From Anaerotignum propionicum DSM 1682 (GTDB lineage: Bacteria; Bacillota; Clostridia; Lachnospirales; Anaerotignaceae), in NCBI RefSeq assembly GCF_001561955.1, contig NZ_CP014223.1, positions 2,728,001-2,792,000 on the forward strand: a stretch of DNA of 64,000 nt. The letters run 5' to 3'. Below are positions 1 to 64,000 of this stretch, piece by piece. The notes under the pieces are model-generated. The model worked only from the letters and a program-made list of their open reading frames with translations, did no database searches and was not told the origin of the DNA. The first letter of the stretch is position 1. Each line of letters begins with the position of its first letter. A program made the translations under genes and the position numbers.

Positions 1-1803
1 TCGGTTTTCATAACAGGTGGAGTCTTTCTCATCACTTCCAATCATCTGTATTTACTCTTCATCAATTTTTTACATAATCCTGCATTATTCATCTTGAATA
101 TCTTACCTGTATTCCTATTAATAGTGCTCGTCTATTTTATATCCGGCAGAGCAGCCTTTTCTGCCACATGGGGTGCAGCTGTTTTTCTTCTATTATCTTT
201 TGTTGATAAAATGAAAATAACCATGCGACAAGAGCCATTGCTACCCTCAGACTTAACCTTGGTGAAAGAAGTATGGGCCATCGTCAAAAACTTTCCACGC
301 CCTCAGCTTATCCTTGTTGGCTTATCCTTTATGGCACTCATCGTTCTTTTGGCTTCAGCCTTCTATTTATCTAAAGGAGAAAAGCCCCTATGGAAATTCC
401 GAATAATAGGGTTTCTCGTCTTTCTTATGATCGGGTATGGTGCTAATGCATTATTGTATGCCAATGTTAACTTATATAATAGATACCCCGTCATGGGAAA
501 CCCCTATTTTCAAGTGAATCAATATAACTCCAAAGGGTTGATCTATTCCTTCTTCCATCAATTTAACATTACAAGGATCACATCGCCTCAGGGTTACAAC
601 AAGGCCTTTTTTGATGAGCTGGAAGGCGCCGAGACCGTAACCACAGCAAACAATAAGCCTCATATTATCATGATTATGGGAGAGGCTTTTTCTGACTTAA
701 GTGATAATCCCAATTTAGACTTTTCCAATTATCAAGACCCATTGGAAAACTTTAAGGAGATGGCAAGCAGCAAGAACGCAGTGAGTGGTAAAATTGTAGT
801 GCCCGGCTTTGGCGGCGGTACCTCAAACACTGAGTACGACGTTTTAACGGCATGCCCCACCAGATTTTTAAACAATCCATTGCCTTCCTATAATTTTATC
901 CACCAACCCTTTGACGCACTGCCTCGAAGATTGGCACAAATGGGATACGAAACCCAAGCCATTCATCCCGGTTATCAGTGGTTCTATAACCGTAAAAATG
1001 TCTATCCAAATTTAGGCTTTGAAAACAGCTACTTTCTGGAAACCTCCTTTGACTTGGCGACCCAAGGAATCGGTGGATATGTTAGCGACAAGGCAGCCAT
1101 GGACAGCATTATAAAGAACTTAGATAACCACATTAAAACGAAGGATACACCACTATTTTCTTTTACTGTGACCATACAAAACCACGGGCCTTATGGTGGT
1201 CATTATGGCACTCTGCCGAAAAGTTTTGATACGGATATTCCATTGACAGATACCCAAAAAGACTTACTGACTCAATATTTTAAAGGAATCCGCGATGCAG
1301 ACCATGAGTTGGGTCGGTTAAGAGATTATGCACAAGAAAGCACCGAACCCATTGTTATTGTATATTTTGGAGACCACCTTCCGGGTTTCTCTAATGGTAT
1401 GGAATTCTTTGACCTCTTGAATTATCAAATAGATCCAAATGGCACATTGGAGGAGCGCCTTGCTTTATATGAAACACCTTTTCTCATTTGGCAAAATGAT
1501 GCTGCAAAAAAAGAATCTCAATTTAACGAAACAGCGGAGAAGGCAAAACTGCCTGCATCCGGAGTAATCAATGCCCATTATCTAGGTGCCCTTTTGACAC
1601 AGCTGTTAGATATGAAAGGGGTTTCTCCCCTTTTTGATTACGCAAACGAAGCTCGCCAAGTTCTTCCTGCAGGTACAAACAACATCTTTGTTGATAGCAA
1701 GGGCAGTTTTTCAGACATAGCAACTAAGGAACAGCTGGATGTGATACATCGCCTTCGTGATTGGCAATACTATAAACTTTTTGATCAAACAACATTAAAA
1801 TAA
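1..1803 (+). CDS. LtaS/alkaline-phosphatase superfamily membrane sulfatase-like protein (5' truncated)
   Basis: The frame is open to the left edge, so the true start lies outside the window; about 600 residues are visible. The N-terminal third is hydrophobic with several membrane segments and an amphipathic stretch (PLLPSDL) typical of LtaS-like proteins. The extracellular C-terminal domain is a sulfatase/phosphoglycerol transferase fold. Visible signatures are HIIMIMGEAFSDL (metal-binding Glu), GGGTSNTE (Thr nucleophile), TIQNHGPY and YFGDHLPG (metal-binding Asp/His). Family knowledge: such enzymes transfer glycerophosphate from phosphatidylglycerol to a glycolipid or polymer outside the cell, as in lipoteichoic acid synthesis, but relatives modify other polymers, so the substrate is not assigned. 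A strong terminator follows directly, so it is the last gene of its transcript. Confidence 0.85.
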   Translation, partial: SVFITGGVFLITSNHLYLLFINFLHNPALFILNILPVFLLIVLVYFISGRAAFSATWGAAVFLLLSFVDKMKITMRQEPLLPSDLTLVKEVWAIVKNFPRPQLILVGLSFMALIVLLASAFYLSKGEKPLWKFRIIGFLVFLMIGYGANALLYANVNLYNRYPVMGNPYFQVNQYNSKGLIYSFFHQFNITRITSPQGYNKAFFDELEGAETVTTANNKPHIIMIMGEAFSDLSDNPNLDFSNYQDPLENFKEMASSKNAVSGKIVVPGFGGGTSNTEYDVLTACPTRFLNNPLPSYNFIHQPFDALPRRLAQMGYETQAIHPGYQWFYNRKNVYPNLGFENSYFLETSFDLATQGIGGYVSDKAAMDSIIKNLDNHIKTKDTPLFSFTVTIQNHGPYGGHYGTLPKSFDTDIPLTDTQKDLLTQYFKGIRDADHELGRLRDYAQESTEPIVIVYFGDHLPGFSNGMEFFDLLNYQIDPNGTLEERLALYETPFLIWQNDAAKKESQFNETAEKAKLPASGVINAHYLGALLTQLLDMKGVSPLFDYANEARQVLPAGTNNIFVDSKGSFSDIATKEQLDVIHRLRDWQYYKLFDQTTLK

Positions 1804-1818
1804 CCACCATAAATTTTC

Positions 1819-1850
1819 GCAGTGAGAAATATTTCACTGCTTTTTTCTTT
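1819..1850 (+). terminator. Intrinsic terminator after the LtaS-like gene
   Basis: GCAGTGA at 1819-1825 pairs with TCACTGC at 1834-1840 and is followed by TTTTTTCTTT. It lies 16 bases after the stop codon. Confidence 0.9.
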
Positions 1851-2078
1851 CTATGAAATTTTTTACAGTTTAAGATAATAAAATTTCAAAGATACCGCTA
1901 CATAATTATACAAAATAACGTTTTTTTCATCAAAATACTGAATAAAAAATCATGAATGAATTTTTAAATATGTATGATTTTAAACCATTTTTTAGTTATA
2001 TTCCTTAGTCTTAAAACGTATTTTATTAAATCTAATATTATAACGCACAAAAAAAAATATTTATTTTTTATTTTTTTA
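1851..2078. other. AT-rich intergenic spacer
   Basis: Very AT-rich, with runs of A and T around 2047-2078. No gene is supported. A frame that runs through it to 2225 has no ribosome binding site at its first ATG and looks like low-complexity translation. Confidence 0.6.
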
Positions 2079-2107
2079 TTGAATTTGATTAACTTTTCAT
2101 GTAAAAT
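2079..2107 (+). promoter_or_regulatory. Sigma-A type promoter for the NSS transporter
   Basis: TTGAAT at 2079-2084, a 17-base spacer, then TAAAAT at 2102-2107. It implies transcription from about 2114 and hence a leader of roughly 215 nt before the transporter. Confidence 0.6.
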
Positions 2108-2113
2108 AAAAGC

Positions 2114-2328
2114 GATCCATCACCATCTGGAGTTTATGGAAATTGTATGTGAGCCGCCTAGTGTCACAATGATGTCACAAGGCAAAAAAATGCAATACTA
2201 CTTGGAGGGAGGGCTTAAGATGTAGCATTTTGTCGTCACACGAAACTTTTTGTGACGAGTAGTTGCTGGATGGATTTGACTAGATTTTAGTCAAAACGAA
2301 ATTATTCATTTTTTTAAGGAGGAATTAT
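2114..2328 (+). promoter_or_regulatory. Long structured 5' leader of the NSS transporter, class unknown
   Basis: GTCACA occurs three times (2163-2168, 2174-2179, 2235-2240), and each copy can pair with the single TGTGAC at 2251-2256. The nearest copy gives a 7-bp hairpin CGTCACA/TGTGACG. A second hairpin, TTTGACTA/TAGTCAAA, lies at 2275-2295. A very strong Shine-Dalgarno run (GGAGGGAGGG, 2204-2213) precedes an ATG at 2220 that is followed at once by TAG. No T-box, glycine, SAM or lysine riboswitch core was recognised. A regulatory role is inferred from length and mutually exclusive pairing only. Confidence 0.45.
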
Positions 2329-3717
2329 ATGTCAGCATCATTAGAAAACCGCGGTCAATTTGGCTCCAAACTAGGCTTTATCCTTTCTGCGGCTGGATCT
2401 GCAGTAGGTCTTGGTAACATATGGAAATTCCCTGGCAAAGCATATAATAATGGCGGTGGATCTTTCCTGGTAATCTACATACTTATGGTAGCTTTAATCG
2501 GTACAACCGTAATGCTTGCAGAATTTACACTTGGTCGTAAAACGCAAAAGAACGCAGTTGGTGCTTTACGTGAACTTAACGCAAAATATTCCTGGGTTGG
2601 TGGTTTAGGAATTTTAACAGGTTTTATTATTCTTTGTTATTACTGTCAGGTTGGTGGCTGGACCATCAAATATATTATTGCTTATCTTACAGAATCTACA
2701 ACAGTATACGCTGACCCAACAGCTTACTTCTTGAACATGCTTGGTGTAAACGGGTTCCCTCTGGAAGGCGCAATCATTTACCCTCTCATCTTCCTTGGAC
2801 TGACATCTTTCATTATCAGCCGTGGTGTTGCTGAAGGTATTGAAAAACTCAGTAAGTTCCTTATGCCATTGCTGTTTATCTTGTTGTTAGGCTTAATGAT
2901 TCGTGCTTGTACATTGCCTGGCGCAGGCGAAGGTGTTGCTTATATGCTCCACTTTGATCCTTCCACAATCAACGGTAACTCTTTCCTTGTAGCACTTGGT
3001 CAGGCATTCTTCTCCCTTTCCTTAGGTATGGGCGTTATGATTACTTATGCTTCCTACTTGAGCAAAGATGATAACTTGGTAACAAATACAGGCGTAGTTT
3101 GTGTATTGGATACTTGTGTTGCATTGTTTGCAGGCTTTATGATTATCCCAGCTGTATTTGCAACAGGTATTGACCCCGGTATGGGCGGCGGTTTCGCTTT
3201 CGCAACACTTGCTGGTGTATTTATGTCAATTCCCGGTGGTACAATTTTCGGTTTGTTATTCTATGCATTATTGTTCTTTGCCGCAATTACATCCTCCATT
3301 TCCATTCTGGAAGGCACCGTAGCCTTTCTGGTTGAAGAAAAAGGTATGGAACGTAAGAAGACTGTTGTTTATGTTTCCGTTGTACTGTTCATCATCGGTA
3401 TTTTCTACACACTGTCTCAGGCATATCTGCCTATCAAGGGTGTTTGGTGGTCATTGAGCGGTATTGAATTCCCTATCTTCGGTGACTTTATGGAATACCT
3501 GACTGATCGTTTGCTGTTGCCTTTTGGTGCATTCTTTACAACTGTATTCGTTGGCTGGATTTGGGGCACCGATAACGCAATTAAGGAAGCAACCTCCGAT
3601 GGCAAATTTAAATTCGGTCTTGCTCCCCTTTGGGCATTCCTTGTAAAATTTGCAGCACCTGTTGCTATCTTGTGTATTATTGTAGCAGGCTTATTGTTAG
3701 GTATGTCTATTTCCTAA
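2329..3717 (+). CDS. Sodium-dependent transporter, NSS (SNF) family
   Basis: The 462-residue polytopic membrane protein has the NSS signature near the N-terminus (GSAVGLGNIWKFP, then NGGGSF). In LeuT, MhsT and TnaT this part forms the unwound TM1 that binds Na+ and an amino acid. Length and about 11 to 12 hydrophobic segments fit bacterial NSS members, which import amino acids such as leucine, tryptophan or other hydrophobic ones with Na+; the substrate cannot be read here. The start ATG at 2329 has a good AAGGAGG seven bases upstream. It is transcribed alone, between the long leader and a strong terminator, which suggests individual, probably amino-acid responsive, control. Confidence 0.93.
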   Translation: MSASLENRGQFGSKLGFILSAAGSAVGLGNIWKFPGKAYNNGGGSFLVIYILMVALIGTTVMLAEFTLGRKTQKNAVGALRELNAKYSWVGGLGILTGFIILCYYCQVGGWTIKYIIAYLTESTTVYADPTAYFLNMLGVNGFPLEGAIIYPLIFLGLTSFIISRGVAEGIEKLSKFLMPLLFILLLGLMIRACTLPGAGEGVAYMLHFDPSTINGNSFLVALGQAFFSLSLGMGVMITYASYLSKDDNLVTNTGVVCVLDTCVALFAGFMIIPAVFATGIDPGMGGGFAFATLAGVFMSIPGGTIFGLLFYALLFFAAITSSISILEGTVAFLVEEKGMERKKTVVYVSVVLFIIGIFYTLSQAYLPIKGVWWSLSGIEFPIFGDFMEYLTDRLLLPFGAFFTTVFVGWIWGTDNAIKEATSDGKFKFGLAPLWAFLVKFAAPVAILCIIVAGLLLGMSIS

Positions 3718-3749
3718 TATTAAAAAGAAACAATGAAATGATAATCTCC

Positions 3750-3779
3750 AAAGGGTGTCGACTTCGTCGACACCCTTTT
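3750..3779 (+). terminator. Intrinsic terminator after the NSS transporter
   Basis: The 13-bp stem AAAGGGTGTCGAC/GTCGACACCCTTT has a 3-nt loop and is followed by a short T run. The core GGGTGTCG/CGACACCC recurs at 28669-28690. Confidence 0.85.
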
Positions 3780-3950
3780 ATAAATTTCATACTCAATATG
3801 TATTCCACCAATATCCTTAGAGAACCGATTGATTATACAATCTCAATAGATTCTTTCGGGCTTATTTAATCCATCTCATTATTAAAAAAGCGACAACAAA
3901 ATTTCTTTTGCCGCCGCTCTTAAAACAATTAAAATTTGCCTACAGAAAAC

Positions 3951-5303
3951 TTATAAAACCAAGGCAGTTGCAATACTAAAGTAAATTACCAATGCAACAG
4001 CATCAACCACAGTAGAAATCAATGGTCCTGCCATCATTGCCGGGTCTAGTTTTAAAGACTTTGCTAAAATTGGAAGCAAACAACCGATGGTTTTTGCTAA
4101 AACAACCACTGCTGCCATACTTAACGATACAGAAAAATTAATCCAAAAACCTGTATCTCGATTTACCAAAGTCATTTTCAGTATATTAATTAATCCTAAT
4201 GCAACGCCACATAAAACGCCAACACGAATTTCCTTCCAAACAACCTTTAATGCATCTCTTATCTCAATTTCTCCCAAGGCCATACCACGAATAATCATTG
4301 TGGAAGCTTGTGAGCCTGCATTTCCGCCCGTACCTGTAATAATAGGGATAAACCCAGAAAGTACCACAGCCACCTCCAAAAGACTATTGAAGTGGCCAAT
4401 GACAAAACTGCTTAACGTTCCGGAAATCATTAAAACCGAAAGCCATACAATTCTGTTTTTCGCCAATACCATGACAGGAGTTTTAAGATATTCTTCATCA
4501 GATGGGATCAATGCTGCCATCTTTTCCATATCTTCCGTTGTTTCCTGCTCAATAACATCAACGATATCGTCAACGGTAATAATGCCCACCAAACGTCCTT
4601 CTGTATCCGTAACAGGCAGAGCCATCCAGTTGTATTTTTTAAAGATGTTAGCTACCTCTTCCTGATCGTCCGTGGTTAGAACAGATACAACATCATCCTG
4701 CATCAGTTCATCAATGGTATTGTCATCCGCCGCACAAATTAGTGTTCTCAATGGAACAACACCAATTAGCTTTCTCTGATCATCGATGACATAACAAGTA
4801 TAAATTGTTTCCTTATCCGTCCCCGTTCGCTTAATCTGCTTCATGGCATTTCCCACTGTCATGCTACTGTGCAGCCTCACAAACTCTATGGTCATCAAGC
4901 TTCCTGCCGAATTTTCAGGATAATTCAAAAATCGGTTAATCAGCTTTCTTGTTTCCGCATCTGTGTTACGCAAAATCTTTTTTACAAGATTTGCAGGTGC
5001 CTCTTCCAAAAAGTCCACCGTATCATCCAAGAACATCTCGTCCACAATGTTCCGAACTTCTCTATCTGTTATTGAATGAACAATGTGCTCCTGTGTATCA
5101 CTATCCATATAAGAAAAAACCTCTGCCGCCATATCTTTGGTAAGCAAACGGAAAACAAAAAGCTGTTTTTCCGCAGTCAATTCTTCAAAATACTCTGCCA
5201 CATTGGCAGGCTGTTCTGAGTTCAATTCCTCTTTTAATCGAGCATATTCCCCTGATTCCATTAATTTATTTAAGAAATCAAATAATTCCTGCATTTCCTC
5301 CAT
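3951..5303 (-). CDS. mgtE: Magnesium transporter MgtE
   Basis: The 450-residue MgtE has an N-terminal cytoplasmic helical superfamily domain (DFLEEAPANLVKKIL, residues about 90-115), a CBS pair (about 130-250) and five C-terminal membrane segments. The pore region includes TGTGGNAGSQAS and a final segment with GPLISTVVDAVALVIYF. MgtE is a Mg2+ channel gated by Mg2+ bound to the cytoplasmic domains. The frame could begin at GTG 5333, but that codon lies inside the stem of the leader terminator. ATG 5303 has GGGGTGAAG just upstream and gives the usual family length, so 5303 was chosen. The gene is monocistronic and sits behind an attenuator-type leader described separately. Confidence 0.95.
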   Translation of the reverse strand: MEEMQELFDFLNKLMESGEYARLKEELNSEQPANVAEYFEELTAEKQLFVFRLLTKDMAAEVFSYMDSDTQEHIVHSITDREVRNIVDEMFLDDTVDFLEEAPANLVKKILRNTDAETRKLINRFLNYPENSAGSLMTIEFVRLHSSMTVGNAMKQIKRTGTDKETIYTCYVIDDQRKLIGVVPLRTLICAADDNTIDELMQDDVVSVLTTDDQEEVANIFKKYNWMALPVTDTEGRLVGIITVDDIVDVIEQETTEDMEKMAALIPSDEEYLKTPVMVLAKNRIVWLSVLMISGTLSSFVIGHFNSLLEVAVVLSGFIPIITGTGGNAGSQASTMIIRGMALGEIEIRDALKVVWKEIRVGVLCGVALGLINILKMTLVNRDTGFWINFSVSLSMAAVVVLAKTIGCLLPILAKSLKLDPAMMAGPLISTVVDAVALVIYFSIATALVL

Positions 5304-5320
5304 AATCTTCACCCCGTTCC

Positions 5321-5360
5321 AATAAAAAAACACGACTTATTTTTTTCAAATTAGCCGTGT
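5321..5360 (-). terminator. Intrinsic terminator (attenuator) immediately upstream of mgtE
   Basis: Read on the minus strand, ACACGGCTAATTT pairs with AAATAAGTCGTGT (12 of 13 positions, one A-A mismatch, one G-U), with a GAAAA-type loop. TTTTTTTATT follows. The T run ends about 20 nt before the mgtE ATG, so unless it is disrupted it should stop transcription before the gene. Its 5' arm is shared with the antiterminator. Confidence 0.85.
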
Positions 5361-5429
5361 ATTATCCGAAAAAAGGCGTAAGAATCGAAGGGTCTAGTCC
5401 AAGTCATAAGGTAAACCCAAATACACGGC
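5354..5429 (-). promoter_or_regulatory. Antiterminator pairing in the mgtE leader
   Basis: On the minus strand GCCGTGTATT (5429 to 5420) is the perfect 10-base complement of AATACACGGC (5363 to 5354). The second element contains the ACACGGC arm of the terminator, so the two folds exclude each other. A smaller stem, GGGTTTA with TAGACCC, can nest between them. The first element lies inside codons 22-25 of the small upstream ORF, so ribosomes on that ORF can influence the choice. Confidence 0.7.
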
Positions 5430-5495
5430 AATATTTAACTGATACGTTCGATAACTCTCAGGTTCTAAAGGTATACTTTCGCTTTTGCCGTCCAT
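5394..5495 (-). CDS. 33-residue putative leader peptide upstream of mgtE
   Basis: ATG at 5495 is preceded by AGGTGG (5507-5502) at a six-base spacing, and the frame runs 33 codons to TAG at 5396-5394. The product begins MDGKSESIPLEPESY and ends LGLPYDLD; it has an early acidic/proline stretch (residues 8-13) and four tyrosines. It lies about 36 nt after the predicted transcription start and overlaps the 5' arm of the antiterminator. It resembles no protein family I know. The role as a cis-acting sensor peptide is inferred from position and RNA structure. Confidence 0.6.
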   Translation of the reverse strand: MDGKSESIPLEPESYRTYQLNIAVYLGLPYDLD

Positions 5496-5537
5496 TCAAA
5501 TCCACCTCAGCTTTCATAAAAAAATTAATATATACTT

Positions 5538-5566
5538 AGTATATGCTTCAAAAAATTTAACGTCAA
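5538..5566 (-). promoter_or_regulatory. Promoter of the mgtE leader
   Basis: TTGACG (5566-5561), a 17-base spacer, and TATACT (5543-5538) on the minus strand. It predicts a start near 5531 and a leader of about 230 nt. Confidence 0.8.
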
Positions 5567-5656
5567 CACCATATGAGAAATTTCTTTGAAAACTTTCAAA
5601 CTTCATCAACAAAATTCGTCATTCAGGCTGACATTTTTCCATAGTCTTAATGATAG

Positions 5657-7003
5657 TTAGTATCTCTTCAGAAAGTTTCCAAACTTAGTATATTGACCTA
5701 ACCAAGTCAAATCAACGGTACCCGTTGGGCCATTTCTTTGCTTTGCAATAATCAATTCAGCTTGATTTTTTTTCTCCGTTTCAGGAAAGTAATATTCATC
5801 TCGATAAAGAAAAGCCACAACGTCAGCATCCTGCTCAATGGCACCGGATTCACGCAAGTCTGATAGCATGGGTCTATGGTCACTTCTTTGCTCACAAGCA
5901 CGGCTTAACTGAGATAATGCAATCACAGGTGATTCCATCTCACGGGCAATTGCCTTTAAATTACGAGAAATTTCCGAAATTTCTTGTTGTCTTGAGTCCG
6001 TTCTGCCGTTGCCACTCATTAACTGTAAGTAATCAATTACGATCAGCCCCAAGCCCTTTTCCACCTTTAAACGGCGGCATTTTGAGCGCACGTCCATAGG
6101 AGAAATACCGGGGGTGTCATCAATATAAATTGGTGCTTGGGAAAGAGGTCCCATGGCACGAATCAAATCTTCCCAATCCTTATCGTTCAATTCTCCGGTT
6201 CTAAGCTTTTGCGCATCCAGCATTGCTTCTGAGCAAAGCATACGGTTTACCAACTGTTCTCGACTCATTTCCAATGAAAATACAGCTACGGGTACGTTTC
6301 CTCGAATTGCTGCATTTTGAATGATATTCAATGCAAAGGCAGTTTTGCCCATAGAAGGGCGGGCGGCAAGGAGCACCAAATCTGACTTTTGCAGTCCCGC
6401 AGTTTTTGCATCAAAATCAACAAATCCCGTAGGGACCCCTGTGAGCTTACCCTTAGAGCGGTAAATATCCTCAATTTTTTCAATGGAATCAACAGCAATA
6501 TCTCGAATATGGTGAAACTCCTCAGAATGGCGTTTCTGCATGATATCAAAGATACTTTTTTCTGCCTGATCCATAATACTGTTGATAGATTCTTTTCCCT
6601 CAAAGCTCATTTGAGAGAGATTTCCCGCCGTCCGAATCAAGCGGCGCAAAACAGATTTTTCTTCAACAATTGCCGCATAGTGACGCACATTAACAGAACT
6701 GCCCACGGCAGTGGATAGGGTTGCCAAAAAAGGCACACCGCCCACCTGCTCAAATACGCCCTTTTCTTCCAGCTTATTTTTCACTGTAACCACATCAATG
6801 GGCGATGCTTGACGATACAATTCTTCTGCTGCCTCAAAAACCATTCTATGGTCAGGGCGGTAAAAATCCTCTCCCGAAAGAATCTCAAGGGCAACCGAAG
6901 CTGCCTCTCTGTCCAAAAACATTGAGCCCAATACGGCCTGTTCCGCTGTTTCATCGTGGGGCGGCACGCCACGGATATTTTCATTTTGTTTTTGCTGTTC
7001 CAT
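5657..7003 (-). CDS. dnaB: Replicative DNA helicase DnaB
   Basis: The 448-residue DnaB family hexameric helicase unwinds DNA at the replication fork. It has the N-terminal DnaB domain (PHDETAEQAVLGSMFLD) and a RecA-like C-terminal domain with Walker A (AARPSMGKTAFAL, residue about 215), Walker B (LGLIVIDYLQLM) and the SRNLKAIARE region. The length is normal, with no intein. The start ATG at 7003 has GGAGGCGG upstream. It is the last gene of the MazG-like/gdpP/rplI/dnaB run and begins 20 bp after rplI ends, matching the conserved rplI-dnaB order of Firmicutes. Only a weak hairpin follows it. Confidence 0.97.
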   Translation of the reverse strand: MEQQKQNENIRGVPPHDETAEQAVLGSMFLDREAASVALEILSGEDFYRPDHRMVFEAAEELYRQASPIDVVTVKNKLEEKGVFEQVGGVPFLATLSTAVGSSVNVRHYAAIVEEKSVLRRLIRTAGNLSQMSFEGKESINSIMDQAEKSIFDIMQKRHSEEFHHIRDIAVDSIEKIEDIYRSKGKLTGVPTGFVDFDAKTAGLQKSDLVLLAARPSMGKTAFALNIIQNAAIRGNVPVAVFSLEMSREQLVNRMLCSEAMLDAQKLRTGELNDKDWEDLIRAMGPLSQAPIYIDDTPGISPMDVRSKCRRLKVEKGLGLIVIDYLQLMSGNGRTDSRQQEISEISRNLKAIAREMESPVIALSQLSRACEQRSDHRPMLSDLRESGAIEQDADVVAFLYRDEYYFPETEKKNQAELIIAKQRNGPTGTVDLTWLGQYTKFGNFLKRY

Positions 7004-7023
7004 GTATTCCGCCTCCGCTTATA

Positions 7024-7470
7024 TTAAACCTCTACAATCTTAATGGTAACTTCTGCGGTAACCTTAGGATGCAGCTTAATGGTTGCCGTTCTTTCCCCAA
7101 CCATTTTAATAGGGTCGCCGATAGAAACCTTCTTTTTATCAATATCCTGCTTCGTTTGCTCCACGATTGCATCAGCAACTTCTTTATTTGTAACAGAACC
7201 GAATAATTTTCCATTTCCGCCTGTTTTCACCTTTATCGTAACAACCTGATCCTTCAAATTTTCTGCAATCTTTTGGGCGCTTTCCAGCTCCTCCTGTTTT
7301 CTCTTTTCTTCGGATTTCTGCTTTAATTCAAAGTCATTTAAATTAGACTTAGTAGCTTCCACTGCAAGCTTTTTGGGGAACAAGAAATTTTTTGCATAGC
7401 CTTCGCTTGCATTCACTAATTCACCTTTTTTACCAACACTTTTCACATCTTGTAATAAAATCACTTTCAT
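7024..7470 (-). CDS. rplI: 50S ribosomal protein L9
   Basis: The 148-residue bL9 has the N-terminal 23S-rRNA-binding domain ([31 protein letters not shown]), a long connecting helix rich in Lys/Glu (about 45-75) and a C-terminal domain ([16 protein letters not shown]). The length is standard. It lies one base from the end of gdpP, so the two are cotranscribed and probably translationally coupled. gdpP-rplI-dnaB is a known Firmicute arrangement. Confidence 0.98.
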
Positions 7471-7471
7471 A

Positions 7472-9442
7472 TTACGCTTCCTCCTTCAAATATTCTTCAA
7501 TGGCATGGCGAATGGCCTCTTTTGCTTCTTCTGTAGTAACATTTTGAAGCTGTGCTCCAGAAACCGTAAGATGTCCGCCACCACCTAATCTTTCCATAAT
7601 TCTTTGTACGTTGATATCGCCAAAGCTGCGGGCGCTGATATAAACCGTATCCCCCACCTTGCAGCATACAAAGGACGCCTTTACCCCTGTTACATTCATC
7701 AATTCATCCGCCGCTTGGGCTGCCGTAAGCGTTGAATTCTCCACATTAGCAGGGCAAACAGATATGGCGATATTGCCCATAAAAAGCTCCGCATCCTTTA
7801 CTGTGGAAGCCTTCGCTTTATAAGCATCCATATCATTTTGGAATAACAGCCTTACACGAATGCTGTCTGCCCCGTTACGACGTAAAAAACCTGCGGCTTC
7901 AAAGGTAATCGCTCCGGTTTTTACGCAAAAATTCTTTGTGTCAACGGTAATACCCGCCAAAAGGGCATCCGCCTCAACACTGGTAAGTTTGACTTTTTTT
8001 CCAATATGCTGAATCATCTCAGTGATCAGCTCTGCCGTTGAGGATGCATAGGCCTCATGATAAACCAAAACAGCCTGATCAATGGCATCTGCACTTTTTC
8101 TATGGTGATCAAATAGAACAATTCTTTTTGCCGCCTCTAACACTTGGGGACTTTCCACCATACTTTTGCGGTGGGTATCCACCACAATGACCAAGGTTTT
8201 TGCGTCCATGGTTTTTAAGGCTTCCGCTGTTTTCATCGTTAGATTCAAATGACCTCCATTGGTCATCATTTTATCCCAAAGTCTGCGTATACCAACGCCC
8301 ACCTCGTCCATTACAATATTGCACCGTTTGTCCATGGCTCTTGCAATGGCGCAAATGCCCAAACAAGCACCCATACTGTCCAAATCTCCATTTTTATGAC
8401 CCATAACCAAAATTCCCGAAGACTCACCCATGAGTTCCCAAAGAGCATCTGCCTTTACTCTGGCACGAATGCGGGCATTACGCCCCATCTCTCCTGACTT
8501 ACCACCGTAGAAAAGAAAGCTCTCGCCCTCCTTCACAACAACCTGGTCACCGCCTCTGCCCAAGGCTAAGTCGATGGCAGCTTTTGCATTCTGCATGGCT
8601 TCATCCAAAGAATTACCGCCAATGCCTATGCCCATGCTGACAGTTACAGGAATATGGTCTCCCACGCTAATTTCCCGAATATCGTTTAAAATATCAAATT
8701 TCTTTTCTTTCAATTGCATCAGCATACCCTTTTTCAGCAAAAAGAAGTATCGATCCTTCTCCAGCTTTCGGATTACGCCATCCAAATCTTGTGCCAGTTG
8801 ATTTAACTTTCTGTCAATCAATGCTGACAAAATGGGCCAACGGCTTTCATCCAGGTTGTCCACAACTTCTTCATAGTTATCTAAGAAAATCATACCTACA
8901 ACCGTTTGCTGCTCTGCTAAGCATACAGAAAGCTGCTGTCGTTCTGTAACATCTACCAAGGTCATGGTCAAAACCGTACCAATGGCACCATTTTCCTCAA
9001 TGATATCACAATGATCCAAAGCCGCATCAAAACTTTTATCACCAAAAGGAATTAATATTTTTTTCCCACCACCACTGTTTTTTAATAATTTTTCAACAAT
9101 GGGCTTTGCATCTTCAATTTCAGTAAACACTTCAGCAAATTTTTCATTATACATTAATATGTGTCCCCGAATGTCCAAAACAGCATATGGAATTGGTAGA
9201 TTATGAGGTATTTGAAAATTTTCCTGCAAAACTGCGGTATCCAAAAAGGAGAGGGTCTCCTCCTTGGCTCCCTCAAAGGGCACATAAAGCTCTTTTAAGA
9301 CAGGCCAGCCGAAAAAAACAGCAGCACCACCAATTAATGTGCCAATTCCCAAATAAATATCCACCATGGTACACACAAAAACAACAACTACAATCAATGC
9401 AATAGCAAGTATTACGTTGTCGCGTTTTTTTGATTTAAACAT
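7472..9442 (-). CDS. gdpP: Cyclic-di-AMP phosphodiesterase GdpP
   Basis: The 656-residue protein has two N-terminal membrane helices (residues about 9-50), a PAS-like domain (about 75-170), a degenerate GGDEF domain (about 175-300, ending [14 protein letters not shown]), then DHH and DHHA1 domains. The catalytic DHH motifs are [21 protein letters not shown] and LFDHHRKS, and the C-terminal GGGGH is intact. Known family members hydrolyse c-di-AMP to pApA and so tune osmotic, K+ and cell-wall homeostasis. All metal ligands appear present, so it should be active. It sits between the MazG-like gene and rplI in one operon. Confidence 0.95.
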
Positions 9443-9472
9443 TTATACGCCTCCAAAACCCAATGGTTTCCT

Positions 9473-9781
9473 TTACGCCTTTTGCCCTAGCTCTCGGAGC
9501 AATTCCAATAGAGGGGTTTTCCATTCAGGTCTTTCCTCCTCCAAAAGACCAAGCTTTAGCTTTGCTGTAGCCTTTTCATCAAGGGATTGTTTCGAAATGC
9601 CCATTCTTGCCGCTAAAAGATACATCACAATCTCCAAATCGGCCAATATTTCTGCTTTTTCCCCTTTTGTCGCATTTTCCTGCATCGCCGTATAAAACTG
9701 AGCTACTGACGACAGCATCCTACACTGCAAATTTTCTGTCATCTTAACATTCTTAGCAACATCAAAATCCTTTCCGTTCAT
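9473..9781 (-). CDS. MazG-like small protein
   Basis: The 102-residue protein carries the MazG-like pattern DVAKNVKMTENLQCRMLSSVAQFY ... ADLEIVMYLLAARMGIS. It appears to be helical. Relatives belong to the all-alpha NTP pyrophosphohydrolase superfamily, but a full set of metal-binding acidic residues (EExxE) is not obvious, so enzymatic activity is uncertain. It is the first gene of the gdpP-rplI-dnaB operon, 30 bp before gdpP, directly behind a good promoter and with GGAGGCGG upstream of its ATG. Confidence 0.8.
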   Translation of the reverse strand: MNGKDFDVAKNVKMTENLQCRMLSSVAQFYTAMQENATKGEKAEILADLEIVMYLLAARMGISKQSLDEKATAKLKLGLLEEERPEWKTPLLELLRELGQKA

Positions 9782-9831
9782 TTAAAAACCGCCTCCTATT
9801 AGATGGTTTTGGTTATTATATGCAATAATAT

Positions 9832-9860
9832 ATTATAGCATAAATTTTTGTCTATCTCAA
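9832..9860 (-). promoter_or_regulatory. Promoter of the MazG-like/gdpP/rplI/dnaB operon
   Basis: TTGAGA (9860-9855), a 17-base spacer ending in TGC, then TATAAT (9837-9832), so it also has an extended -10. Confidence 0.75.
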
Positions 9861-10003
9861 CATGAAAGTACCCCGGTGACATTTTAAAACTCTAATGGTT
9901 CGCCTGATTTCAACAAATCATGTCCTATTTTCTTATAAATCCTACGCCGGCCCCTCGTAAAACTTCTGTTTTGAGGCTCAACAGGGCAACGTAATATTGT
10001 TTA

Positions 10004-10045
10004 TAAATAAAAAAAGCTGAAACAGTTTTAAAACCATTACAGCTT
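10004..10045 (-). terminator. Terminator of the MoxR-DUF58 operon
   Basis: On the minus strand AAGCTG and CAGCTT close a stem with an inner GGTTTT/AAACT pairing, followed by TTTTTATTT. It is located 7 bp after the DUF58 stop. Confidence 0.75.
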
Positions 10046-10051
10046 AATCTA

Positions 10052-10909
10052 TCATAAAACTTCTCTCATTGCAGTAAAAAGAGGTGTATCTTCCTTCATT
10101 CCGTAAAATACCGCCCCAGATCGATGGCAAAGCTCACCTAATGCAGCCCTATGTTCCTTCAATGCCTTATCATATGCCTTAAGGACAGAGGGGGTTAATT
10201 CCAAATCGCAAGTTTCTCCCGATTCAGAATCCACAAAACGCACCGCTTGTCCTTCTTTCGGCTGCTCTTCCTCAGAGGCTAAAACCTGTACCAAACAAAC
10301 CTGCTGCTTTTTTCCCTGCAAAACACGCAAAGCTTCCTCCAACGGAGCCTCCGTAAAAAAATCAGAAATAACAAAGGAAATGCCCCGTCCCAACTTGCCA
10401 CTGTAAAGCCCAGCTCGTAAAAGATTAGATCCGCCACCACTTTCGGCTTTATCCAGCAGATTTAAGAGTTCAAAAAACCCGCTTTTCTGTGCAGCCCCTC
10501 GCTTTTCCAGAATGATTGAATCATTCCAAAGAAATAAATTCACACGGTCGCCACTGCAAAGGCTGATGTAAGCCAAGGATGCAGTGATTGCCTTTGCCTG
10601 TAAAAACTTCTCCCCTTTTTCCATGGAAGTGCTGCAATCCAAAAAAAGATTGATTTCTGCCTGCTTCTCCTCCATAAAAACCTTTACGTAAAGCTTGTCA
10701 AAGCGCCCATAACTGTTCCAGTCCACCCTTCGGAGATCGTCCCCCATGATATAATCACGAAAATCAGAAAACTCTAAAGAGCTGCCTTTTGCATGGGACT
10801 TTCTGGCACCACTGTAGCCATCAACGCTTAACCTTTGGCGTAGGGTAACAGAGAGCTTTTCAAGCTGCAATAAATATTCCTTTGAAAATATATCCTGTAA
10901 CGTTCTCAT
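10052..10909 (-). CDS. DUF58 domain protein (VWA-like)
   Basis: The 285-residue soluble protein has the DUF58 core (DFRDYIMGDDLRRVDWNSYGRFDKLYVKVF, residues about 48-80) and a degenerate von Willebrand A fold with a MIDAS-like stretch (LFLDCSTSMEKG). Such proteins are partners of MoxR AAA+ ATPases in putative chaperone or metal-insertion systems; the client is unknown. Its start overlaps the moxR stop by four bases (ATGA), implying translational coupling. It lacks N-terminal membrane helices, unlike longer DUF58 proteins, and no transglutaminase partner follows. Confidence 0.88.
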   Translation of the reverse strand: MRTLQDIFSKEYLLQLEKLSVTLRQRLSVDGYSGARKSHAKGSSLEFSDFRDYIMGDDLRRVDWNSYGRFDKLYVKVFMEEKQAEINLFLDCSTSMEKGEKFLQAKAITASLAYISLCSGDRVNLFLWNDSIILEKRGAAQKSGFFELLNLLDKAESGGGSNLLRAGLYSGKLGRGISFVISDFFTEAPLEEALRVLQGKKQQVCLVQVLASEEEQPKEGQAVRFVDSESGETCDLELTPSVLKAYDKALKEHRAALGELCHRSGAVFYGMKEDTPLFTAMREVL

Positions 10910-11871
10910 ATCAACAACGCCTCAATGATTTGATCTGCTGTAATGCCATCTGCCATACCCTCAAAATTCAGGAAAATACGATGACGCAATGCTGCCTTTG
11001 CCACTGCCTTCACATCTTCATATGCTATATTGTAACGCCCCGCCATTAGGGCATAAACCCTTGCTGTCATCATAATCGCCTGTGCCCCTCTGGGGCTGGC
11101 ACCATAACGTACATATTTCTTCACCATCTCCGGAGCATCTGCATAATCAGGATGGCTTTTTAAAACAACGTCCATAATATATTCTGCAACAGGTGTGGCC
11201 ACAGGCACTTCCTTGGCAATCCCCCGCATCTCCAAAAGCTGTTCCTGACTGCAAATTTTGTTTGCTTCCCTTGGACTTCCCATAGTGGTAGAGGTTACAA
11301 TCTCCAAAAGTTCTGCCTTTGTGGGAAATGCCACATCAAGCTTAAATAAAAAACGATCCATCTGGGCTTCCGGTAAAGGATAAGTTCCCTCTGATTCCAA
11401 TGGATTCTGTGTTGCCAACACAAAGAAAGGCTCGGGCAATGTATACGTGGTGTTTCCGCTGGTTACTGTGTGCTCCTGCATTGCTTCCAGCAAAGCACTC
11501 TGGGTTTTCGGTGTTGCTCTGTTGATTTCATCCGCCAAAACGATATTTGAAAAAATAGGTCCCTTTCGAAACTCCAGCCCCATTTCTCCCTTGGAATTTT
11601 TGGTCATCACCGAGGTTCCCGTAACATCGGCAGGCATCAGGTCAGGGGTAAACTGAATTCTTGAAAATTCCAAATCCAAAACCTTTCCAATGGTTTTAAC
11701 CAGCTGTGTCTTGCCAAGTCCGGGCAATCCTTCCAGCAAAACATTACCTCCGGCAATCATAGATGTTAGGACACCTCGAATCAAATCCTTCTGTCCAATA
11801 ATCACGGTGCCTATTTCCGCTTCTATTTTCTGAAGTTCCGCCCCAAACTGACGAATCTTTTCCTCATTCAT
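10906..11871 (-). CDS. MoxR-family AAA+ ATPase
   Basis: The 321-residue protein has Walker A (EGLPGLGKTQLVKT, about 45-58), Walker B (IVLADEINRATPKTQSALLEAMQE), sensor 1 (ATQNPLESEGTYPLPEAQMDRF) and a C-terminal helical lid with an ASPRGA motif. MoxR ATPases act with VWA proteins to remodel or mature protein targets. It forms a two-gene operon with the downstream DUF58 gene. A strong promoter lies 30-60 bp upstream. The ATG at 11871 has AGGAGG upstream. Confidence 0.93.
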   Translation of the reverse strand: MNEEKIRQFGAELQKIEAEIGTVIIGQKDLIRGVLTSMIAGGNVLLEGLPGLGKTQLVKTIGKVLDLEFSRIQFTPDLMPADVTGTSVMTKNSKGEMGLEFRKGPIFSNIVLADEINRATPKTQSALLEAMQEHTVTSGNTTYTLPEPFFVLATQNPLESEGTYPLPEAQMDRFLFKLDVAFPTKAELLEIVTSTTMGSPREANKICSQEQLLEMRGIAKEVPVATPVAEYIMDVVLKSHPDYADAPEMVKKYVRYGASPRGAQAIMMTARVYALMAGRYNIAYEDVKAVAKAALRHRIFLNFEGMADGITADQIIEALLI

Positions 11872-11900
11872 TTCGCAAACCTCCTTTTTTCCATGATTAC

Positions 11901-11930
11901 ATTATACGGTCTTTGGACTTCCCCCGTCAA
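11901..11930 (-). promoter_or_regulatory. Promoter of the MoxR-DUF58 operon
   Basis: TTGACG (11930-11925), an 18-base spacer, TATAAT (11906-11901). Confidence 0.8.
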
Positions 11931-11969
11931 TCAATGGGGAAAAACGTAAAGAAATATAAGGAATTTGTT

Positions 11970-11999
11970 TTGTTTTTCTTAAAAAAGGGCATGTATACT
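11970..11999 (+). promoter_or_regulatory. Candidate promoter upstream of the YtvI-like gene
   Basis: TTGTTT (11970-11975), an 18-base spacer, TATACT (11994-11999). It would give a leader of about 240 nt, which holds an AT-rich stretch and a weak AAGGGT/ACACCTT hairpin near 12097-12117. A closer promoter cannot be excluded. Confidence 0.45.
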
Positions 12000-12246
12000 A
12001 TCAGAAAACCTTATATTTAAAGACTGATAAAGAAAAGGATATTGAATTTTTATGTGAATGCATACTTCATACTTATCTACAAAACTCAATTATGAAGGGT
12101 TTTTGAACACCTTTTCTATTTCAAAATTCAAGAGAAGATTCGAAACACTTTATTTTTAACGTAAATGTTATGGAAATATTGTGAAATTCATAGTATTATA
12201 TTTTATGTAAGATAAAATTTTACAAATGAGCTTAAGGGGAATATCT

Positions 12247-13467
12247 ATGAAAAAAATTAATTTTAAAAACTTGGATAAATCCTATCTAAAAATATCGTTA
12301 TATCTATTTGCTGTTGCGGCAGCCATTATTTTATTTGAAAAAATTATTGGGCACCTTCCCAATTTAGGAAATGTAATCCATACCTGCCTCATTACAACAT
12401 TACGCTTGGGTTCTCCGTTCTTTCTTGGCTTCGCAATCGCATATGTTATGAACCCCTTTATGAAGTTCTTCGAAAGGTTGTTCCTAAAATTTATACCAAA
12501 GGCCCAAACTCACAAAAAAGTTACACGAATTTTCTGTATTCTAATCAATTACATTATTATTATCGGGGGTATTTTCTGGATTTTCATTTATCTTGTTCCT
12601 GAACTTAAGGGTTCCGTTGTCTCCTTTGTGTCACAGCTTTCAACTTACTCAGCACAGCTAAATGAATCCACCACGGACCTTTTCGACCGTATTCATTTTA
12701 TCAACGCAGAGGATGTAAACAATATCTTAAATAAATTGCTGGCTCCAATTATGGGGGCATTCCAAAATGTTCCGGCTTTGATTACCAATATTCTTACAAA
12801 TCTTTATTCTGTGGGAAAAATTACAGTGGATATTATCATGGCCATCTTTATCTCTTTTTATATGCTGTATGATAAGGAGAATTTCAGAAACCATGCATTA
12901 AAAATCGTTTATGCTATTTCAAGCCGTAAAAGTGCAGAACACCTATTTTATAATGCTCAACGAATCAATCGAATCTTCCAGAACTTTATTGTTGGCAAAG
13001 CAGTAGACTCTCTGATCATTGGAATTCTTGCCTTCATTGGTTTCTCCCTGCTGAATGCACCTTTCCCTTTGATTCTGAGCTTAATTGTGGGTGTAACGAA
13101 TATGATTCCATATTTCGGGCCATTTATTGGTGCAATTCCTGCTATTATCATTTCACTTTTGGTGAATCCCACAACGGCAATTTGGGTTGCATTGTTCATT
13201 CTTGCTTTGCAGCAATTTGACGGAAACTTTTTAGGCCCTAAAATTTTAGGAAACTCTTTAGACATCAGCCCAATCTGGATTATTCTGGCAGTAGTCTTAG
13301 GTGGCGCATTGATGGGTCCTATCGGCATGTTTATCGGTGTACCGGTTTTGGCAACCATTAAAATGTTCTTAACAGAATATATTAATCATAAATATCAAGA
13401 TAAATATGCTGAAGATGATCCCCTTGCTCTGGAAAGCCATGAGCAAGAATCCCCGCCCGAGGCGTAA
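12247..13467 (+). CDS. AI-2E family transporter / YtvI-like integral membrane protein
   Basis: The 406-residue polytopic protein has the AI-2E/PerM family pattern: paired helices near the N-terminus (residues about 10-90), a soluble middle, and a conserved C-terminal membrane block including GVTNMIPYFGPFIGAIPAI, a central QQFDGNFLGPKILG and a GGALMGPIGMFIGVPV motif. Family members include the sporulation protein YtvI and various exporters, so a substrate cannot be named. An in-frame ATG exists at 12226, but AAGGGGA sits between it and ATG 12247 at the right distance, so 12247 was chosen. A CPBP protease gene follows 65 bp downstream on the same strand. Confidence 0.88.
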   Translation: MKKINFKNLDKSYLKISLYLFAVAAAIILFEKIIGHLPNLGNVIHTCLITTLRLGSPFFLGFAIAYVMNPFMKFFERLFLKFIPKAQTHKKVTRIFCILINYIIIIGGIFWIFIYLVPELKGSVVSFVSQLSTYSAQLNESTTDLFDRIHFINAEDVNNILNKLLAPIMGAFQNVPALITNILTNLYSVGKITVDIIMAIFISFYMLYDKENFRNHALKIVYAISSRKSAEHLFYNAQRINRIFQNFIVGKAVDSLIIGILAFIGFSLLNAPFPLILSLIVGVTNMIPYFGPFIGAIPAIIISLLVNPTTAIWVALFILALQQFDGNFLGPKILGNSLDISPIWIILAVVLGGALMGPIGMFIGVPVLATIKMFLTEYINHKYQDKYAEDDPLALESHEQESPPEA

Positions 13468-13532
13468 GCCTGAACATAAAAGAAGGACCAGACTTTTCAA
13501 AGACTGTCCTAAGGACTTTTCGGAGGAAAAAA

Positions 13533-14420
13533 ATGAATCAAACCAAACAAACAAATTTATTTGCTCTAATCTTTTTTGTCTTTTTTATTGTAAGCGGACA
13601 GCTTTTGTATCTCATACCAGTGATGCAAAAAATCCCTTATGTCTGGTTTTCAAGCATCGTGCAAATTATATATTGCTCCGTTCCCATTCTTGGTTACTTT
13701 ATATGGACAAAAAAAAATCCTAAGGAGGTTTTTCGTTTATACCCCTTGGGATGGAAAAACCTATTATTGATTATTGCCTTTGGCTTTGCCATACAGCCGC
13801 TTATGCGTTTTCTATCCTTCTTCACCTCCATGTTTTTCCCGAATGTTGCCCAAGAATTTGCAGATGCATTGGATGGAACAAGCTTTATTGGAACCTTGAT
13901 TACCATGGCAATTTTACCGGCATTTTTAGAGGAACTCTCCTTGCGGGGTGTATTCCTTTCAGGCTACCGACGTTTGGGAACTTGGAAAGCAATTTTCTGC
14001 ACTGCTCTTTTATTTGGGCTTTTGCATATGAATCCACAGCAGTTTCCATATGCATTCTTCGCAGGATTGTTTTTCTGCTTTTTGGTGGAGAGAACGGGCT
14101 CCATTTGGGCCTCCATTATCCCCCATTTTATTATTAATGCCACAAATGTAATCAGTATGTACCTCCCTATGGCTGAGGATGTTGCTAACATGGATATGCC
14201 CAGCAACACGATTCTTCTCCTTTATACCGGCGTAGGTGCATTTATTTCACTGCCATTTTTAGGACTGATTCTCTATCAGTTTTTAAAAATCAACCCTGTA
14301 AGAAATTCCTACGTACCAAAGGATGGAACAAAAGAGCGCTTTCTCTCTATTCCGATTTTCTGTGTATTTGGTCTGTTTCTAATATTTGGCATCCTACCAT
14401 ATCTGGATTACTTATTTTAA
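13533..14420 (+). CDS. CPBP family intramembrane glutamic endopeptidase
   Basis: The 295-residue protein has about eight hydrophobic segments. It shows the three CPBP (Abi/CAAX protease) motifs: EELSLRGVF (EExxxR), FGLLHMN (HxxxN/B-type histidine) and SIWASIIPHFIINATN. Known relatives cleave prenylated or membrane proteins, and some take part in bacteriocin immunity; the substrate here is unknown. ATG 13533 has CGGAGG upstream. It probably shares a transcript with the YtvI-like gene, because no terminator lies between them, and it is followed by a good terminator. Confidence 0.9.
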   Translation: MNQTKQTNLFALIFFVFFIVSGQLLYLIPVMQKIPYVWFSSIVQIIYCSVPILGYFIWTKKNPKEVFRLYPLGWKNLLLIIAFGFAIQPLMRFLSFFTSMFFPNVAQEFADALDGTSFIGTLITMAILPAFLEELSLRGVFLSGYRRLGTWKAIFCTALLFGLLHMNPQQFPYAFFAGLFFCFLVERTGSIWASIIPHFIINATNVISMYLPMAEDVANMDMPSNTILLLYTGVGAFISLPFLGLILYQFLKINPVRNSYVPKDGTKERFLSIPIFCVFGLFLIFGILPYLDYLF

Positions 14421-14428
14421 ACTAATTT

Positions 14429-14461
14429 GGCACACTTCCTTTTGTGGGGAGCGTGCCTTTT
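14429..14461 (+). terminator. Terminator after the CPBP gene
   Basis: GGCAC (14429-14433) pairs with GTGCC (14453-14457), with an inner TCC/GGG pairing, followed by TTTTC. Confidence 0.75.
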
Positions 14462-14476
14462 CAATTGATCAACTCC

Positions 14477-14692
14477 TTATTCCTGTGCCAAACGAAAGCG
14501 AGGCATCTCTTGCCCTTCTATTATTACCATTTCCAAAAACATTTCCTTTGGTCGCACCCAAAGACCATACTCACCATAAAGTTGACGATATACCACCATT
14601 TCTTCTAGCGTTTCAGAATGTTTTGCAACTCCCACAACACAGTATTTTTTGCCTTTATAGTGTTCATAAATTCCGCCAATTATAATATCCAT
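14477..14692 (-). CDS. DUF1653 domain protein
   Basis: The 71-residue protein has the DUF1653 pattern GGIYEHYKGKKYCVVGVAKHSETLEEMVVYRQLYGEYGLWVRPKEMFLE. The small beta-rich domain has no known biochemical function. A longer start at 14713 lacks a ribosome binding site, whereas ATG 14692 has AAGGAAAAGGTC just upstream and gives the usual MDIIIGGIYEH beginning. It appears to stand alone. Confidence 0.85.
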   Translation of the reverse strand: MDIIIGGIYEHYKGKKYCVVGVAKHSETLEEMVVYRQLYGEYGLWVRPKEMFLEMVIIEGQEMPRFRLAQE

Positions 14693-14713
14693 TTTGACCT
14701 TTTCCTTTCTCAT

Positions 14714-15035
14714 TTACGTCACACGTTGCATCCACAGGGTCTCATAAATCCCATTGTCTTATGTAACATTTGTATCCTTAGATAAAAAACGAATGATTTC
14801 ACCATTATTGCTTCTATTTCTGCAATGCTGACCACATGCAACGCACCCTCCTCGCACCTGCTCACAAACAAAGCCTCTGAAATTCCCCATGTAGCTATTG
14901 CTTGCCCTTTCCGTCACCTGCTTTTACTTTTGCGTTTATGATAAAATAAGGTTTTAGCTTTGTATCCCATTTGGTTAATAACTTCTTCAGCCTATCATAT
15001 TTTCCCCACCCTTTCAAGACAAGAAAGTCTCATTG
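14714..15035. other. Intergenic stretch with possible degenerate coding remnant
   Basis: No gene with a convincing start is seen. On the minus strand two overlapping frames look mildly coding. One, about 14759-14925, reads through a Cys-rich stretch (CEQVRGGCVACGQHC); the other ends MRPCGCNV just before the DUF1653 gene. They cannot both be real. This may be a decayed gene or chance. Confidence 0.3.
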
Positions 15036-15068
15036 AAAAACGGCATCCGTTCTGCTTACGGATACCGC
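15036..15068 (-). terminator. Terminator after spoVT
   Basis: GCGGTATCCGT pairs with ACGGATGCCG, followed by TTTTTC on the minus strand. Confidence 0.85.
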
Positions 15069-15125
15069 TTTTATACTTCAAATTCAAATTAAAGGGTAGT
15101 TTATTCATTGAATATAGCTGAACGC

Positions 15126-15671
15126 TTACTGTTCCATCTGCCTGCCCAAAAATCCCGCTGCTGTTTGAGCAAGTTTGCCCTCAACCTCACCCATTTTTTT
15201 ATCCTTGGAGAGGAAAATAATAGCACCCATTGCATCACCTTCAGCAATAATAGGAGTAATCAACTGATGATTATAACCCTCCATGCTGTCGTCATCCAAA
15301 ATTGGCACAAAATTGCTGTCGTTTTTATCGGCAATTAACGTTGTTCTTCGGTTAATACACTTTTCCATCTCTGGACTAATGTGCTTTTCATACAGTTCTC
15401 TTTTAGAGCCGCCGGAAACGGCGATAATCTGATCCTTATCAACAATACAGGTTACATGTCCGGCAGTTTGTGCCAAGCTCTCTGCATATTCTTTGGCAAA
15501 CGTCCCCAGTTCACCAATAGGTGAATATTTCTTTAAAATAATTTCACCCTCTCTGTCGGTGAATATTTCCAATGGATCTCCTTCTCTAATGCGCAATGTG
15601 CGTCGAATTTCCTTTGGGATAACCACCCTTCCTAAATCATCTATTCTTCTTACGATTCCCGTCGCTTTCAT
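15126..15671 (-). CDS. spoVT: Stage V sporulation protein T (AbrB-type regulator)
   Basis: The 181-residue protein has an N-terminal AbrB swapped-hairpin DNA-binding domain (residues 1-50, MKATGIVRRIDDLGRVVIPKEIRR) and a C-terminal GAF-like domain (about 60-178) that matches SpoVT rather than the short AbrB. SpoVT modulates sigma-G dependent genes late in sporulation, so the host should form endospores. The start ATG 15671 has CGGAGG upstream. It is monocistronic with its own terminator. I could not identify a confident sigma-G promoter upstream. Confidence 0.95.
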   Translation of the reverse strand: MKATGIVRRIDDLGRVVIPKEIRRTLRIREGDPLEIFTDREGEIILKKYSPIGELGTFAKEYAESLAQTAGHVTCIVDKDQIIAVSGGSKRELYEKHISPEMEKCINRRTTLIADKNDSNFVPILDDDSMEGYNHQLITPIIAEGDAMGAIIFLSKDKKMGEVEGKLAQTAAGFLGRQMEQ

Positions 15672-15929
15672 AGAAAATACCTCCGTTTACAAATAAGGTT
15701 GTTACATTTGATTTCCTTGTGCTTGTATTATTTGTAAAAGAAAAGAAAATATACCTACTCCTCATGTAGAATAAAAAATAAAGTTTCGATATAACTTCTC
15801 ATAAAATCTGTATATGGAAACAATCTGTAGATGAAAGCCCAGGAAGAATAATCGCATTTACATCCATTTTTTCGTCAAAAATTAACTGATTTTTAAACAA
15901 TTTCTTTTGAAAGTATAACCAAAATGGCA
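15672..15929. other. Intergenic region upstream of spoVT
   Basis: AT-rich spacer of about 260 bp that must carry the spoVT promoter (minus strand). No consensus promoter was convincing, and no small gene was seen. Confidence 0.5.
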
Positions 15930-15964
15930 CAAAAAAAATGCCCCAATTTATAAAATCGGAGCAT
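15930..15964 (-). terminator. Terminator of the der-plsY-gpsA operon
   Basis: ATGCTCCGATTT pairs with AAATTGGGGCAT (one or two G-U pairs), followed by TTTTTTTTG on the minus strand. Confidence 0.85.
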
Positions 15965-15972
15965 CATTATTT

Positions 15973-16962
15973 TCATTCTGCCTTACCATGTCTGCTCATC
16001 AAATCTAGAACAGCCTGCTCCGCATTCTTACCTTGGAACAGCACTTCATAAATTGCATTGGTAATAGGCATTTCCACATTATGCTCTTTTGCCAGTGTAT
16101 ACGCCGCCTGCACAGTATTTACGCCCTCTACGACCATTTTAATCTCCGCCAGGGTCTCAGCAAGGCTTTTCCCTTTTCCTAACAAAATACCCGCTCTGCG
16201 GTTTCTTGAGTGCATACTGGTACAGGTTACAATTAAATCTCCAATTCCGGATAGGCCTGCAAAGGTTTCAAGCTTTCCGCCCATCTCAATTCCAAGGCGG
16301 CTCATTTCCGCAATACCTCGGGTCATAATCGCAGCCTTCGTGTTATCACCAAAGCCCAGTCCATCAGAAATACCTGCAGCAAGGGCCATGACATTCTTCA
16401 ATGCCGCGCCCATCTCTACCCCAACCATGTCTGTATTGGTGTAAAGGCGAAATCTTGGGTTCATAAATTCCTCTTGTACCATTTTTGCCGTTTCTGCATT
16501 TTCAGAGGCAATTAAGCAGGTTGTTGGAATCTCTCTTGCTACCTCTTCCGCATGGCTTGGCCCCGATAGAACACAAACCTGACACTGAGGTGCGCATTCC
16601 TGAATCACTTGAGAAAGGCGTTTTAAGCTGATCTCCTCCAGCCCCTTGGCAACGTTCACCAAAACCTGATTTGAATTCAAATATGGAGAAAAATCTATGG
16701 CTGTTTGGCGTACAGCCTTGGAAGGCACCGAAAGTATAATGATTTCCGCATCCTTCACTGCTTTCTCTCGCTCAGCAGTAAAACTTAAGCCCTCCGGTAA
16801 TAATACACCGGGCAAATATTCTTTATTTTCTCTCTCTTTTTCCATTTGTTCCACTGCGTCCTGCCGTCTGGACCAAATCACAACGTCATGTCCATGTTTT
16901 TGAAGCATCACTGCCAAAGCTGTTCCCCAACTACCAGAACCGATTACTGCAACTTTTTTCAC
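15973..16962 (-). CDS. gpsA: Glycerol-3-phosphate dehydrogenase [NAD(P)+]
   Basis: The 329-residue cytoplasmic enzyme reduces dihydroxyacetone phosphate to sn-glycerol-3-phosphate for phospholipid synthesis. It has an N-terminal Rossmann motif (VAVIGSGSWGTALAV) and a C-terminal helical domain with GAALKNVMALAAGISDGLGFGDNTKAA, containing the catalytic Lys, plus TCTSMHSRNRRAG. An in-frame ATG at 16995 overlaps the plsY stop, but GTG 16962 has GGAGGTG seven bases upstream and gives the family-typical start, so 16962 is used. Its product feeds the acyltransferase PlsY encoded 22 bp upstream. Confidence 0.95.
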   Translation of the reverse strand: MKKVAVIGSGSWGTALAVMLQKHGHDVVIWSRRQDAVEQMEKERENKEYLPGVLLPEGLSFTAEREKAVKDAEIIILSVPSKAVRQTAIDFSPYLNSNQVLVNVAKGLEEISLKRLSQVIQECAPQCQVCVLSGPSHAEEVAREIPTTCLIASENAETAKMVQEEFMNPRFRLYTNTDMVGVEMGAALKNVMALAAGISDGLGFGDNTKAAIMTRGIAEMSRLGIEMGGKLETFAGLSGIGDLIVTCTSMHSRNRRAGILLGKGKSLAETLAEIKMVVEGVNTVQAAYTLAKEHNVEMPITNAIYEVLFQGKNAEQAVLDLMSRHGKAE

Positions 16963-16984
16963 TGTTGCCACCTCCAATATACTC

Positions 16985-17599
16985 CTACTGCACATTTTTA
17001 TGCAGTGTAAATTTATTTTCCGTGCCGGATATTAACCGTTTTATATTTGCCCTATGGAGCCAAGTTGCCAAAACCGCCAATGCAGTAAAAATCACCACTG
17101 CTTCTGTAGGCATTCCTAGAAAATAGGCACTGATTGGTATAGAAATTGAAAATAAGATAGATCCCATAGAAATAAAACCTGAAAAAGCAACACCCATAAT
17201 TCCTATAGCTATGGTAATCACACCAAAGAATGGGGAAAATACAAATGTCAAGGATAGCACAAAGCCAATGGTGGAAGCAATGCCCTTGCCTCCTTTAAAT
17301 TTTAGATAAAATGGAAAGTCATGGCCTAAAATGGTTCCGGTACCTGCATAAATACCCGCCAACAAACTATCATCGGGAAAAATCAGTCTACAAAGAAAGA
17401 ATGCCACAACACCCTTCAGAATATCCCCAAGAAAAGTTGCCAGCCCTGCACGAAACCCCAGCACACGCAAGGCATTGGTTGTACCCAAATTCCCGCTTCC
17501 TTTTTTGCGCAAATCTGTTTTAGTAAGCTTTCCAACAATAAATCCCATGGAAATGCAGCCAATAAAATACCCGATTAGCAAACTAATGAGTCTAAACAT
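16985..17599 (-). CDS. plsY: Acyl-phosphate:glycerol-3-phosphate acyltransferase PlsY
   Basis: The 204-residue polytopic membrane enzyme transfers an acyl group from acyl-phosphate to glycerol-3-phosphate, making lysophosphatidic acid. Conserved motifs are KGSGNLGTTNALRVLG (residues about 34-50), GHDFPFYLKFKGGKGIAST (about 93-111) and a C-terminal WLHRANIKRL. The gene starts 1 bp after der ends and is followed by gpsA, the source of its acceptor substrate. der-plsY-gpsA is a widely conserved clostridial order. Confidence 0.96.
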   Translation of the reverse strand: MFRLISLLIGYFIGCISMGFIVGKLTKTDLRKKGSGNLGTTNALRVLGFRAGLATFLGDILKGVVAFFLCRLIFPDDSLLAGIYAGTGTILGHDFPFYLKFKGGKGIASTIGFVLSLTFVFSPFFGVITIAIGIMGVAFSGFISMGSILFSISIPISAYFLGMPTEAVVIFTALAVLATWLHRANIKRLISGTENKFTLHKNVQ

Positions 17600-17600
17600 A

Positions 17601-18926
17601 TCAATCCTTTTCCCCTTTTTCCCTCGCTATAAAATGAATCGGTGTGCCAACAAAGCCAAAAGCATCTCTCAATTGATTTTCTATATATCTACGATAGGAA
17701 AAATGGAATAATTCCTTTTCATTTACAAAAATAACAAAGGTTGGCGGCTTCACCGAAACCTGAGTCATATAATAAAGCTTTAACTGACGTCCCTTATCTG
17801 CTGGAGGTTGTTGCATCGCCATCGCCTCAATCAATACCTCATTTAACACGCCTGTGCTGATGCGCAAAGCGTGATTTTCGTGAACCATTTGGATTAATTC
17901 CAGCATTTTATTGATTCTCTGGCCATTTAGGGCAGATATAAATACCCTTGGTGCATAAGGCATATAAGCTAACTCATTACCAATATCCTTTAAATAGCTG
18001 TTCATGGTTTTATCATCTTTTTCAATGGAATCCCACTTATTTACCGCAACAATGGCAGCCTTGCCTCTTTCGTGGGCAATTCCTGCAATTTTGGTATCCT
18101 GATCGGTAATACCCTCGTTTGCATCAATCACCAAGATCGCCACATCACAGCGCTCCACCGCCGCAACGGCACGAATAATGCTGAAACGCTCAATTTCTTC
18201 TTTGATTTTGCTCTTGCGGCGCATTCCCGCTGTATCAATAAAGATATACTTTTTACCATCAATAGTAATGGGCGTATCAATGGCGTCTCTGGTTGTTCCG
18301 GGAATATTGCTTACAATTAAGCGATCTTCTCCAAGAATTTTGTTAATCAAAGAAGACTTCCCTACGTTTGGCTTTCCAATGATTGCAACACGAATGGCAT
18401 CTTCCTCTTCTCCCATGCCTGAAGCATCAGGAAAATGCTCCACAACCTGATCCAGCATGTCTCCAAGTCCCAAAGCCTGTCCAGCTGAAATAGGCATAGG
18501 ATCACCAATACCCAACTCATAAAATTCATAAATATCCAAAGTGTCTCGCTTAGTGCTGTCCACCTTATTTACTGCCAATACCACAGGCTTCTTGGTGCGG
18601 CGCAGCAGATTTGCCACCTGACGGTCATCATCTGTTACGCCTGTTTTTACATCAGTAACAAATAAAACAACATCGGCAGTTTCAATAGCGATTTCTGCCT
18701 GCTGTAAAATCTGTTTTTGAATAATTTCTTCAGAACCGATTTCCATACCACCGGTATCTATCAAAGTAAATTTATAGTTCAGCCATTCCACATCCGCATA
18801 GATACGGTCACGGGTTACACCGGGTGTATCTTGCACAATGGAGATTCTTTCTCCAGCTAAGCGGTTAAACAATGTAGATTTCCCTACATTGGGACGGCCA
18901 ACCACTGCTACGATTGGTCTACTCAT
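17601..18926 (-). CDS. der: Ribosome biogenesis GTPase Der (EngA)
   Basis: The 441-residue protein has two tandem Era-like GTPase domains: G1 motifs [12 protein letters not shown] (about residue 10) and [12 protein letters not shown] (about 185), with DTPG/DTAG, NKVD and NKWD, followed by a C-terminal KH-like domain (about 355-441). Der is essential for assembly of the 50S ribosomal subunit. Length and motifs are complete. It is the first gene of the der-plsY-gpsA operon, behind a promoter at 19012-19041. Confidence 0.97.
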
Positions 18927-19011
18927 AATGATTCCTCCATATTTCTCTCTATCGCAAATAAATTCTTTTTTGCATTAATTAGGTAAATTCAGCCTTAAAA
19001 GCCACTTTAGG

Positions 19012-19041
19012 ATTATACCACAGTATTCTTTCCAAATACAA
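19012..19041 (-). promoter_or_regulatory. Promoter of the der-plsY-gpsA operon
   Basis: TTGTAT (19041-19036), an 18-base spacer, TATAAT (19017-19012). Confidence 0.7.
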
Positions 19042-19058
19042 TAGCACATCTCTTGTTT

Positions 19059-19868
19059 TCAGCCCTTAAGCTCCATAATACCTGCCATTACACCCCTGTC
19101 TTCTCTCATCTTTCTGTGGGAATAAAAACGCTCTGTGTCACACATGGTACAAAGTCCCGCAATTTCAATGTTTTTCACACCCATGTTCTCCAACAAACGA
19201 CGGTTTGTCTCCCAAAGATCAATGCGATATTTCCCATCTTCCTTGGGGTCATCAAAGATAATTTCCTCAGCAAAGGCTATGTTTTTGCGAAACAGCTCCA
19301 CCACTGGAGCATCCACCTGAAAACAGCATTTCCCAATGGATGGGCCAATTGCCGCAACCACATTTTCAGGTTCTGTCCCAAATGCATCTATCATTGCTTG
19401 TAAGGTATGCTCCGCCATGCGGTTTCCTGTGCCCATCCACCCGCAATGTGCCATTCCGATGGCTTTTCCCTTAATATCCAACAAAAAAACAGGAACACAA
19501 TCCGCCCCAAAAATCACCAATGGGATATTGGGCTCATTGGTAATCAATCCGTCCACATCGAAATATTCCCGTTCCCGCAAAACACCCTTGCCTCTGTCTC
19601 CCGCTGTAATTTGTCGCACGTTTGTGGTATGGGTCTGTTGGGAGGTCACATAGTTCTCTTTGGAAAAACCCATAACATCCCCAAGAATCTCATAATTTTT
19701 CAAAACCAGCTCTTTGTCCTCACCTCTGGTTAAGCCCATATTCATCGTAGCATAAAAACCCTTGCTTACTCCGCCACGCCTCGTTGTAAAACAATGCTTT
19801 ACCATATCCGTTTGATTCAGATTGTCAAAAATTACGACTTCCACTTCTCCCAATTTTTCTATTTTCAT
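19059..19868 (-). CDS. pgeF: Peptidoglycan editing factor PgeF (laccase-domain protein)
   Basis: The 269-residue member of the YfiH/multicopper polyphenol oxidase-like family has conserved metal-site motifs TSQQTHTTNVR, FGADCVPVFLLD, MAHCGWMGTGN and the C-terminal CTMCDTERFYSHRK. The family is known to hydrolyse mis-incorporated amino acids from muropeptide precursors (L-Ser instead of L-Ala), and some members have purine nucleoside activity. The usual HAGWRGT is HCGWMGTG here. The gene begins 10 bp after the rnhB-yraN fusion, so they are cotranscribed. Confidence 0.9.
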   Translation of the reverse strand: MKIEKLGEVEVVIFDNLNQTDMVKHCFTTRRGGVSKGFYATMNMGLTRGEDKELVLKNYEILGDVMGFSKENYVTSQQTHTTNVRQITAGDRGKGVLREREYFDVDGLITNEPNIPLVIFGADCVPVFLLDIKGKAIGMAHCGWMGTGNRMAEHTLQAMIDAFGTEPENVVAAIGPSIGKCCFQVDAPVVELFRKNIAFAEEIIFDDPKEDGKYRIDLWETNRRLLENMGVKNIEIAGLCTMCDTERFYSHRKMREDRGVMAGIMELKG

Positions 19869-19878
19869 AGCCCACTCC

Positions 19879-21003
19879 TTATGCTATCCAAAACGCATTC
19901 TCCGTATAACGAAAAAACGTTTTTCCATTCTCCTCTAAGACCTCTGCAACATCAAAACGAAAATCACCATCTAAGGCATATTCTGCGATATATGCCTTTG
20001 CTGTGCGAATGATATGCTCCTGCTTACGTTGATTCACCGCCTCGCAAGGCTCACCCTTTTTTCGTCCCGCCCTATATTTTACTTCGGTAAAGATGATGTA
20101 TGTATCCTTTTTTGCAATAATATCAATTTCTCCCCCTTGGATACGATAATTTCTAGCCAAAATTTCATACCCCAGACGGCGCATCTCTTTGACTGCCATT
20201 TCCTCACCAATGGCACCTTTGGTTTGATTATCTTCAGGATTCGCAAAATTTTTTACGAAGCTCTTTCGATGTATGGGGCAAAGGCCATGAACACGAATGC
20301 CTGCAATATGCTCCGTTGATCCATATCCTTTATTGGAAGCAAAACCATACCCAGGATACAGCGCCTCATAAGCTTCCATCAGCCTATCACGGTATACCTT
20401 CGCAACAATGCTTGCCGCACCAATGGAAAGACTTTTTGCATCCCCTTTTATAATGCCCTTTTGTGGAATAAAAATTTCAGGAATCGTCACCGCATCTGCC
20501 AAAATAAACCTTGGCACAGGGTTTAACTGAGTAAGTGCCTCTCGCATTGCCTCATAAGTTGCCTGCAAAATATTGATTTCATCGATTCTCTCCCAAGAAA
20601 CCACACCAATTCCATAAGAAACTGCTTTTTCTAAAATCTCTTCATAAAGACTTTCTCGTTTTTTTGCAGAAAGCTTTTTAGAATCATCCACACCCTCAAT
20701 CAAACAGTTTTTAGGTAAAATTACCGCTGCCGCAACAACAGGCCCCGCCAATGAACCACGGCCAACCTCGTCCACTCCGGCGACCAAATCAAACCCCTGG
20801 GCATAACAAGCCCTTTCATATTCCAATAAGGCATCCAAACGCAATTGCTCTTTTTCAAAGGCGGCTCTTCTTTTCAAGGCCGAAGCAACGACCAATTGGA
20901 CTCCCTTTCTCTCATCTGTTTCAAATGCTCCTACAGCTTGATGTAATTCCTCCAAGGGGCATTGCTCTAAATATTCTTTGATTTCCTTTATTGATTGCAT
21001 CAT
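19879..21003 (-). CDS. rnhB: Ribonuclease HII fused to a YraN/UPF0102 domain
   Basis: The 374-residue protein is clearly two domains. Residues about 1-65 form a helical RnhB leader segment, and about 70-255 are RNase HII with the DEVGRG motif (AGVDEVGRGSLAGP), VDDSKKLS and HRKSF. From about 260 the YraN (UPF0102, endonuclease-like) domain follows with GAIGEEMAVKEMRRLGYEILARN, GGEIDII and EVKYR. RNase HII removes RNA from RNA-DNA hybrids and misincorporated ribonucleotides; YraN function is unknown. These are usually separate adjacent genes. ATG 21027 lies inside the -10 box and lacks a ribosome binding site, so ATG 21003 (after AAGGCGGG) was chosen. Confidence 0.93.
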   Translation of the reverse strand: MMQSIKEIKEYLEQCPLEELHQAVGAFETDERKGVQLVVASALKRRAAFEKEQLRLDALLEYERACYAQGFDLVAGVDEVGRGSLAGPVVAAAVILPKNCLIEGVDDSKKLSAKKRESLYEEILEKAVSYGIGVVSWERIDEINILQATYEAMREALTQLNPVPRFILADAVTIPEIFIPQKGIIKGDAKSLSIGAASIVAKVYRDRLMEAYEALYPGYGFASNKGYGSTEHIAGIRVHGLCPIHRKSFVKNFANPEDNQTKGAIGEEMAVKEMRRLGYEILARNYRIQGGEIDIIAKKDTYIIFTEVKYRAGRKKGEPCEAVNQRKQEHIIRTAKAYIAEYALDGDFRFDVAEVLEENGKTFFRYTENAFWIA

Positions 21004-21025
21004 CCGTCCCGCCTTTCCTAAAATC

Positions 21026-21031
21026 ATTATA
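21026..21031 (-). promoter_or_regulatory. Extended -10 promoter of rnhB-yraN/pgeF
   Basis: TGGTATAAT on the minus strand; no good -35 was seen. Its position places the first in-frame ATG at 21027 upstream of transcription, supporting the 21003 start. Confidence 0.55.
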
Positions 21032-21039
21032 CCATAAAA

Positions 21040-21343
21040 TAGGACAGATGCGGTAAAGCCCTATGGTGAAAATTTCAGGCCACAATATAAATGGTAGAGT
21101 GCTCTCTTTTTCCAGTGACAAAATATCTTTTTACCCTATATTTTCAGCTTGACGCCTTATGTCAGCAGAGAAATTTTACGATAAGAAGTGGGCTGTGAAT
21201 GAATGTGAAGAGTTTAAATAAAAACTCTTGGTAGAAATGGATAACTAGGAAACAAAATAATATTCCCTTATGATATTATTATTTCGTCAATGAAAGTACA
21301 TTGGTTAAAAAATTTCAAATCATATCAGGAGCAAGAAAATACA
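21040..21343. other. Intergenic region, nothing recognised
   Basis: No coding frame with a start signal, no repeat and no recognised RNA was seen on either strand. Confidence 0.5.
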
Positions 21344-21380
21344 CAAAAAGAGGTGTCCGCATATCATAGGGGGCCACCTC
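21344..21380 (-). terminator. Intrinsic terminator downstream of the DUF1622 gene
   Basis: On the minus strand GAGGTGGCC pairs with GGACACCTC (one mismatch), followed by TTTTTGTG. It lies about 260 bp after the DUF1622 stop, leaving an unusually long 3' segment (21381-21636) in which no gene was recognised. Confidence 0.7.
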
Positions 21381-21636
21381 CTCTGTACACTCATTTAAAT
21401 CAAAAGTGATAATTATAAAAGACAAGTGCTGTAACATTATTCATTGTATTTGACTGGAAAACAGTGCTGTTTTAAGTTAATCTTCTGTTCAGCAAGTTTA
21501 CTTAGAATGGTCTAAAACCGGAATATTGGAAAATCTGCTGCTATTGCCTCAAATTTTAAAGACAAGAAAATTTTTGTTTCCTTTAAAAACGAAAACTTCA
21601 AGCAACATCTTCTATGGATATCTCCCCACAGGATAT

Positions 21637-21948
21637 TCAGTGTTCTTCGTTTTTAATCGCCCAATGAATCATAAAGGCTAGGGCTGCTCGCAGTATAATA
21701 ATACCGCCAATAATTAGAATTTCGGAGAAATCATGGACAATAACTGTACGTAAAATTTCTCCCCCAAGCTTGAACTCAAGTGCCATGGCCATTCCTCTTG
21801 AGAGATTTAGGCGGGTATGGGGGTCTCGACGAATGTAATTATATATCCCCCTGGCACCAGCTATAATCATGATTCCCACACCAACAAACTCGAACATTAA
21901 AATCGCCGATTCCGTAAGCATAATTAAATATTCTCGCAAAAATATCAT
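21637..21948 (-). CDS. DUF1622 family membrane protein
   Basis: The 103-residue protein has three predicted membrane helices. It matches the DUF1622 pattern: EFVGVGIMIIAGARGIYNYIRR, RGMAMALEFKLGGEILRTVI and the C-terminal HDFSEILIIGGIIILRAALAFMIHWAIKNE. Function is unknown; the family is widespread in bacteria. ATG 21948 has AAGGAG eight bases upstream. It appears to be monocistronic. Confidence 0.85.
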   Translation of the reverse strand: MIFLREYLIMLTESAILMFEFVGVGIMIIAGARGIYNYIRRDPHTRLNLSRGMAMALEFKLGGEILRTVIVHDFSEILIIGGIIILRAALAFMIHWAIKNEEH

Positions 21949-22143
21949 TGCAACAACTCCTTTTTAAAAAATTTTTCATAAGTGTATCATTATTCACGTC
22001 AAAAATCTACTTTTTTCGTGCATTTTTTAAAATTTCCTTTATTTTTCACAAAAATAATAAAAATATTTACCAAATCACCAGCTTTAAATCGACATTTTGC
22101 ACAAAAAAAATAAGTTTACTTTTCAAAATAATTCCAATTTTAG

Positions 22144-22315
22144 TTGACATAATGAATCCATGAAAAATACTCTTTGAGGTTGCTTATATCTTTATTAATC
22201 GAAAAAAGAAAGGTGTTCCATAACTACCAACGAATTTTGAATCTGTTCCCCTTCCTTTTTCCAAAAAAAGCCCCCCGAAAATGCTACATACGCATCCTCG
22301 GGGGGCTTTCTTTTA
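22144..22315 (+). ncRNA. Candidate small RNA between divergent DUF1622 gene and RNase J
   Basis: A plus-strand promoter-like pair (TTGACA 22144-22149, a 16-base spacer, AATACT 22166-22171) is followed about 95 bp later by a very strong terminator (22263-22315). The roughly 135-nt interval has no open frame with a ribosome binding site. It is not 6S RNA or any RNA I recognise. It may be only the RNase J terminator beside a chance promoter. Confidence 0.25.
22263..22315. terminator. Bidirectional terminator after RNase J
   Basis: GCCCCCCGA (22270-22278) pairs with TCGGGGGGC (22298-22306). T runs lie on both sides (TTTCTTTT on plus, TTTTTTT on minus), so it can end transcription in both directions. 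Confidence 0.9.
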
Positions 22316-23995
22316 TACGTCCATGATAATTGGTAAAATCATGGGGCTTCTTTTTGTTTTCTGCCAGAGGAAATTTTTCAGTGTATCTTTAATGACACCC
22401 TTAATATAATTCCAACTGGTTATATTCTTTTCTTCGCAATCCAGTAATGCTTCCAGCACCACTTTTTTCGCTTCATCCATCAGGTCCTCCGCTACACGAA
22501 CGTATACAAAACCTCTGGAAATAATATCGGGCCCAGCAACAATGGTACCACTCTCCCGATCCAAGGTGACAACTACCACCATCAAACCGTCCTGAGATAA
22601 GTGCTTTCTGTCTCGCAATACAATGTTACCAACATCACCAACACCCAGCCCATCTACCATAACACGACCGGCAGGTACTGTACCGTTAACCTTGGCCTCA
22701 TTGCGTGTCACTTCCAACACTTCACCCAATTTCATAATGAAGATGTTATTTTTATCTAAGCCCATGGAAAGCGCTAAATCCTTATGGCATGAAAGATGCA
22801 TAAATTCACCATGCACAGGCATAAAGAATTTGGGTTTTGTTAACGCAAGCATCAACTTAAGCTCCTCTTGTCTCGCATGACCGGAAACGTGGATTTCTTC
22901 CATATCTCCGTAAATTACATTTGCGCCCTTCTTCAAAAGCTCATTTATAACACGGGTAACATTCTTTTCATTACCGGGTATTGCCGATGCACTGATGATA
23001 ATTTTATCTTCAGGCTTCACGTTTACCTGCTTATGCTCATTCATCGCAATTCTGGTGAGGGCAGACATGGTTTCACCCTGACTGCCGGTGGTGATAATCA
23101 CAAGCTGTTCATCTTTATAGTTTTTAATTTCGCCAATATCAATCAGTGTGCGAGGGGGAATGGCCAAATATTCTAACTCGGAAGCAGTTTTCACTGCATT
23201 GACCATACTTCTGCCGATAATGGCAACCTTACGTCCATACATATAAGCAGCGTTTACCACCTGCTGTATTCGATGGATGTTGGACGAGAATGTTGCAACC
23301 ATAATGCGGTTTTTGGGAGTATCCTCAAAAATTTTCTCAAAAACCTTACCAACGTTCTTTTCAGACATAGTGAAGCCTTTTCTTTCCGCATTGGTACTAT
23401 CACTCATTAACAGAAGAACGCCTTCTTTTCCTAACTCTCCAAAACGCTGTAGGTCAATAATTTCCCCATCAATGGGTGTATAATCCACCTTGAAATCTCC
23501 CGTGTGCACAACCGTTCCGATGGGTGTATGAATTGCCAGCGCCACGGAATCAGCAATGGAGTGATTGGTGTGGATGAATTCCACATTAAACTGACCCAAA
23601 TTCACCCGCTCTCTTGGAACAACGGTATGCAAAACAGTTTTATCCAGCATTTTGTGTTCTCTTAGTTTGTTTTCCAACAGCCCTAAGGTTAATAGCGTAC
23701 CAAATACAGGTACATTCAGCTGTTTCAGAATATAAGGTAATGCACCAATATGATCCTCATGACCATGGGTCAGTACAATACCCCTTACTTTGTCTATGTT
23801 TTTGATCAGATAAGTTACATCGGGGATAACCAAGTCAATTCCCAGCATGTCATCCTCAGGGAATGCCAGACCACAGTCAATGACCATAATATCATTACCA
23901 TATTCAAGCATGGTCATATTTTTCCCGATTTCTTCTAACCCACCCAATGCGGCAATCTTAAGCTTTGCCTTGGGTTTTGGTTTTCTTCCTGCCAA
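22313..23995 (-). CDS. rnj: Ribonuclease J
   Basis: The 560-residue metallo-beta-lactamase/beta-CASP ribonuclease has the metal motif LTHGHEDHIGALP (about residue 80), NHSIADS, HTGDFKVD, a beta-CASP domain (about 210-370), the HVSGHARQEELKLM motif, MPVHGEFMHL, and a C-terminal domain. RNase J has 5'-3' exonuclease and endonuclease activity and drives mRNA decay and rRNA maturation in Firmicutes. The frame could start at GTG 24004, but that is only one base from AAGGAGG; TTG 23995 is nine bases away and gives LAGRKPKPKAKL, so 23995 is preferred. A long leader region with hairpins precedes it. Confidence 0.95.
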   Translation of the reverse strand: MAGRKPKPKAKLKIAALGGLEEIGKNMTMLEYGNDIMVIDCGLAFPEDDMLGIDLVIPDVTYLIKNIDKVRGIVLTHGHEDHIGALPYILKQLNVPVFGTLLTLGLLENKLREHKMLDKTVLHTVVPRERVNLGQFNVEFIHTNHSIADSVALAIHTPIGTVVHTGDFKVDYTPIDGEIIDLQRFGELGKEGVLLLMSDSTNAERKGFTMSEKNVGKVFEKIFEDTPKNRIMVATFSSNIHRIQQVVNAAYMYGRKVAIIGRSMVNAVKTASELEYLAIPPRTLIDIGEIKNYKDEQLVIITTGSQGETMSALTRIAMNEHKQVNVKPEDKIIISASAIPGNEKNVTRVINELLKKGANVIYGDMEEIHVSGHARQEELKLMLALTKPKFFMPVHGEFMHLSCHKDLALSMGLDKNNIFIMKLGEVLEVTRNEAKVNGTVPAGRVMVDGLGVGDVGNIVLRDRKHLSQDGLMVVVVTLDRESGTIVAGPDIISRGFVYVRVAEDLMDEAKKVVLEALLDCEEKNITSWNYIKGVIKDTLKNFLWQKTKRSPMILPIIMDV

Positions 23996-24039
23996 AAAAC
24001 ACACCTCCTTTTCATTTCATTTTCCGTTTTCCTTATTTC

Positions 24040-24120
24040 TTAATTATGCCGCAAAAAAGCGGAGTTTAAACCGCAAAAACAAAACCCTATACAAATAAAA
24101 AGCTTTTAATTTGTATTTTG
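24040..24120 (-). promoter_or_regulatory. Hairpin-rich segment upstream of RNase J
   Basis: Two structures are visible. A 28-bp imperfect palindrome spans 24089-24116 (ATACAAAT arms around AAGCTT, one mismatched pair). A three-part CCGC/GCGG/CCGC set lies at 24049-24052, 24059-24062 and 24071-24074, in which the central element can pair with either neighbour. One of these stems is followed on the minus strand by TTTTTT. It could be an old terminator, an operator or a leader attenuator. Confidence 0.35.
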
Positions 24121-24694
24121 GGTATACATAAAAAGGGCAGTCACCAGCATTTTTTTGAAAGCATCTCTCTCGCTACACGCTTTCTCCCTAGAGGCTCTGC
24201 CAAATCCTATGTAGATTGTTCTCTTTCTTTTCACGCACATGATGATTCGGCAGTAAGCCTTTCATCTATCGTAAACGCAAATTTCGTAGCGTCTTAGATC
24301 AAATTGTTATATAATTTTTTTTGCAGTGCCATTTTAATCAGCATAAAGCTGCCATTAAAATAAACTGCATTTCTCCTAAACCCCTGTCCAAATAAACGGA
24401 GTTTACCAATAAAGCTCCCATATATATTATTTATTGTATGCTGCTCATATAGTAAGGGGAGAAAATCACCTTTTTCATCAAGCTTTTACTAACATAAAAG
24501 GCATTACTTATAAGCATTCCTCCTGAAAAAGGAATGCATGTAAAGTTTTGTTAAAAAAATACCTATTGAAAAGTATCATTCTTTCATATAAAAGGAGCTT
24601 TCACAAGAGATAGGTCTGGAAATCCTGATTCCAATCACACTCTCCCTGCTTCACGCAAAATTAACTCACTTGTTCTTTATTATACAACATCAAC
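24121..24694. other. Long intergenic region without a supported gene
   Basis: About 570 bp. A short minus-strand frame near 24120-24235 (reading ...IYIGFGRASREKACSERD...) looks weakly coding but has no ribosome binding site. A GCATTCC/GGAATGC hairpin lies at about 24509-24532. No known RNA was recognised. Confidence 0.4.
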
Positions 24695-24997
24695 TTAGTC
24701 AATTTCCACTTCGTAGTCGTCGCCCTTTTGTGCGAATAGGTCTGCCACACGGTCAAATTCTGCATCATCCTCAACCATTTCGTAGGTAACATCATCTGTA
24801 TTAATTGAAGTTTCCTTCAAAATCAGGGCTTCTGCCTCATCATCATCAATCAATTCCGTTTCAACAACCAGTAAATAACGCTCGCCACCACAAGCTACAT
24901 TATCGATAATAGAAAACTCAACTTCAGAACCATCTTCAGCGGTCATTGTCACGGTTTCAAACTCATATTCATTTACTTCTTCAAAAATATCTGCCAT
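24695..24997 (-). CDS. DUF1292 domain protein (YrzB-like)
   Basis: The 100-residue acidic protein has the DUF1292 pattern TVTMTAEDGSEVEFSIIDNVACGGERYLLVV ... YEMVEDDAEFDRVADLF. Function is unknown. The family almost always sits after ireB (UPF0297) and ruvX in Firmicutes, exactly as here (37 bp after ruvX). Low pI and small size suggest a soluble cytoplasmic protein. Confidence 0.9.
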   Translation of the reverse strand: MADIFEEVNEYEFETVTMTAEDGSEVEFSIIDNVACGGERYLLVVETELIDDDEAEALILKETSINTDDVTYEMVEDDAEFDRVADLFAQKGDDYEVEID

Positions 24998-25033
24998 TTA
25001 ATCTAGCTCCTTTACATTCCGTCTGCCACAGGC

Positions 25034-25462
25034 TTATCCTCTGTTTCTGCTATCCAAATAGCCTTGAAGGATATGCACAGCAGCCATCTTATCAATCACA
25101 CTTTTTCGCTTCTCATGGCTTAGCGCCGCCTCACGCAACGCCCGCTCAGCGGCAATGGTACTAAAGCGTTCATCCCATAAAACAAGTTCTATATTGGGAA
25201 AACGTCTCTCAATGCGCTCTGCAAAAGCCTTGGTCTTAATACAGCGTTCTCCTTCGGAGTTATCCAAGTTTTTGGGATAGCCCATAACAATAACCTCAGG
25301 CTGATACTCCTCTGCCAATTCTGACAAACGCTTTAAGCTCTTCTTATATTCGCCAGGGTTATCCCTACGGATAATTTCCACACCCTGCGCTGTCCACCCC
25401 AAGGGATCACTCACCGCAACCCCAATGGTTTTATCGCCATAATCTAATCCTAAAATTCGCAA
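25034..25462 (-). CDS. ruvX: Putative pre-16S rRNA nuclease / Holliday junction resolvase YqgF
   Basis: The 142-residue RNase H-fold protein has MRILGLDYGDKTIGVAVSD with the first catalytic Asp, VMGYPKNLDNSEGER, and LWDERFSTIAAERAL followed by DKMAAVHILQGYLD. YqgF acts in 16S rRNA 5' end maturation in several bacteria; a junction resolvase role was proposed earlier. It lies 15 bp after ireB, in the conserved ireB-ruvX-DUF1292 operon. Confidence 0.93.
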   Translation of the reverse strand: MRILGLDYGDKTIGVAVSDPLGWTAQGVEIIRRDNPGEYKKSLKRLSELAEEYQPEVIVMGYPKNLDNSEGERCIKTKAFAERIERRFPNIELVLWDERFSTIAAERALREAALSHEKRKSVIDKMAAVHILQGYLDSRNRG

Positions 25463-25477
25463 ATAGGTTCCTCTTTC

Positions 25478-25738
25478 TTATTCATTACGATTCATGTAGT
25501 CCTTTACCAATTCTTCCAGCAGTTCATCTCGCTCCAATTTACGAATCATTACACGGGCATTCATATAGCTGGTGATATAGGTAGGATCTCCGGATAAAAT
25601 ATATCCGACAATCTGATTTACGGGGTTATATCCTTTTTCCTTCAAAGCCGTACTAACAGCGATGAGGATCTTTTTTGCTTCATTCTCGGGTTCTTTTTCT
25701 ACTCTACCAAAATATTGTGTTTCGTTGATATTACTCAT
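25478..25738 (-). CDS. ireB: IreB family regulatory phosphoprotein (UPF0297)
   Basis: The 86-residue helical protein has [63 protein letters not shown], a near-complete match to the IreB/UPF0297 family. In Enterococcus IreB is phosphorylated on N-terminal threonines by the PASTA kinase IreK and controls cephalosporin resistance; here Thr at NETQYF could serve. A GTG at 25747 opens the frame, but GGGGAG upstream fits ATG 25738. First gene of the ireB-ruvX-DUF1292 operon. Confidence 0.93.
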
Positions 25739-25842
25739 ACTTCTCACTCCCCACCCACTTGATCCATTCGCTCTTCTTATTATCTTACTTCATCATAATA
25801 TAAACCAAAGCGGATTGCAACTATATTATCTTTACAGAATAA

Positions 25843-27141
25843 TTACAAAATTGCCTCGCCAAAAGCATTTTCTCCTTGCACTTGAACAATTTTTGTGAAA
25901 ACCAGCCGATTGGATAAGTCTACATCGCTATTTGTCAGCACCTTCATGTAATTTGAAGTATGCCCTTCATAGATTCCCGCTTCTACAGATCTTTCATACA
26001 GAACCTCCACGGTTTTGTCAACATACTTACTTAGAAATTCCCCACTCATTTTATCGCTTAAAGCGAGCAATTGATGGCTTCTATCTGTTTTTATGTTACT
26101 TGGCAGCTGATCTTTTCTTTCTGCCGCCGGAGTTCCATTCTTGGGTGAATAAGGAAATACATGAATTTTCGCAAAGCAGATTTCCTCTGCAAAAGCATAG
26201 GAAGCCTTGAAATCTTCTTCTGTTTCTCCGGGGAAACCCACAATGATATCCGTGGTTAATGCCACATCAGGCAAATACTTTCTTAAAAGCGTTGCCGCTT
26301 CACGGTATTTTTGCGTATCATACTTACGGTTCATTTCTTTCAGAGTTCTGTCGCACCCACTTTGCAAGGAAAGATGAAAGTGATGGCACACCTTTGGCAG
26401 CTCTGCCATGGTTTTTGCAAACTCTTCCGTCACCACATTGGGCTCAATAGAGCTAAAGCGAATACGGCGAATGCCCTCAACTTCGTGAACCTTTCGTAAA
26501 ATTCCCAGAAGGTTCGTATCAGTCCTATCCTTCCCATAGCTCGCCACATGAATTCCTGCCAAGACAATTTCTTGGAATCCATTTTCTGCCAAACGAGCAA
26601 CCTCATCCACAACATCTTTGGGCTCACGACTGCGGATTGGCCCACGTGCGTAAGGAATAATGCAGTATGAACAATATTGACTGCATCCATCCTGAATTTT
26701 TAAATATGCCCGGGTACGATTTGCGAGTTTTTGAATAGAAAGGGGCTCAAACACCCGCTCCTTCATAATATCAGTCACATAGTTTTCCACGCCGTTTTGA
26801 GGTTGATACTGTTCCACCATTTCCACAATCTGCCCGCGGTCTTTGGTTCCAATAACCAAATTTACACCTTCAACAGACATAATCTCCTCAGGTGCTGTCT
26901 GGGCATAGCATCCCACCACAGCAACCACAGCATTTTCATTCTGCCGTTTTACCTTACGTATCAATTGTCTTGATTTTTTATCCCCAAAATTGGTAACCGT
27001 GCAGGTATTAATTACATATACATCTGCCGCTTCATCTATACCTACAATTTCATAACCCTTTTCGGCAAACAGCTCAGCAATGGCTTCGCTTTCGTATTGG
27101 TTTACCTTGCACCCAAGGGCATAACTTGCTGCTCTTTTCAT
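25843..27141 (-). CDS. mtaB: tRNA t6A37 methylthiotransferase MtaB
   Basis: The 432-residue radical-SAM methylthiotransferase converts t6A to ms2t6A at position 37 of tRNAs reading ANN codons. The N-terminal MTTase domain begins ASYALGCKVNQYESEA, with further cluster-binding Cys (NTCTVTN, VVGCYAQ). The radical-SAM motif is CSQYCSYCIIPYARGPIRSR, and a TRAM-like C-terminal domain is present. The start pattern GCKVNQYES distinguishes MtaB from MiaB and RimO. It lies 24 bp after the HAD gene, probably in one operon with it. Confidence 0.94.
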   Translation of the reverse strand: MKRAASYALGCKVNQYESEAIAELFAEKGYEIVGIDEAADVYVINTCTVTNFGDKKSRQLIRKVKRQNENAVVAVVGCYAQTAPEEIMSVEGVNLVIGTKDRGQIVEMVEQYQPQNGVENYVTDIMKERVFEPLSIQKLANRTRAYLKIQDGCSQYCSYCIIPYARGPIRSREPKDVVDEVARLAENGFQEIVLAGIHVASYGKDRTDTNLLGILRKVHEVEGIRRIRFSSIEPNVVTEEFAKTMAELPKVCHHFHLSLQSGCDRTLKEMNRKYDTQKYREAATLLRKYLPDVALTTDIIVGFPGETEEDFKASYAFAEEICFAKIHVFPYSPKNGTPAAERKDQLPSNIKTDRSHQLLALSDKMSGEFLSKYVDKTVEVLYERSVEAGIYEGHTSNYMKVLTNSDVDLSNRLVFTKIVQVQGENAFGEAIL

Positions 27142-27165
27142 GTTTCTCTCCGTTCCTTCTCGGTT

Positions 27166-27957
27166 TCAAAGCCCAGTCAACTCTCGAATGGCTTTGACTA
27201 CCCCACCTTTATTGTTACTCCCCGCCTGAAAACGGGCGAATTTTTTCACACCGCTGGATGCACCTTCCATGGCATAGCTGTAATAAGCCTGTTTTAGCAT
27301 CTCAACATCATTATACTGATCCCCAAAAACTACGGTTTCTTGCGGGGTTATGTTCCACATTTTTTGCAAAGCCGCAACTGCCGTTCCTTTTGTAACATCC
27401 CTTAACCCTGTGTCTAAACAAGCATCGCCGGAAATCACAAGATTTAAACTGTTATCCAGTTTTGGGCGTAATCTTTCATAGCAGTTTTCTGCACTTTTTC
27501 CTCCATGAGAAATCATGGATACTTTAAAAATGTCATCTTTCACTTGGAATAAATCCTCTGCCAGCCTCATTTCATAATGAAATAAGGGTGATGACAAATA
27601 ATCCAAAAGCTCAGGGCTTCTGGTATAACTGCAATATTTTGCACAAAGCAAAGGTTCTACATCTTTGAGCATAAATATATTCTCCAAACAGTGAGCCACT
27701 TCGTGTTTTGCCATGGGCTCAACCACAAGCTCTTTTCCATCATCCACCACAAAGGCACCATTTTCTGCAATTACAACAACATCATTTATATGCTCATGAA
27801 AATGCTTTTTCAGGCTTGGGTATTGCCTGCCACTGGCAACTACAAAGCGAATCCCCTTTTCCTTTAGCCTAGGCAAAATATTATAGATTTCTGAATCAAT
27901 ACTCTTTTCATCATTGAGCAGTGTGCCATCCATATCCGAAACAATTAATTTAATCAT
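27166..27957 (-). CDS. Cof-type HAD-IIB hydrolase
   Basis: The 263-residue protein has HAD motif I SDMDGTLLNDEK, motif II VVASGR, and the late FGDQYNDVEML motif of Cof-type phosphatases with a type-IIB cap. These enzymes dephosphorylate sugar phosphates, flavin or pyridoxal phosphates; the substrate cannot be told. It starts 11 bp after the upstream unknown gene and ends 24 bp before mtaB. Confidence 0.9.
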   Translation of the reverse strand: MIKLIVSDMDGTLLNDEKSIDSEIYNILPRLKEKGIRFVVASGRQYPSLKKHFHEHINDVVVIAENGAFVVDDGKELVVEPMAKHEVAHCLENIFMLKDVEPLLCAKYCSYTRSPELLDYLSSPLFHYEMRLAEDLFQVKDDIFKVSMISHGGKSAENCYERLRPKLDNSLNLVISGDACLDTGLRDVTKGTAVAALQKMWNITPQETVVFGDQYNDVEMLKQAYYSYAMEGASSGVKKFARFQAGSNNKGGVVKAIRELTGL

Positions 27958-27968
27958 TTTATTCCCTC

Positions 27969-28523
27969 TTACACTTTGCTTATTTTAAAAAAAATGGGAA
28001 GTATCTTTAATGCAATATTCACATCCTTACCTGAAAGCCAAACCAAATATTTGCGTAATTGATCCCACTTCTGGCGTTTTAACAATACTTGTGAACAAAT
28101 TTCTTCCATCTCTCCTAATTTTTCGATAATTTCATCCTTTTCATGCTTTGATAAGGCTTCCATAAATCCAATTTCCAAACGCAATTGCGTAAAATCAACA
28201 TCCATAATGATGTCATTTTGCTCCTGCCTCAAATAATATTCCAACAAACCTTCGTTTTTATAACCGTTCTGACGAAAGCCTTCCAGTCGTTCCAGCATTT
28301 TCCTTACATTTTCACGATATGCCTCCGCCTGCAATGCAGTTTTTTCGTAGGGTTGAATCACCCTAAGCTCATCACAAAAGCCCTCTATGATTTCCCCATA
28401 AGTACTCATCAAATAGCGGAATAAAACAGACATTTTCTCCTCATCATACGAGTAGGCATCCCAAGTTTCAAGACTGCGGTCAATATCTTCATCCAGCTTG
28501 CGACAAAAATCTTTTTCATCCAT
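27969..28523 (-). CDS. Unknown helical protein
   Basis: The 184-residue predicted soluble protein is strongly charged and helical, with coiled-coil-like stretches (residues about 60-150; TALQAEAYRENVRKMLERLEGF, MEEICSQVLLKRQKWDQLRKYLVWL). No family was recognised. It is the first gene of a three-gene operon with the Cof-type hydrolase and mtaB and has its own good promoter. The codon usage looks like its neighbours, so it is probably a genuine gene. Confidence 0.7.
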   Translation of the reverse strand: MDEKDFCRKLDEDIDRSLETWDAYSYDEEKMSVLFRYLMSTYGEIIEGFCDELRVIQPYEKTALQAEAYRENVRKMLERLEGFRQNGYKNEGLLEYYLRQEQNDIIMDVDFTQLRLEIGFMEALSKHEKDEIIEKLGEMEEICSQVLLKRQKWDQLRKYLVWLSGKDVNIALKILPIFFKISKV

Positions 28524-28579
28524 AAAGACCCCATCCTTTCCAGAACTATATCCACCCTCGTATTCTCCTGTATTTTTTC

Positions 28580-28609
28580 AGTATATCATAAATCGAAACG
28601 TCTTTGCAA
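28580..28609 (-). promoter_or_regulatory. Promoter of the unknown-HAD-mtaB operon
   Basis: TTGCAA (28609-28604), an 18-base spacer ending TGA, TATACT (28585-28580). Confidence 0.7.
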
Positions 28610-28629
28610 GGCTTCCCATAAAAGGAAAA

Positions 28630-28690
28630 GAGCCTTTCCCAAAGGAAAAACTCTCAATTTTTTTCAAAGGGTGTCGAATTAACGACACCC
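28630..28690 (-). terminator. Tandem terminator hairpins after the 151-residue unknown gene
   Basis: The first stem is GGGTGTCG/CGACACCC (28669-28690), followed by only TTT. The second is GAG..TTTCC/GGAAA..CTC (28630-28653), followed by TTTTCC. The pair probably ends the upstream minus-strand transcript. Confidence 0.65.
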
Positions 28691-28708
28691 AAAACGCTTT
28701 CTGTTTTC

Positions 28709-29164
28709 TTAAACCTCATCATCCTCAATAATTACAACCATACCGCCTAAACGTCTGTTTAGCTCGCTTCTGGAAATTTTAATGATGTTAGGGGTAACAC
28801 CGTCTGCTTGGGCTTCAATGAAATAAGGTTCCTCATTGTCACAATCGTTTTCATCAAGCCAACCACCGAAGAAGGACAAAATTGAACGCATAATTTCAAC
28901 GCTATGACCCCAATAATCCAAGTCAAGGAAAATCATACGATTTTTCTCTCCATTTTTGGAAAATTTTCGGCTTTTGTAAACCATTGTAAAAAGTCGTCTT
29001 TCCTCGCCCTTGTATGTGAAATAAACTGCCATTTCATTGCTTTCGCCGAAACGATTTTCATAGCGGTTTATTTTTGCACTGGGGTCGAAATATTTTAAAA
29101 CAAACTGATAAAGCTGTTCCAGTTCTATTTCTTTTGTAATATATCCATGAGTTTTTGCTGTCAT
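28709..29164 (-). CDS. Unknown conserved-looking protein
   Basis: The 151-residue soluble protein is rich in aromatic and charged residues (LEQLYQFVLKYFDP, MAVYFTYKGEERRLFTMVY, LDLDYWGHSVEIMRSILSFFGGWLDENDC). No family was recognised. It is probably alpha+beta, with no signal peptide or membrane helix. It has its own promoter (29236-29264), a GGAG-type ribosome binding site and terminators, so it appears to be an independent, real gene. Function not assigned. Confidence 0.65.
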   Translation of the reverse strand: MTAKTHGYITKEIELEQLYQFVLKYFDPSAKINRYENRFGESNEMAVYFTYKGEERRLFTMVYKSRKFSKNGEKNRMIFLDLDYWGHSVEIMRSILSFFGGWLDENDCDNEEPYFIEAQADGVTPNIIKISRSELNRRLGGMVVIIEDDEV

Positions 29165-29235
29165 AGATGGCGCTCCTTTCTAGGCTCTCTCGTGTCAAAA
29201 AATAGTTTGTGTGCGAAATATCTCTTTATGATTGC

Positions 29236-29264
29236 ATTATACAGTAACAAAACAGCTCTGACAA
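29236..29264 (-). promoter_or_regulatory. Promoter of the 151-residue unknown gene
   Basis: TTGTCA (29264-29259), a 17-base spacer, TATAAT (29241-29236). Confidence 0.75.
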
Positions 29265-29409
29265 GAGCAATACCGCAGAATCATTAGAAAAAAATCAAGG
29301 TCATTTTTAGGCACTTTTTTATCCATATATTACAATAAAATACCAAATATATGGATGCGAATGACGTTTTTGTCCTCTATGTTTTTCCCCATGCTATTAT
29401 ATGCAAATT

Positions 29410-30108
29410 TTATAATTTTTCTAGTATTTTTTCCACCAGCTCACTGCAACGCTTTGCTGCCATGATGCTGAATTTTTCAAAGGAAATCGTAGCTTCTTCG
29501 CCTGCACCATCGGAAATGGCACGAACAATCAAAAATGGAATGCGATTTAACCAACATGCATGGGCAATGGCCGCACCTTCCATCTCCGCACATGTCCCTT
29601 GCACATTCTTACGGATGGTCGCCTTACCTTCCTTTGTACAAATAAATTGATCACCACTGGCAATACGCCCAGTGATAACCCGATAGCCATCGGCAATTTC
29701 CGCTGCCGAAGCTTGCGCCAAGCGAATCAATTCCTCGTCAGCCTTAAAATAGCTCTCTGCCATACGAGGAATCATCCCAATTGGGTCTCCTAAGGCTGAT
29801 GTATCCATATCATGCTGTACCGCATCGGTGGAAATCACGATATCTCCGATTTTCAATTCCTCAACCAGTGCTCCCGCAACACCCAGCACCAGAATATAAT
29901 CCACACCAAATAAATCAATCATGGCTTGGGTGCAAATAGCCGCATTCACCTTGCCAATTCCGCTTCTTACCAAAACGATATTATTCCCTTTATATCTGCC
30001 AATAAAAAAAGACAGGCCAACAACATTTTTTGTCGTAACAATTTCGATTTTCTCTTTTAAACAAAGAATTTCTTCCTCCATTGCCCCAATAATTCCAATG
30101 GTTTTCAT
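29410..30108 (-). CDS. mtnN: 5'-methylthioadenosine/S-adenosylhomocysteine nucleosidase
   Basis: The 232-residue MTAN begins MKTIGIIGAMEEEI and has VRSGIGKVNAAI, VLGVAGALVEELKIGDIVIS, EMEGAAIAHACWLN (substrate-binding Met-Glu) and VRAISDGAG with the catalytic Asp. It cleaves adenine from MTA, SAH and 5'-deoxyadenosine, recycling radical-SAM and methylation by-products and yielding the AI-2 precursor from SAH. The frame opens 54 bases earlier, but GTGGAG and the normal length support ATG 30108. Monocistronic, divergent from the following hydrolase. Confidence 0.94.
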   Translation of the reverse strand: MKTIGIIGAMEEEILCLKEKIEIVTTKNVVGLSFFIGRYKGNNIVLVRSGIGKVNAAICTQAMIDLFGVDYILVLGVAGALVEELKIGDIVISTDAVQHDMDTSALGDPIGMIPRMAESYFKADEELIRLAQASAAEIADGYRVITGRIASGDQFICTKEGKATIRKNVQGTCAEMEGAAIAHACWLNRIPFLIVRAISDGAGEEATISFEKFSIMAAKRCSELVEKILEKL

Positions 30109-30232
30109 TTTTGTCATCTCCACTCTGTGTAATGTTTGTTGGACGGTTACATCTTCGCCCAATTATCTGTATTTTAATCATAGCACAATACCCTGCTGTT
30201 TTACAAGAGAACATATTTCTCCTTGTCCTCCA

Positions 30233-30261
30233 TTGCAAAACTCTCTCATCTTTTGTATACT
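30233..30261 (+). promoter_or_regulatory. Promoter of the peptidase-C26/mscS/DUF951 operon
   Basis: TTGCAA (30233-30238), a 17-base spacer, TATACT (30256-30261). Confidence 0.75.
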
Positions 30262-30292
30262 ATTAGGAAAGTTTATAAAAAGGAAGGGTTCT

Positions 30293-31018
30293 ATGCAACC
30301 GGTAATCGGCATTACTCCAGACTATGATAGCAGCATCAATAGATATAAAATACACCAAGATTATATTTCCGCCATTTCTTCCGCTGGTGCTCTCCCAATT
30401 TTGTTGTTTCCCCATGCTGAAATTCCGCCCTTTCTTGACGGAATTGTATTCAGCGGCGGAGGTGACATTGATCCATTGCTGTTCCAAGAGGAGCCCTTGG
30501 CACAAAGCGGCGAAATTTCCCCATTGAGGGATGAATATGAAATTTCTTTGTGCCGTGAAGCCGTGGACAAAAACATTCCTATATTAGGAATTTGCCGTGG
30601 CATGCAGGTGATTAATATTGCCTTGGGCGGAACAATTTACCAGGATATTTCCGTTCAAACGGGCAGTAAACTAAAGCATAGTCAGCAGGCACCCCGTGAA
30701 TATGGAACCCATAGTATTCTCATTGAAAATGACTCTCTGCTTTCTACCTTGTTGGGTAAGGAAAAAGTTACGGTAAATTCCTTCCATCATCAGGCAGTTG
30801 CTCTTTTGGGTGACGGACTGCGTGTTTCGGCAAAAAGTCTCGACGGCCTAATCGAAGCCATTGAGCATACTCAGAATCTCTTTGTCTTAGGGGTCCAGTG
30901 GCATCCCGAAGCAATGGGCACAAAAGAACAAAAGAAGCTTTTTTCTGCTTTTTTAACTGCCGCAGAAAAATTTAAGGAAACAGGAGGTAACAATGGGAAA
31001 ATTGCAAGGAATTCTTAG
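30293..31018 (+). CDS. Peptidase C26 / gamma-glutamyl-gamma-aminobutyrate hydrolase-like protein
   Basis: The 241-residue class-I glutamine-amidotransferase-like hydrolase has the nucleophile elbow LGICRGMQVIN (Cys about residue 104), FSGGGDIDP and the C-terminal QWHPEAMG supplying His and Glu. PuuD-type enzymes split gamma-glutamyl amides in polyamine breakdown; the true substrate here is unknown and no other puu genes are near. A much longer frame exists upstream, but the promoter and AAGGAAGG place the start at ATG 30293. Its 3' end overlaps mscS by 26 bp. Confidence 0.9.
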   Translation: MQPVIGITPDYDSSINRYKIHQDYISAISSAGALPILLFPHAEIPPFLDGIVFSGGGDIDPLLFQEEPLAQSGEISPLRDEYEISLCREAVDKNIPILGICRGMQVINIALGGTIYQDISVQTGSKLKHSQQAPREYGTHSILIENDSLLSTLLGKEKVTVNSFHHQAVALLGDGLRVSAKSLDGLIEAIEHTQNLFVLGVQWHPEAMGTKEQKKLFSAFLTAAEKFKETGGNNGKIARNS

Positions 31019-31853
31019 CTTTGAAGCTTTGATGGAAACCGGTGCCGCCGTTGGTATAAAAATTCTTGAAGTCGGAGGAACCTTACTCCTCTGTTGGATT
31101 ATCATCCGTATCGTCAATCGTGTAACGCAAAAGTTCTTCCAAAAGCAAACACAAAAACAACGTTTGGCTATGTCTGAGAGAAAGGCAAACACGTTGAATA
31201 CAATTACTTCCAGCGTGTTGAAATATGTGGTCTACTTTATTGGATTGTTCACAATTTTGAATTTGCTGGGAGTAGACCCCAAATCCTTATTGGTTATTGC
31301 AAGTGCCGGTTCTGTTGCCATCGGCTTGGGCGCACAGAGCGTTGTCACTGATATGCTAGAGGGATTTTTCATTTTTTTTGAAGACCACTTTGCTGTTGGC
31401 GATGTGGTTACCATTCAAAATATCACAGGTACCGTAGAGAGTGTCACCTTACGCTATACAACAATAAGGGATGCTCAGGGAAAAGTTCACATCATTCCCA
31501 ATGGTTCCGTTGGTATTGTAACAAATATGTCCAGTGAATTTATCAATGCAATCGTAAATGTAGGTGTGGCATACGAAGAGAATATTGACCATGTATTATT
31601 GATTCTTCAGGATGAAATGAAGAAAACCTCAGATATGGAGAGCATTTTGGAAACACCTGTTATCCTCGGTGTAGTTGGCTTGGATGAATCCGCCGTTACC
31701 ATTCGTATTGTTGCAAAATGCATGGTAAAAACCAATTTCGCCGTGGAAGTAGAACTGCGCAGACGTATCAAAAACCGTTTCGATCAAGAGGGAATTGAAA
31801 TTCCTTTTCCACAGCGTATCGTTCATATTGTAAAAGAAAAGGAGGAGGCATAA
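30993..31853 (+). CDS. mscS: Small-conductance mechanosensitive channel (MscS family)
   Basis: The 286-residue protein has three N-terminal membrane segments (residues about 20-115) and the MscS pore helix motif (ASAGSVAIGLGAQSVVTDMLEGFFIFFE), followed by the beta domain (VGDVVTIQNITGTVESVTLRYTTIRDAQGKVHIIPNGSV) and the C-terminal alpha/beta domain. The channel opens on membrane tension and releases solutes during osmotic downshock. GGAGG lies before ATG 30993 within the end of the upstream gene, so translation is coupled. A DUF951 gene follows after 2 bp. Confidence 0.95.
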   Translation: MGKLQGILSFEALMETGAAVGIKILEVGGTLLLCWIIIRIVNRVTQKFFQKQTQKQRLAMSERKANTLNTITSSVLKYVVYFIGLFTILNLLGVDPKSLLVIASAGSVAIGLGAQSVVTDMLEGFFIFFEDHFAVGDVVTIQNITGTVESVTLRYTTIRDAQGKVHIIPNGSVGIVTNMSSEFINAIVNVGVAYEENIDHVLLILQDEMKKTSDMESILETPVILGVVGLDESAVTIRIVAKCMVKTNFAVEVELRRRIKNRFDQEGIEIPFPQRIVHIVKEKEEA

Positions 31854-31855
31854 AT

Positions 31856-32050
31856 ATGGTTTTTTCAGTTGGAGATATTGTGCAGATGAAGAAGACCCAC
31901 CCCTGCGGCTCCAGCCAGTGGGAAATTCTTCGTGTAGGCATTGATTTTCGTATTAAGTGCTGCGGCTGTGGCCATATGGTTATGCTGCCTAGAGTAAAGT
32001 TTGAAAAGAATGTGAAAAAAATTGTATCCGAAAGCAAGGAAGAAAAATAA
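31856..32050 (+). CDS. DUF951 domain protein
   Basis: The 64-residue protein has the DUF951 pattern FSVGDIVQMKKTHPCGSSQWEILRVGIDFRIKCCGCGHMVMLPRVKFEKNVKK. Three cysteines in CCGC plus one in HPCG suggest a metal or nucleic-acid binding zinc-ribbon-like fold, though this is inference. The mscS-DUF951 order recurs in Firmicutes. A strong terminator follows. Confidence 0.9.
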   Translation: MVFSVGDIVQMKKTHPCGSSQWEILRVGIDFRIKCCGCGHMVMLPRVKFEKNVKKIVSESKEEK

Positions 32051-32070
32051 TTTTTGGTTAAACATATAAC

Positions 32071-32129
32071 AAAAAGCCTTTCCAAGCACCCGCAGCATCA
32101 TTTGGGGCGTTAATGGAAAGGCTTTTTTT
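32071..32129 (+). terminator. Terminator of the C26/mscS/DUF951 operon
   Basis: AAAGCCTTTCC (32073-32083) pairs with GGAAAGGCTTT (32115-32125), followed by a T run. The intervening 31 bases can form an inner structure. Confidence 0.85.
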
Positions 32130-32273
32130 ACAAGGTTCCTACAAATTTCTTAAATAATTAGTACCATTTTTCAAAACAATTGCTATTCTTTAAATATAAT
32201 TGTAAAATTTTAGATATTGCCTTGTCCTATGAGGTATTATTGACTATTAAAAAATCAAGAGGTGGGGTAAACA

Positions 32274-33026
32274 TTGAAAAGATTTATTAAATCTTTATTT
32301 ATTATTCTTGGGTTATATTTAGCATGTGATGCATTCATTTTGTCACTGGTAATTAGTTTTAATATCGGTGTTATAGCAACATTTATGGTGGGTGCTGTCT
32401 ATTTCATCTATGGTTTTTATTATGAAGGGATTCAACTTCTTTCAAAAAAAGGCGTTGTTAAGTGGCTAAAAAATTTATTCTTAATAGGTAATACAATTAT
32501 GATTTCGGCTATTCTATTTATTGCTGTCTTTGGTCAAATAGACACTGCAACTTATAAAGAGGATGCTGTCATTGTTCTTGGCGCAGGACTGAATGGGGAT
32601 AAGATTACACTACCCCTTTATTATAGACTGGAAAAAAGCATAGAGTATTTCAATGCAAATCCAAACGCAATGATCGTTGTATCTGGTGGACAAGGCCGCA
32701 ACGAAACCATAACGGAAGCCCTGGCAATGGAAAGATACTTGCTTTCAAAAGGAATTCCCGAAAATAAGATAATAAAGGAAGATAATTCTACAAGCACCTA
32801 TGAAAACTTTCTTTTATCCAAAAAGCTATTAGATACTCATTTTAAAAACGAATACAAGTCAGTTTTTATAACAAATGATTTTCATCTATTTAGAGCAAAC
32901 GAGTTATCTAAAATTGTAGGAATCAATAGTAACTATCTGCATGCAAAAATACAATGGTATATCGCTCCTGTAAACTATATACGGGAGGTCTTAGCCCTTA
33001 TAAAACTTATAATACTAAGACAGTAG
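32274..33026 (+). CDS. DUF218/YdcF-like membrane protein
   Basis: The 250-residue protein has three N-terminal hydrophobic segments (residues about 5-95) followed by a DUF218 domain: EDAVIVLGAGLNGDKITLPLYYRLEKSIEYF, MIVVSGGQGRNETITEALAMERYLLSKGIP and NSTSTYENFLLSKKLLD. DUF218 proteins (YdcF, SanA, ElyC) are linked to envelope integrity, but the reaction is not established. The start is TTG 32274 with AGAGGTGGGG upstream. The lower GC than the neighbours is worth noting. Terminator just downstream. Confidence 0.85.
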   Translation: MKRFIKSLFIILGLYLACDAFILSLVISFNIGVIATFMVGAVYFIYGFYYEGIQLLSKKGVVKWLKNLFLIGNTIMISAILFIAVFGQIDTATYKEDAVIVLGAGLNGDKITLPLYYRLEKSIEYFNANPNAMIVVSGGQGRNETITEALAMERYLLSKGIPENKIIKEDNSTSTYENFLLSKKLLDTHFKNEYKSVFITNDFHLFRANELSKIVGINSNYLHAKIQWYIAPVNYIREVLALIKLIILRQ

Positions 33027-33030
33027 CTGA

Positions 33031-33063
33031 ACCAACATTAAAAAATGTTGGTACGTTTTTTCT
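33031..33063 (+). terminator. Terminator after the DUF218 gene
   Basis: ACCAACATT (33031-33039) pairs with AATGTTGGT (33044-33052), followed shortly by TTTTTT. Confidence 0.8.
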
Positions 33064-33099
33064 TTGATTGGAAGGCTAAAACTTACCACGGAGGGAACT

Positions 33100-33593
33100 A
33101 TGAAAAAATTAAAAATAGTTTTTGTTTGCGTTGTAATTGCAATTATTGGCCTATTTTATTACTTTTCGATAGACTATCAACGGATAAGAGGGTTTTATAA
33201 ATTTCCTGAAAATAGCGTACAGGCTATGTCTATGAACGGGGTTGCATGGCAGAAAAAGAGAACTATACCCAGATTGATCCTTCTGATTATGAAACATTAT
33301 TGCAGATTGTATCCCAGATTCAATATATGAATCCAAACATAGATCCACCCTCAATCAAGTACACTGTTTATGGCGGCGGTGGCTATGAATTTGATATAGT
33401 TTCTGAAAATGCAGTAACAACTTTCGGCATCAGCTGCAATGAATTAGAACCTAACATTCGTAGAGTCACCCTTTCTGACGGAAGAATAGAACGGTATATA
33501 TCTGCCTATGTAAACAATGACCTTTATCAGGAATATAAAAGTCTTGCAAAGAAATATATGAAAGAATCTAAGAATTCTGAAATCCAATCATGA
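33100..33593 (+). pseudogene. Small membrane-anchored protein broken by a -1 frameshift
   Basis: ATG 33100 has GGAGGG upstream and begins MKKLKIVFVCVVIAIIGLFYYF, a signal anchor. After about 48 codons (near 33243) this frame loses sense and ends at 33330. The frame one base earlier continues plausibly from about 33246 (MAEKENYTQIDPSDYETLL) to the stop at 33593, giving a combined product of about 164 residues. The second part is polar, with a GGGGYEFDI stretch. No family was recognised. A one-base deletion, a sequencing error, or two separate genes are all possible; no convincing slippery site was seen. Confidence 0.55.
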
Positions 33594-33775
33594 TCCCCTC
33601 TCTCACAAAGTGCCTGATTCTCTAAAAAAATTATTTATTCAATCCAGTGGGAGAATTGTAATAAAAAGTCTCTTCTCTTGATGATAAGATGGAGAATTCT
33701 CTTTTCATGACTCATAATTATCCCCTTACCATTTTGTAAACGACATTTATAAAAGCATCATACTCCAACCATAAA
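33594..33775. other. Intergenic region, nothing recognised
   Basis: AT-rich convergent spacer between the frameshifted gene and cadA. No gene or repeat seen. Confidence 0.5.
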
Positions 33776-33829
33776 CACAAAAACGGCAGAGAGTGCCTTT
33801 TCAAAATACTGAAAACTGCGTTCCCTGCC
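33776..33829 (-). terminator. Terminator after cadA
   Basis: GGCAG and CTGCC close a long stem with an inner TTTTCA/TGAAAA pairing, followed by GTTTTTG on the minus strand. Confidence 0.7.
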
Positions 33830-33899
33830 TAACATTTATCATATCAAAAACAAAACTTTTCAATGTTTCTTTTGTGATAACTTAAAAACCTTATAACAA

Positions 33900-36062
33900 T
33901 TATTTCTTTCTCATGGCATTCAAAATTGCTAATACTGCCACACCAACATCCGCAAAAACTGCCATCCACATGGTTGCCATACCAACAGCACTCAATACCA
34001 AAACCAATGCTTTGATACCTAATGCAAAGGCAATGTTTTGTCTTACGATAACCCGTGTGTTTTTTGCAATACGAATACCCACAGATAATTTTCCAATATC
34101 ATCATCCATCAGTACCACATCCGCCGCCTCAATGGCCGCATCCGAACCAATGCCTCCCATGGCAACACCCAAATCCGCTCCTGCCAATACGGGAGCATCA
34201 TTAATGCCATCCCCAACAAAGGCAACCTTTCCGCCTGTTTCTTTCCCTTTGATTTCATCTAAAATACGAACCTTATCCTCGGGCAACAGTTCTGCATAGA
34301 ATTGATCAATCCCCAATTCTTTCGCCATAACCTGAGCATTTTCTTTCCTATCCCCAGTGAGCATCGTCATGGTGTGCACACCCATGCTCCGTAGTGAAGA
34401 CAATGCCTCCTTGCAGTTATCCTTAAGGGTATCGGCCACCACGATATAACCCATATACATTCCATCTTTAGCAACATAAACCACAGATCCAACACCCTGG
34501 TAAGGCTTGAAGGAAATTTTCTCTCGCTCCATTAATCGGTGATTTCCCAATAAGACCTGTTCTCCATTTAAGCTGTAAGAGACACCAAAGCCACCCAACT
34601 CCTTATAATCCACTGCCGAATCCGCAGAGATTTCCTTTGTCTTTTTATACTCCTGAACAATTGCTTCTGCAATGGGATGATTACTGTTGGCCTCACCCAA
34701 AGCTGCCAAATACATAAGTTCCTCTTTTTCTTGCCCTTCTATTTCTACTACAGAAAATTTACCTTTGGTTAAGGTGCCAGTCTTATCAAAAACAAGCTGA
34801 GATACATGACAAAGGGTATCCAAGTCCCCTCCACCTTTTACTAAAATGCCATTCTTGGAGGATGCACCAATGCCGGCAAAATAGCTTAATGGTACCGAGA
34901 GCACTAAAGCACATGGGCAAGATACTACCAAGAAAATCAAAGCACGCCCAAACCACATCTGGAATTCACCAAAGCCCAATACCGGAGGTAGTACCGCCAA
35001 AGCCACAGCCAAACCAACTACAACAGGGGTATAAACCCTTGCAAAGCGTGTAATAAAACGTTCTGTTTTGGATTTTTTTCCTGAGGCATTTTCAACCATT
35101 TCCAAAATCTTCATAACCGTGGAATCTTTAAACGGTCTTGTTACTTCTACCTTCAAATTACCGTCCAAATTAATGCAACCGCTTAAAACATCACTGCCTG
35201 GTTCTACCCCTCTGGGTAAAGCTTCCCCTGTCAAAGCCGCTGTATCTAAATTGGCATGGCCTTCCTTAACCCTGCCATCCAGAGGAATTCTTTCCCCCGC
35301 CTTCACCAAGATAATATCACCAATTTGTACCTCTTCGGGATGTACTCGTTTGACTCCGCTTTCCGTAATAACTTCCGCTGAATCCGGGCGAATATCTAAT
35401 AGCGCAGTGATAGATTTTCTGGATCTGCGTACTGCATAATCCTGAAAAGCCTCACCAATCTGATAAAACATCATAACAAATACCGCTTCCGGCATTTCTC
35501 CAATGGCAATGGCACCTACGGTAGAGATAGACATTAAAAAATTTTCATCAAAAACTTGACCTCTTGCGATGTTTTTAATGGCTCTTAGCAAAACATCATA
35601 GCCAAAAATCCCATAAGAAATCAAAAATAAAGGAACGGTCCAAGTGGTCTCACTCATGAAGAATGCTGCTAAAAACAAAATACCTCCCAGACCAAAACGA
35701 ATCAGAAGTTTTTTCCCTTCTCCTTCTTCTCCGTTACCATGGTCGTGTCCGTGGTCATCCTCAAGCGCATGACTATCTTCATGTTCGCGGCTACCTTCAT
35801 GGCAATGGGAACAGGAACAACCGGCAGTCTCTACAGCTCTACTGTTTTCCATGGCTACCACCACATCAGGTTCAAATTTATGTACAATTTTCTCAATTTT
35901 CTGCAAAACACCCAGTTCTTCGGTCCCCTCAGATAGAGAAACCTCCATCGTTTGCTTTACTAGGTTAATTTCCGCTTGACGGGTTTCACTCAGAGCATTC
36001 ACCGCTGTTTCAATCTTACCTGCACAGTTGGCACAGGTTAATCCTTTTAAATATACTTTCAC
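33900..36062 (-). CDS. cadA: Heavy-metal translocating P-type ATPase (Cd/Zn/Co exporter)
   Basis: The 720-residue P1B ATPase has an N-terminal HMA domain with GLTCANC (Cys10, Cys13), then a Cys/His-rich linker (CSCSHCH and repeated His/Asp to about residue 112) likely to bind Zn2+, and eight membrane helices. The metal motif SCPCALVLS is present, as are DKTGTLT (phosphorylation Asp), HPIAEA, LTGDRKENA and GDGINDAPVLAGADLGVAMG. CPC plus the His-rich linker point to divalent Zn/Cd/Co rather than Cu. The start is GTG 36062 with GGAGGTG upstream. It lies behind a CzrA-type repressor and operator-like repeats, so metal-inducible efflux is inferred. Confidence 0.95.
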   Translation of the reverse strand: MKVYLKGLTCANCAGKIETAVNALSETRQAEINLVKQTMEVSLSEGTEELGVLQKIEKIVHKFEPDVVVAMENSRAVETAGCSCSHCHEGSREHEDSHALEDDHGHDHGNGEEGEGKKLLIRFGLGGILFLAAFFMSETTWTVPLFLISYGIFGYDVLLRAIKNIARGQVFDENFLMSISTVGAIAIGEMPEAVFVMMFYQIGEAFQDYAVRRSRKSITALLDIRPDSAEVITESGVKRVHPEEVQIGDIILVKAGERIPLDGRVKEGHANLDTAALTGEALPRGVEPGSDVLSGCINLDGNLKVEVTRPFKDSTVMKILEMVENASGKKSKTERFITRFARVYTPVVVGLAVALAVLPPVLGFGEFQMWFGRALIFLVVSCPCALVLSVPLSYFAGIGASSKNGILVKGGGDLDTLCHVSQLVFDKTGTLTKGKFSVVEIEGQEKEELMYLAALGEANSNHPIAEAIVQEYKKTKEISADSAVDYKELGGFGVSYSLNGEQVLLGNHRLMEREKISFKPYQGVGSVVYVAKDGMYMGYIVVADTLKDNCKEALSSLRSMGVHTMTMLTGDRKENAQVMAKELGIDQFYAELLPEDKVRILDEIKGKETGGKVAFVGDGINDAPVLAGADLGVAMGGIGSDAAIEAADVVLMDDDIGKLSVGIRIAKNTRVIVRQNIAFALGIKALVLVLSAVGMATMWMAVFADVGVAVLAILNAMRKK

Positions 36063-36081
36063 ACCAAAACACCTCCATAAA

Positions 36082-36106
36082 TGTTCATATGATTATTTGT
36101 TCATAT
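36082..36106 (-). promoter_or_regulatory. Probable metal-repressor operator upstream of cadA
   Basis: TGTTCATAT occurs twice (36082-36090 and 36098-36106) as a direct repeat with 16-base periodicity in the 95-bp gap before cadA. On the minus strand this reads ATATGAACA twice, the half-site type bound by SmtB/CzrA-like ArsR regulators. Confidence 0.5.
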
Positions 36107-36114
36107 ATTATTTT

Positions 36115-36150
36115 TTAAAATAGGCTGTCAAAATATCTCTTTTAACAGCC
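36115..36150 (-). terminator. Terminator between the ArsR gene and cadA
   Basis: GGCTGTTAAAA pairs with TTTTGACAGCC (one mismatch), then TATTTT on the minus strand. cadA therefore probably has its own promoter. Confidence 0.7.
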
Positions 36151-36157
36151 TTATTCC

Positions 36158-36505
36158 TTACTCAGTATAACCACGTTTATGCTGAATATGAGTCATGCCT
36201 TGCTCTAAAATTGTTTGAACATGTTCATCATCCAAAGAATAGAAAACCGTCTTTCCTTCTTTGCGGTATTTCACCAACAGATTTTGACGCAATACTCGCA
36301 ATTGATGGCTCACAGCAGACTGGGACATTTCTAAACAATCAGCCAATTCTCCAACATTTTTTTCTCCGGCTAAAAGGCTTTGCAATAATCTGATTCTTGT
36401 AACATCCCCAAAAACCTTAAAAAACTCTGCAACATCTCGTAAATAATCCTGCTCTATTTCATCAAGTACATGAATATCGCCAGGCGTAATGGTATCATGT
36501 TTCAT
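36158..36505 (-). CDS. ArsR/SmtB-family metal-sensing repressor (CzrA-like)
   Basis: The 115-residue winged-helix repressor has a recognition region ELADCLEMSQSAVSHQLRVLRQNLLV. The C-terminal helix carries D93-x-H95 and H106-x2-H109, the alpha-5 site (DxH-x10-HxxH) that binds Zn2+ or Co2+ in CzrA and SmtB. No N-terminal CXC Cd/Pb site is present. It should release DNA when Zn/Co/Cd is high and derepress itself and cadA downstream. A perfect dyad lies in its own promoter region. Confidence 0.93.
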   Translation of the reverse strand: MKHDTITPGDIHVLDEIEQDYLRDVAEFFKVFGDVTRIRLLQSLLAGEKNVGELADCLEMSQSAVSHQLRVLRQNLLVKYRKEGKTVFYSLDDEHVQTILEQGMTHIQHKRGYTE

Positions 36506-36532
36506 AGAACCACCTCAATTCATTTGAATGAT

Positions 36533-36546
36533 TGAATAACTATTCA
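36533..36546 (-). promoter_or_regulatory. Operator of the ArsR-type repressor
   Basis: Perfect inverted repeat TGAATA-AC-TATTCA, flanked by ATAT, about 30 bp before the start codon. This is the 12-2-type dyad recognised by ArsR/SmtB repressors. Confidence 0.65.
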
Positions 36547-36584
36547 TATATTATCACGAGCAACTATTTCTGTCAACGGTAATT

Positions 36585-37484
36585 TCAACTTTCTTGAAAT
36601 TCAATTAGTTGAATAAAACCTCTTACAGCGTGTGGCAGAGTTACATTCTTTAAATGAACCATGCCAATATTGCGTTTTGGCAATGGCGGCGTAATGGGTA
36701 TTTCAAAAAGACGTTTCTCCTTTAGCGCTTCTTCTGTAAACTCTTTAATAACATAGGTCAGTCCTAAATTAATTTGGGCAAAGCTGATCAACAAATCACT
36801 GCTGCCCAGTTCCAAAATGGGGTTTAAAATGACTCCGTTTTCCTCGGCATAACGGTCTATATATTTTCTGGAATTGCTCAAATCCTCCAAAAGCAGCAAC
36901 GGGTAGCCGGGCAAATCCTTAAGTTCCAGCCCAACCTCAGACAGGCGCTTGTACCGCTCTCCACCAACCAGAATATCATGAATTTCAATGCAAGGACTTA
37001 TCTCCAAATCTCCATCATCGTTGATGGGTAGATTGATAAAGCATACATCCACGCTTCCGTTTTTCAATAAACGTAAGGACTCATAAGTTGTTTTATTTGT
37101 CACTTTAATATTGATATCAGGATAAAGCTTATGATATTTTTCCAAATAGGGCAGCAAAAAATTTGCAATGACTGTATCACTGGCACCAATTTTCAACTCC
37201 CCCATCTCCATATTTACCATTTGAAAATATTTTTCTTCTGCGGCGTGAATCAACCCCAAAGCCTGCTCCAAATAAGTATATAGAAGCTTTCCTTCCGCAG
37301 TGGGATACACCCCTTTTGCCGTACGAATCAAAAGAGGGCTTCCCATGCGATCCTCCAATTGACGAATTGCCATACTCACCGCTGGTTGAGAAATATAAAG
37401 CTCTCTCGCAGCAGCAGACATATTCCCGCTACGCACTACAGCACAAAAAATACGGTACAAATCCAACGAAATATCAACCTTCAT
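36585..37484 (-). CDS. LysR-family transcriptional regulator
   Basis: The 299-residue protein has an N-terminal winged helix (LYRIFCAVVRSGNMSAAARELYISQPAVSMAIRQLEDRMGSPLLIRTAKG, residues about 8-58) and a periplasmic-binding-protein-like effector domain (about 92-295). Inducer and target are unknown. The upstream neighbour on the same strand is the EFR1 gene, 195 bp away, and the ArsR gene follows it, so the target may be elsewhere. The frame opens at 37502, but AAAGGGGTG fits ATG 37484. Confidence 0.9.
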   Translation of the reverse strand: MKVDISLDLYRIFCAVVRSGNMSAAARELYISQPAVSMAIRQLEDRMGSPLLIRTAKGVYPTAEGKLLYTYLEQALGLIHAAEEKYFQMVNMEMGELKIGASDTVIANFLLPYLEKYHKLYPDINIKVTNKTTYESLRLLKNGSVDVCFINLPINDDGDLEISPCIEIHDILVGGERYKRLSEVGLELKDLPGYPLLLLEDLSNSRKYIDRYAEENGVILNPILELGSSDLLISFAQINLGLTYVIKEFTEEALKEKRLFEIPITPPLPKRNIGMVHLKNVTLPHAVRGFIQLIEFQES

Positions 37485-37679
37485 GCAAAACACCCCTTTC
37501 ATCGTTTATTATACTTGAAACAGGTTGTACAATAGAAAGCACCCTTATACGAATAATGGTGCGGCAAATACTATTTTCCGTTATTTCCTAAGCTTTCACA
37601 CCCAAATTCAAAAACAATATAATTACATTTTCATTATTTACCTTTGCACAAGTTCCCTATATGATACAAACTTCCTTAA

Positions 37680-38501
37680 TTATACAAAAAATTCAGGCTC
37701 AGCCCTTCTTTCGTAAAGCTCCTCCAGCTCTTCCTTGTGATAAATAAAGCCCCCATCATCAAAATACTTTGCTCCTGTGGGACATTTTTTCACACAGGCA
37801 CAGCACTTCATACAAATCCCAGGAATAAGAGAATAATCATCCCTTGAAATAGCACCCATAGGACAGACCTCTGCACAAATTCCGCAATTACAGCAACTCT
37901 CGCCGGTAACAGGCTTCACCTTACGGATATCGATTGCACCTTCATGCCTATCCCGAGGAGTAAAATAGGGGCGGATAGGTTCTTCCCCTTTTACATATGC
38001 CGGTTGGCTATATACCCAGCCCTGTTTTATTTTCTCTCCGATTTTTTCACCAAACTCGGTCAGCAAAGCGTGGTCTTTTTCATCCGGTCTGCCTGCACCG
38101 AGCTTGCGGGAAAAGGAGTGTTCACTCACAAATGCCCCACCTGCAACCGTTTGAAATCCTCTATCCTCCATGATATTGCGTAGCTCCATTAACGCATCAT
38201 CATAATCTCTATTTCCAAAGGATACAACAGGAACACCAATTGCACCTGTACCCTTTATTTTTTCCTTTAAATAGGGCAACAAAAGATTAGGAACCCGTCC
38301 TGCAATAACAGGGGTTCCCAAAACCACCAAGTCGCCTTCTCCAAACACAACCTCATTTTCTCTGCCCTGTGGTAGTGTAAAATCATAAGTATCATATGCC
38401 GCACAGAGTGCTTTTGCTGCTACTTGTGCAACAGTTGTTGCTACCTTTTCCGTCCCCCCTGTAGGACTAAAAAATACTGCCCATACCTTTTTAATCTCCA
38501 T
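37680..38501 (-). CDS. EFR1-type flavodoxin-ferredoxin fusion
   Basis: The 273-residue protein has an N-terminal flavodoxin-like FMN domain (residues about 1-150; FFSPTGGTEKVA phosphate-binding loop, LGTPVIAGRVPN, VVSFGNRDYDDAL). A C-terminal ferredoxin with two 4Fe-4S motifs, CCNCGICAEVCP and CMKCCACVKKCP, follows. Proteins of this EFR1 type carry electrons in anaerobes; partners are unknown. Its own promoter lies upstream (38559-38587). Confidence 0.9.
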   Translation of the reverse strand: MEIKKVWAVFFSPTGGTEKVATTVAQVAAKALCAAYDTYDFTLPQGRENEVVFGEGDLVVLGTPVIAGRVPNLLLPYLKEKIKGTGAIGVPVVSFGNRDYDDALMELRNIMEDRGFQTVAGGAFVSEHSFSRKLGAGRPDEKDHALLTEFGEKIGEKIKQGWVYSQPAYVKGEEPIRPYFTPRDRHEGAIDIRKVKPVTGESCCNCGICAEVCPMGAISRDDYSLIPGICMKCCACVKKCPTGAKYFDDGGFIYHKEELEELYERRAEPEFFV

Positions 38502-38558
38502 CTGCTGCGGATGCTTTCGTTTGATGCACCCTTCCTCCCTTCCTAAACCTCTTCTTTT

Positions 38559-38587
38559 ATGATACTCTATCCCAATTTATTTTTCAA
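38559..38587 (-). promoter_or_regulatory. Promoter of the EFR1 gene
   Basis: TTGAAA (38587-38582), a 17-base spacer, TATCAT (38564-38559). It is placed directly after the terminator of the upstream gene. Confidence 0.6.
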
Positions 38588-38590
38588 TAA

Positions 38591-38632
38591 AGAAAAAGAA
38601 GAGCTTCTCAATCATTTCTGATTGAAAAACTC
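38591..38632 (-). terminator. Terminator after the PrsA-like gene
   Basis: GAGTTTTTCAATCA pairs with TGATTGAGAAGCTC (two mismatched pairs) around GAAA, followed by TTCTTTTTCTTT on the minus strand. Confidence 0.85.
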
Positions 38633-38642
38633 CTCCAAACAA

Positions 38643-39641
38643 CTATTTCGTAACGTTAGTATCGTGGAACTTTTCAAGGCTGTTATAAACCTTATCCACA
38701 TATTCAACCTTTTGTGCAGCAATCATTTCTGCAAATCTTGCATCGCTATATTCCGCCTGCTTCTGATTTACAAATGCGGTTTCTGCCATTTTCTTTACCT
38801 CACTGTCCTCAGGCACTGTAACCTTATTCACACGCACAACAAAGTAATTATTATCCATCTTAACTGGTTCGCCAACCTGGCCTACTTCCGGTACAGTTTC
38901 CATGGCAAAGGAAGACAAAAACTGGGCTTTATACACAGACATTTTGCCACCATCCGCCTCCTTTTTTGCATTTTCATCTACATCGTATTCTTTAAACAAG
39001 CTGTTGAAGTCCTCACCGGCTCTCGCCTTCTTTACGACCTCATTTGCTTTATCCAAATCGTTTAAAACAATGGTGTCAATCTCCAGTGTGGTATAGTCAT
39101 CCTTCATCTGTGCCTTGTTCTGCTCATAGTATTGCGCCTTTTCTCCATCATCAACCTCGCATTCAGCCGCTAAGGCTTGATATACCATGGAATATAAATA
39201 GGAACCTTCCATAAATGGAGTCAATTTTTTAGCATCGATTCCCATTTTCTGAATATCCTCTGCCGGCACATTTGTAACAAACTGCTCTGACGCCTTAGCC
39301 GCCGCTTCTTTTTGCTCCTTCGTTAAGGCAATTTTATTTTCCTCTGCATACTTCATTGCGGCAATGACACTTTGTAAGGTGTTCAGTGTGCGCTCTGCCA
39401 CCAATTCATCCGCCGTCTGTCCATCAAAATCCATAGTCCAAATATCGTCACCGCCTACAGCAGTAAAGCTCTTTGTGGTTGTATATAAATATACCATATA
39501 TTCTGATTTCATGATTTCTCTGCCGTCAACCTTCATGACAACCTCATCATTAAATTTGCTGGTTTTTCCAGTATCTGCACTACAGGCAGAAAGGGCCATT
39601 ACACCAGCAGCCAACAGACAAAGAAGTCCTTTTTTCTTCAT
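38643..39641 (-). CDS. PrsA-like peptidyl-prolyl isomerase lipoprotein
   Basis: The 332-residue protein has a lipoprotein signal (MKKKGLLCLLAAGVMALSAC, lipobox LSAC, Cys20), a helical SurA/PrsA-type N-terminal region (about 30-180) and a parvulin-like domain (about 185-290; DTIVLNDLDKANEVVKKARAGEDFNSLFKEY ... DGGKMSVY ... GQVGEPVKMDNNYFVVRV). It should act outside the membrane as a foldase for exported proteins. Start ATG 39641 follows GAGGGATG. Its neighbour upstream is mfd, a frequent clostridial pairing. Confidence 0.9.
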   Translation of the reverse strand: MKKKGLLCLLAAGVMALSACSADTGKTSKFNDEVVMKVDGREIMKSEYMVYLYTTTKSFTAVGGDDIWTMDFDGQTADELVAERTLNTLQSVIAAMKYAEENKIALTKEQKEAAAKASEQFVTNVPAEDIQKMGIDAKKLTPFMEGSYLYSMVYQALAAECEVDDGEKAQYYEQNKAQMKDDYTTLEIDTIVLNDLDKANEVVKKARAGEDFNSLFKEYDVDENAKKEADGGKMSVYKAQFLSSFAMETVPEVGQVGEPVKMDNNYFVVRVNKVTVPEDSEVKKMAETAFVNQKQAEYSDARFAEMIAAQKVEYVDKVYNSLEKFHDTNVTK

Positions 39642-39930
39642 GCTTCATCCCTCTTTCTTCTCTTTTTTAAAATATTTCAGGAAGTATTTTTCATTTGTAT
39701 AATAATCAAAAATACCTACTCAAAAAAGTAAAATCTATTTAAAAATGTCTCCATGAATATTCTTTTGCTTCCCTTATTACGTCATTGATAACGCCCTTCA
39801 CTCTGGCTATTATCCTCTACCCCGAGGGACTTAGACACACTGGTCAAAGCAGAAATATATAAATCATACAAATCTTAATCATTCAGAAAACACCTAATGT
39901 TTCTATTATACACATTCCTTTATAAAATGA
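39642..39930. other. mfd-prsA gap with possible coding remnant
   Basis: About 290 bp. A TATAAT at about 39905-39910 (minus) may be the -10 for the PrsA-like gene. A minus-strand stretch at about 39790-39880 reads LYISALTSVSKSLGVEDNSQ and stops. It has no ribosome binding site and could be the relic of a gene. Confidence 0.3.
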
Positions 39931-42900
39931 CTATCCCTTAATTGCATTTAATAAGAATTTAATTTCCTCTAACACTTTATTTTCCTTATCCTTGGGTAGT
40001 TTTAAAGTTAGATAAGGATTGGCTCCCGCTGTAAATAAATATTTCCCCCGTCCCTCTGAAATGATTTTTGTAAGCTTCATTGGGTCAGTACTTCCATCAG
40101 CACGGAACTCAAAAAGAATGCTTTCACGTTTTTGTACAATTGAAGAAATTCCAAGCTCCCTTGCCTCTCCCTTTAACAGCACAATCTCCAAAAGAGTCTG
40201 TACACTTTTGGGTAAATCCCCATAGCGATCTTCCATTTCCTCTTGAATGTCAAAATATTCCTCTCGGGTTCTGACAATGGCAATTTTCTTATATAGTTCC
40301 ATGCGCTGTTCTTGGTTTTTGATATAAAAATCAGGAATGTAAGCGCTGATATTCAGATCCACCGTGGTCTCAATTTCCTTCGTCTTTGGTTCCTCGCCCT
40401 TTAGCTGTTGTACTTCTTCTTCTAACAACCGGCAATACATATCATACCCGACGGATTCCATATGCCCATGCTGTTCCGCACCCAAAAGATTTCCAGCACC
40501 ACGAATTTCCAAATCTCGCATGGCAATTTTAAAGCCTGAGCCAAACTCCGTAAACTCACGTATGGTTTGCAAGCGCTTTTCAGCCACCTCTCGCAGCATT
40601 TTATCACGGCGATACAACAAATAGGCATAGGCAATGCGGTTGCTTCGCCCCACACGCCCCCTCAGCTGATAGAGCTGAGACAGTCCCATTCGGTCGGCGT
40701 CCTGAATGATAATGGTGTTGGCATTGGAAATATCCATACCTGTTTCAATGATGGTTGTACATACCAATACATCCGTCTCACCGCTGATAAAGTCCTCCAT
40801 AATGCCTTCCAATTCCCGTTCAGACATTTGCCCATGGGCAAAGGCAATATTGGCCTCAGGTATCATTTTTTGCAGTCGAAAGGCCTCCTCGCTGATAGAA
40901 TCCACCCTATTATATAAATAATAAACCTGGCCACCTCTTGCCACCTCCCGATGAATTGCCTCCCGTACAAACTCAGGATTACTTTCCATAACATAAGTCT
41001 GCACAGGCCTTCTTTCCTGAGGAGGTTCCTCCAAAAGGCTCATATCTCGTATTCCCGAAAGGCTCATGTGAAGGGTTCGGGGAATGGGTGTAGCAGATAA
41101 GGTGAGCACATCCACATTTTCCCTTAGACGCTTCAGCTTTTCTTTGTGTGAGACGCCAAAGCGCTGTTCCTCATCCACAATAATCAATCCCAAATCCTTA
41201 AATGCTACATCCTTTGATAAGATACGATGGGTTCCAATTACAATATCGGCATACCCTCGCTCCAAGTTTTTCAAGCTTTCCTTTTGCTGTTTCGGTGTTC
41301 TGAAACGGGAAAGCAATTCAATTGTGACAGGGTAACCGGACATGCGTTGTATAAATGTATTATAATGTTGTTGCGCCAAAATCGTTGTGGGTACCAGAAA
41401 AGCCACCTGCTTTCCGTCCTGTACCGCTTTGAAGGCGGCACGAATGGCAACCTCTGTTTTTCCATACCCTACATCACCGCAGATCAGGCGATCCATAACC
41501 TTGCCGCTCTCCATATCATGCTTCACATCTTCAATGGCATTTAGCTGATCTTCTGTTTCCGCATAAGGAAAGGCTTCCTCAAACTCCCTTTGCCACACGG
41601 TATCAGGTCCATAATCGTACCCCTTTGCCGCCGCTCGTTTTGCATAAAGGGCAACCAAATCCTCCGCCAATATTTTAATCGCTGCTCGGGTTTTTGCCTT
41701 CGCCTTTATCCAATCCTGTCCCCCTAGCTTGTTCAGCTTGGGAGCCCCACCGCCGCTACCAATATATTTTTGTACCATGTCCATCTGATTCACAGGTACA
41801 AATAGATTTCCACCATCTCGGTAGGAAATTTTCATATAGTCCTTTTGAACACCCTCAACGGAGATTTTTTCCAATCCACAAAAAATTCCGATTCCGTGAT
41901 TGTCGTGTACCACAAAATCTCCCATCTTTAAATCCGTAAAGCTTTCTATCGCAGCGCCATTTTTTCGTTTATTTTTTTTCTGCTTCTTTTCTCCCCCGCC
42001 AAACAGCTCACTATCGGAGAACACCATAAGGTTGATAAATTCATAGCAAAATCCCTTAGATAGACTTCCCTTGGCAACCCAAACAGCACCCTTGGGAATT
42101 GGCGCTTCTAGACTTTCCATATAAACCGCTGGAATCCCCATTTCCGAAAGCTCTTTTGCCATACGTTGGGCTCTTGATCCTGTTCCCGCCAAAACAATAC
42201 TGCGGTACTCATTTTTTCTCAAGTATTCTAATTCCTCGCAAAATAAATCAACTCTTTTGCTGAAGGATGGCGTAGAACGCACAGCAAAATTTACCTTTGC
42301 CTTTGGTTCAAAATCTGCCGTCCTCTGGTTAAGTCCAGCAAGCAAAATGCGGCCAAAATTCTCCCCTTGCCTCAAAATATCCATGTAATCGAATAATAAT
42401 TTTGCCTGCCCCGGAAGCAAATACCCTTGAGCAATCCGTCCTTTCATGCTTTCCCCATATTCCTCCATAATTGCATTCATATGCTCTCTAATGCGCTCAG
42501 GCTCATCAAAACAAAGGAGGGTGTCCTCTGGTATATAGTCCAAAAGACTAACGGTATCCTCATAAAAATAGGGAATATAGGAACCGATATTGGAAAGGTT
42601 CTTTTCAAGGCGCAAACGCTCCCCATCCTCACCAATATTTTCTTTTAAACGTTCTGCCTCTTCAATCAGGCCTTTCTTCATCATGCTTTGCAGGGATTTT
42701 GAAAATTCTTTGCTCATTTTATTTGCAGCCTGCTCTGCCATATCTTCATCATAAACCAATTCTCTCATTGGGAAAATATGAGTTTCTTCCAATTTGTCTA
42801 TGGAACGCTGGCTGGAAGCATCCATCAAGCGGATAGAATCTATCTCATCATCCCAAAATTCTATTCGCACCGCATCATCAGAGGTTAACGAAAAAATATC

Positions 42901-43437
42901 CAGAATACCCCCACGCAAAGCAAACTGCCCTGCACTTTCCACAAGCTCAGCCCGTTCATAACCCAAACAAATCAGTTGCTTTGTCAGCTTATTGATATCA
43001 ACAATATCACCATTTTTCAAAGTAAGTATAAATTGGGAGAATATCTCTTTTTTGGGGTATCGATCTAGCAATGCCTCCATGGAGGCAACAATAATTGGTC
43101 TTTCTCCTGATAAAAGTCTCTCCACTGCGCCAAAACGCTGGCGATTCATCTCCATACTATGCACATCAGCACTGTAAAAAAGGATATCCTTCGCTGGATA
43201 GTAGATTGGGTTTTTATAAAAAAATGACATGTCAGAAAGAATTTCTCTGGCTCGTAATTCGCTATAAGTCAAAATCAGTAAAGGCTTTTGACTATGCTCC
43301 ATGATGGAATATAAAAAATGGGATTTTTCCACATCAATAACCCCTGTTGCAAACACAGGGGTGTGATTTTTCTGTATAGCTTCTAATACTTTTTGATAAC
43401 CTTCCAGCTCCAATAAAGGCTCCGTTAGTGTTTTCAT
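39931..43437 (-). CDS. mfd: Transcription-repair coupling factor Mfd
   Basis: The 1168-residue protein has a UvrB-homology N-terminal part (residues about 1-350) and an RNA-polymerase-interacting CarD-like domain (MGDFVVHDNHGIGIFCGLEKI, about 500). The SF2 translocase follows, with Walker A (CGDVGYGKTEVAIRAA), DEEQRF, SATPIPRTLHMSL and QLRGRVGRSN, then a C-terminal TRCF domain. Mfd removes stalled RNA polymerase and recruits UvrA to transcribed-strand lesions. Full length for the family. Its start overlaps the pth stop by 4 bp (ATGA), so translation is coupled. Confidence 0.97.
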   Translation of the reverse strand: MKTLTEPLLELEGYQKVLEAIQKNHTPVFATGVIDVEKSHFLYSIMEHSQKPLLILTYSELRAREILSDMSFFYKNPIYYPAKDILFYSADVHSMEMNRQRFGAVERLLSGERPIIVASMEALLDRYPKKEIFSQFILTLKNGDIVDINKLTKQLICLGYERAELVESAGQFALRGGILDIFSLTSDDAVRIEFWDDEIDSIRLMDASSQRSIDKLEETHIFPMRELVYDEDMAEQAANKMSKEFSKSLQSMMKKGLIEEAERLKENIGEDGERLRLEKNLSNIGSYIPYFYEDTVSLLDYIPEDTLLCFDEPERIREHMNAIMEEYGESMKGRIAQGYLLPGQAKLLFDYMDILRQGENFGRILLAGLNQRTADFEPKAKVNFAVRSTPSFSKRVDLFCEELEYLRKNEYRSIVLAGTGSRAQRMAKELSEMGIPAVYMESLEAPIPKGAVWVAKGSLSKGFCYEFINLMVFSDSELFGGGEKKQKKNKRKNGAAIESFTDLKMGDFVVHDNHGIGIFCGLEKISVEGVQKDYMKISYRDGGNLFVPVNQMDMVQKYIGSGGGAPKLNKLGGQDWIKAKAKTRAAIKILAEDLVALYAKRAAAKGYDYGPDTVWQREFEEAFPYAETEDQLNAIEDVKHDMESGKVMDRLICGDVGYGKTEVAIRAAFKAVQDGKQVAFLVPTTILAQQHYNTFIQRMSGYPVTIELLSRFRTPKQQKESLKNLERGYADIVIGTHRILSKDVAFKDLGLIIVDEEQRFGVSHKEKLKRLRENVDVLTLSATPIPRTLHMSLSGIRDMSLLEEPPQERRPVQTYVMESNPEFVREAIHREVARGGQVYYLYNRVDSISEEAFRLQKMIPEANIAFAHGQMSERELEGIMEDFISGETDVLVCTTIIETGMDISNANTIIIQDADRMGLSQLYQLRGRVGRSNRIAYAYLLYRRDKMLREVAEKRLQTIREFTEFGSGFKIAMRDLEIRGAGNLLGAEQHGHMESVGYDMYCRLLEEEVQQLKGEEPKTKEIETTVDLNISAYIPDFYIKNQEQRMELYKKIAIVRTREEYFDIQEEMEDRYGDLPKSVQTLLEIVLLKGEARELGISSIVQKRESILFEFRADGSTDPMKLTKIISEGRGKYLFTAGANPYLTLKLPKDKENKVLEEIKFLLNAIKG

Positions 43438-44123
43438 TCCTCCACCTCACCCTGAGGTTCTTTTTCCGTTTTCACCTCAGCTGTCTTTTTCGGTTTCTCC
43501 TTTTGGGGCGGTTTCGGCTTTTGATTCATTTGATTCATGGCATCCATAATGCCTCGGGTCAAAATCAGCTCCACAGCCTTTACCCCTTTATCAGCTCCCT
43601 GGGCAATCATGGGCAAATCATTTTTATCAAACTTCGCCAAAACATAATCTGCCAAATCCCACCCGTTGGGTTTCTCGCCAATGCCTACCTTGATACGCCA
43701 AAACATATCTGTCCCCATTTGTGCAATGATATTACGAATACCGTTATGCCCGCCGTGGCTGCCTTTCTCGCGAATGCGCACATTGCCAACTGGCAAACTG
43801 GTATCATCATAGATTACTAGGAAATGATCTTGCGGTATTTTATAAAAATTAACAATCTCACGTACACTTTCTCCGCTTAGATTCATAAAGGTTTGTGGCT
43901 TTACCAGAAGCACTCTGCTTCCTTCAATCATTCCATCGCCAATCAATGCCTTATGTTTAAATTTATCAATCTCTATATTATATTTCTTTCCCAGCCGGTC
44001 TACCACATCAAACCCAATATTGTGCTTGGTTCCCTCATATTTGGGCCCGGGATTGCCTAAACCCACAATGACAAAAAACTCTTGTCCTTTATCGCTTTTC
44101 TTAAATTTATCAAAAAGTCCCAT
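43434..44123 (-). CDS. pth: Peptidyl-tRNA hydrolase with charged C-terminal tail
   Basis: The 229-residue Pth core (about 15-195) has VGLGNPGPKYEGTKHNIGFDVVD (catalytic His in KHNIG), KPQTFMNLSGESV, YDDTSLPVG and KGSHGGHNGIRNI. It hydrolyses peptidyl-tRNA released early from ribosomes. Usual length is about 185-195; here there is a 14-residue N-terminal extension (MGLFDKFKKSDKGQ) and a Lys/Pro/Glu-rich tail of about 35 residues. ATG 44123 has AGGAGG upstream. First gene of the pth-mfd operon. Confidence 0.95.
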   Translation of the reverse strand: MGLFDKFKKSDKGQEFFVIVGLGNPGPKYEGTKHNIGFDVVDRLGKKYNIEIDKFKHKALIGDGMIEGSRVLLVKPQTFMNLSGESVREIVNFYKIPQDHFLVIYDDTSLPVGNVRIREKGSHGGHNGIRNIIAQMGTDMFWRIKVGIGEKPNGWDLADYVLAKFDKNDLPMIAQGADKGVKAVELILTRGIMDAMNQMNQKPKPPQKEKPKKTAEVKTEKEPQGEVEE

Positions 44124-44151
44124 TGTTATCCTCCTGCCATTACACAGATAA

Positions 44152-44179
44152 AAGCCCTAATTTTTTAGAATTAGAGCTT
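44152..44179 (-). promoter_or_regulatory. Terminator-like hairpin in the pth leader
   Basis: AAGCTCTAATT pairs with AATTAGGGCTT (one mismatch) and is followed by TTATC on the minus strand. It sits between the promoter at 44280-44309 and the pth start, so it could be an attenuator or mRNA-stabilising structure. Confidence 0.45.
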
Positions 44180-44279
44180 GTGAATCAGATGTATTTTATT
44201 ATCACAAAAATCCGCAAAAAACAGATGCATGTTTGAAATAGCGGTCCATTTACAATCTCTTTTTCAAGAATATTTTACA

Positions 44280-44309
44280 ATTATACCATAGCCATATTCT
44301 TAATAACAA
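44280..44309 (-). promoter_or_regulatory. Promoter of pth-mfd
   Basis: TTGTTA (44309-44304), an 18-base spacer ending TGG, TATAAT (44285-44280). Predicted leader of about 150 nt. Confidence 0.7.
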
Positions 44310-44401
44310 TGGTTTTGCTGAAAAAAATGAAGCTGTTCTTCTTCTTCGCTGTGAAGGAATTATTTCATAGGTTTATCTTAGACGGATTCTAAAATTTCTA
44401 T

Positions 44402-44430
44402 ACAAAAAGACGGATACTTTCGTATCCGCC
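44402..44430 (-). terminator. Terminator after the ldhA-like gene
   Basis: GGCGGATAC pairs with GTATCCGTC around GAAA, followed by TTTTTG on the minus strand. Confidence 0.88.
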
Positions 44431-44450
44431 TCATCATTTAAAATTAAAGA

Positions 44451-45431
44451 TTATTTTACTTCGTTTACCAATTCTGCGCCAGCCAAGAAAGCCTTTGCGT
44501 TACCGCATGTTACTTCTGCCATGGAAGTCAAAGCTTCTTCTGTTAAGAATGCCAAGTGACCGGAAATAACAACCTTATCACTAGCAAGCAATCTTGCCAA
44601 AGTTGCATCCTTGTCTGCCTTGTCACTTCTGTCTTCGAAGAAGTATTCATGCTCAACTTCACAAACGTCCATACCAACGCCACGGAATTTGCCAGCTTCA
44701 ACTGCATCAGCCAAAGCAACAGAATCAACCAAACCACCACGAGCAACGTTAACCAAGATTACGCCGTCTTTCATTTTAGCGATTGCTTCTGCATTAACCA
44801 TATGACGAGTTGCAGGCATCAGAGGGCAGTGAAGAGAAATTACGTCGGAACGAGCGTAAAGTTCATCCAATGTAACATATTCCAAACCAAGGTTAGGGTT
44901 AGGGAATGCATCATAAGCAATGATGTTCATGCCGAAACCTTTTAAAATATTAATCATGCACTGGCCGATTTTGCCGGTACCAACAACACCTGCTGTTCTA
45001 CCAACCAAAGCAACGCCGTCCAAACCATTGATGTCAAAGTTGAACTTTGTGGATCTTTCATAAGCCAAATGTGTTTTTCTGTTTACAGCCATCAACAAAG
45101 CAGCGCCTTGTTCCGCAACTGATTCAGGGGAGTACGCAGGTACTCTAAGTACAGGCAAACCGCATTCTTTTGCAGCAGCCAAATCAACACTATCAAAACC
45201 TGCACAACGTAATAACAGAACCTTAATACCCAAATCTTTCAATTTATGTACAGCCTCTGCAGGTACTTCATCGTTAACGAAAGAACATGTAGCGTCATGA
45301 CCTGCTGCCAAGTGAGCTGTTGCAGGTGTCAATCTTTCATTAAAGAAAGTAACTTCATAGCCATATTTTTCAGCCACAGGACCGAAAGAGTCTTTCCAAT
45401 AAGACTTGGTGTCAAAAAAAGCAATTTTCAT
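44451..45431 (-). CDS. ldhA: D-lactate dehydrogenase / D-2-hydroxyacid dehydrogenase
   Basis: The 326-residue D-2-hydroxyacid dehydrogenase follows the LdhA plan closely. It has LRCAGFDSVDLAAAKECGLPVLRVPAYSPESVAEQ, the NAD loop TAGVVGTGKIGQCMINILKGFG, the catalytic Arg in NVARGGLVDS, and the C-terminal catalytic His in SGHLAFLTEEALTSMAEVT. It reduces pyruvate (or another 2-oxoacid) to the D-hydroxyacid, reoxidising NADH. In amino-acid fermenting clostridia related enzymes act on 2-oxoisocaproate, so the substrate is open. Codon use is of the highly expressed type and the promoter is strong. A Rex-like site overlaps the start region. Confidence 0.88.
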   Translation of the reverse strand: MKIAFFDTKSYWKDSFGPVAEKYGYEVTFFNERLTPATAHLAAGHDATCSFVNDEVPAEAVHKLKDLGIKVLLLRCAGFDSVDLAAAKECGLPVLRVPAYSPESVAEQGAALLMAVNRKTHLAYERSTKFNFDINGLDGVALVGRTAGVVGTGKIGQCMINILKGFGMNIIAYDAFPNPNLGLEYVTLDELYARSDVISLHCPLMPATRHMVNAEAIAKMKDGVILVNVARGGLVDSVALADAVEAGKFRGVGMDVCEVEHEYFFEDRSDKADKDATLARLLASDKVVISGHLAFLTEEALTSMAEVTCGNAKAFLAGAELVNEVK

Positions 45432-45521
45432 ATTAAAACTCCTCCTAAAATTATATATATATTGGTAAAATTAGTTGGGAAACAAAGTCGTTTCTCTAAA
45501 AAAAATAGAGAACTCGCCTAT

Positions 45522-45539
45522 TTGTCTTACTTTTAACAA
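45522..45539 (-). promoter_or_regulatory. Candidate Rex (redox) operator of ldhA
   Basis: TTGTTAAAAGTAAGACAA on the minus strand has a perfect left half (TTGTTAA) and an ACAA right end relative to the Rex consensus TTGTTAA-N4-TTAACAA. It sits at the -10/+1 edge of the promoter. The right half has three mismatches. Confidence 0.4.
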
Positions 45540-45566
45540 TATAATCTATTTATTCAGGTTTGTCAA
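45538..45566 (-). promoter_or_regulatory. Strong promoter of ldhA
   Basis: TTGACA (45566-45561), a 17-base spacer, TATATT (45543-45538). The roughly 100-nt leader contains a TTCTCTA/TAGAGAA hairpin near 45493-45513. Confidence 0.8.
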
Positions 45567-45574
45567 CCAACATT

Positions 45575-45944
45575 TCACAAAATTGTCAGTTTGACCAATC
45601 CATGACTGACCTCCTCAAATAAAGTAATGAGAAAACGTCCCTTTTTTCCAATTATTTTGGAGACATAAACCGATTCCTGTATGTTTATAGTAAATATAGA
45701 TAAAAAAACTACCAAACGCATGCAATTACAAAGACTATACTCCAACATTTTTCGTTTGAAAATGGAAGTCAGTTGGTTCATCTGGTGTGTTTTCCTCTCC
45801 CTATTATAGATTGCAAACCAGGGTATATAAAAATATTTCTTATGCAATATTACCTATTGATATTATTTTTTTTGAACAACCATTTAATGGCTAAATAGCA
45901 ACCGCTCTTGACACCTACAAAACAAATTTTCTCAGACGAATATA
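45575..45944. other. Intergenic region upstream of ldhA
   Basis: AT-rich. A 90-codon minus-strand frame here lacks a ribosome binding site and overlaps no conserved pattern, so it is not called. Nothing else recognised. Confidence 0.5.
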
Positions 45945-45988
45945 AAGAAAAAAACTCCTGCTTCTATTATTATAGAATCAGGAGTTTT
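45945..45988 (-). terminator. Terminator after prs
   Basis: AAAACTCCTG (with ATTCTAT) pairs with its complement across 45951-45988, followed by TTTTTCTTT on the minus strand. Confidence 0.88.
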
Positions 45989-46013
45989 AAGTTTAGACTG
46001 ATTGTTTCAAATC

Positions 46014-46973
46014 TTAGTCAAATAATTGAGAAATAGAGCTGCCCTCATGAATGCATTTTAATGCATTTGCAAAGATATCGGCAACAGATACAACCGTAAT
46101 TTTATTTGTCTTCTTTTCTTCAGGCAAAGCAATAGTATCAAGAACCAACAGCTCATTAATTGCTGAATCTTGAATACGCTTGATTGCAGGTCCACTTAAT
46201 ACTGCATGGGTACAGCAAGCGTCAACCTCAACTGCGCCTCTTTCTTTCAACGCATTTGCAGCATTTGCAATGGTTCCTGCGGTATCGATCATATCATCAA
46301 TCAAAATTACTTTTTTGCCCTTCACATCGCCAATGATATTCATAATTTCACTGACATTTGCCTTTGGTCTGCGCTTATCAATAATTGCAATTGGAATATT
46401 TAATGTTTCGGCAAATTTTCTTGTTCTGGTCACGCTGCCAAGGTCAGGGGAAACGGCAACAAAATTTTGTAAGTCATCACCGTATTTGTTGATATAATAA
46501 TTTGTAAGCAATGGACTTCCTACTAAGTTATCTACAGGGATATCAAAGAAGCCTTGGATCTGTGCACAATGCAAATCCATTGTCAAAACACGGTTTGCAC
46601 CTGCTGAAGTCAAAATATTCGCTACCAATTTTGCACTGATAGGATCTCTTGCTCTAGCTTTACGATCCTGTCTTGCATAGCCATAATATGGCATTACTGC
46701 CGTAATTCTTGCGGCAGAAGCACGCTTCATCGCATCAATCATAATCAGCAATTCCATCAAATTGTCATTTACAGGAGCTGAGGTAGACTGAATAATATAA
46801 ACATCCGCACCACGAATCGTCTCGTTGATTTTCACGGAAATTTCACCGTCACTAAATTGCTCAACTTCTGCATTTCCCAGTGTCATACCCATTTTTTCTG
46901 CGATTTCCTCTGCAAGCACGCGGTTGGAATTGCACGCAAAAATCTTGATGTTGCCACCATTAGAATTAATCAT
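46014..46973 (-). CDS. prs: Ribose-phosphate pyrophosphokinase
   Basis: The 319-residue class-I PRPP synthase has the N-terminal [55 protein letters not shown], the catalytic flexible-loop region (RTRKFAE) and the PRPP-binding loop [16 protein letters not shown]. It makes PRPP from ribose-5-phosphate and ATP for nucleotide and amino acid synthesis. The order glmU-prs is conserved in Firmicutes, but prs also has its own promoter in the gap. Confidence 0.97.
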
Positions 46974-47033
46974 TTCAATATCCCCCTAATAATCTTTTGC
47001 ATTTTATGGTTTGTGGCTGAACAAAGCCCATCG

Positions 47034-47061
47034 CTTATATGTTACACCCTTCTTGTGTCAA
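47034..47061 (-). promoter_or_regulatory. Promoter of prs
   Basis: TTGACA (47061-47056), a 16-base spacer, TATAAG (47039-47034). Confidence 0.7.
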
Positions 47062-47093
47062 TTTCAACTGTATTTCACCGTATTTCATCATTT

Positions 47094-48470
47094 TTACGAT
47101 TCTTTTTTCATTTTCTTCTTTTTCCAGCCCTCAATCACCTGTTGTCTTGCTCTTGCTACAGCAAGCACATCCTCGGGAACATCCTTGGTAATGGTGGATC
47201 CTGCGGCAATATATGCCCCGGCCTTTACCGTTACCGGTGCAACCAAATTTACGTTGCAGCCAACAAAAACATTGTCCTCCACAACCGTGCGGTGTTTTTT
47301 CTCTCCATCATAGTTTACCATGATGCTGCCACATCCAAAGTTCACCTTTTTCCCTGCGTCGGTATCACCAATATAAGCCAAATGAGGAATCTTTGTGCCA
47401 TCTCCCACCGTCGAGTTCTTCACTTCCACAAAATCGCCAACTTTTACGTTCTGGCCAATTTTACAGTTGGGGCGGATATAGGCAAAGGGACCTACAGTAG
47501 TATTATCCCCAATTTCCGATTCTATGCCCGTTGAAGTTTGGAATGCAACGCCGTTTCCAAGGAACATATCCGTCAAACGTGAGTTGGGACCGATTTTGCA
47601 GTCCTCACCTATCTCCGTCTTCCCTTCCAACACACAACCCGGCAAAATCACCGTATCCATTCCGATTTTCACCTGGGAATCAATATAAGTATTTTGAGGA
47701 TCCACAATGGTAACGCCATTTTCCATATGAAAGTGGTTGATTCTCTCTTGCATAATTTTTGTGGCCTCAGCCAATTGCACTCTGGAATTAACGCCGAAAA
47801 ATTCTTTATCATCCTCAGCTGTAACGGCGCCAACCTTCCCACCGGCTTTCAAAATCAACTCCAGACAATCTGGGAGATAGTATTCCCCTTGTACATTATG
47901 ATTATCCAGTCTTGCCAATGAGGAAATCAAATCAGCACCTTTAAAAATATAAATTCCCGTGTTTATCTCTTTTATACAACGCTCTTGATGGGAAGCATCC
48001 TTATGCTCAACAATTTTCAAAAAGTCCCCCCCGGCATCACGTATAATGCGACCATAGCCTTCGGGGTTTTCAAGCACAGCAGATACCACCGTTGCTCCAA
48101 AATTCTGTTGGCGATGCTTCTCCACCAACTTCTCCAAGGTTTTACCTTGAATTAATGGTGTATCTCCATAAAGAATCAGAATATCCTGATCCGCCTCAAG
48201 AAAGCTTCCTGCCATCTTCACCGCATGACCCGTTCCTTTTTGTTTCGCTTGCAAGGCAAATACCACGCCGTCCTTTTGAATGGCTGCTTTTACTTCATCT
48301 GCTTTATGTCCCACAACAACACAAACCTTCTCGGCACCGCAACCCTTTGCCGTATCTATTACATAATCAATCATTGGTTTATTCAAAACTTCATGCAGCA
48401 CCTTTGGTTTTTTAGACCTCATGCGAGTGCCTTCTCCTGCCGCCAAAATAACAGCCTTCAAATTTTTCAT
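47094..48470 (-). CDS. glmU: Bifunctional GlmU (uridyltransferase / glucosamine-1-P acetyltransferase)
   Basis: The 458-residue protein has an N-terminal nucleotidyltransferase (LKAVILAAGEGTRMRSKKPKVLHEV, residues 3-27) and a C-terminal left-handed beta-helix acetyltransferase (about 250-450) with repeated hexapeptides and the GVNSRVQLAEA linker. It makes UDP-GlcNAc for peptidoglycan and other polymers. The frame opens at 48551, but AAAGGAG lies before ATG 48470, which gives the family start and length. Confidence 0.97.
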   Translation of the reverse strand: MKNLKAVILAAGEGTRMRSKKPKVLHEVLNKPMIDYVIDTAKGCGAEKVCVVVGHKADEVKAAIQKDGVVFALQAKQKGTGHAVKMAGSFLEADQDILILYGDTPLIQGKTLEKLVEKHRQQNFGATVVSAVLENPEGYGRIIRDAGGDFLKIVEHKDASHQERCIKEINTGIYIFKGADLISSLARLDNHNVQGEYYLPDCLELILKAGGKVGAVTAEDDKEFFGVNSRVQLAEATKIMQERINHFHMENGVTIVDPQNTYIDSQVKIGMDTVILPGCVLEGKTEIGEDCKIGPNSRLTDMFLGNGVAFQTSTGIESEIGDNTTVGPFAYIRPNCKIGQNVKVGDFVEVKNSTVGDGTKIPHLAYIGDTDAGKKVNFGCGSIMVNYDGEKKHRTVVEDNVFVGCNVNLVAPVTVKAGAYIAAGSTITKDVPEDVLAVARARQQVIEGWKKKKMKKES

Positions 48471-48615
48471 AGGAATCTCCTTTCTCACGGCTTCTGTCCA
48501 TAAGCCGCATACAACCTTGGATATTTTCTCATTTCCCACATGAAATATCAATATACGGTTTTACTAAAAAACTTCATTTTTTAACAAAAAAGTCAGTCAA
48601 ACCTCATCGAAAGCT

Positions 48616-48647
48616 AAATAGGCGAAGCAACGCTTCGCCTATTTTTT
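48616..48647. terminator. Hairpin terminator between glgD and glmU
   Basis: The 13-bp stem AAATAGGCGAAGC/GCTTCGCCTATTT has a 3-nt loop. The better T run is on the plus strand, and only TATTT follows on the minus strand, so it may act in both directions with different strength. Confidence 0.7.
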
Positions 48648-48652
48648 CCAAA

Positions 48653-49771
48653 TTATAATCTTGTCCCCTTTTTTAGGATAGATAAATCCTGGGCTGATTT
48701 TCCTATCACCTGTTGTCCATCAGAAAGTATAACCTCTTTATCCAGAATTGCATTTTCTACGATGCAGTTTTTACCAATTCTGCACCCCTCCATGATAATG
48801 GAGTTTTTCACCACTGACCCTTCACCGGTATAAACCTTACGGAAGATAACAGAATGTTCTACTCTGCCATTAAATATTGTGCCACTGCCCACTATAGAGT
48901 CCCGCACATCCGCATCCTTATTATATTTTGCTGGAGGCTCATCTTTGGCTTTTGTCTCGATATATGGATATTCATTCATAAATGCATCTCTAATTTCCTT
49001 TTTTAAGAAATCCATATTTACGTTATAATATGCATCTATGCCTGTACTTAACGTGTTCCAATAGCCATTAAATTCATAGCCAAAAATTTTCAATTCTTCA
49101 CGCTTTGCAAGTATAATATCCTTTACAAGATCGTATTTACCCTGAGGTACAATCTCATTTAATAGATCAACCAAAAGTAATCTGGAAATCACATAAGTTC
49201 CCAAGGACGCCTTTTTGGTTTTGGGATGCTCAGGTTTTTCTTCAAAAGAAACCAAGCGCCCCTCTTCATCCGTCTCTAAAATACCAAAATTATTTAAATC
49301 CCTGCGCTCCATCTCCTGATATGCAATGGTAATATCTGCACCCTTCTCCTTATGACTCTGCACTAACTTGTGATAATCCATTTTATAAATAGAATCTCCA
49401 CTGGTAATTACCACATATTCTTCATTGCTTCTCATAAGGTAGGTCATATTTTGATAAATAGAATCCGCTGTCCCTCGAAACCAGTTGGAATCGGTACTGC
49501 TGATAAAGGGGGTAAAAACAAACAGCCCTCCCTGTTTTCTACCAAAATCCCACCATTTTGATGAGGTCAAATGGTCTCTTAGGGAACGGGAATTATACTG
49601 AGTCAAAACAGCAACCTTACCAATTCCACTGTTTGACATATTGCTCAATGTAAAATCTATGGCACGGTAGCTGCTGCCGATGGGCAAAGCCGCCGCCGCT
49701 CTATGGTCGGTTAGGACACCAAGCCGTCCCTCATTGTTACCGCCTGCTAATATGATACCAATGGCCTTCAT
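48653..49771 (-). CDS. glgD: Glucose-1-phosphate adenylyltransferase regulatory subunit GlgD
   Basis: The 372-residue protein has an ADP-glucose pyrophosphorylase-like N-domain (AIGIILAGGNNEGRLGVLTDHRAAAALPIGSSYRAIDF) and a C-terminal beta-helix. Compared with GlgC, the catalytic loop is altered (GRLGVLTDHRAAAALP rather than the SRL-K-R pattern), as expected for the non- or weakly catalytic Firmicute GlgD that modulates GlgC. ATG 49777 overlaps the glgC stop, but GGAGGGG better fits ATG 49771. Both starts couple it to glgC. Confidence 0.93.
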   Translation of the reverse strand: MKAIGIILAGGNNEGRLGVLTDHRAAAALPIGSSYRAIDFTLSNMSNSGIGKVAVLTQYNSRSLRDHLTSSKWWDFGRKQGGLFVFTPFISSTDSNWFRGTADSIYQNMTYLMRSNEEYVVITSGDSIYKMDYHKLVQSHKEKGADITIAYQEMERRDLNNFGILETDEEGRLVSFEEKPEHPKTKKASLGTYVISRLLLVDLLNEIVPQGKYDLVKDIILAKREELKIFGYEFNGYWNTLSTGIDAYYNVNMDFLKKEIRDAFMNEYPYIETKAKDEPPAKYNKDADVRDSIVGSGTIFNGRVEHSVIFRKVYTGEGSVVKNSIIMEGCRIGKNCIVENAILDKEVILSDGQQVIGKSAQDLSILKKGTRL

Positions 49772-49773
49772 AC

Positions 49774-51048
49774 TCATTTCCCCTCCCGCACTACCGATTT
49801 GCCGCTATCCAATCTGCCTTCTGCATAATCCTCTTCCTTTGTATTGCCATAAATTACGCAGTTCTTACCCACCTTGATACCATCTGGTACTCGGGTATGG
49901 CAGCCAATTACGGTGATGCCGGTATTATAGATATTGGGCTTTGTTTCGTTGGGCACATTCTCGCCCAAGCCCATATGTACACCATTGCCAACCACACAAT
50001 CTTCATCCACGATACAGCGTTCCAGCACCGCATTTTCTCCAATCACAGTATTCCCCATGATAATGGAGTCACGCACAACAGCACCCTTGCCCACAACAAC
50101 CTGAGAACCCAAAATGGAATGATAAACCTCTCCATAAATTTCACTGCCATCCGTGACCAATGACTCCCTCACCACTGCTTCAGGGGAGGTATAGGTAGGC
50201 GGCTGATGGTCTGAGTTTGTATAAATTTTCCAAAAATCCTCATACAGATTAAACGCCGGTAAGGCCTTAATCAATTCCATATTAGACTCCCAATAGGATT
50301 CTATGGTTCCCACATCCTTCCAATAACCTTTGAAACGATATGCATACATGGTCTGGCCTTCATCCAACATCTTCGGAATAATATGCATTCCAAAATCACT
50401 GTCCGGATGTATTTCTCTATCCTCAACCAAAGCCTCTCTTAATCTGCTCCAAGTAAAAATATAAATGCCCATGGAAGCTAAATTGCTTTTAGGATTGTCA
50501 GGTTTTTCTTCAAACTCATAAATCCTGTCATCATCCTTTGTATTCATAATGCCAAATCGACCGGCCTCTTCAAAGGGTACCTCTAAAACCGCAATGGTAG
50601 CCGCTGCCCCCTTCTCTTTGTGATAAGACAGCATTTTGGAATAATCCATTTTATAGATATGGTCTCCCGAAAGAATCAGAATATATTCAGGGTTATTACT
50701 ATCAATATAATCAATATTTTGATAAATTGCATTAGCGGTACCCATAAACCATTCCCCGGCATCGCCACCTTTCACATGGGGTGCCAAAATGGTAACGCCG
50801 CCGTTTTTCTTATCCAAATCCCATGGAATGCCAATCCCGATATGCTGATTTAGCCTGAGAGGCTGATACTGCGTCAACACGCCCACCGTGTCTACTCCTG
50901 AATTGATGCAGTTACTGAGAGGGAAATCTATAATTCTAAATTTTCCACCATAAGCAACCGCTGGTTTTGCCACCTTTCGTGTCAAAACACCTAGACGGCT
51001 TCCCTGTCCGCCTGCCAAAAGCATTGCTATCATTTCTTTTTTACGCAT
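49774..51048 (-). CDS. glgC: Glucose-1-phosphate adenylyltransferase GlgC
   Basis: The 424-residue enzyme has [43 protein letters not shown] (catalytic and activator loops) and [16 protein letters not shown] with the metal-binding Asp. It has a [16 protein letters not shown] substrate loop and a C-terminal beta-helix. It makes ADP-glucose for glycogen. In Firmicutes the active enzyme is a GlgC/GlgD hetero-oligomer, matching the overlapping downstream glgD. No glgA, glgB or glgP is in the window. Ribosome binding site AGGGGGT. Confidence 0.96.
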
Positions 51049-51420
51049 TTGTATCTACCCCCTGCCTTTATTTGTCCAAAGTAATCCTTCCAAAAACAAA
51101 TATATATTAGACAATTTCATATATTATGCCCAAATGCAAACCTATAGCTCAATATTTTTCATTGTCTCCTTTTTGTTCCATGGCTGTATTTACAGATGAT
51201 GCGCTTCCTAAAAAAAACTACCTTAAAGACTGAAGTTAAAAACCGCCTCCTTAGCCAAAGTAATGATAAATTTTCTCATAAATATACAAAGCATTTACAC
51301 TCTCAAAATGGCTTACTTTTCATAATTATACCATAACTGCCCCTTAAAAAAAATAGATATTTCCCCCTCTTGTTCTACAGTTTTTTACTTTTCCCATAGT
51401 TTTTGTAAATCGTAAAATTT
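51049..51420. other. Divergent intergenic region glgC/murC
   Basis: AT-rich; must contain the glgC promoter on the minus strand. TTGGGC with TAATAT 18 bases on, near 51110-51142, is possible but weak. No gene seen. Confidence 0.4.
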
Positions 51421-51449
51421 TTGGTTTATTTCTGTTAATTTGGTATAAA
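51421..51449 (+). promoter_or_regulatory. Upstream murC promoter candidate
   Basis: TTGGTT (51421-51426), a 17-base spacer ending TGG, TATAAA (51444-51449). Confidence 0.5.
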
Positions 51450-51476
51450 ATTAAATATAGAAATCAATGTAAATCA

Positions 51477-51505
51477 TTGCCTTTCCTATATTAGTATACT
51501 ATAAT
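51477..51505 (+). promoter_or_regulatory. Proximal murC promoter
   Basis: TTGCCT (51477-51482), a 17-base spacer, TATAAT (51500-51505). Confidence 0.65.
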
Positions 51506-51561
51506 GGATAGCAAAATCATGTTAATGAAAATGATTCATACAACGATAGAGGCGGTAATAT

Positions 51562-52938
51562 ATGACAACTCAATTTAAAAAATCAGACCATATCTATTTT
51601 ATCGGGATCGGCGGCATCAGTATGTCCGGCTTGGCGGAAATTTTGGCAAGCCGTGGACATCAGGTATCCGGCACTGATATACGAGAAACACCTGTAACAA
51701 AGCATTTACAATCCCAAGGCATCAATATTAATTTAGGGCATCGGGCAGAAAACATTACCGATGACGTGACCCATGTGGTTTTTACAGCGGCAATTCATGA
51801 TGATAATCCAGAACTTGCGGCGGCAAAAGCCAAAAATTTAATTATCATGGACAGGGCACATCTCTTGGGACAAATTATGGAGGATTATAACAGCTCCATT
51901 GCTGTATCCGGTACCCACGGCAAAACCACCACAACTTCTATGGTTGCCGAAATTCTTTTGGCGGCGGAGAAGGATCCTACCATTACCGTTGGGGGTATTC
52001 TTCCCACAATCGGAAGCAATTTAAAAATCGGGAATTCTCCTTATTTTGTGGCGGAAGCCTGTGAATATTTTAATAGCTTCTTGCAATTAACCCCCTTGGC
52101 TGGGGTAATTCTGAATATCGAAAGTGATCATCTGGACTTTTTTGGTACCCTTGAAAATATTTATCGTTCGTTCCATTCCTTTGGAAAGCGTATTCCCCAA
52201 AACGGTGTACTGATTGTTAATAAAGAAATTGCCAACCTGAATGAAATTACAGAAGGCCTTTCTTGCACCGTGGAAACCTTTTCTTTGACCCAAGATGCAA
52301 ACTGGACAGCACAAAATATTATTCATCATGATGATGGCAAAAACACCTTTGATGTGCATTATAACAACGATAAAAAGGCAACCATTCATTTAAATGTCCC
52401 TGGTGATCATAATATTTCCAATGCTTTGGCGGCAATTGCTACTGCAAGCTTTTTTGGAATTCCTGCGGAAGCTTGGGTAAAAGGCCTTTCCCATTTTTCA
52501 GGGACAGACCGCCGTTTCCAGCGCAAAGGTGAAAAAAATGGTGTTCTTGTGATTGATGATTATGCCCACCATCCCACAGAAATTCGGGCAACCTTAGCGG
52601 CAGCAAAAAAGGTAAAACATAACACCACTTGGTGTGTTTTCCAGCCCCACACCTATTCTCGCACCAAGTTTTTATTCGAAGACTTCGGGGATGCCTTTTT
52701 TGATGCAGACGAAATTATCATAGCGGATATTTATGCAGCACGAGAGACGGATGATGGCACCATCAGTGCCAAACAATTGGCGGAGCGTGTTGCAAAAACA
52801 GGAAAATCCGCCCGCTATGTAGGTAATTTTGACGAAATATTAGTCTACCTACAAAGCCACTGTCAATCGGGGGATTTGTTTCTCACAGTAGGTGCAGGAG
52901 ATGTTTACAAAATTGGTGAAGCCTTTCTTGCAGACTAA
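51562..52938 (+). CDS. murC: UDP-N-acetylmuramate--L-alanine ligase
   Basis: The 458-residue Mur ligase has an N-terminal UDP-binding Rossmann motif (IYFIGIGGISMSGLAEIL), an ATP loop (VSGTHGKTTTTSMVAEIL, about residue 113-130), ESDHLDFFG, and the DDYAHHPTEIRATLAAAK motif with C-terminal HTYSRTK. It adds L-alanine to UDP-MurNAc in peptidoglycan synthesis. GAGGCGG precedes ATG 51562. It is the only plus-strand gene in this part of the window. Confidence 0.97.
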   Translation: MTTQFKKSDHIYFIGIGGISMSGLAEILASRGHQVSGTDIRETPVTKHLQSQGININLGHRAENITDDVTHVVFTAAIHDDNPELAAAKAKNLIIMDRAHLLGQIMEDYNSSIAVSGTHGKTTTTSMVAEILLAAEKDPTITVGGILPTIGSNLKIGNSPYFVAEACEYFNSFLQLTPLAGVILNIESDHLDFFGTLENIYRSFHSFGKRIPQNGVLIVNKEIANLNEITEGLSCTVETFSLTQDANWTAQNIIHHDDGKNTFDVHYNNDKKATIHLNVPGDHNISNALAAIATASFFGIPAEAWVKGLSHFSGTDRRFQRKGEKNGVLVIDDYAHHPTEIRATLAAAKKVKHNTTWCVFQPHTYSRTKFLFEDFGDAFFDADEIIIADIYAARETDDGTISAKQLAERVAKTGKSARYVGNFDEILVYLQSHCQSGDLFLTVGAGDVYKIGEAFLAD

Positions 52939-52984
52939 TAAATTGCAAAAAAACTTCCTGCTCAAATAATATCACTTTAAAAAA

Positions 52985-53030
52985 TAAGCAGACAGTTTCT
53001 CACGAAAAGTGATTACTATCTGCTTTTTTT
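52985..53030. terminator. Bidirectional terminator between convergent murC and rlmH
   Basis: AGCAGACAGT..CTCAC pairs with GTGA..ACTATCTGCT around GAAAA. TTTTTTT follows on the plus strand and TATTTTTT on the minus. Confidence 0.85.
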
Positions 53031-53508
53031 ATTTATGATAAGGCTCTTTTCGGTTAATTTTCTCAGCCCGATAAATTTGTTCCAAAAGAATCACACGCAT
53101 CATTTGATGGGGAAAGGTCATTGGTGAAAAACTTAGCCAGAAATCTGCCCGCTTCATCACCTCTTGGGATAACCCCAAAGAGCCACCAATGATAAAAACC
53201 ATATGGCTCACACCACGAACAGCTCTCTCAGCCATAAAGTCGGCCAAGCCCTCGGAGGATAGACTTTTCCCTTCTATCGCCAAAGCCACAGCAAAAGCAT
53301 CCTCTTTTACTGCCTTTAATATACGCAAACCTTCCTTTTGACGAACCTCATCTTCTTGAGCAGGGCTCATGGTCTCCGGTGCTTTTTCGTCTGGAAGTTC
53401 CACAATGTCCAGCTTCATATAACGCCCCAGACGCTTGCTGTATTCCTCAATGGCACCACGCCAATAGGCTTCCTTCAATTTTCCCACACAAACAATTGTG
53501 ACCTTCAT
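53029..53508 (-). CDS. rlmH: 23S rRNA (pseudouridine1915-N3)-methyltransferase RlmH
   Basis: The 159-residue SPOUT methyltransferase has the N-terminal MKVTIVCVGKLKEAYWRGAIEEYSKRL, LAIEGKSLSSEGLADFM, the knot motif VFIIGGSLGLSQEV and the C-terminal MRVILLEQIYRAEKINRKEPYHK. It methylates Psi1915 in helix 69. It lies 8 bp after walJ, as at the end of Wal loci in other Firmicutes. Confidence 0.97.
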   Translation of the reverse strand: MKVTIVCVGKLKEAYWRGAIEEYSKRLGRYMKLDIVELPDEKAPETMSPAQEDEVRQKEGLRILKAVKEDAFAVALAIEGKSLSSEGLADFMAERAVRGVSHMVFIIGGSLGLSQEVMKRADFWLSFSPMTFPHQMMRVILLEQIYRAEKINRKEPYHK

Positions 53509-53516
53509 TCTTTCAC

Positions 53517-54311
53517 CTATAATTCCACCTTAAATCCTGTATTATGGCGATAAGCCATATCCATATTAAAGTGCTTTCCTATCTGAATTCTATTTTTTTG
53601 GAGAATTTTTTCCACCGTATCAAATGCCAAATGAGGCTCATTGTTTTCTTGGCTTAAATGCCCCAAAAAAACATGCTTCATCTTTCCATCCACAGCGGCA
53701 GAAAGCAATTCTCCCGCTGTTTTATTGGATAAATGTCCTCTGTCGCTTAAAATTCGCTTCTTCAAATGCCAAGGATAATTCCCTTTCTGCACCATTTCTT
53801 CATCATGGTTAGACTCCAATAAAAGAATTTCACTTTCAGCAATACTTTCTCTTATCTCATCTGTAACATGACCAATATCCGTGGCAAGGGTCACTTTTTT
53901 CCCCCCGGCAAAAACATTAAATCCCACAGGATCCGCAGCATCATGGGGTATATGAAAAGGCCTAACACAAATATCATTAATTACACAATTTTCTCCTGCA
54001 TATACAAACCGCTTGTTTCCCGGCGAAATTTTCCCCAAAGTTTCCTCCATTGCATCCCATGTTTCACAGGTAGCATAAATGGGAACATCAAACCTTCTTG
54101 AAAAAATACCTGCACCCTTAATATGATCCAAATGTTCATGGGTGATAAACAATCCATCGATGTCATCTCCTGTGAGTTTCAGCTCTGCCAGCCCTTCCTG
54201 AATTCTTTTCCCGCTGACTCCCGCATCAATTAAAATACGAGTATGCTTTGTCCCCACATATGTGCTGTTGCCACTGCTTCCGCTAGCTAGGGTGCAAAAT
54301 TCAACTGCCAA
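53517..54311 (-). CDS. walJ: MBL-fold metallohydrolase WalJ (YycJ)
   Basis: The 264-residue metallo-beta-lactamase-fold protein has FCTLASGSSGNSTYVG, LIDAGVSGKRI, the metal motif FITHEHLDHIKG, LATDIGHV and LESNHDEEMV, ending LGHLSQENN. WalJ/YycJ is part of Wal operons and is linked to coordination of division with replication; a DNA nuclease activity has been suggested for homologues. The frame opens at 54368, but GGGGGGA precedes TTG 54311 at a good spacing, giving family length. A terminator and hairpin separate it from murA. Confidence 0.92.
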   Translation of the reverse strand: MAVEFCTLASGSSGNSTYVGTKHTRILIDAGVSGKRIQEGLAELKLTGDDIDGLFITHEHLDHIKGAGIFSRRFDVPIYATCETWDAMEETLGKISPGNKRFVYAGENCVINDICVRPFHIPHDAADPVGFNVFAGGKKVTLATDIGHVTDEIRESIAESEILLLESNHDEEMVQKGNYPWHLKKRILSDRGHLSNKTAGELLSAAVDGKMKHVFLGHLSQENNEPHLAFDTVEKILQKNRIQIGKHFNMDMAYRHNTGFKVEL

Positions 54312-54346
54312 AAAAATCCCCCCTATTCCGTTTCTATATGACAGAA

Positions 54347-54364
54347 AGCAGGGTTGCCCCTGCT
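54347..54364 (-). promoter_or_regulatory. Hairpin in the walJ leader
   Basis: AGCAGGG and CCCTGCT form a 7-bp stem with a 4-nt loop and are followed by TTCTGTC on the minus strand. It lies 36-53 bases before the walJ start. Role unknown. Confidence 0.4.
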
Positions 54365-54382
54365 TCATGTAAAAGCCTATGT

Positions 54383-54417
54383 TTATAAAAACCCATTCTT
54401 ATCCCATATGGGTTTTT
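54383..54417. terminator. Terminator after murA
   Basis: AAAACCCAT (54387-54395) pairs with ATGGGTTTT (54408-54416), with T-rich flanks on both strands. Confidence 0.75.
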
Positions 54418-54498
54418 GCAAGAACCTTTTCTTGAAACTCTTTCTCTGCCAAAAAAATAAGCGTTTGAAATCATTTCATTGGCACTTTGCATGTCCTG

Positions 54499-55761
54499 TC
54501 ATTCTTTATCCAAAACACGCTGAATGTCCGCGCCTAACGCACTAAGCTTCATTTCAACGTCCTCATAACCTCTGTCAATATAACGAACCCCATCAATTTG
54601 GGTGGTTCCCTCAGCAGCCAAGGCCGCCAAAATCATAGCAGCACCTGCCCTCAAATCCGTTGCTTCAACCTTTGCACCCTGATAATGGGGAATGCCCTCT
54701 ATTGTGGCGATTCTGCCGTTAATATCTACCTTCGCTCCAAGCTTACAAAGCTCTTCTATGTATTGATATCTGTTCTCCCAAACGTTCTCTGTAATCACGC
54801 TGGTGCCGTTGCAAATACTTAAAAGTGCCGCCATCTGAGGCTGTAAATCCGTAGGAAAACCAGGATAGCTCATGGTCTTCACATTTACGCCACGCAAAGG
54901 CTTATTTGCCATTACACGAATGGAATCGTCGCCTTCTTCCATTTTAACATTCATTTCTACCAGTTTTGCAGTCAATGAATCCATATGCTTGGGAATGATA
55001 TTTTTTACCAAAACATCTCCCCCGGTAATTGCCGCCGCAATCATATAGGTACCCGCTTCAATCTGATCGGGAATAATGGCATATTGAGCTCCATTCAGCT
55101 TTTCAACACCAATAATACGAATCACATCTGTTCCCGCACCTTTGATATTAGCACCCATCATATTCAGATAATTGGCAGTATCTACAACATGGGGCTCCTT
55201 GGCCGCATTCTCAATGGTAGTTACGCCTTCGGCCATTGTCGCCGCCAGCATAATATTAATGGTGGCACCCACACTAACCTGATCCATATAAATAGGCGCA
55301 CCCACCAATTTATCCGCGTAGGCCCTTACAAAGCCACATTCTTCCTCAACCGTTGCTCCTAGGGCACGAAAACCCTTTAAGTGCAAGTCGATGGGTCTTT
55401 TGCCAAAGTTACAGCCACCGGGCATGGCAACCTCAGCCTTTTTATAGCGAGCCAACAGTGCCCCTAAAAAATAATAAGACGCCCGGATTCTTTGCACCTC
55501 TTCAAAGGTTGCGCAATAATCAATGCCCCCCGAGCAATCAATTTCAATCGTATGCTTATCTTTGTGTATACATTTTCCGCCCAACTTCTCAATCGTATTG
55601 CAAATACAGCTTACATCCTCAATGTTGGGTAAATTTTCCAAAACACTTTTGCCACCTGCCATAATTGCCGCAGGCAATACCGCCACCGCTGCATTTTTTG
55701 CCCCGCTGATCATTACTTCGCCCACAAGGCGTTTTCTGCCTTTTACAAGCAATTTTTCCAT
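54499..55761 (-). CDS. murA: UDP-N-acetylglucosamine 1-carboxyvinyltransferase
   Basis: The 420-residue EPSP-synthase fold enzyme has LVGEVMISGAKNAAVAVLPAAIMA with catalytic Lys-Asn, and the active-site loop PGGCNFGKRPIDLHLKGF, whose Cys is the residue alkylated by fosfomycin. FPTDLQPQMAALLSICNGTS and the C-terminal DLRAGAAMILAAL are also present. It commits UDP-GlcNAc to peptidoglycan synthesis. It is unusual to find it between yycI and walJ, the place usually held by neither murA nor any other cell-wall gene. It has its own promoter and terminator. Confidence 0.97.
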   Translation of the reverse strand: MEKLLVKGRKRLVGEVMISGAKNAAVAVLPAAIMAGGKSVLENLPNIEDVSCICNTIEKLGGKCIHKDKHTIEIDCSGGIDYCATFEEVQRIRASYYFLGALLARYKKAEVAMPGGCNFGKRPIDLHLKGFRALGATVEEECGFVRAYADKLVGAPIYMDQVSVGATINIMLAATMAEGVTTIENAAKEPHVVDTANYLNMMGANIKGAGTDVIRIIGVEKLNGAQYAIIPDQIEAGTYMIAAAITGGDVLVKNIIPKHMDSLTAKLVEMNVKMEEGDDSIRVMANKPLRGVNVKTMSYPGFPTDLQPQMAALLSICNGTSVITENVWENRYQYIEELCKLGAKVDINGRIATIEGIPHYQGAKVEATDLRAGAAMILAALAAEGTTQIDGVRYIDRGYEDVEMKLSALGADIQRVLDKE

Positions 55762-55880
55762 TCAACGTTCATCCTTCCAAAGAATTGCCAAAGGATTTCC
55801 CCTTTGTACACGAAAGCCGGGCTTGTCTTTCTTTTTATTCAACCAATGGTATTGTATTCGTTGTCGCCCTAACCATTCGA

Positions 55881-55909
55881 ATTATATCACGAAAAATCCT
55901 CTGTGGAAA
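55881..55909 (-). promoter_or_regulatory. Promoter of murA
   Basis: TTTCCA (55909-55904), a 17-base spacer ending TGA, TATAAT (55886-55881). The good extended -10 compensates for a weak -35. Confidence 0.6.
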
Positions 55910-56093
55910 GTACTTTTTCCTTCTGGAGCATAGAATCCCCGTTATGAAAATTTTTCCAGCAAGCATTTGCTGAATATGAAAAAGAGCTCCCCCTTCAAAA
56001 TAGGATAAATGCTATTTATCTTGGCTTTGAGGAAATGGGTATACCTTTCTCCCAAAAAGCAGATAAAACTTTGATTAACAGATAAATCTTTGT
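55910..56093. other. Spacer between yycI terminator and murA promoter
   Basis: A 71-codon minus-strand frame spans part of it but has no ribosome binding site and overlaps the terminator. No gene is called. Confidence 0.5.
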
Positions 56094-56125
56094 CAAGAAA
56101 AAAGGATGCCAATTGCGCACCCTTT
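56094..56125 (-). terminator. Terminator of the wal operon after yycI
   Basis: AAAGGGTGC pairs with GCATCCTTT (9 bp, one G-U), followed by TTTTTC on the minus strand. Confidence 0.88.
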
Positions 56126-56168
56126 ACTACACAGTATGAATATTTTTTTAGAATCACGAAAATACTAC

Positions 56169-57029
56169 CTAATCATTCTTTTTTACAATTTGGCAAGTAT
56201 ATGCATTTACCAAATATGGCTCCCGTTCTTCCATCAAATAAATTCGATAACATGGCTCCAAATAAAGCCCTGTTCCTGATACAGCCTCTCCTTGTTCCAA
56301 CAAATCATAGCCTAATTCTATTTTCTGTATTGCCGCATCACGAGCAGCATCTCCCTTATTCCATTCCCGCATAAACGTAAGCAGTGCCTCGTCAGCCATA
56401 TATATATCCTTTTTTTCCTGGGTTGTTCCTGTTATTTCGCAATAGGTAAAGTCAACCTGATAGATTCCTTCGTCGGATACAAAAAAAGTAAAGTGATTGG
56501 AAAAAATATTTCTATCATCTTGAACAGAAGAAAACTCAACTTGCCAGTCCTCCTCAGTTTTAGATACATAAGATAAATCATAGTTTCCAAAAACACGTTT
56601 CATTTTTTCCATTTTGCGTTCAGCCTGTTTTATCGCATCCTCTTTTCCTAAAGCGGACACGCCTTTTTTTATAGATTGATCGGTAAAGCTCCCTCTATCC
56701 CCCGAAAGTACAAGGGTTTTGCTTTCCCCTTTATAGATTGTTTTTGTGCCCGGAGAAACTTTTGTTTTTCCCCCATCAAAAAATACCGTCTCCAGTTCCT
56801 CTTTGGAATAAGATGGCACTCTGGCCTCTAAACGATCCATAGGATGGATATCGATATTTAAATCGGTATACAATGTGATTCCATTTTGGGATAGCACTTG
56901 AAAAATTGCCTTTTCTTGGGAAGAGGACATGCTATTATCCTGTTTTTGCTTCATATTCAAACCTGCCAAAACCACGTTTATAATCACCAGCAAAATAATC
57001 ACAAAGCGCTTTGCCACTGTCCATTCCAT
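56169..57029 (-). CDS. yycI: YycI-like regulatory protein of the Wal system
   Basis: The 286-residue protein has one N-terminal membrane helix (residues about 8-26, FVIILLVIINVVLAGLNM), and the rest is extracellular. The pattern KEDAIKQAERKMEKM ... WQVEFSS ... YQVDFTYCEITGTTQEKKDIYMADEALLTFM and the C-terminal PCYRIYLMEEREPYLVNAYTC fits YycI/YycH-type beta-rich domains. YycI and YycH contact WalK and adjust its activity. Located 50 bp after yycH. Confidence 0.82.
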   Translation of the reverse strand: MEWTVAKRFVIILLVIINVVLAGLNMKQKQDNSMSSSQEKAIFQVLSQNGITLYTDLNIDIHPMDRLEARVPSYSKEELETVFFDGGKTKVSPGTKTIYKGESKTLVLSGDRGSFTDQSIKKGVSALGKEDAIKQAERKMEKMKRVFGNYDLSYVSKTEEDWQVEFSSVQDDRNIFSNHFTFFVSDEGIYQVDFTYCEITGTTQEKKDIYMADEALLTFMREWNKGDAARDAAIQKIELGYDLLEQGEAVSGTGLYLEPCYRIYLMEEREPYLVNAYTCQIVKKND

Positions 57030-57079
57030 GCCCTCACCTCCCTGCTCTGAGAAATGTATTGCTTCTATTGATTTTCCCC

Positions 57080-58486
57080 TTAAGATACACCATTGGTAGG
57101 AGAAAAGGTATCCTTGTTGGTTTCTGTAACAAATAAATAGTCATATAACGTAATAAACCACTTGAAACCAATTTCCCCCGTTAAGTCAGCATAATAACCC
57201 AGGGAAATATTTTTTACATCGGTAATCACCTTTTCCTCAACTGTCTCCTGATAATTTTTGTTAGCTTCATCCAGTGCATCAATAAACTGAACATTTAACG
57301 TCATATCCTTTGACTCCAAAGGCACATAATTTACAACATACCTGTGATATTTCTTTACCCTTTGATTTCTTATGGTAATCTCAATGGCATGCTTGCTTCC
57401 GATTTTATCTTGAAGGGCGGCCGATAATTCTACGGGCAGGTTATTTACTGCATAATCAAAATAATAAATTGTTTCGTTACTCTTTTTCTCAATATCCGCT
57501 AAAAAAACATTGGTCGACAAGGAAGTGTCGTTTTCTAAAAAATTACAGCTAATCTGGTATCCTTCCAGTAAACCCGTGTTGTTTTCATCATTACCGTAGG
57601 CCTCGTAACTATAGTACTCCAACACCCTTTTATCAGGAAAATACTTCACTACTGTTTGGCTATCACTGAAAATGAAATCACCGCTGTCATCCTTGGTGCT
57701 CCAGTCCACAGAGAAATTTCTGAAAAATCCCTTTAGCGTATTTTCCATGTCCACCCGACTTACCATACCGTCCTTTTCAAATGCAGGAATCTGGCGTAGT
57801 CCGCTATAGTGGTAGGGCAAATCTGCCCACTGGGGCAAAAATAAATTTCGCCAAATAACAGATGCCCCCGTTTTCTGGCCAGTGGATATGTACGTCATTG
57901 CTCCCCCATCGTTCACCAGTTTCTCATAAAATGCAGAGGCGGATTGACTTTTGTTTGTTGTAAAACAGACACTGTCATTTGTCTTAGAATTTACAAAGTA
58001 GGCTTTGCTCTCCTCACCGGGACGTCTGGAGGGGATGATGGTAATATAATCAAAGGAGGTTACCTTATTGTTCTTCAGTTTCTTATACTGACTTAAATAC
58101 TCATCCGCCGAAACCATAAAGTCATATTGCATAACGATACAGCGTCCCCCAAGAATCTCCTTCCAATCGGCAGTCACAAATTCCACTTTGTTGTTTCTAT
58201 CCGATAAAATTTCGTTTAATACGTCGTTTGCCTCCTGCAACAAAGCGCTTGTCCCTGTTTGATCGGGATAATACACAGAAAAAGTGCCCTTTCCTTCCCC
58301 CACTGCATAACGGGTCGCCAAAAGAACATTTCCGTCCGCTTCCTTACTGGTGTGGGCATTTGCTTTTGTAAATATACTAAAAAAGTTATGACTCGATGTT
58401 CCTTCAAGCCATAACTCTCCTGTTTGAAAAACCGCAGCTATGACCAAAGCAACAATGACAAAATTCGTGATTTTGTATAATTTCAT
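57080..58486 (-). CDS. yycH: YycH-like regulatory protein of the Wal system
   Basis: The 468-residue protein has one N-terminal helix (about residues 8-25, VIVALVIAAVFQTGELWL) and an extracellular domain of the two-domain YycH type. GELWL followed by an exported region, FLPQWADLPYHY, ENTLKGFFRNFSVDW and YYSYEAYGN are visible. The sequence is diverged, and assignment rests on topology, length and the walK-yycH-yycI order. Expected to modulate the sensor WalK outside the membrane. Confidence 0.8.
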   Translation of the reverse strand: MKLYKITNFVIVALVIAAVFQTGELWLEGTSSHNFFSIFTKANAHTSKEADGNVLLATRYAVGEGKGTFSVYYPDQTGTSALLQEANDVLNEILSDRNNKVEFVTADWKEILGGRCIVMQYDFMVSADEYLSQYKKLKNNKVTSFDYITIIPSRRPGEESKAYFVNSKTNDSVCFTTNKSQSASAFYEKLVNDGGAMTYISTGQKTGASVIWRNLFLPQWADLPYHYSGLRQIPAFEKDGMVSRVDMENTLKGFFRNFSVDWSTKDDSGDFIFSDSQTVVKYFPDKRVLEYYSYEAYGNDENNTGLLEGYQISCNFLENDTSLSTNVFLADIEKKSNETIYYFDYAVNNLPVELSAALQDKIGSKHAIEITIRNQRVKKYHRYVVNYVPLESKDMTLNVQFIDALDEANKNYQETVEEKVITDVKNISLGYYADLTGEIGFKWFITLYDYLFVTETNKDTFSPTNGVS

Positions 58487-58513
58487 TTGATCCCACCGCT
58501 TTTTCTATAATTT

Positions 58514-58975
58514 TTATTTATTCTTTTGCCCTATTCCAGGCAAAGCAACCATATTTTTTAGTTGTTCCTTCACACTCAAGGGCATCCTCTTAATTTCAAA
58601 GCTATATGTGGCATTGTCATAACACTGACTGCTCACAGAAAGGTCTATATAATTAGTACCCAGCTTCAACGGAAGAGAGATACTAAAAATGCCCAAAGAG
58701 CCCACTTCAAAACTCTCGCTGTAATCCTGAAGAGTATTCCCTTCTGCATCCTTTCTGGAAACTATCACAGATATATCCGCAAAGGGTATCGTCTCACCAT
58801 AAACAATACGAGAATCCTCAAAGGTAGCATCCTGTTTTTCCTCTTCAAAAATAAGGCCACTGGATATTGCTATAGGCGTAGGATTACATATTTCCTGTGC
58901 AAAGGCGCAAACGGGCGAAAAAGATAAGAACAACATCATGACGCATACTGCAATCAACTTACTCTTCTGTTTCAT
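58514..58975 (-). CDS. Unknown secreted protein inside the wal operon
   Basis: The 153-residue protein has a clear signal peptide (MKQKSKLIAVCVMMLFLSF then SPVCAFA, likely cut before QEI). The mature part is rich in beta-prone residues with an Ig-like look (FADISVIVSRKDAEGNTLQDYSESFEVGSLGIFSISLPLKLGTNYIDLSVS), then a basic C-terminus. No family was recognised. It lies 27 bp before yycH and 150 bp after walK. This position is empty in Bacillus. A role in sensing or cell-wall binding is only a guess. Confidence 0.75.
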   Translation of the reverse strand: MKQKSKLIAVCVMMLFLSFSPVCAFAQEICNPTPIAISSGLIFEEEKQDATFEDSRIVYGETIPFADISVIVSRKDAEGNTLQDYSESFEVGSLGIFSISLPLKLGTNYIDLSVSSQCYDNATYSFEIKRMPLSVKEQLKNMVALPGIGQKNK

Positions 58976-59125
58976 TCCCTACACCTCCATTTCCATTATA
59001 AATACATAAATCAATATATATAGTATTATACAACGGAAATATTACATTCATGTTACAACGTGCTTACAGTTTTATAACAACTTTTTCCACTGCAAATCAA
59101 GCGGTTTTTTTGCAGTGAAAGAGCG

Positions 59126-60910
59126 TTATACTTCTTTGCACGGAAGCTCCGGTGGCTTTTTGGGAAACCACATAGTCATGGTAGTACCTTTGCCATATTC
59201 GCTTTCTGCTGTCAACTTTCCTCCATGGCTTTCCATAATTTCCTTAGCAATGGCAAGTCCAAGGCCTGTTCCTCCCATTGCCCGGCTTCTTGCTTTATCC
59301 ACACGGTAAAAACGTTCAAAAATACGGGGTAAGTCTTCTCTTGCAATACCCATTCCTGTATCTTTTACAGAGATTTTATAATAGATATCATCCTCTGTAA
59401 TATAAATTTTAATAGATGCTTGCTCCAAGCTGTATTTCATGGCATTGGTAACAATATTATTCACGACCTGACCAACCCGATCTCTGTCACCATGAATAAC
59501 TACATCTTTTTCGTAAGATTCAAAGCTAAGCTGTTGGTGTTTGCCCTCGGCATGAATTTTATTTTGCTTCACCGTTAAGTATAAAAACTCGTTCATCTCA
59601 ATATCGGTAATGTCCAAAAGCACCTGCTTATTATCAAATCTGGAAAGCTGGAGCAAATCACGCACTAAGAATGCCATTCTGTCAGCCTCACTGTCGATGA
59701 TGCCTAAAAACTCCATGGCAATTTCCTTATCATCCATGGCGCCATCCATAAGGGTTTCTGTATAGCTTTTGACTGTGGTAAGGGGTGTTCTCAACTCATG
59801 GGATACATTGGCAACAAATTCCTTACGCATATCATCCAGCTTCTTCTGTTCTGTGATATCCTGCAAAACAACAACCAAGCCTTCAATTTGCCCTGCGGCA
59901 TTATAATATGGCGTAAATGTTGCGCTGATAAATTGCTTGCCTACAGGGAAAGTTACTTTTTTAGAGGGTTCGGTACCTACATCCAGATAGACCCCTGAAT
60001 TAATATCATAGTTTCGTATAAAGGTGGAAAAATCCATGTCTATTTTATCTACCTCAAGCATTTCTGTTGCGGCAGTATTAGCAAGCATAAACTCTCCATC
60101 TTTGTTAAAGGAAATCACACCATCACTCATATTATGCAATAGAATTTCCAAACGATTTTTTTCCTGATATATCTCCGACATATTCTTGGTCAACTCAGAA
60201 GCCATGTAGTTAAAGCTGCTGGTTAGCTGCCCGATTTCATCGGAACTTCTCACCTTAAGACTTTGTTCAAAATTCCCCTCAGCCATATTTTTGGCACCTC
60301 TAGTCAGTGCCAAAATAGGCCCCGTCAAGGTTTGAGCAAATATATACCCCATAATAACTGCCAAAAGAAGTGCAATGGCAACGGCAATAATAATGGTTTT
60401 CGTTGTTTGGTCAAGGCTTGCCCGCATATCCCCCGCATCCAAACGGGTATAAATGATACAGAGAACCTTTCCGTCCTCCCCCAGAATAGGCACCGCATAG
60501 CTCATCCATTCCTTCAAAAGGTTAAACGCATCCGTACTTTTCTTCCCTGAGGAAAAGGAAGCCGTCCCATTCATGGCAGCAATAATCGCCTGATCTGTGT
60601 AAACGGGATAGGGTTTTTTCAATACAGTGCTAGAGGCAATGGTATTCCCTTTGGCATCCAGAATGTTACCCTGTATACCAGCATTGGTCACTGTCTTAAG
60701 GAGGGTATCCTGAATATCCTTTAAGTCATTCCCTTTTACAACTTGATCGTCAATCTTTTCTGCGCATGACACCAGCTGCCATCTGGATTTTTCAAGCTCT
60801 ATATTTCTAAGGCTCAATAAAATATAGGAACCACTGACAATCATTACAATCAGCACCAGCCCAAGATACATGATAATTAATTTCCACTTAATACTTCGCA
60901 AAGGCTTCAA
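59126..60910 (-). CDS. walK: Sensor histidine kinase WalK (YycG/VicK)
   Basis: The 594-residue sensor kinase has two membrane helices (about residues 10-30 and 170-190) enclosing an extracellular sensor domain, then HAMP (RGAKNMAEGNFEQSLKVRSSDEIGQL), PAS (about 250-350), HisKA with VANVSHELRTPLTTVKSYTE (His about 372) and a HATPase with NNIVTNAMKYS, DTGMGI and GGTGLGLAIA. It phosphorylates WalR to control cell-wall metabolism. The frame opens at 60928 overlapping walR, but AAGGAAGG fits TTG 60910. Confidence 0.95.
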   Translation of the reverse strand: MKPLRSIKWKLIIMYLGLVLIVMIVSGSYILLSLRNIELEKSRWQLVSCAEKIDDQVVKGNDLKDIQDTLLKTVTNAGIQGNILDAKGNTIASSTVLKKPYPVYTDQAIIAAMNGTASFSSGKKSTDAFNLLKEWMSYAVPILGEDGKVLCIIYTRLDAGDMRASLDQTTKTIIIAVAIALLLAVIMGYIFAQTLTGPILALTRGAKNMAEGNFEQSLKVRSSDEIGQLTSSFNYMASELTKNMSEIYQEKNRLEILLHNMSDGVISFNKDGEFMLANTAATEMLEVDKIDMDFSTFIRNYDINSGVYLDVGTEPSKKVTFPVGKQFISATFTPYYNAAGQIEGLVVVLQDITEQKKLDDMRKEFVANVSHELRTPLTTVKSYTETLMDGAMDDKEIAMEFLGIIDSEADRMAFLVRDLLQLSRFDNKQVLLDITDIEMNEFLYLTVKQNKIHAEGKHQQLSFESYEKDVVIHGDRDRVGQVVNNIVTNAMKYSLEQASIKIYITEDDIYYKISVKDTGMGIAREDLPRIFERFYRVDKARSRAMGGTGLGLAIAKEIMESHGGKLTAESEYGKGTTMTMWFPKKPPELPCKEV

Positions 60911-60921
60911 CCCCGCCTTCC

Positions 60922-61614
60922 TTAGCAATCAAAATAATAGCCCACACCTCTTTTGGTCAATATATATTCGGGCTTTCCCGGATCATCCTCTAACTTCTCT
61001 CGCAAGCGGCGAACCGTAACATCAACAGTACGAACATCACCAAAATATTCATAACCCCAAACCTTCTCCAAAAGAATTTCTCTGGAGAAAACCTGTCCCT
61101 TTTGCTGAGTAAGGAATTTTAATAGTTCAAACTCACGCAGTGTCAGCTCTAATACTCGACCGTCCTTACGTACCTCATAACGCTCCAAATTTATATTAAG
61201 CCTGCCAAAAACCATGCCATCCGTTTCATCTGGGATGGTCTCCTCTTGCACAATTTGACGCCGCAAGTTCGCCTTAACTCTTGCCATCAGTTCCCTTACA
61301 CCGAAGGGCTTTGTTACATAATCATCGGCACCAAGCTCAAGACCCAGAACTTTGTCCAATTCCTCAGCACGAGCGGTAAGCATTATGATGGGTGTATTTT
61401 TCTTTTCTCGTATTTTTTTACAAGCCTCGTATCCATCCATCTTAGGCATCATGATATCAAGTAAAATCAAATCCGGATTCTCTTCCATAGTGAGTCTTAC
61501 TCCCTCTGCCCCATCACCAGCTCTTAAAACTTTGTAGCCTTCTTTTTTCAAATTGAACGCAATAATATCAACAATATTTTTTTCGTCATCTACAATAAGT
61601 ATTTTTTTATCCAT
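60922..61614 (-). CDS. walR: Response regulator WalR (YycF/VicR)
   Basis: The 230-residue OmpR-type regulator has a receiver domain (residues 1-120; [13 protein letters not shown] acidic pocket, phospho-Asp in [46 protein letters not shown]) and a winged-helix domain (about 135-230; [49 protein letters not shown]). WalR regulates autolysins and cell-wall genes and is often essential in Firmicutes. First gene of walR-walK-unknown-yycH-yycI. Confidence 0.96.
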
Positions 61615-61655
61615 TTTTCTCCCCCATATTATAGGTCAGAAGCCTTAATTATTTT

Positions 61656-61684
61656 ATTATACAAAAAATTTTATAAAATGTACA
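61656..61684 (-). promoter_or_regulatory. Promoter of the wal operon
   Basis: TGTACA (61684-61679), a 17-base spacer, TATAAT (61661-61656). A second TATAAT lies nearer the gene at about 61628. Confidence 0.55.
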
Positions 61685-61874
61685 GTTCTTACAGCATACA
61701 TCTATAAATTACAAGTAAGCATAAAACGCCAATTCTAAGGTATCTGTCTGTTTTTCCAGCAATACCCTTCTGTTTTTGTATATGCGACCTGTTGTCTTTA
61801 CTTATATACTAATTATAAAAACCCCTATCTTTTACAGAGAGCAACATCCCTTAGAAAAACTTTTCAACTAACAA

Positions 61875-61906
61875 AGAAAAAACCCGGCAATCCCAGAGGG
61901 ATTGCC
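61875..61906 (-). terminator. Terminator downstream of the hybrid kinase
   Basis: GGCAATCCC pairs with GGGATTGCC around TCT, followed by GGGTTTTTTC on the minus strand. It lies about 255 bp beyond the kinase stop. Confidence 0.88.
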
Positions 61907-62162
61907 AAGATTTTAGACACTCTCCAATTAAAAAATTTGCACTTTGCATTCGCAAGGTGTAAATCAGGTTTCTTAAATAAAAATTTTTAATAATTAGCCA
62001 TGGAAATAACTTTCCCTGTTATTTTAGACTTATCTTTATCAAAAAAGTTCCAAAAAAAACTTCCGTCCCATCAATCTTTTTTTGACAGAAAAGAAATGAC
62101 TGATTTACAATGAAATAGAATTCCGTTATCCCTATTCTTGGACTTTTTTGATTCTTGTTTTT
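61907..62162. other. Long 3' spacer after the hybrid kinase
   Basis: AT-rich. A weak AAGTT/AACTT hairpin with T runs (minus) lies near 62045-62070 and may be a first terminator. No gene or known RNA recognised. Confidence 0.45.
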
Positions 62163-64000
62163 TCACTCTTTGTATTTCTTCAACAACATTAATAACACAC
62201 TCATATCAATGGGCTTAGGAATATGCTCAGTCATTCCCGCCGCCATGGTCTCTCCAATATCTGATGGAAACGCATTGGCAGACATGGCTAAAATGGGTAT
62301 GGTTTTTGCATCCTGCCGTTCCAATTTACGTATTTCTCTACTTGCTTCATAACCGTTCATAACAGGCATTTGTATATCCATCAAAATGGCAAGATATGCA
62401 TTTTCTGGGGATTGTTCAAAAAGAGCGAGGCACTCCCTTCCATCTCCCGCTACATCTACAATTAAGCCGCACATCTCCAAAAGAGTTTTGGCAATCTCCA
62501 CGTTTATTTCATTATCCTCTGCCAAAAGAACTCTGGAGTTTTCCAGCTCTGCAAGAAGCCCCGTCTCCACTACCACCAACTTCTCTTGGGGTTCAGTTTG
62601 CTTTGGAATACTGTTGTTTGTTTTTTTCTTTAAGGGAAGCTCAAAGCGAAATACACTGCCCTTACCTTCCTCACTTTCCACATAAATATGTCCTCCCATA
62701 AGCATGGCTAGATTCTGAGAGATTGCTAAGCCAAGCCCGGTGCCTCCGGATACCAAACCGCCCTCCCCTTGTTCGAATGGAAGAAAAATTCTTTGCAAAA
62801 AGCTCTTTTCTATTCCTATTCCGTTATCCCGTACTTCTATTTGAAGCAGACTCCTGTTGTCATCTAAATTTCGTCCTCTCACAGACAAAAGGATCTCCCC
62901 TCTGGGTGGCGTATATTTAAACGCATTGCTTAACAGGTTAATCAAAATCTGATTCAATCTCAACGGGTCTCCTTCAAAAATACCCTCTGTCCCTTCTTTT
63001 AACAGCACTGAAAACCTTTGATCCTTGAGTTGCCCTTGAGTATAGCCATAGACAACTGCCTCCTGAAGCAAATCATGAATATCAAATTCCTTTATGTTAA
63101 GGGGCATTTTCCCGCTTTCTATTTTACTCATTTCTAAAATATCATTAATCAATGCCAAGAGATATTTTGAAGAGGAATTGATTTTTTTTAAGCAATCCGA
63201 CATTGTTTCCTTTTGTTCCAAGTTCGCCTGCGCGATGGAAGTCATCCCCATAATGGCGTTCAAAGGGGTTCTGATATCATGAGACATGCGAGATAAAAAA
63301 TCACCCTTCGCCGCATTTGCTTGCTCTGCCAATTTTAACGCATCCTTCAAAGCATTTTGCTGCTGGGCATCTCTTGACTTTTGTTCATCGATATCTTTAA
63401 AATATAGCATAACACGCAGACTATCTGCACTTTCCTCCAATAGCTGAACTTGAAGGCGATGCCAGCGATAAGTGCCTTTGCTGTTTCCTACAGGCATCTC
63501 CATCATAATCTCACTTTTCCCTTGGTGAAACTCTTTTACTAAAACTTCAGGCATAAATGTATTTCTTGCCCCTTCACGATACTCCCATTGAACCAAATCA
63601 AAGCAATCATTCAGCAAAAAGTCATACAACTGCTCATCTTTGGGCAAGAACATGCCATATTCATCAGAGTCCTTCCAAATGTGGGTTTCTCTGCTTTTCA
63701 AATCTACTTCAATAATCAAATCGTAAAGCTGATTGACCGCCCGTAGGAATCTTTGATTAGACATTCGGCTTTGCCTTTGCTCTCGCTGCAGCTTTTCCTC
63801 CGCCTGCTGTTGTTCCCTCTTGCTTTCATCTATGGAGCGTAGTGTTCCAACAACTTTTTTTAAAGTTCCATCCTCAAAAATAGGGTTTCCCTGACAAAAA
63901 AACCATTCATAACGCTTATTTCGTTCCACATATATTTCTATCTCCGCCCCAGTGATTTGTCCTTGCAAAATTTCTAAGAAAGTTGCTGTATGCTCCTTAG
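62163..64000 (-). CDS. Hybrid sensor histidine kinase/response regulator (5' truncated)
   Basis: The frame runs off the right edge, so the N-terminus is missing; about 612 residues are visible. In order they hold part of a PAS/PAC domain (YEWFFCQGNPIFEDGTLKKVVGTLRSIDESKREQQ), a coiled coil, and a second PAS-like region (about 70-200). HisKA with DFLSRMSHDIRTPLNAIMG follows, then HATPase (LINLLSNAFKYTP, DNGIGI, GGTGLGLAISQNLA), and a C-terminal receiver with phospho-Asp in AILMDIQMPVMNGYEASREI. No HPt domain is present. No membrane segment is visible. Signal and target are unknown. Confidence 0.9.
   Translation of the reverse strand, partial: KEHTATFLEILQGQITGAEIEIYVERNKRYEWFFCQGNPIFEDGTLKKVVGTLRSIDESKREQQQAEEKLQREQRQSRMSNQRFLRAVNQLYDLIIEVDLKSRETHIWKDSDEYGMFLPKDEQLYDFLLNDCFDLVQWEYREGARNTFMPEVLVKEFHQGKSEIMMEMPVGNSKGTYRWHRLQVQLLEESADSLRVMLYFKDIDEQKSRDAQQQNALKDALKLAEQANAAKGDFLSRMSHDIRTPLNAIMGMTSIAQANLEQKETMSDCLKKINSSSKYLLALINDILEMSKIESGKMPLNIKEFDIHDLLQEAVVYGYTQGQLKDQRFSVLLKEGTEGIFEGDPLRLNQILINLLSNAFKYTPPRGEILLSVRGRNLDDNRSLLQIEVRDNGIGIEKSFLQRIFLPFEQGEGGLVSGGTGLGLAISQNLAMLMGGHIYVESEEGKGSVFRFELPLKKKTNNSIPKQTEPQEKLVVVETGLLAELENSRVLLAEDNEINVEIAKTLLEMCGLIVDVAGDGRECLALFEQSPENAYLAILMDIQMPVMNGYEASREIRKLERQDAKTIPILAMSANAFPSDIGETMAAGMTEHIPKPIDMSVLLMLLKKYKE

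Follow-up and report, generated by a model that had tools for sequence, protein, structure and literature searches.

A conserved short ORF within a predicted RNA switch precedes the Mg2+ transporter gene mgtE of Anaerotignum propionicum and probably serves in low-Mg2+ sensing

The window analysed here is a 64,000-nucleotide stretch of the Anaerotignum propionicum DSM 1682 genome (contig NZ_CP014223.1, 2,728,001 to 2,792,000), and all coordinates are positions within it. Inspection of the sequence places a leader at 5303-5566 on the minus strand, in which a promoter is followed by a Shine-Dalgarno (SD) sequence and a 33-codon ORF, an antiterminator, a terminator and then mgtE. A conserved tiny peptide gene, set within a predicted RNA switch, precedes a Mg2+ importer here and in relatives, and probably has a role in sensing low Mg2+. 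The features are as follows.

5538..5566, minus strand: promoter TTGACG-17-TATACT (TTGACG at 5566-5561, 17-nt spacer, TATACT at 5543-5538)
5502..5508, minus strand: SD sequence GAGGTGG of the leader ORF, belonging to pairing segment 1
5485..5513, minus strand: segment 1 (SD, start codon and codons 2-4), the anti-antiterminator, whose predicted partner is segment 2
5394..5495, minus strand: leader ORF of 33 codons, MDGKSESIPLEPESYRTYQLNIAVYLGLPYDLD (ATG at 5495; TAG stop ends at 5394)
5457..5492, minus strand: codons 2-13 (DGKSESIPLEPE), conserved and presumably the sensing portion, with third-position-biased variation and [IV]P[LP] in 40/48 family leaders
5401..5431, minus strand: segment 2, inside the leader ORF, with core GCCGTGTATT at 5420-5429 (codons 23-26)
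5390..5418, minus strand: inner hairpin GGGTTTA/TAGACCC, spanning the stop codon within the antiterminator
5364..5380, minus strand: TACGCCTTTTTTCGGAT element, lying past the stop codon and ahead of the terminator, mostly conserved in an alignment of two genera
5354..5363, minus strand: segment 3, AATACACGGC, both antiterminator 3′ arm and terminator 5′ arm
5324..5360, minus strand: intrinsic terminator hairpin (3:4), ACACGGCTAATTT...AGTCGTGT plus T7 (T7 at 5324-5330)
3951..5303, minus strand: mgtE, Mg2+ transporter of 450 aa, matching TIGR00400

The presence and architecture of the leader, as first set out in a preliminary description made from the sequence alone, are confirmed. The downstream gene is mgtE, as named there, and scores 475.6 bits with TIGR00400, whose cut-off is 232.75. 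The proposed promoter matches 10/12 consensus positions, and both hexamers are invariant across eight aligned leaders of the same genus; the SD and the ATG opening the 33-codon ORF were located at 5508-5502 and 5495-5394. The antiterminator was indeed found to be a perfect 10-bp complement, GCCGTGTATT at 5429-5420 pairing with AATACACGGC at 5363-5354, but its 5′ arm corresponds to codons 23-26 and not to codons 22-25 as originally given. The terminator had been said to share the antiterminator 3′ arm and to end about 20 nt before the mgtE ATG; RNAfold gives a hairpin of -11.8 kcal/mol that ends 20 nt ahead of the ATG at 5303, and its stem and T-run are conserved within the window's genus. A strict terminator-like scan of the window reported no terminator at the mgtE leader. 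The TACGCCTTTTTTCGGAT element is weaker in G006, G071 and G031.

The earlier view that the leader contains no M-box held up, as a covariance-model search with RF00380 returned nothing at the gathering score and nothing at E values up to 10 over 5200-5660. No M-box was detected near mgtE in a whole-genome search, and no Rfam family reached its gathering score over the leader. Matches to STnc50 (18.7 bits) and mir-263 (15.8 bits) lay far below their gathering scores and were taken as chance. Elsewhere in the same order the M-box does precede Mg2+-importer genes, mgtE included, and in this it resembles the leader described here, from which it is absent.

An SD-led short ORF starting with M[DE] lies ahead of mgtE in 48 of the 49 readable family leaders, a count from which L030 was dropped because only 86 nt of contig precede its match. 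The leader without such a uORF, L070, belongs to a distant second mgtE of G032 (48% identity). Leaving out L070, and with G009 (distant mgtE only) outside the comparison, the M[DE] SD-uORF was found in 48/48 close mgtE orthologues (identity at least 59%), where shuffles gave a mean of 0.38 and a maximum of 2. The ORF is intact in all 48, and N-terminal changes fall mostly at third positions, as had been expected of a conserved reading frame with synonymous substitution. Variable sites in the N-terminal codons were distributed 10/8/37 over the three codon positions (37/55 third; binomial p 2.8e-7) in 28/48 leaders from 5 genera, compared in gap-free groups whose sites are not independent; the I/V-P-L/P motif codons also vary synonymously. 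In the tail (codons 22-33; 7 leaders, window's genus) the distribution was 5/7/7. By this codon pattern, the N-terminus of the ORF evolves as a peptide and the tail does not.

Residue 2 is D or E in 48/48 peptides. [IV]P[LP] occurs within residues 1-18 in 40 and is absent from 8, and in 39 of the 40 an acid stands no more than 4 residues before it. On average there are 2.8 acidic residues at positions 2-14 (residue 2 counted), versus 0.6 per 13 tail residues. These features bear on the notion that the leader is an RNA-only Mg2+ sensor other than the M-box, with the ORF incidental. Such a sensor would fit the stable leader fold and the stretch of mostly conserved non-coding sequence that separates the stop codon from the terminator, but it accounts neither for the third-position bias nor for an ORF and SD intact in 48/48, and no Rfam family reached its gathering score. 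Past the genus, a DNA search gave weak matches, of which L008-L011 and L016-L018 were inspected; L008-L010 are real leaders and the rest chance, and in these three the similarity is confined to the ORF start, which also argues against a purely RNA-based device. We regard it as quite improbable.

The peptides are equally informative about a classical amino-acid attenuator, in which a scarce charged tRNA (e.g. for proline) would stall the ribosome early and throw the same RNA switch to turn mgtE on. The architecture is the same, Pro occurs at residues 9 and 12, and a proline-responsive ORF, mgtP, is described in the Salmonella mgtCBR leader (PMC3641672). However, no run of at least 4 identical residues occurs among the 48 peptides, Pro averages 1.6 in residues 2-14, the invariant residue is D/E2, and neither mgtE nor mgtA is an amino-acid gene. 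This makes amino-acid control improbable.

The antiterminator (2:3) duplex of the window leader is stronger than in 200 shuffled ORF tails (z = -4.3, p 0.010), and the leader fold as a whole has z = -2.8. The MFE structure also contains a pairing of segment 1 with segment 2 (SD/start 5513-5485 with 5431-5401, codons 22-32), which in the folding model completes a trp-like 1:2 / 2:3 / 3:4 attenuator. A terminator was predicted (RNAfold plus T-run) in 43/48 leaders and not in the other 5. Among the 43, 2:3 had z<-2 in 26; against partners from other genera, 2:3 ranked in the best 5% for 23/43 and 1:2 for 17/43.

The leader RNA was judged not alignable across all genera. In 17 leaders from two genera, covariation was 0.356 vs 0.213 for 2:3 (93.5% of 170 cells paired, 18 two-sided) and 0.368 vs 0.209 for 3:4, a signal that is largely one split, g1 versus g11, with a structure derived from one aligned sequence. 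The anticipated covariation of antiterminator and terminator pairs was thus observed, between two genera. The inner hairpin is paired in 82.4% of 119 cells (covariation 0.374 vs 0.257), and the 1:2 core ACGGC/GCCGT in 85/85, with no two-sided changes among these cells. At the level of sequence, the comparison establishes the elements of the leader, their conservation, selection on the N-terminal peptide and the competing pairings.

Pairing 1:2 covers the SD and start codon and has z<-2 in 36/43 leaders, as would be expected if Mg2+ acted by stabilising 1:2 and hiding the SD, so that the regulated step were translation of the leader and not a failure of elongation. Under such a scheme more leaders would be fully translated at low Mg2+, a state predicted to be OFF in the folding model, and peptide-level selection on the N-terminal residues would be left unexplained. 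An initiation sensor of this kind is very improbable.

Masking the early codons of the window leader in silico flips the terminator to the antiterminator. In masked folding of the 8 leaders of the window's genus, values for no ribosome, a ribosome on codons 1-15 and a ribosome at the stop were 0.84 / 0.20 / 0.80 for the terminator and 0.03 / 0.68 / 0.06 for the antiterminator. The switch was seen in 7/8 of these, L022 being the exception, and g11 (9 leaders) and g10 (2 leaders) behaved like the window's genus. L064, one of two g3 leaders, showed no switch; at equilibrium there was none in g4, g8 and g9 and hardly any in g14 (6 leaders, 0.70 to 0.64), and genus g7 (6 leaders) had neither significant 2:3 pairing nor a switch. 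Over 43 leaders the antiterminator gain was 0.33, compared with 0.04 when the tails were shuffled (p<=0.05 for 20 leaders, non-significant for 23). Support for the attenuator is good in the window's genus and in some other genera but does not extend to all of them, as g7 shows.

The folding model predicts that mgtE is ON only as long as ribosomes occupy codons 1-15. The suggestion that early drop-off or stalling frees the antiterminator is reproduced in silico in the window leader and in 7/8 leaders of its genus, but not in every genus. Full translation gives OFF in folding, as had been proposed; the 1:2 pairing had been missed, and because of it the untranslated leader should be OFF as well, so that ON would need initiation followed by early ribosome failure. 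The attenuator interpretation is supported with two corrections, one being this pairing and the other that the Mg2+ signal, and drop-off as against stalling, are matters of inference.

The modelled RNA logic would respond to any early arrest, which is also what a general translation-stress attenuator would require. Early elongation trouble of any sort (a drug, cold, ABC-F or EF-P shortage) would turn mgtE on, usefully so because extra Mg2+ stabilises ribosomes. MgtL translation is described as responding to EttA (PMC11282234) and is reported to benefit from EF-P/EfpL (PMC11611912). A drug-only or codon-only sensor would have no need for early residues conserved as peptide, and the uORF goes with Mg2+ importers; we consider this alternative unlikely.

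The reading we favour, at a probability of roughly 64%, is a ribosome-controlled transcription attenuator of mgtE in which the nascent peptide makes ribosomes fail early at low Mg2+. RNA polymerase would start near 5530. If the leader is not translated, 1:2 and the terminator 3:4 would form, keeping mgtE off. If translation is complete, the ribosome would come to rest on the stop codon, which separates segment 2 from segment 3, and therefore 1:2 would re-form behind it and 3:4 ahead of it, again OFF. If ribosomes initiate and then stall or drop off somewhere in roughly codons 1-15, segment 1 would be occupied and segment 2 free, 2:3 would pair, and mgtE would be transcribed. At low Mg2+, with a less stable 70S ribosome, the nascent peptide (D/E2, further acids and in most cases I/V-P-L/P) would provoke this early failure; intrinsic ribosome destabilization of this kind is reported for MgtL. 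This ON/OFF logic is predicted by the folding model; that the leader is transcribed, that Mg2+ is the signal and that destabilization is the cause we infer.

Enterobacteria are known to sense Mg2+ through ribosomes that fail on an acidic/proline peptide (PMC11282234, PMC11552253). There, early failure on mgtL at low Mg2+ turns mgtA on and full translation turns it off, and MgtL carries an EPDP motif with Glu2 and Asp4 (PMC11282234). The Escherichia/Salmonella mgtL-mgtA leader and ours share a short ORF with an acidic/proline start before a Mg2+ importer, peptide and RNA having been compared by eye only. They differ in the regulated gene (mgtA there, mgtE here) and in the terminator, reported as Rho-dependent there; here an intrinsic hairpin plus T7 overlaps the antiterminator, and for that reason the window leader is not filed as an MgtL member. 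It is most likely a nascent-peptide Mg2+ sensor, MgtL-like in its working but with an intrinsic terminator. Salmonella mgtCBR (mgtM, mgtP) and corL-corA are likewise uORF-controlled, Mg2+-related leaders with alternative stem-loops (PMC3641672, PMC11552253); the reported mgtCBR uORF signals are ATP and proline, and peptides and genes differ.

The trp attenuator works by a four-segment logic. The trp-type features found here are a leader ORF with its own RBS, an intrinsic terminator, a mutually exclusive antiterminator and, in silico only, the 1:2 OFF pairing; in place of a regulatory codon run there is a conserved peptide motif, and the core of segment 2 falls within the coding region (7 codons ahead of the stop in the window leader). 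The Corynebacterium ilvB uORF, of trp type, also combines leader ORF, terminator and competing antiterminator (PMC11109978). The same paper presents SRC-65-1 of Thioalkalivibrio, another leader candidate before mgtE, as a structured riboswitch candidate of that genus only, and the passage on it describes no uORF. Bacillus subtilis mgtE is described as riboswitch controlled (PMC3641672). Among the papers listed in searches of the open PubMed Central literature, which covers no preprints and few subscription papers, none gave a clostridial mgtE leader peptide.

At the level of the order, the analysis covered 60 stretches from 59 genomes, picked from 134 with a match; L093 and L327 were dropped because of contig ends. 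An M[DE]-type uORF precedes MgtA in 7/11 cases (6/6 loci, excluding the MgtA piece L237, and 1/5 further above-cut-off matches) and is absent in 4/11, compared with 0/23 for other P-type ATPases and 1/30 for FeoB. CorA was rejected as a general target, with a uORF in only 2/30 and then 0/11 out of 48 CorA matches. Of 30 uORFs from MgtA, CorA, M-box and other-family leaders, all outside the 48, a terminator follows 8, with 2:3 z<-2 in 1/8; none follows the other 22, which marks the attenuator as a family f1 feature.

Whether nascent-chain Mg2+ sensors are widespread in clostridia, with M[DE] ORFs before unrelated importers (MgtE, MgtA, some CorA), an attenuator in the Anaerotignum family, other outputs elsewhere and some stacked behind an M-box, is in our judgement evenly balanced. 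If so, Mg2+ sensing by ribosome stability would have arisen both in enterobacteria and in Firmicutes. A conserved MgtL-like peptide coupled to an intrinsic-terminator attenuator throughout a clostridial family would add another case, possibly an independent one, in which the ribosome itself acts as the Mg2+ sensor, and its 48 natural variants would allow a direct test of the peptide grammar behind destabilization.

On that reading, a single mRNA with both M-box and uORF would sense Mg2+ at two points, once through the RNA and once through the ribosome. In G012, the mgtE that has an M-box lacks such a uORF. In mycobacteria, an M-box followed by a short uORF2 (Rv1805A) with a conserved N-terminus and proline is reported as mycobacteria-specific and of unclear role (PMC12810186); the window leader differs in having no M-box, and uORFs stacked behind M-boxes offer a testable idea for that role. 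The likeness lies in some leaders of the present survey, in which an M[DE] uORF sits behind an M-box, and one of the two uORF-bearing CorA leaders has an M-box.

The window covers positions 2,728,001-2,792,000 in a genome of a single contig of 3,120,417 bases, and its mgtE gene lies on the minus strand downstream of dnaB (TIGR00665). The elements that a preliminary description had named in its leader, namely a promoter, a Shine-Dalgarno (SD) sequence and short ORF, antiterminator arms, a hairpin with T7 and the mgtE ATG, are all present in the sequence:

5566-5538, minus strand, promoter (read in sequence)
5508-5502, minus strand, SD of the leader ORF (read in sequence)
5495-5394, minus strand, leader ORF (read in sequence)
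5513-5485 (SD, start, codons 2-4) with 5431-5401, minus strand, segment pairing 1:2 (unforced minimum-energy fold)
5429-5420 (GCCGTGTATT) with 5363-5354 (AATACACGGC), minus strand, antiterminator arms (complementarity)
5360-5324, minus strand, terminator hairpin and T7 (RNAfold)
5303, minus strand, mgtE start ATG (TIGR00400)

The antiterminator 5′ arm, previously placed at codons 22-25, falls on recount at codons 23-26. A strict terminator scan reported none in the window; the hairpin folds at -11.8 kcal/mol by RNAfold. Without constraints, the minimum-energy structure of the leader (z -2.8) holds the terminator together with a pairing of the SD and start with the ORF tail, an addition to the elements previously described. 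The leader therefore has four segments (1, SD/start; 2, ORF tail; 3, antiterminator 3′ arm and terminator 5′ arm; 4, terminator 3′ arm), with 1:2 and the terminator 3:4 competing with the antiterminator 2:3. This is the layout of a trp-type attenuator, minus the regulatory codon run. Between stop codon and terminator, the block TACGCCTTTTTTCGGAT (5364-5380), mostly kept across two genera, is perhaps a polymerase pause site.

The leader had been said to lack an M-box core, and the Rfam search agrees, giving no RF00380 over it: no family reached gathering score across the entire window, and E values up to 10 across 5200-5660 gave no relevant match. Among 58 family genomes RF00380 is present in 9, adjoining mgtE only in G011, G012 and G023, whose mgtE genes are distant (27-47% identity). 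The one published non-M-box mgtE leader motif that we met is from Thioalkalivibrio (excerpt of PMC11109978), and no clostridial mgtE leader peptide was found among open-licence papers.

Among named records in the best 80 matches, the closest mgtE is that of the MAG Clostridia bacterium INTA.CYC.007 (93%); Anaerotignum sp. CSMAG_115, MB30-C6 and A. neopropionicum follow at 92%, 91% and 88%, which places the host in Anaerotignum or near it. DNA searches recovered the full leader in 6 of 7 other same-genus genomes (82-86%); in the seventh, G006, it is present but diverged. Across the family, mgtE was detected in 53/58 genomes, and 50 upstream regions were read from 49 of these, 49 of them readable since one (L030) ends at its contig. 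All but one of the readable regions (48/49) carry an ATG ORF that is preceded by an SD, runs for 25-58 codons and begins Met-Asp/Glu (M[DE]), the exception being a distant second mgtE (L070, genome G032). These 48 leaders precede orthologues of 59% identity or more, and dinucleotide shuffling predicts a mean of 0.38 such ORFs (maximum 2). The remaining mgtE genomes are G011, G012, G023 and G009, and leaders were looked at in the first three: the M[DE] ORF of G011 is situated behind its M-box, none was found in G012, and the M[DE] start of G023 reads in frame with mgtE.

Residue 2 is Asp or Glu in all 48 peptides, and 40 contain [IV]P[LP] within residues 1-18, preceded within four residues by an acid in 39 of the 40. 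Counting residue 2, the peptides have on average 2.8 acids in residues 2-14, vs 0.6 per 13 residues further on. The motif codons vary synonymously (ATC, ATT, ATA, GTT and GTG for Ile/Val; CCT, CCG, CCC and CCA for Pro). In the 28 of 48 leaders that align gap-free (five genera), N-terminal variable sites by codon position number 10/8/37 (binomial p 2.8e-7, a guide only because sites share ancestry), vs 5/7/7 at codons 22-33 in seven leaders of the window's genus. These patterns argue that the ORF start is conserved as peptide and the tail, if conserved, as RNA. This agrees with the proposed translated leader, with the start conserved in 48/48 and N-terminal variation mainly at third positions.

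A terminator hairpin is predicted in 43/48 leaders. Within these 43, z is below -2 for 2:3 in 26 and for 1:2 in 36; compared with partners from other genera, the native pairing ranks in the best 5% in 23 and 17, respectively. When 17 leaders representing two genera are aligned, 93.5% of 170 cells of 2:3 are paired (slid versions only 22-46%), with 18 two-sided cells (shuffles 5.5) and covariation of 0.356 against 0.213. For 3:4, 89.6% of 135 cells are paired, 18 two-sided (covariation 0.368 against 0.209), and for the inner hairpin 82.4% (0.374 against 0.257). The antiterminator and terminator pairs thus covary, as had been anticipated, mostly along the split between genera g1 and g11; these two-sided changes may stem from few events. 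The 1:2 core is paired in 85/85 cells, but with one-sided changes only, so covariation is neutral on it.

Folds were compared in three states: unmasked, covered by ribosomes on codons 1-15, and covered by a ribosome standing at the stop codon. In eight leaders of the window's genus, segment 3 lies in the terminator at 0.84/0.20/0.80 and in the antiterminator at 0.03/0.68/0.06; terminator shares are 0.78/0.22/0.76 in g11 (9 leaders) and 0.69/0.00/0.69 in g10 (2 leaders). Across the 43 leaders, the antiterminator gains a mean of 0.33 on masking, vs 0.04 with shuffled tails; the gain is 0.3 or more in 21 and has p<=0.05 in 20 (30 shuffles per leader). The leader of the window itself changes from terminator to antiterminator when its early codons are masked. 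No switch was seen in L022, a leader of the window's own genus; one of two g3 leaders switches, g14 (6 leaders) hardly does, g7 (6 leaders) shows none or a reversed direction, and g4, g8 and g9 show none at equilibrium. Because the antiterminator forms in a shorter transcript lacking the terminator 3′ arm (0.54 in g4, 0.68 in g8, 0.75 in g14), these three may possibly switch kinetically. The ON state would require ribosomes that initiate on the leader ORF and then fail early; an untranslated leader would be OFF, as would a fully translated one. Comparison gives the attenuator good support in the genus of the window and in several more, and it is very probably present in the window.

mgtE lies downstream in 48/48 by set design, so a separate test compared Mg2+ import genes with other transporters in family genomes. 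The M[DE] uORF precedes 6/6 MgtA loci above the TIGR01524 cut-off (shuffles 0.03), 0/23 P-type ATPase loci below it, 2/30 CorA (shuffles 0.60) and 1/30 FeoB (shuffles 0.72). Five further above-cut-off MgtA matches include one with the uORF and four, lower-scoring, without, giving 7/11 in total (6 genomes, 3 genera); 11 additional CorA had none.

The uORF occurs without an M-box at mgtA of G075, G027, G013 and G063 C5. It follows an M-box at mgtA of G021, G060 and G063, mgtA-like pieces of G062, corA of G011 and G026, and mgtE of G011 (upstream regions L072, L073, L075-L077, L231, L339, L124 and L144 show this order, SD-led, before corA, mgtA or mgtE), possibly two Mg2+ sensors in one leader. 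A conserved uORF also follows a mycobacterial M-box, its role reported as unclear (excerpt of PMC12810186). In L071 (C1:1835568-1838727, minus strand), its genome's only RF00380 match is followed by the uORF MDEGRSSSINPDGHSQ... and a 44-codon ORF like an MgtA start, judged by eye; TIGR01524 matches in that genome are all below cut-off, and the locus looks like an M-box remaining beside a truncated mgtA. Close behind this M-box locus is a match to the fluoride riboswitch (L071:972-1045, minus strand) that is borderline, at 36.8 bits against a cut-off of 34.

According to excerpts of PMC11282234, ribosomes fall off more readily at EPDP of MgtL when Mg2+ is low, changing Glu2 and Asp4 takes expression of an mgtA fusion below detection, and full translation exposes a Rho-dependent terminator; an excerpt of PMC11552253 attributes inefficient mgtL translation at low Mg2+ to prolines and acids. 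As far as these excerpts go, the mgtE leader would work much as MgtL does, but the terminator, gene, phylum and RNA are not the same; since, in addition, destabilization here is putative, we keep the two apart. A leader peptide that senses Mg2+ is the best reading, with a probability of about 0.65-0.7; it draws on the genes that the uORF precedes, on selection at the level of the peptide and on the precedent of MgtL.

Outside the family, the uORF precedes 13/59 fetched order-level mgtE genes (shuffles 0.50, maximum 2) and 8/49 named clostridial ones among the best 80 matches (shuffles 1.35, maximum 4), with types including MDAGPE, MDAGSS and MDEDS. An M-box is present in 5 of the 59, two also with the uORF. 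A terminator sought behind 30 uORFs outside the 48 was absent in 22, so the uORF alone, without the attenuator, reaches beyond the 48. In six leaders from the order's other families (L092, L101, L108, L120, L128, L132), uORFs MD[AS]GP.. or MDVEPE.. stand ahead of mgtE, and L108 alone has a terminator behind.

Close mgtE pairs occur in tandem in G060, G013, G063, G061, G062, G064, G027, G010, G025, G016, G030, G015 and G075, with the leader ahead of the first gene wherever the upstream is readable (all except G064). In G062 (C7:11449-12797) the first mgtE is split into two matches, as if frameshifted, and the leader ORF before it is intact.
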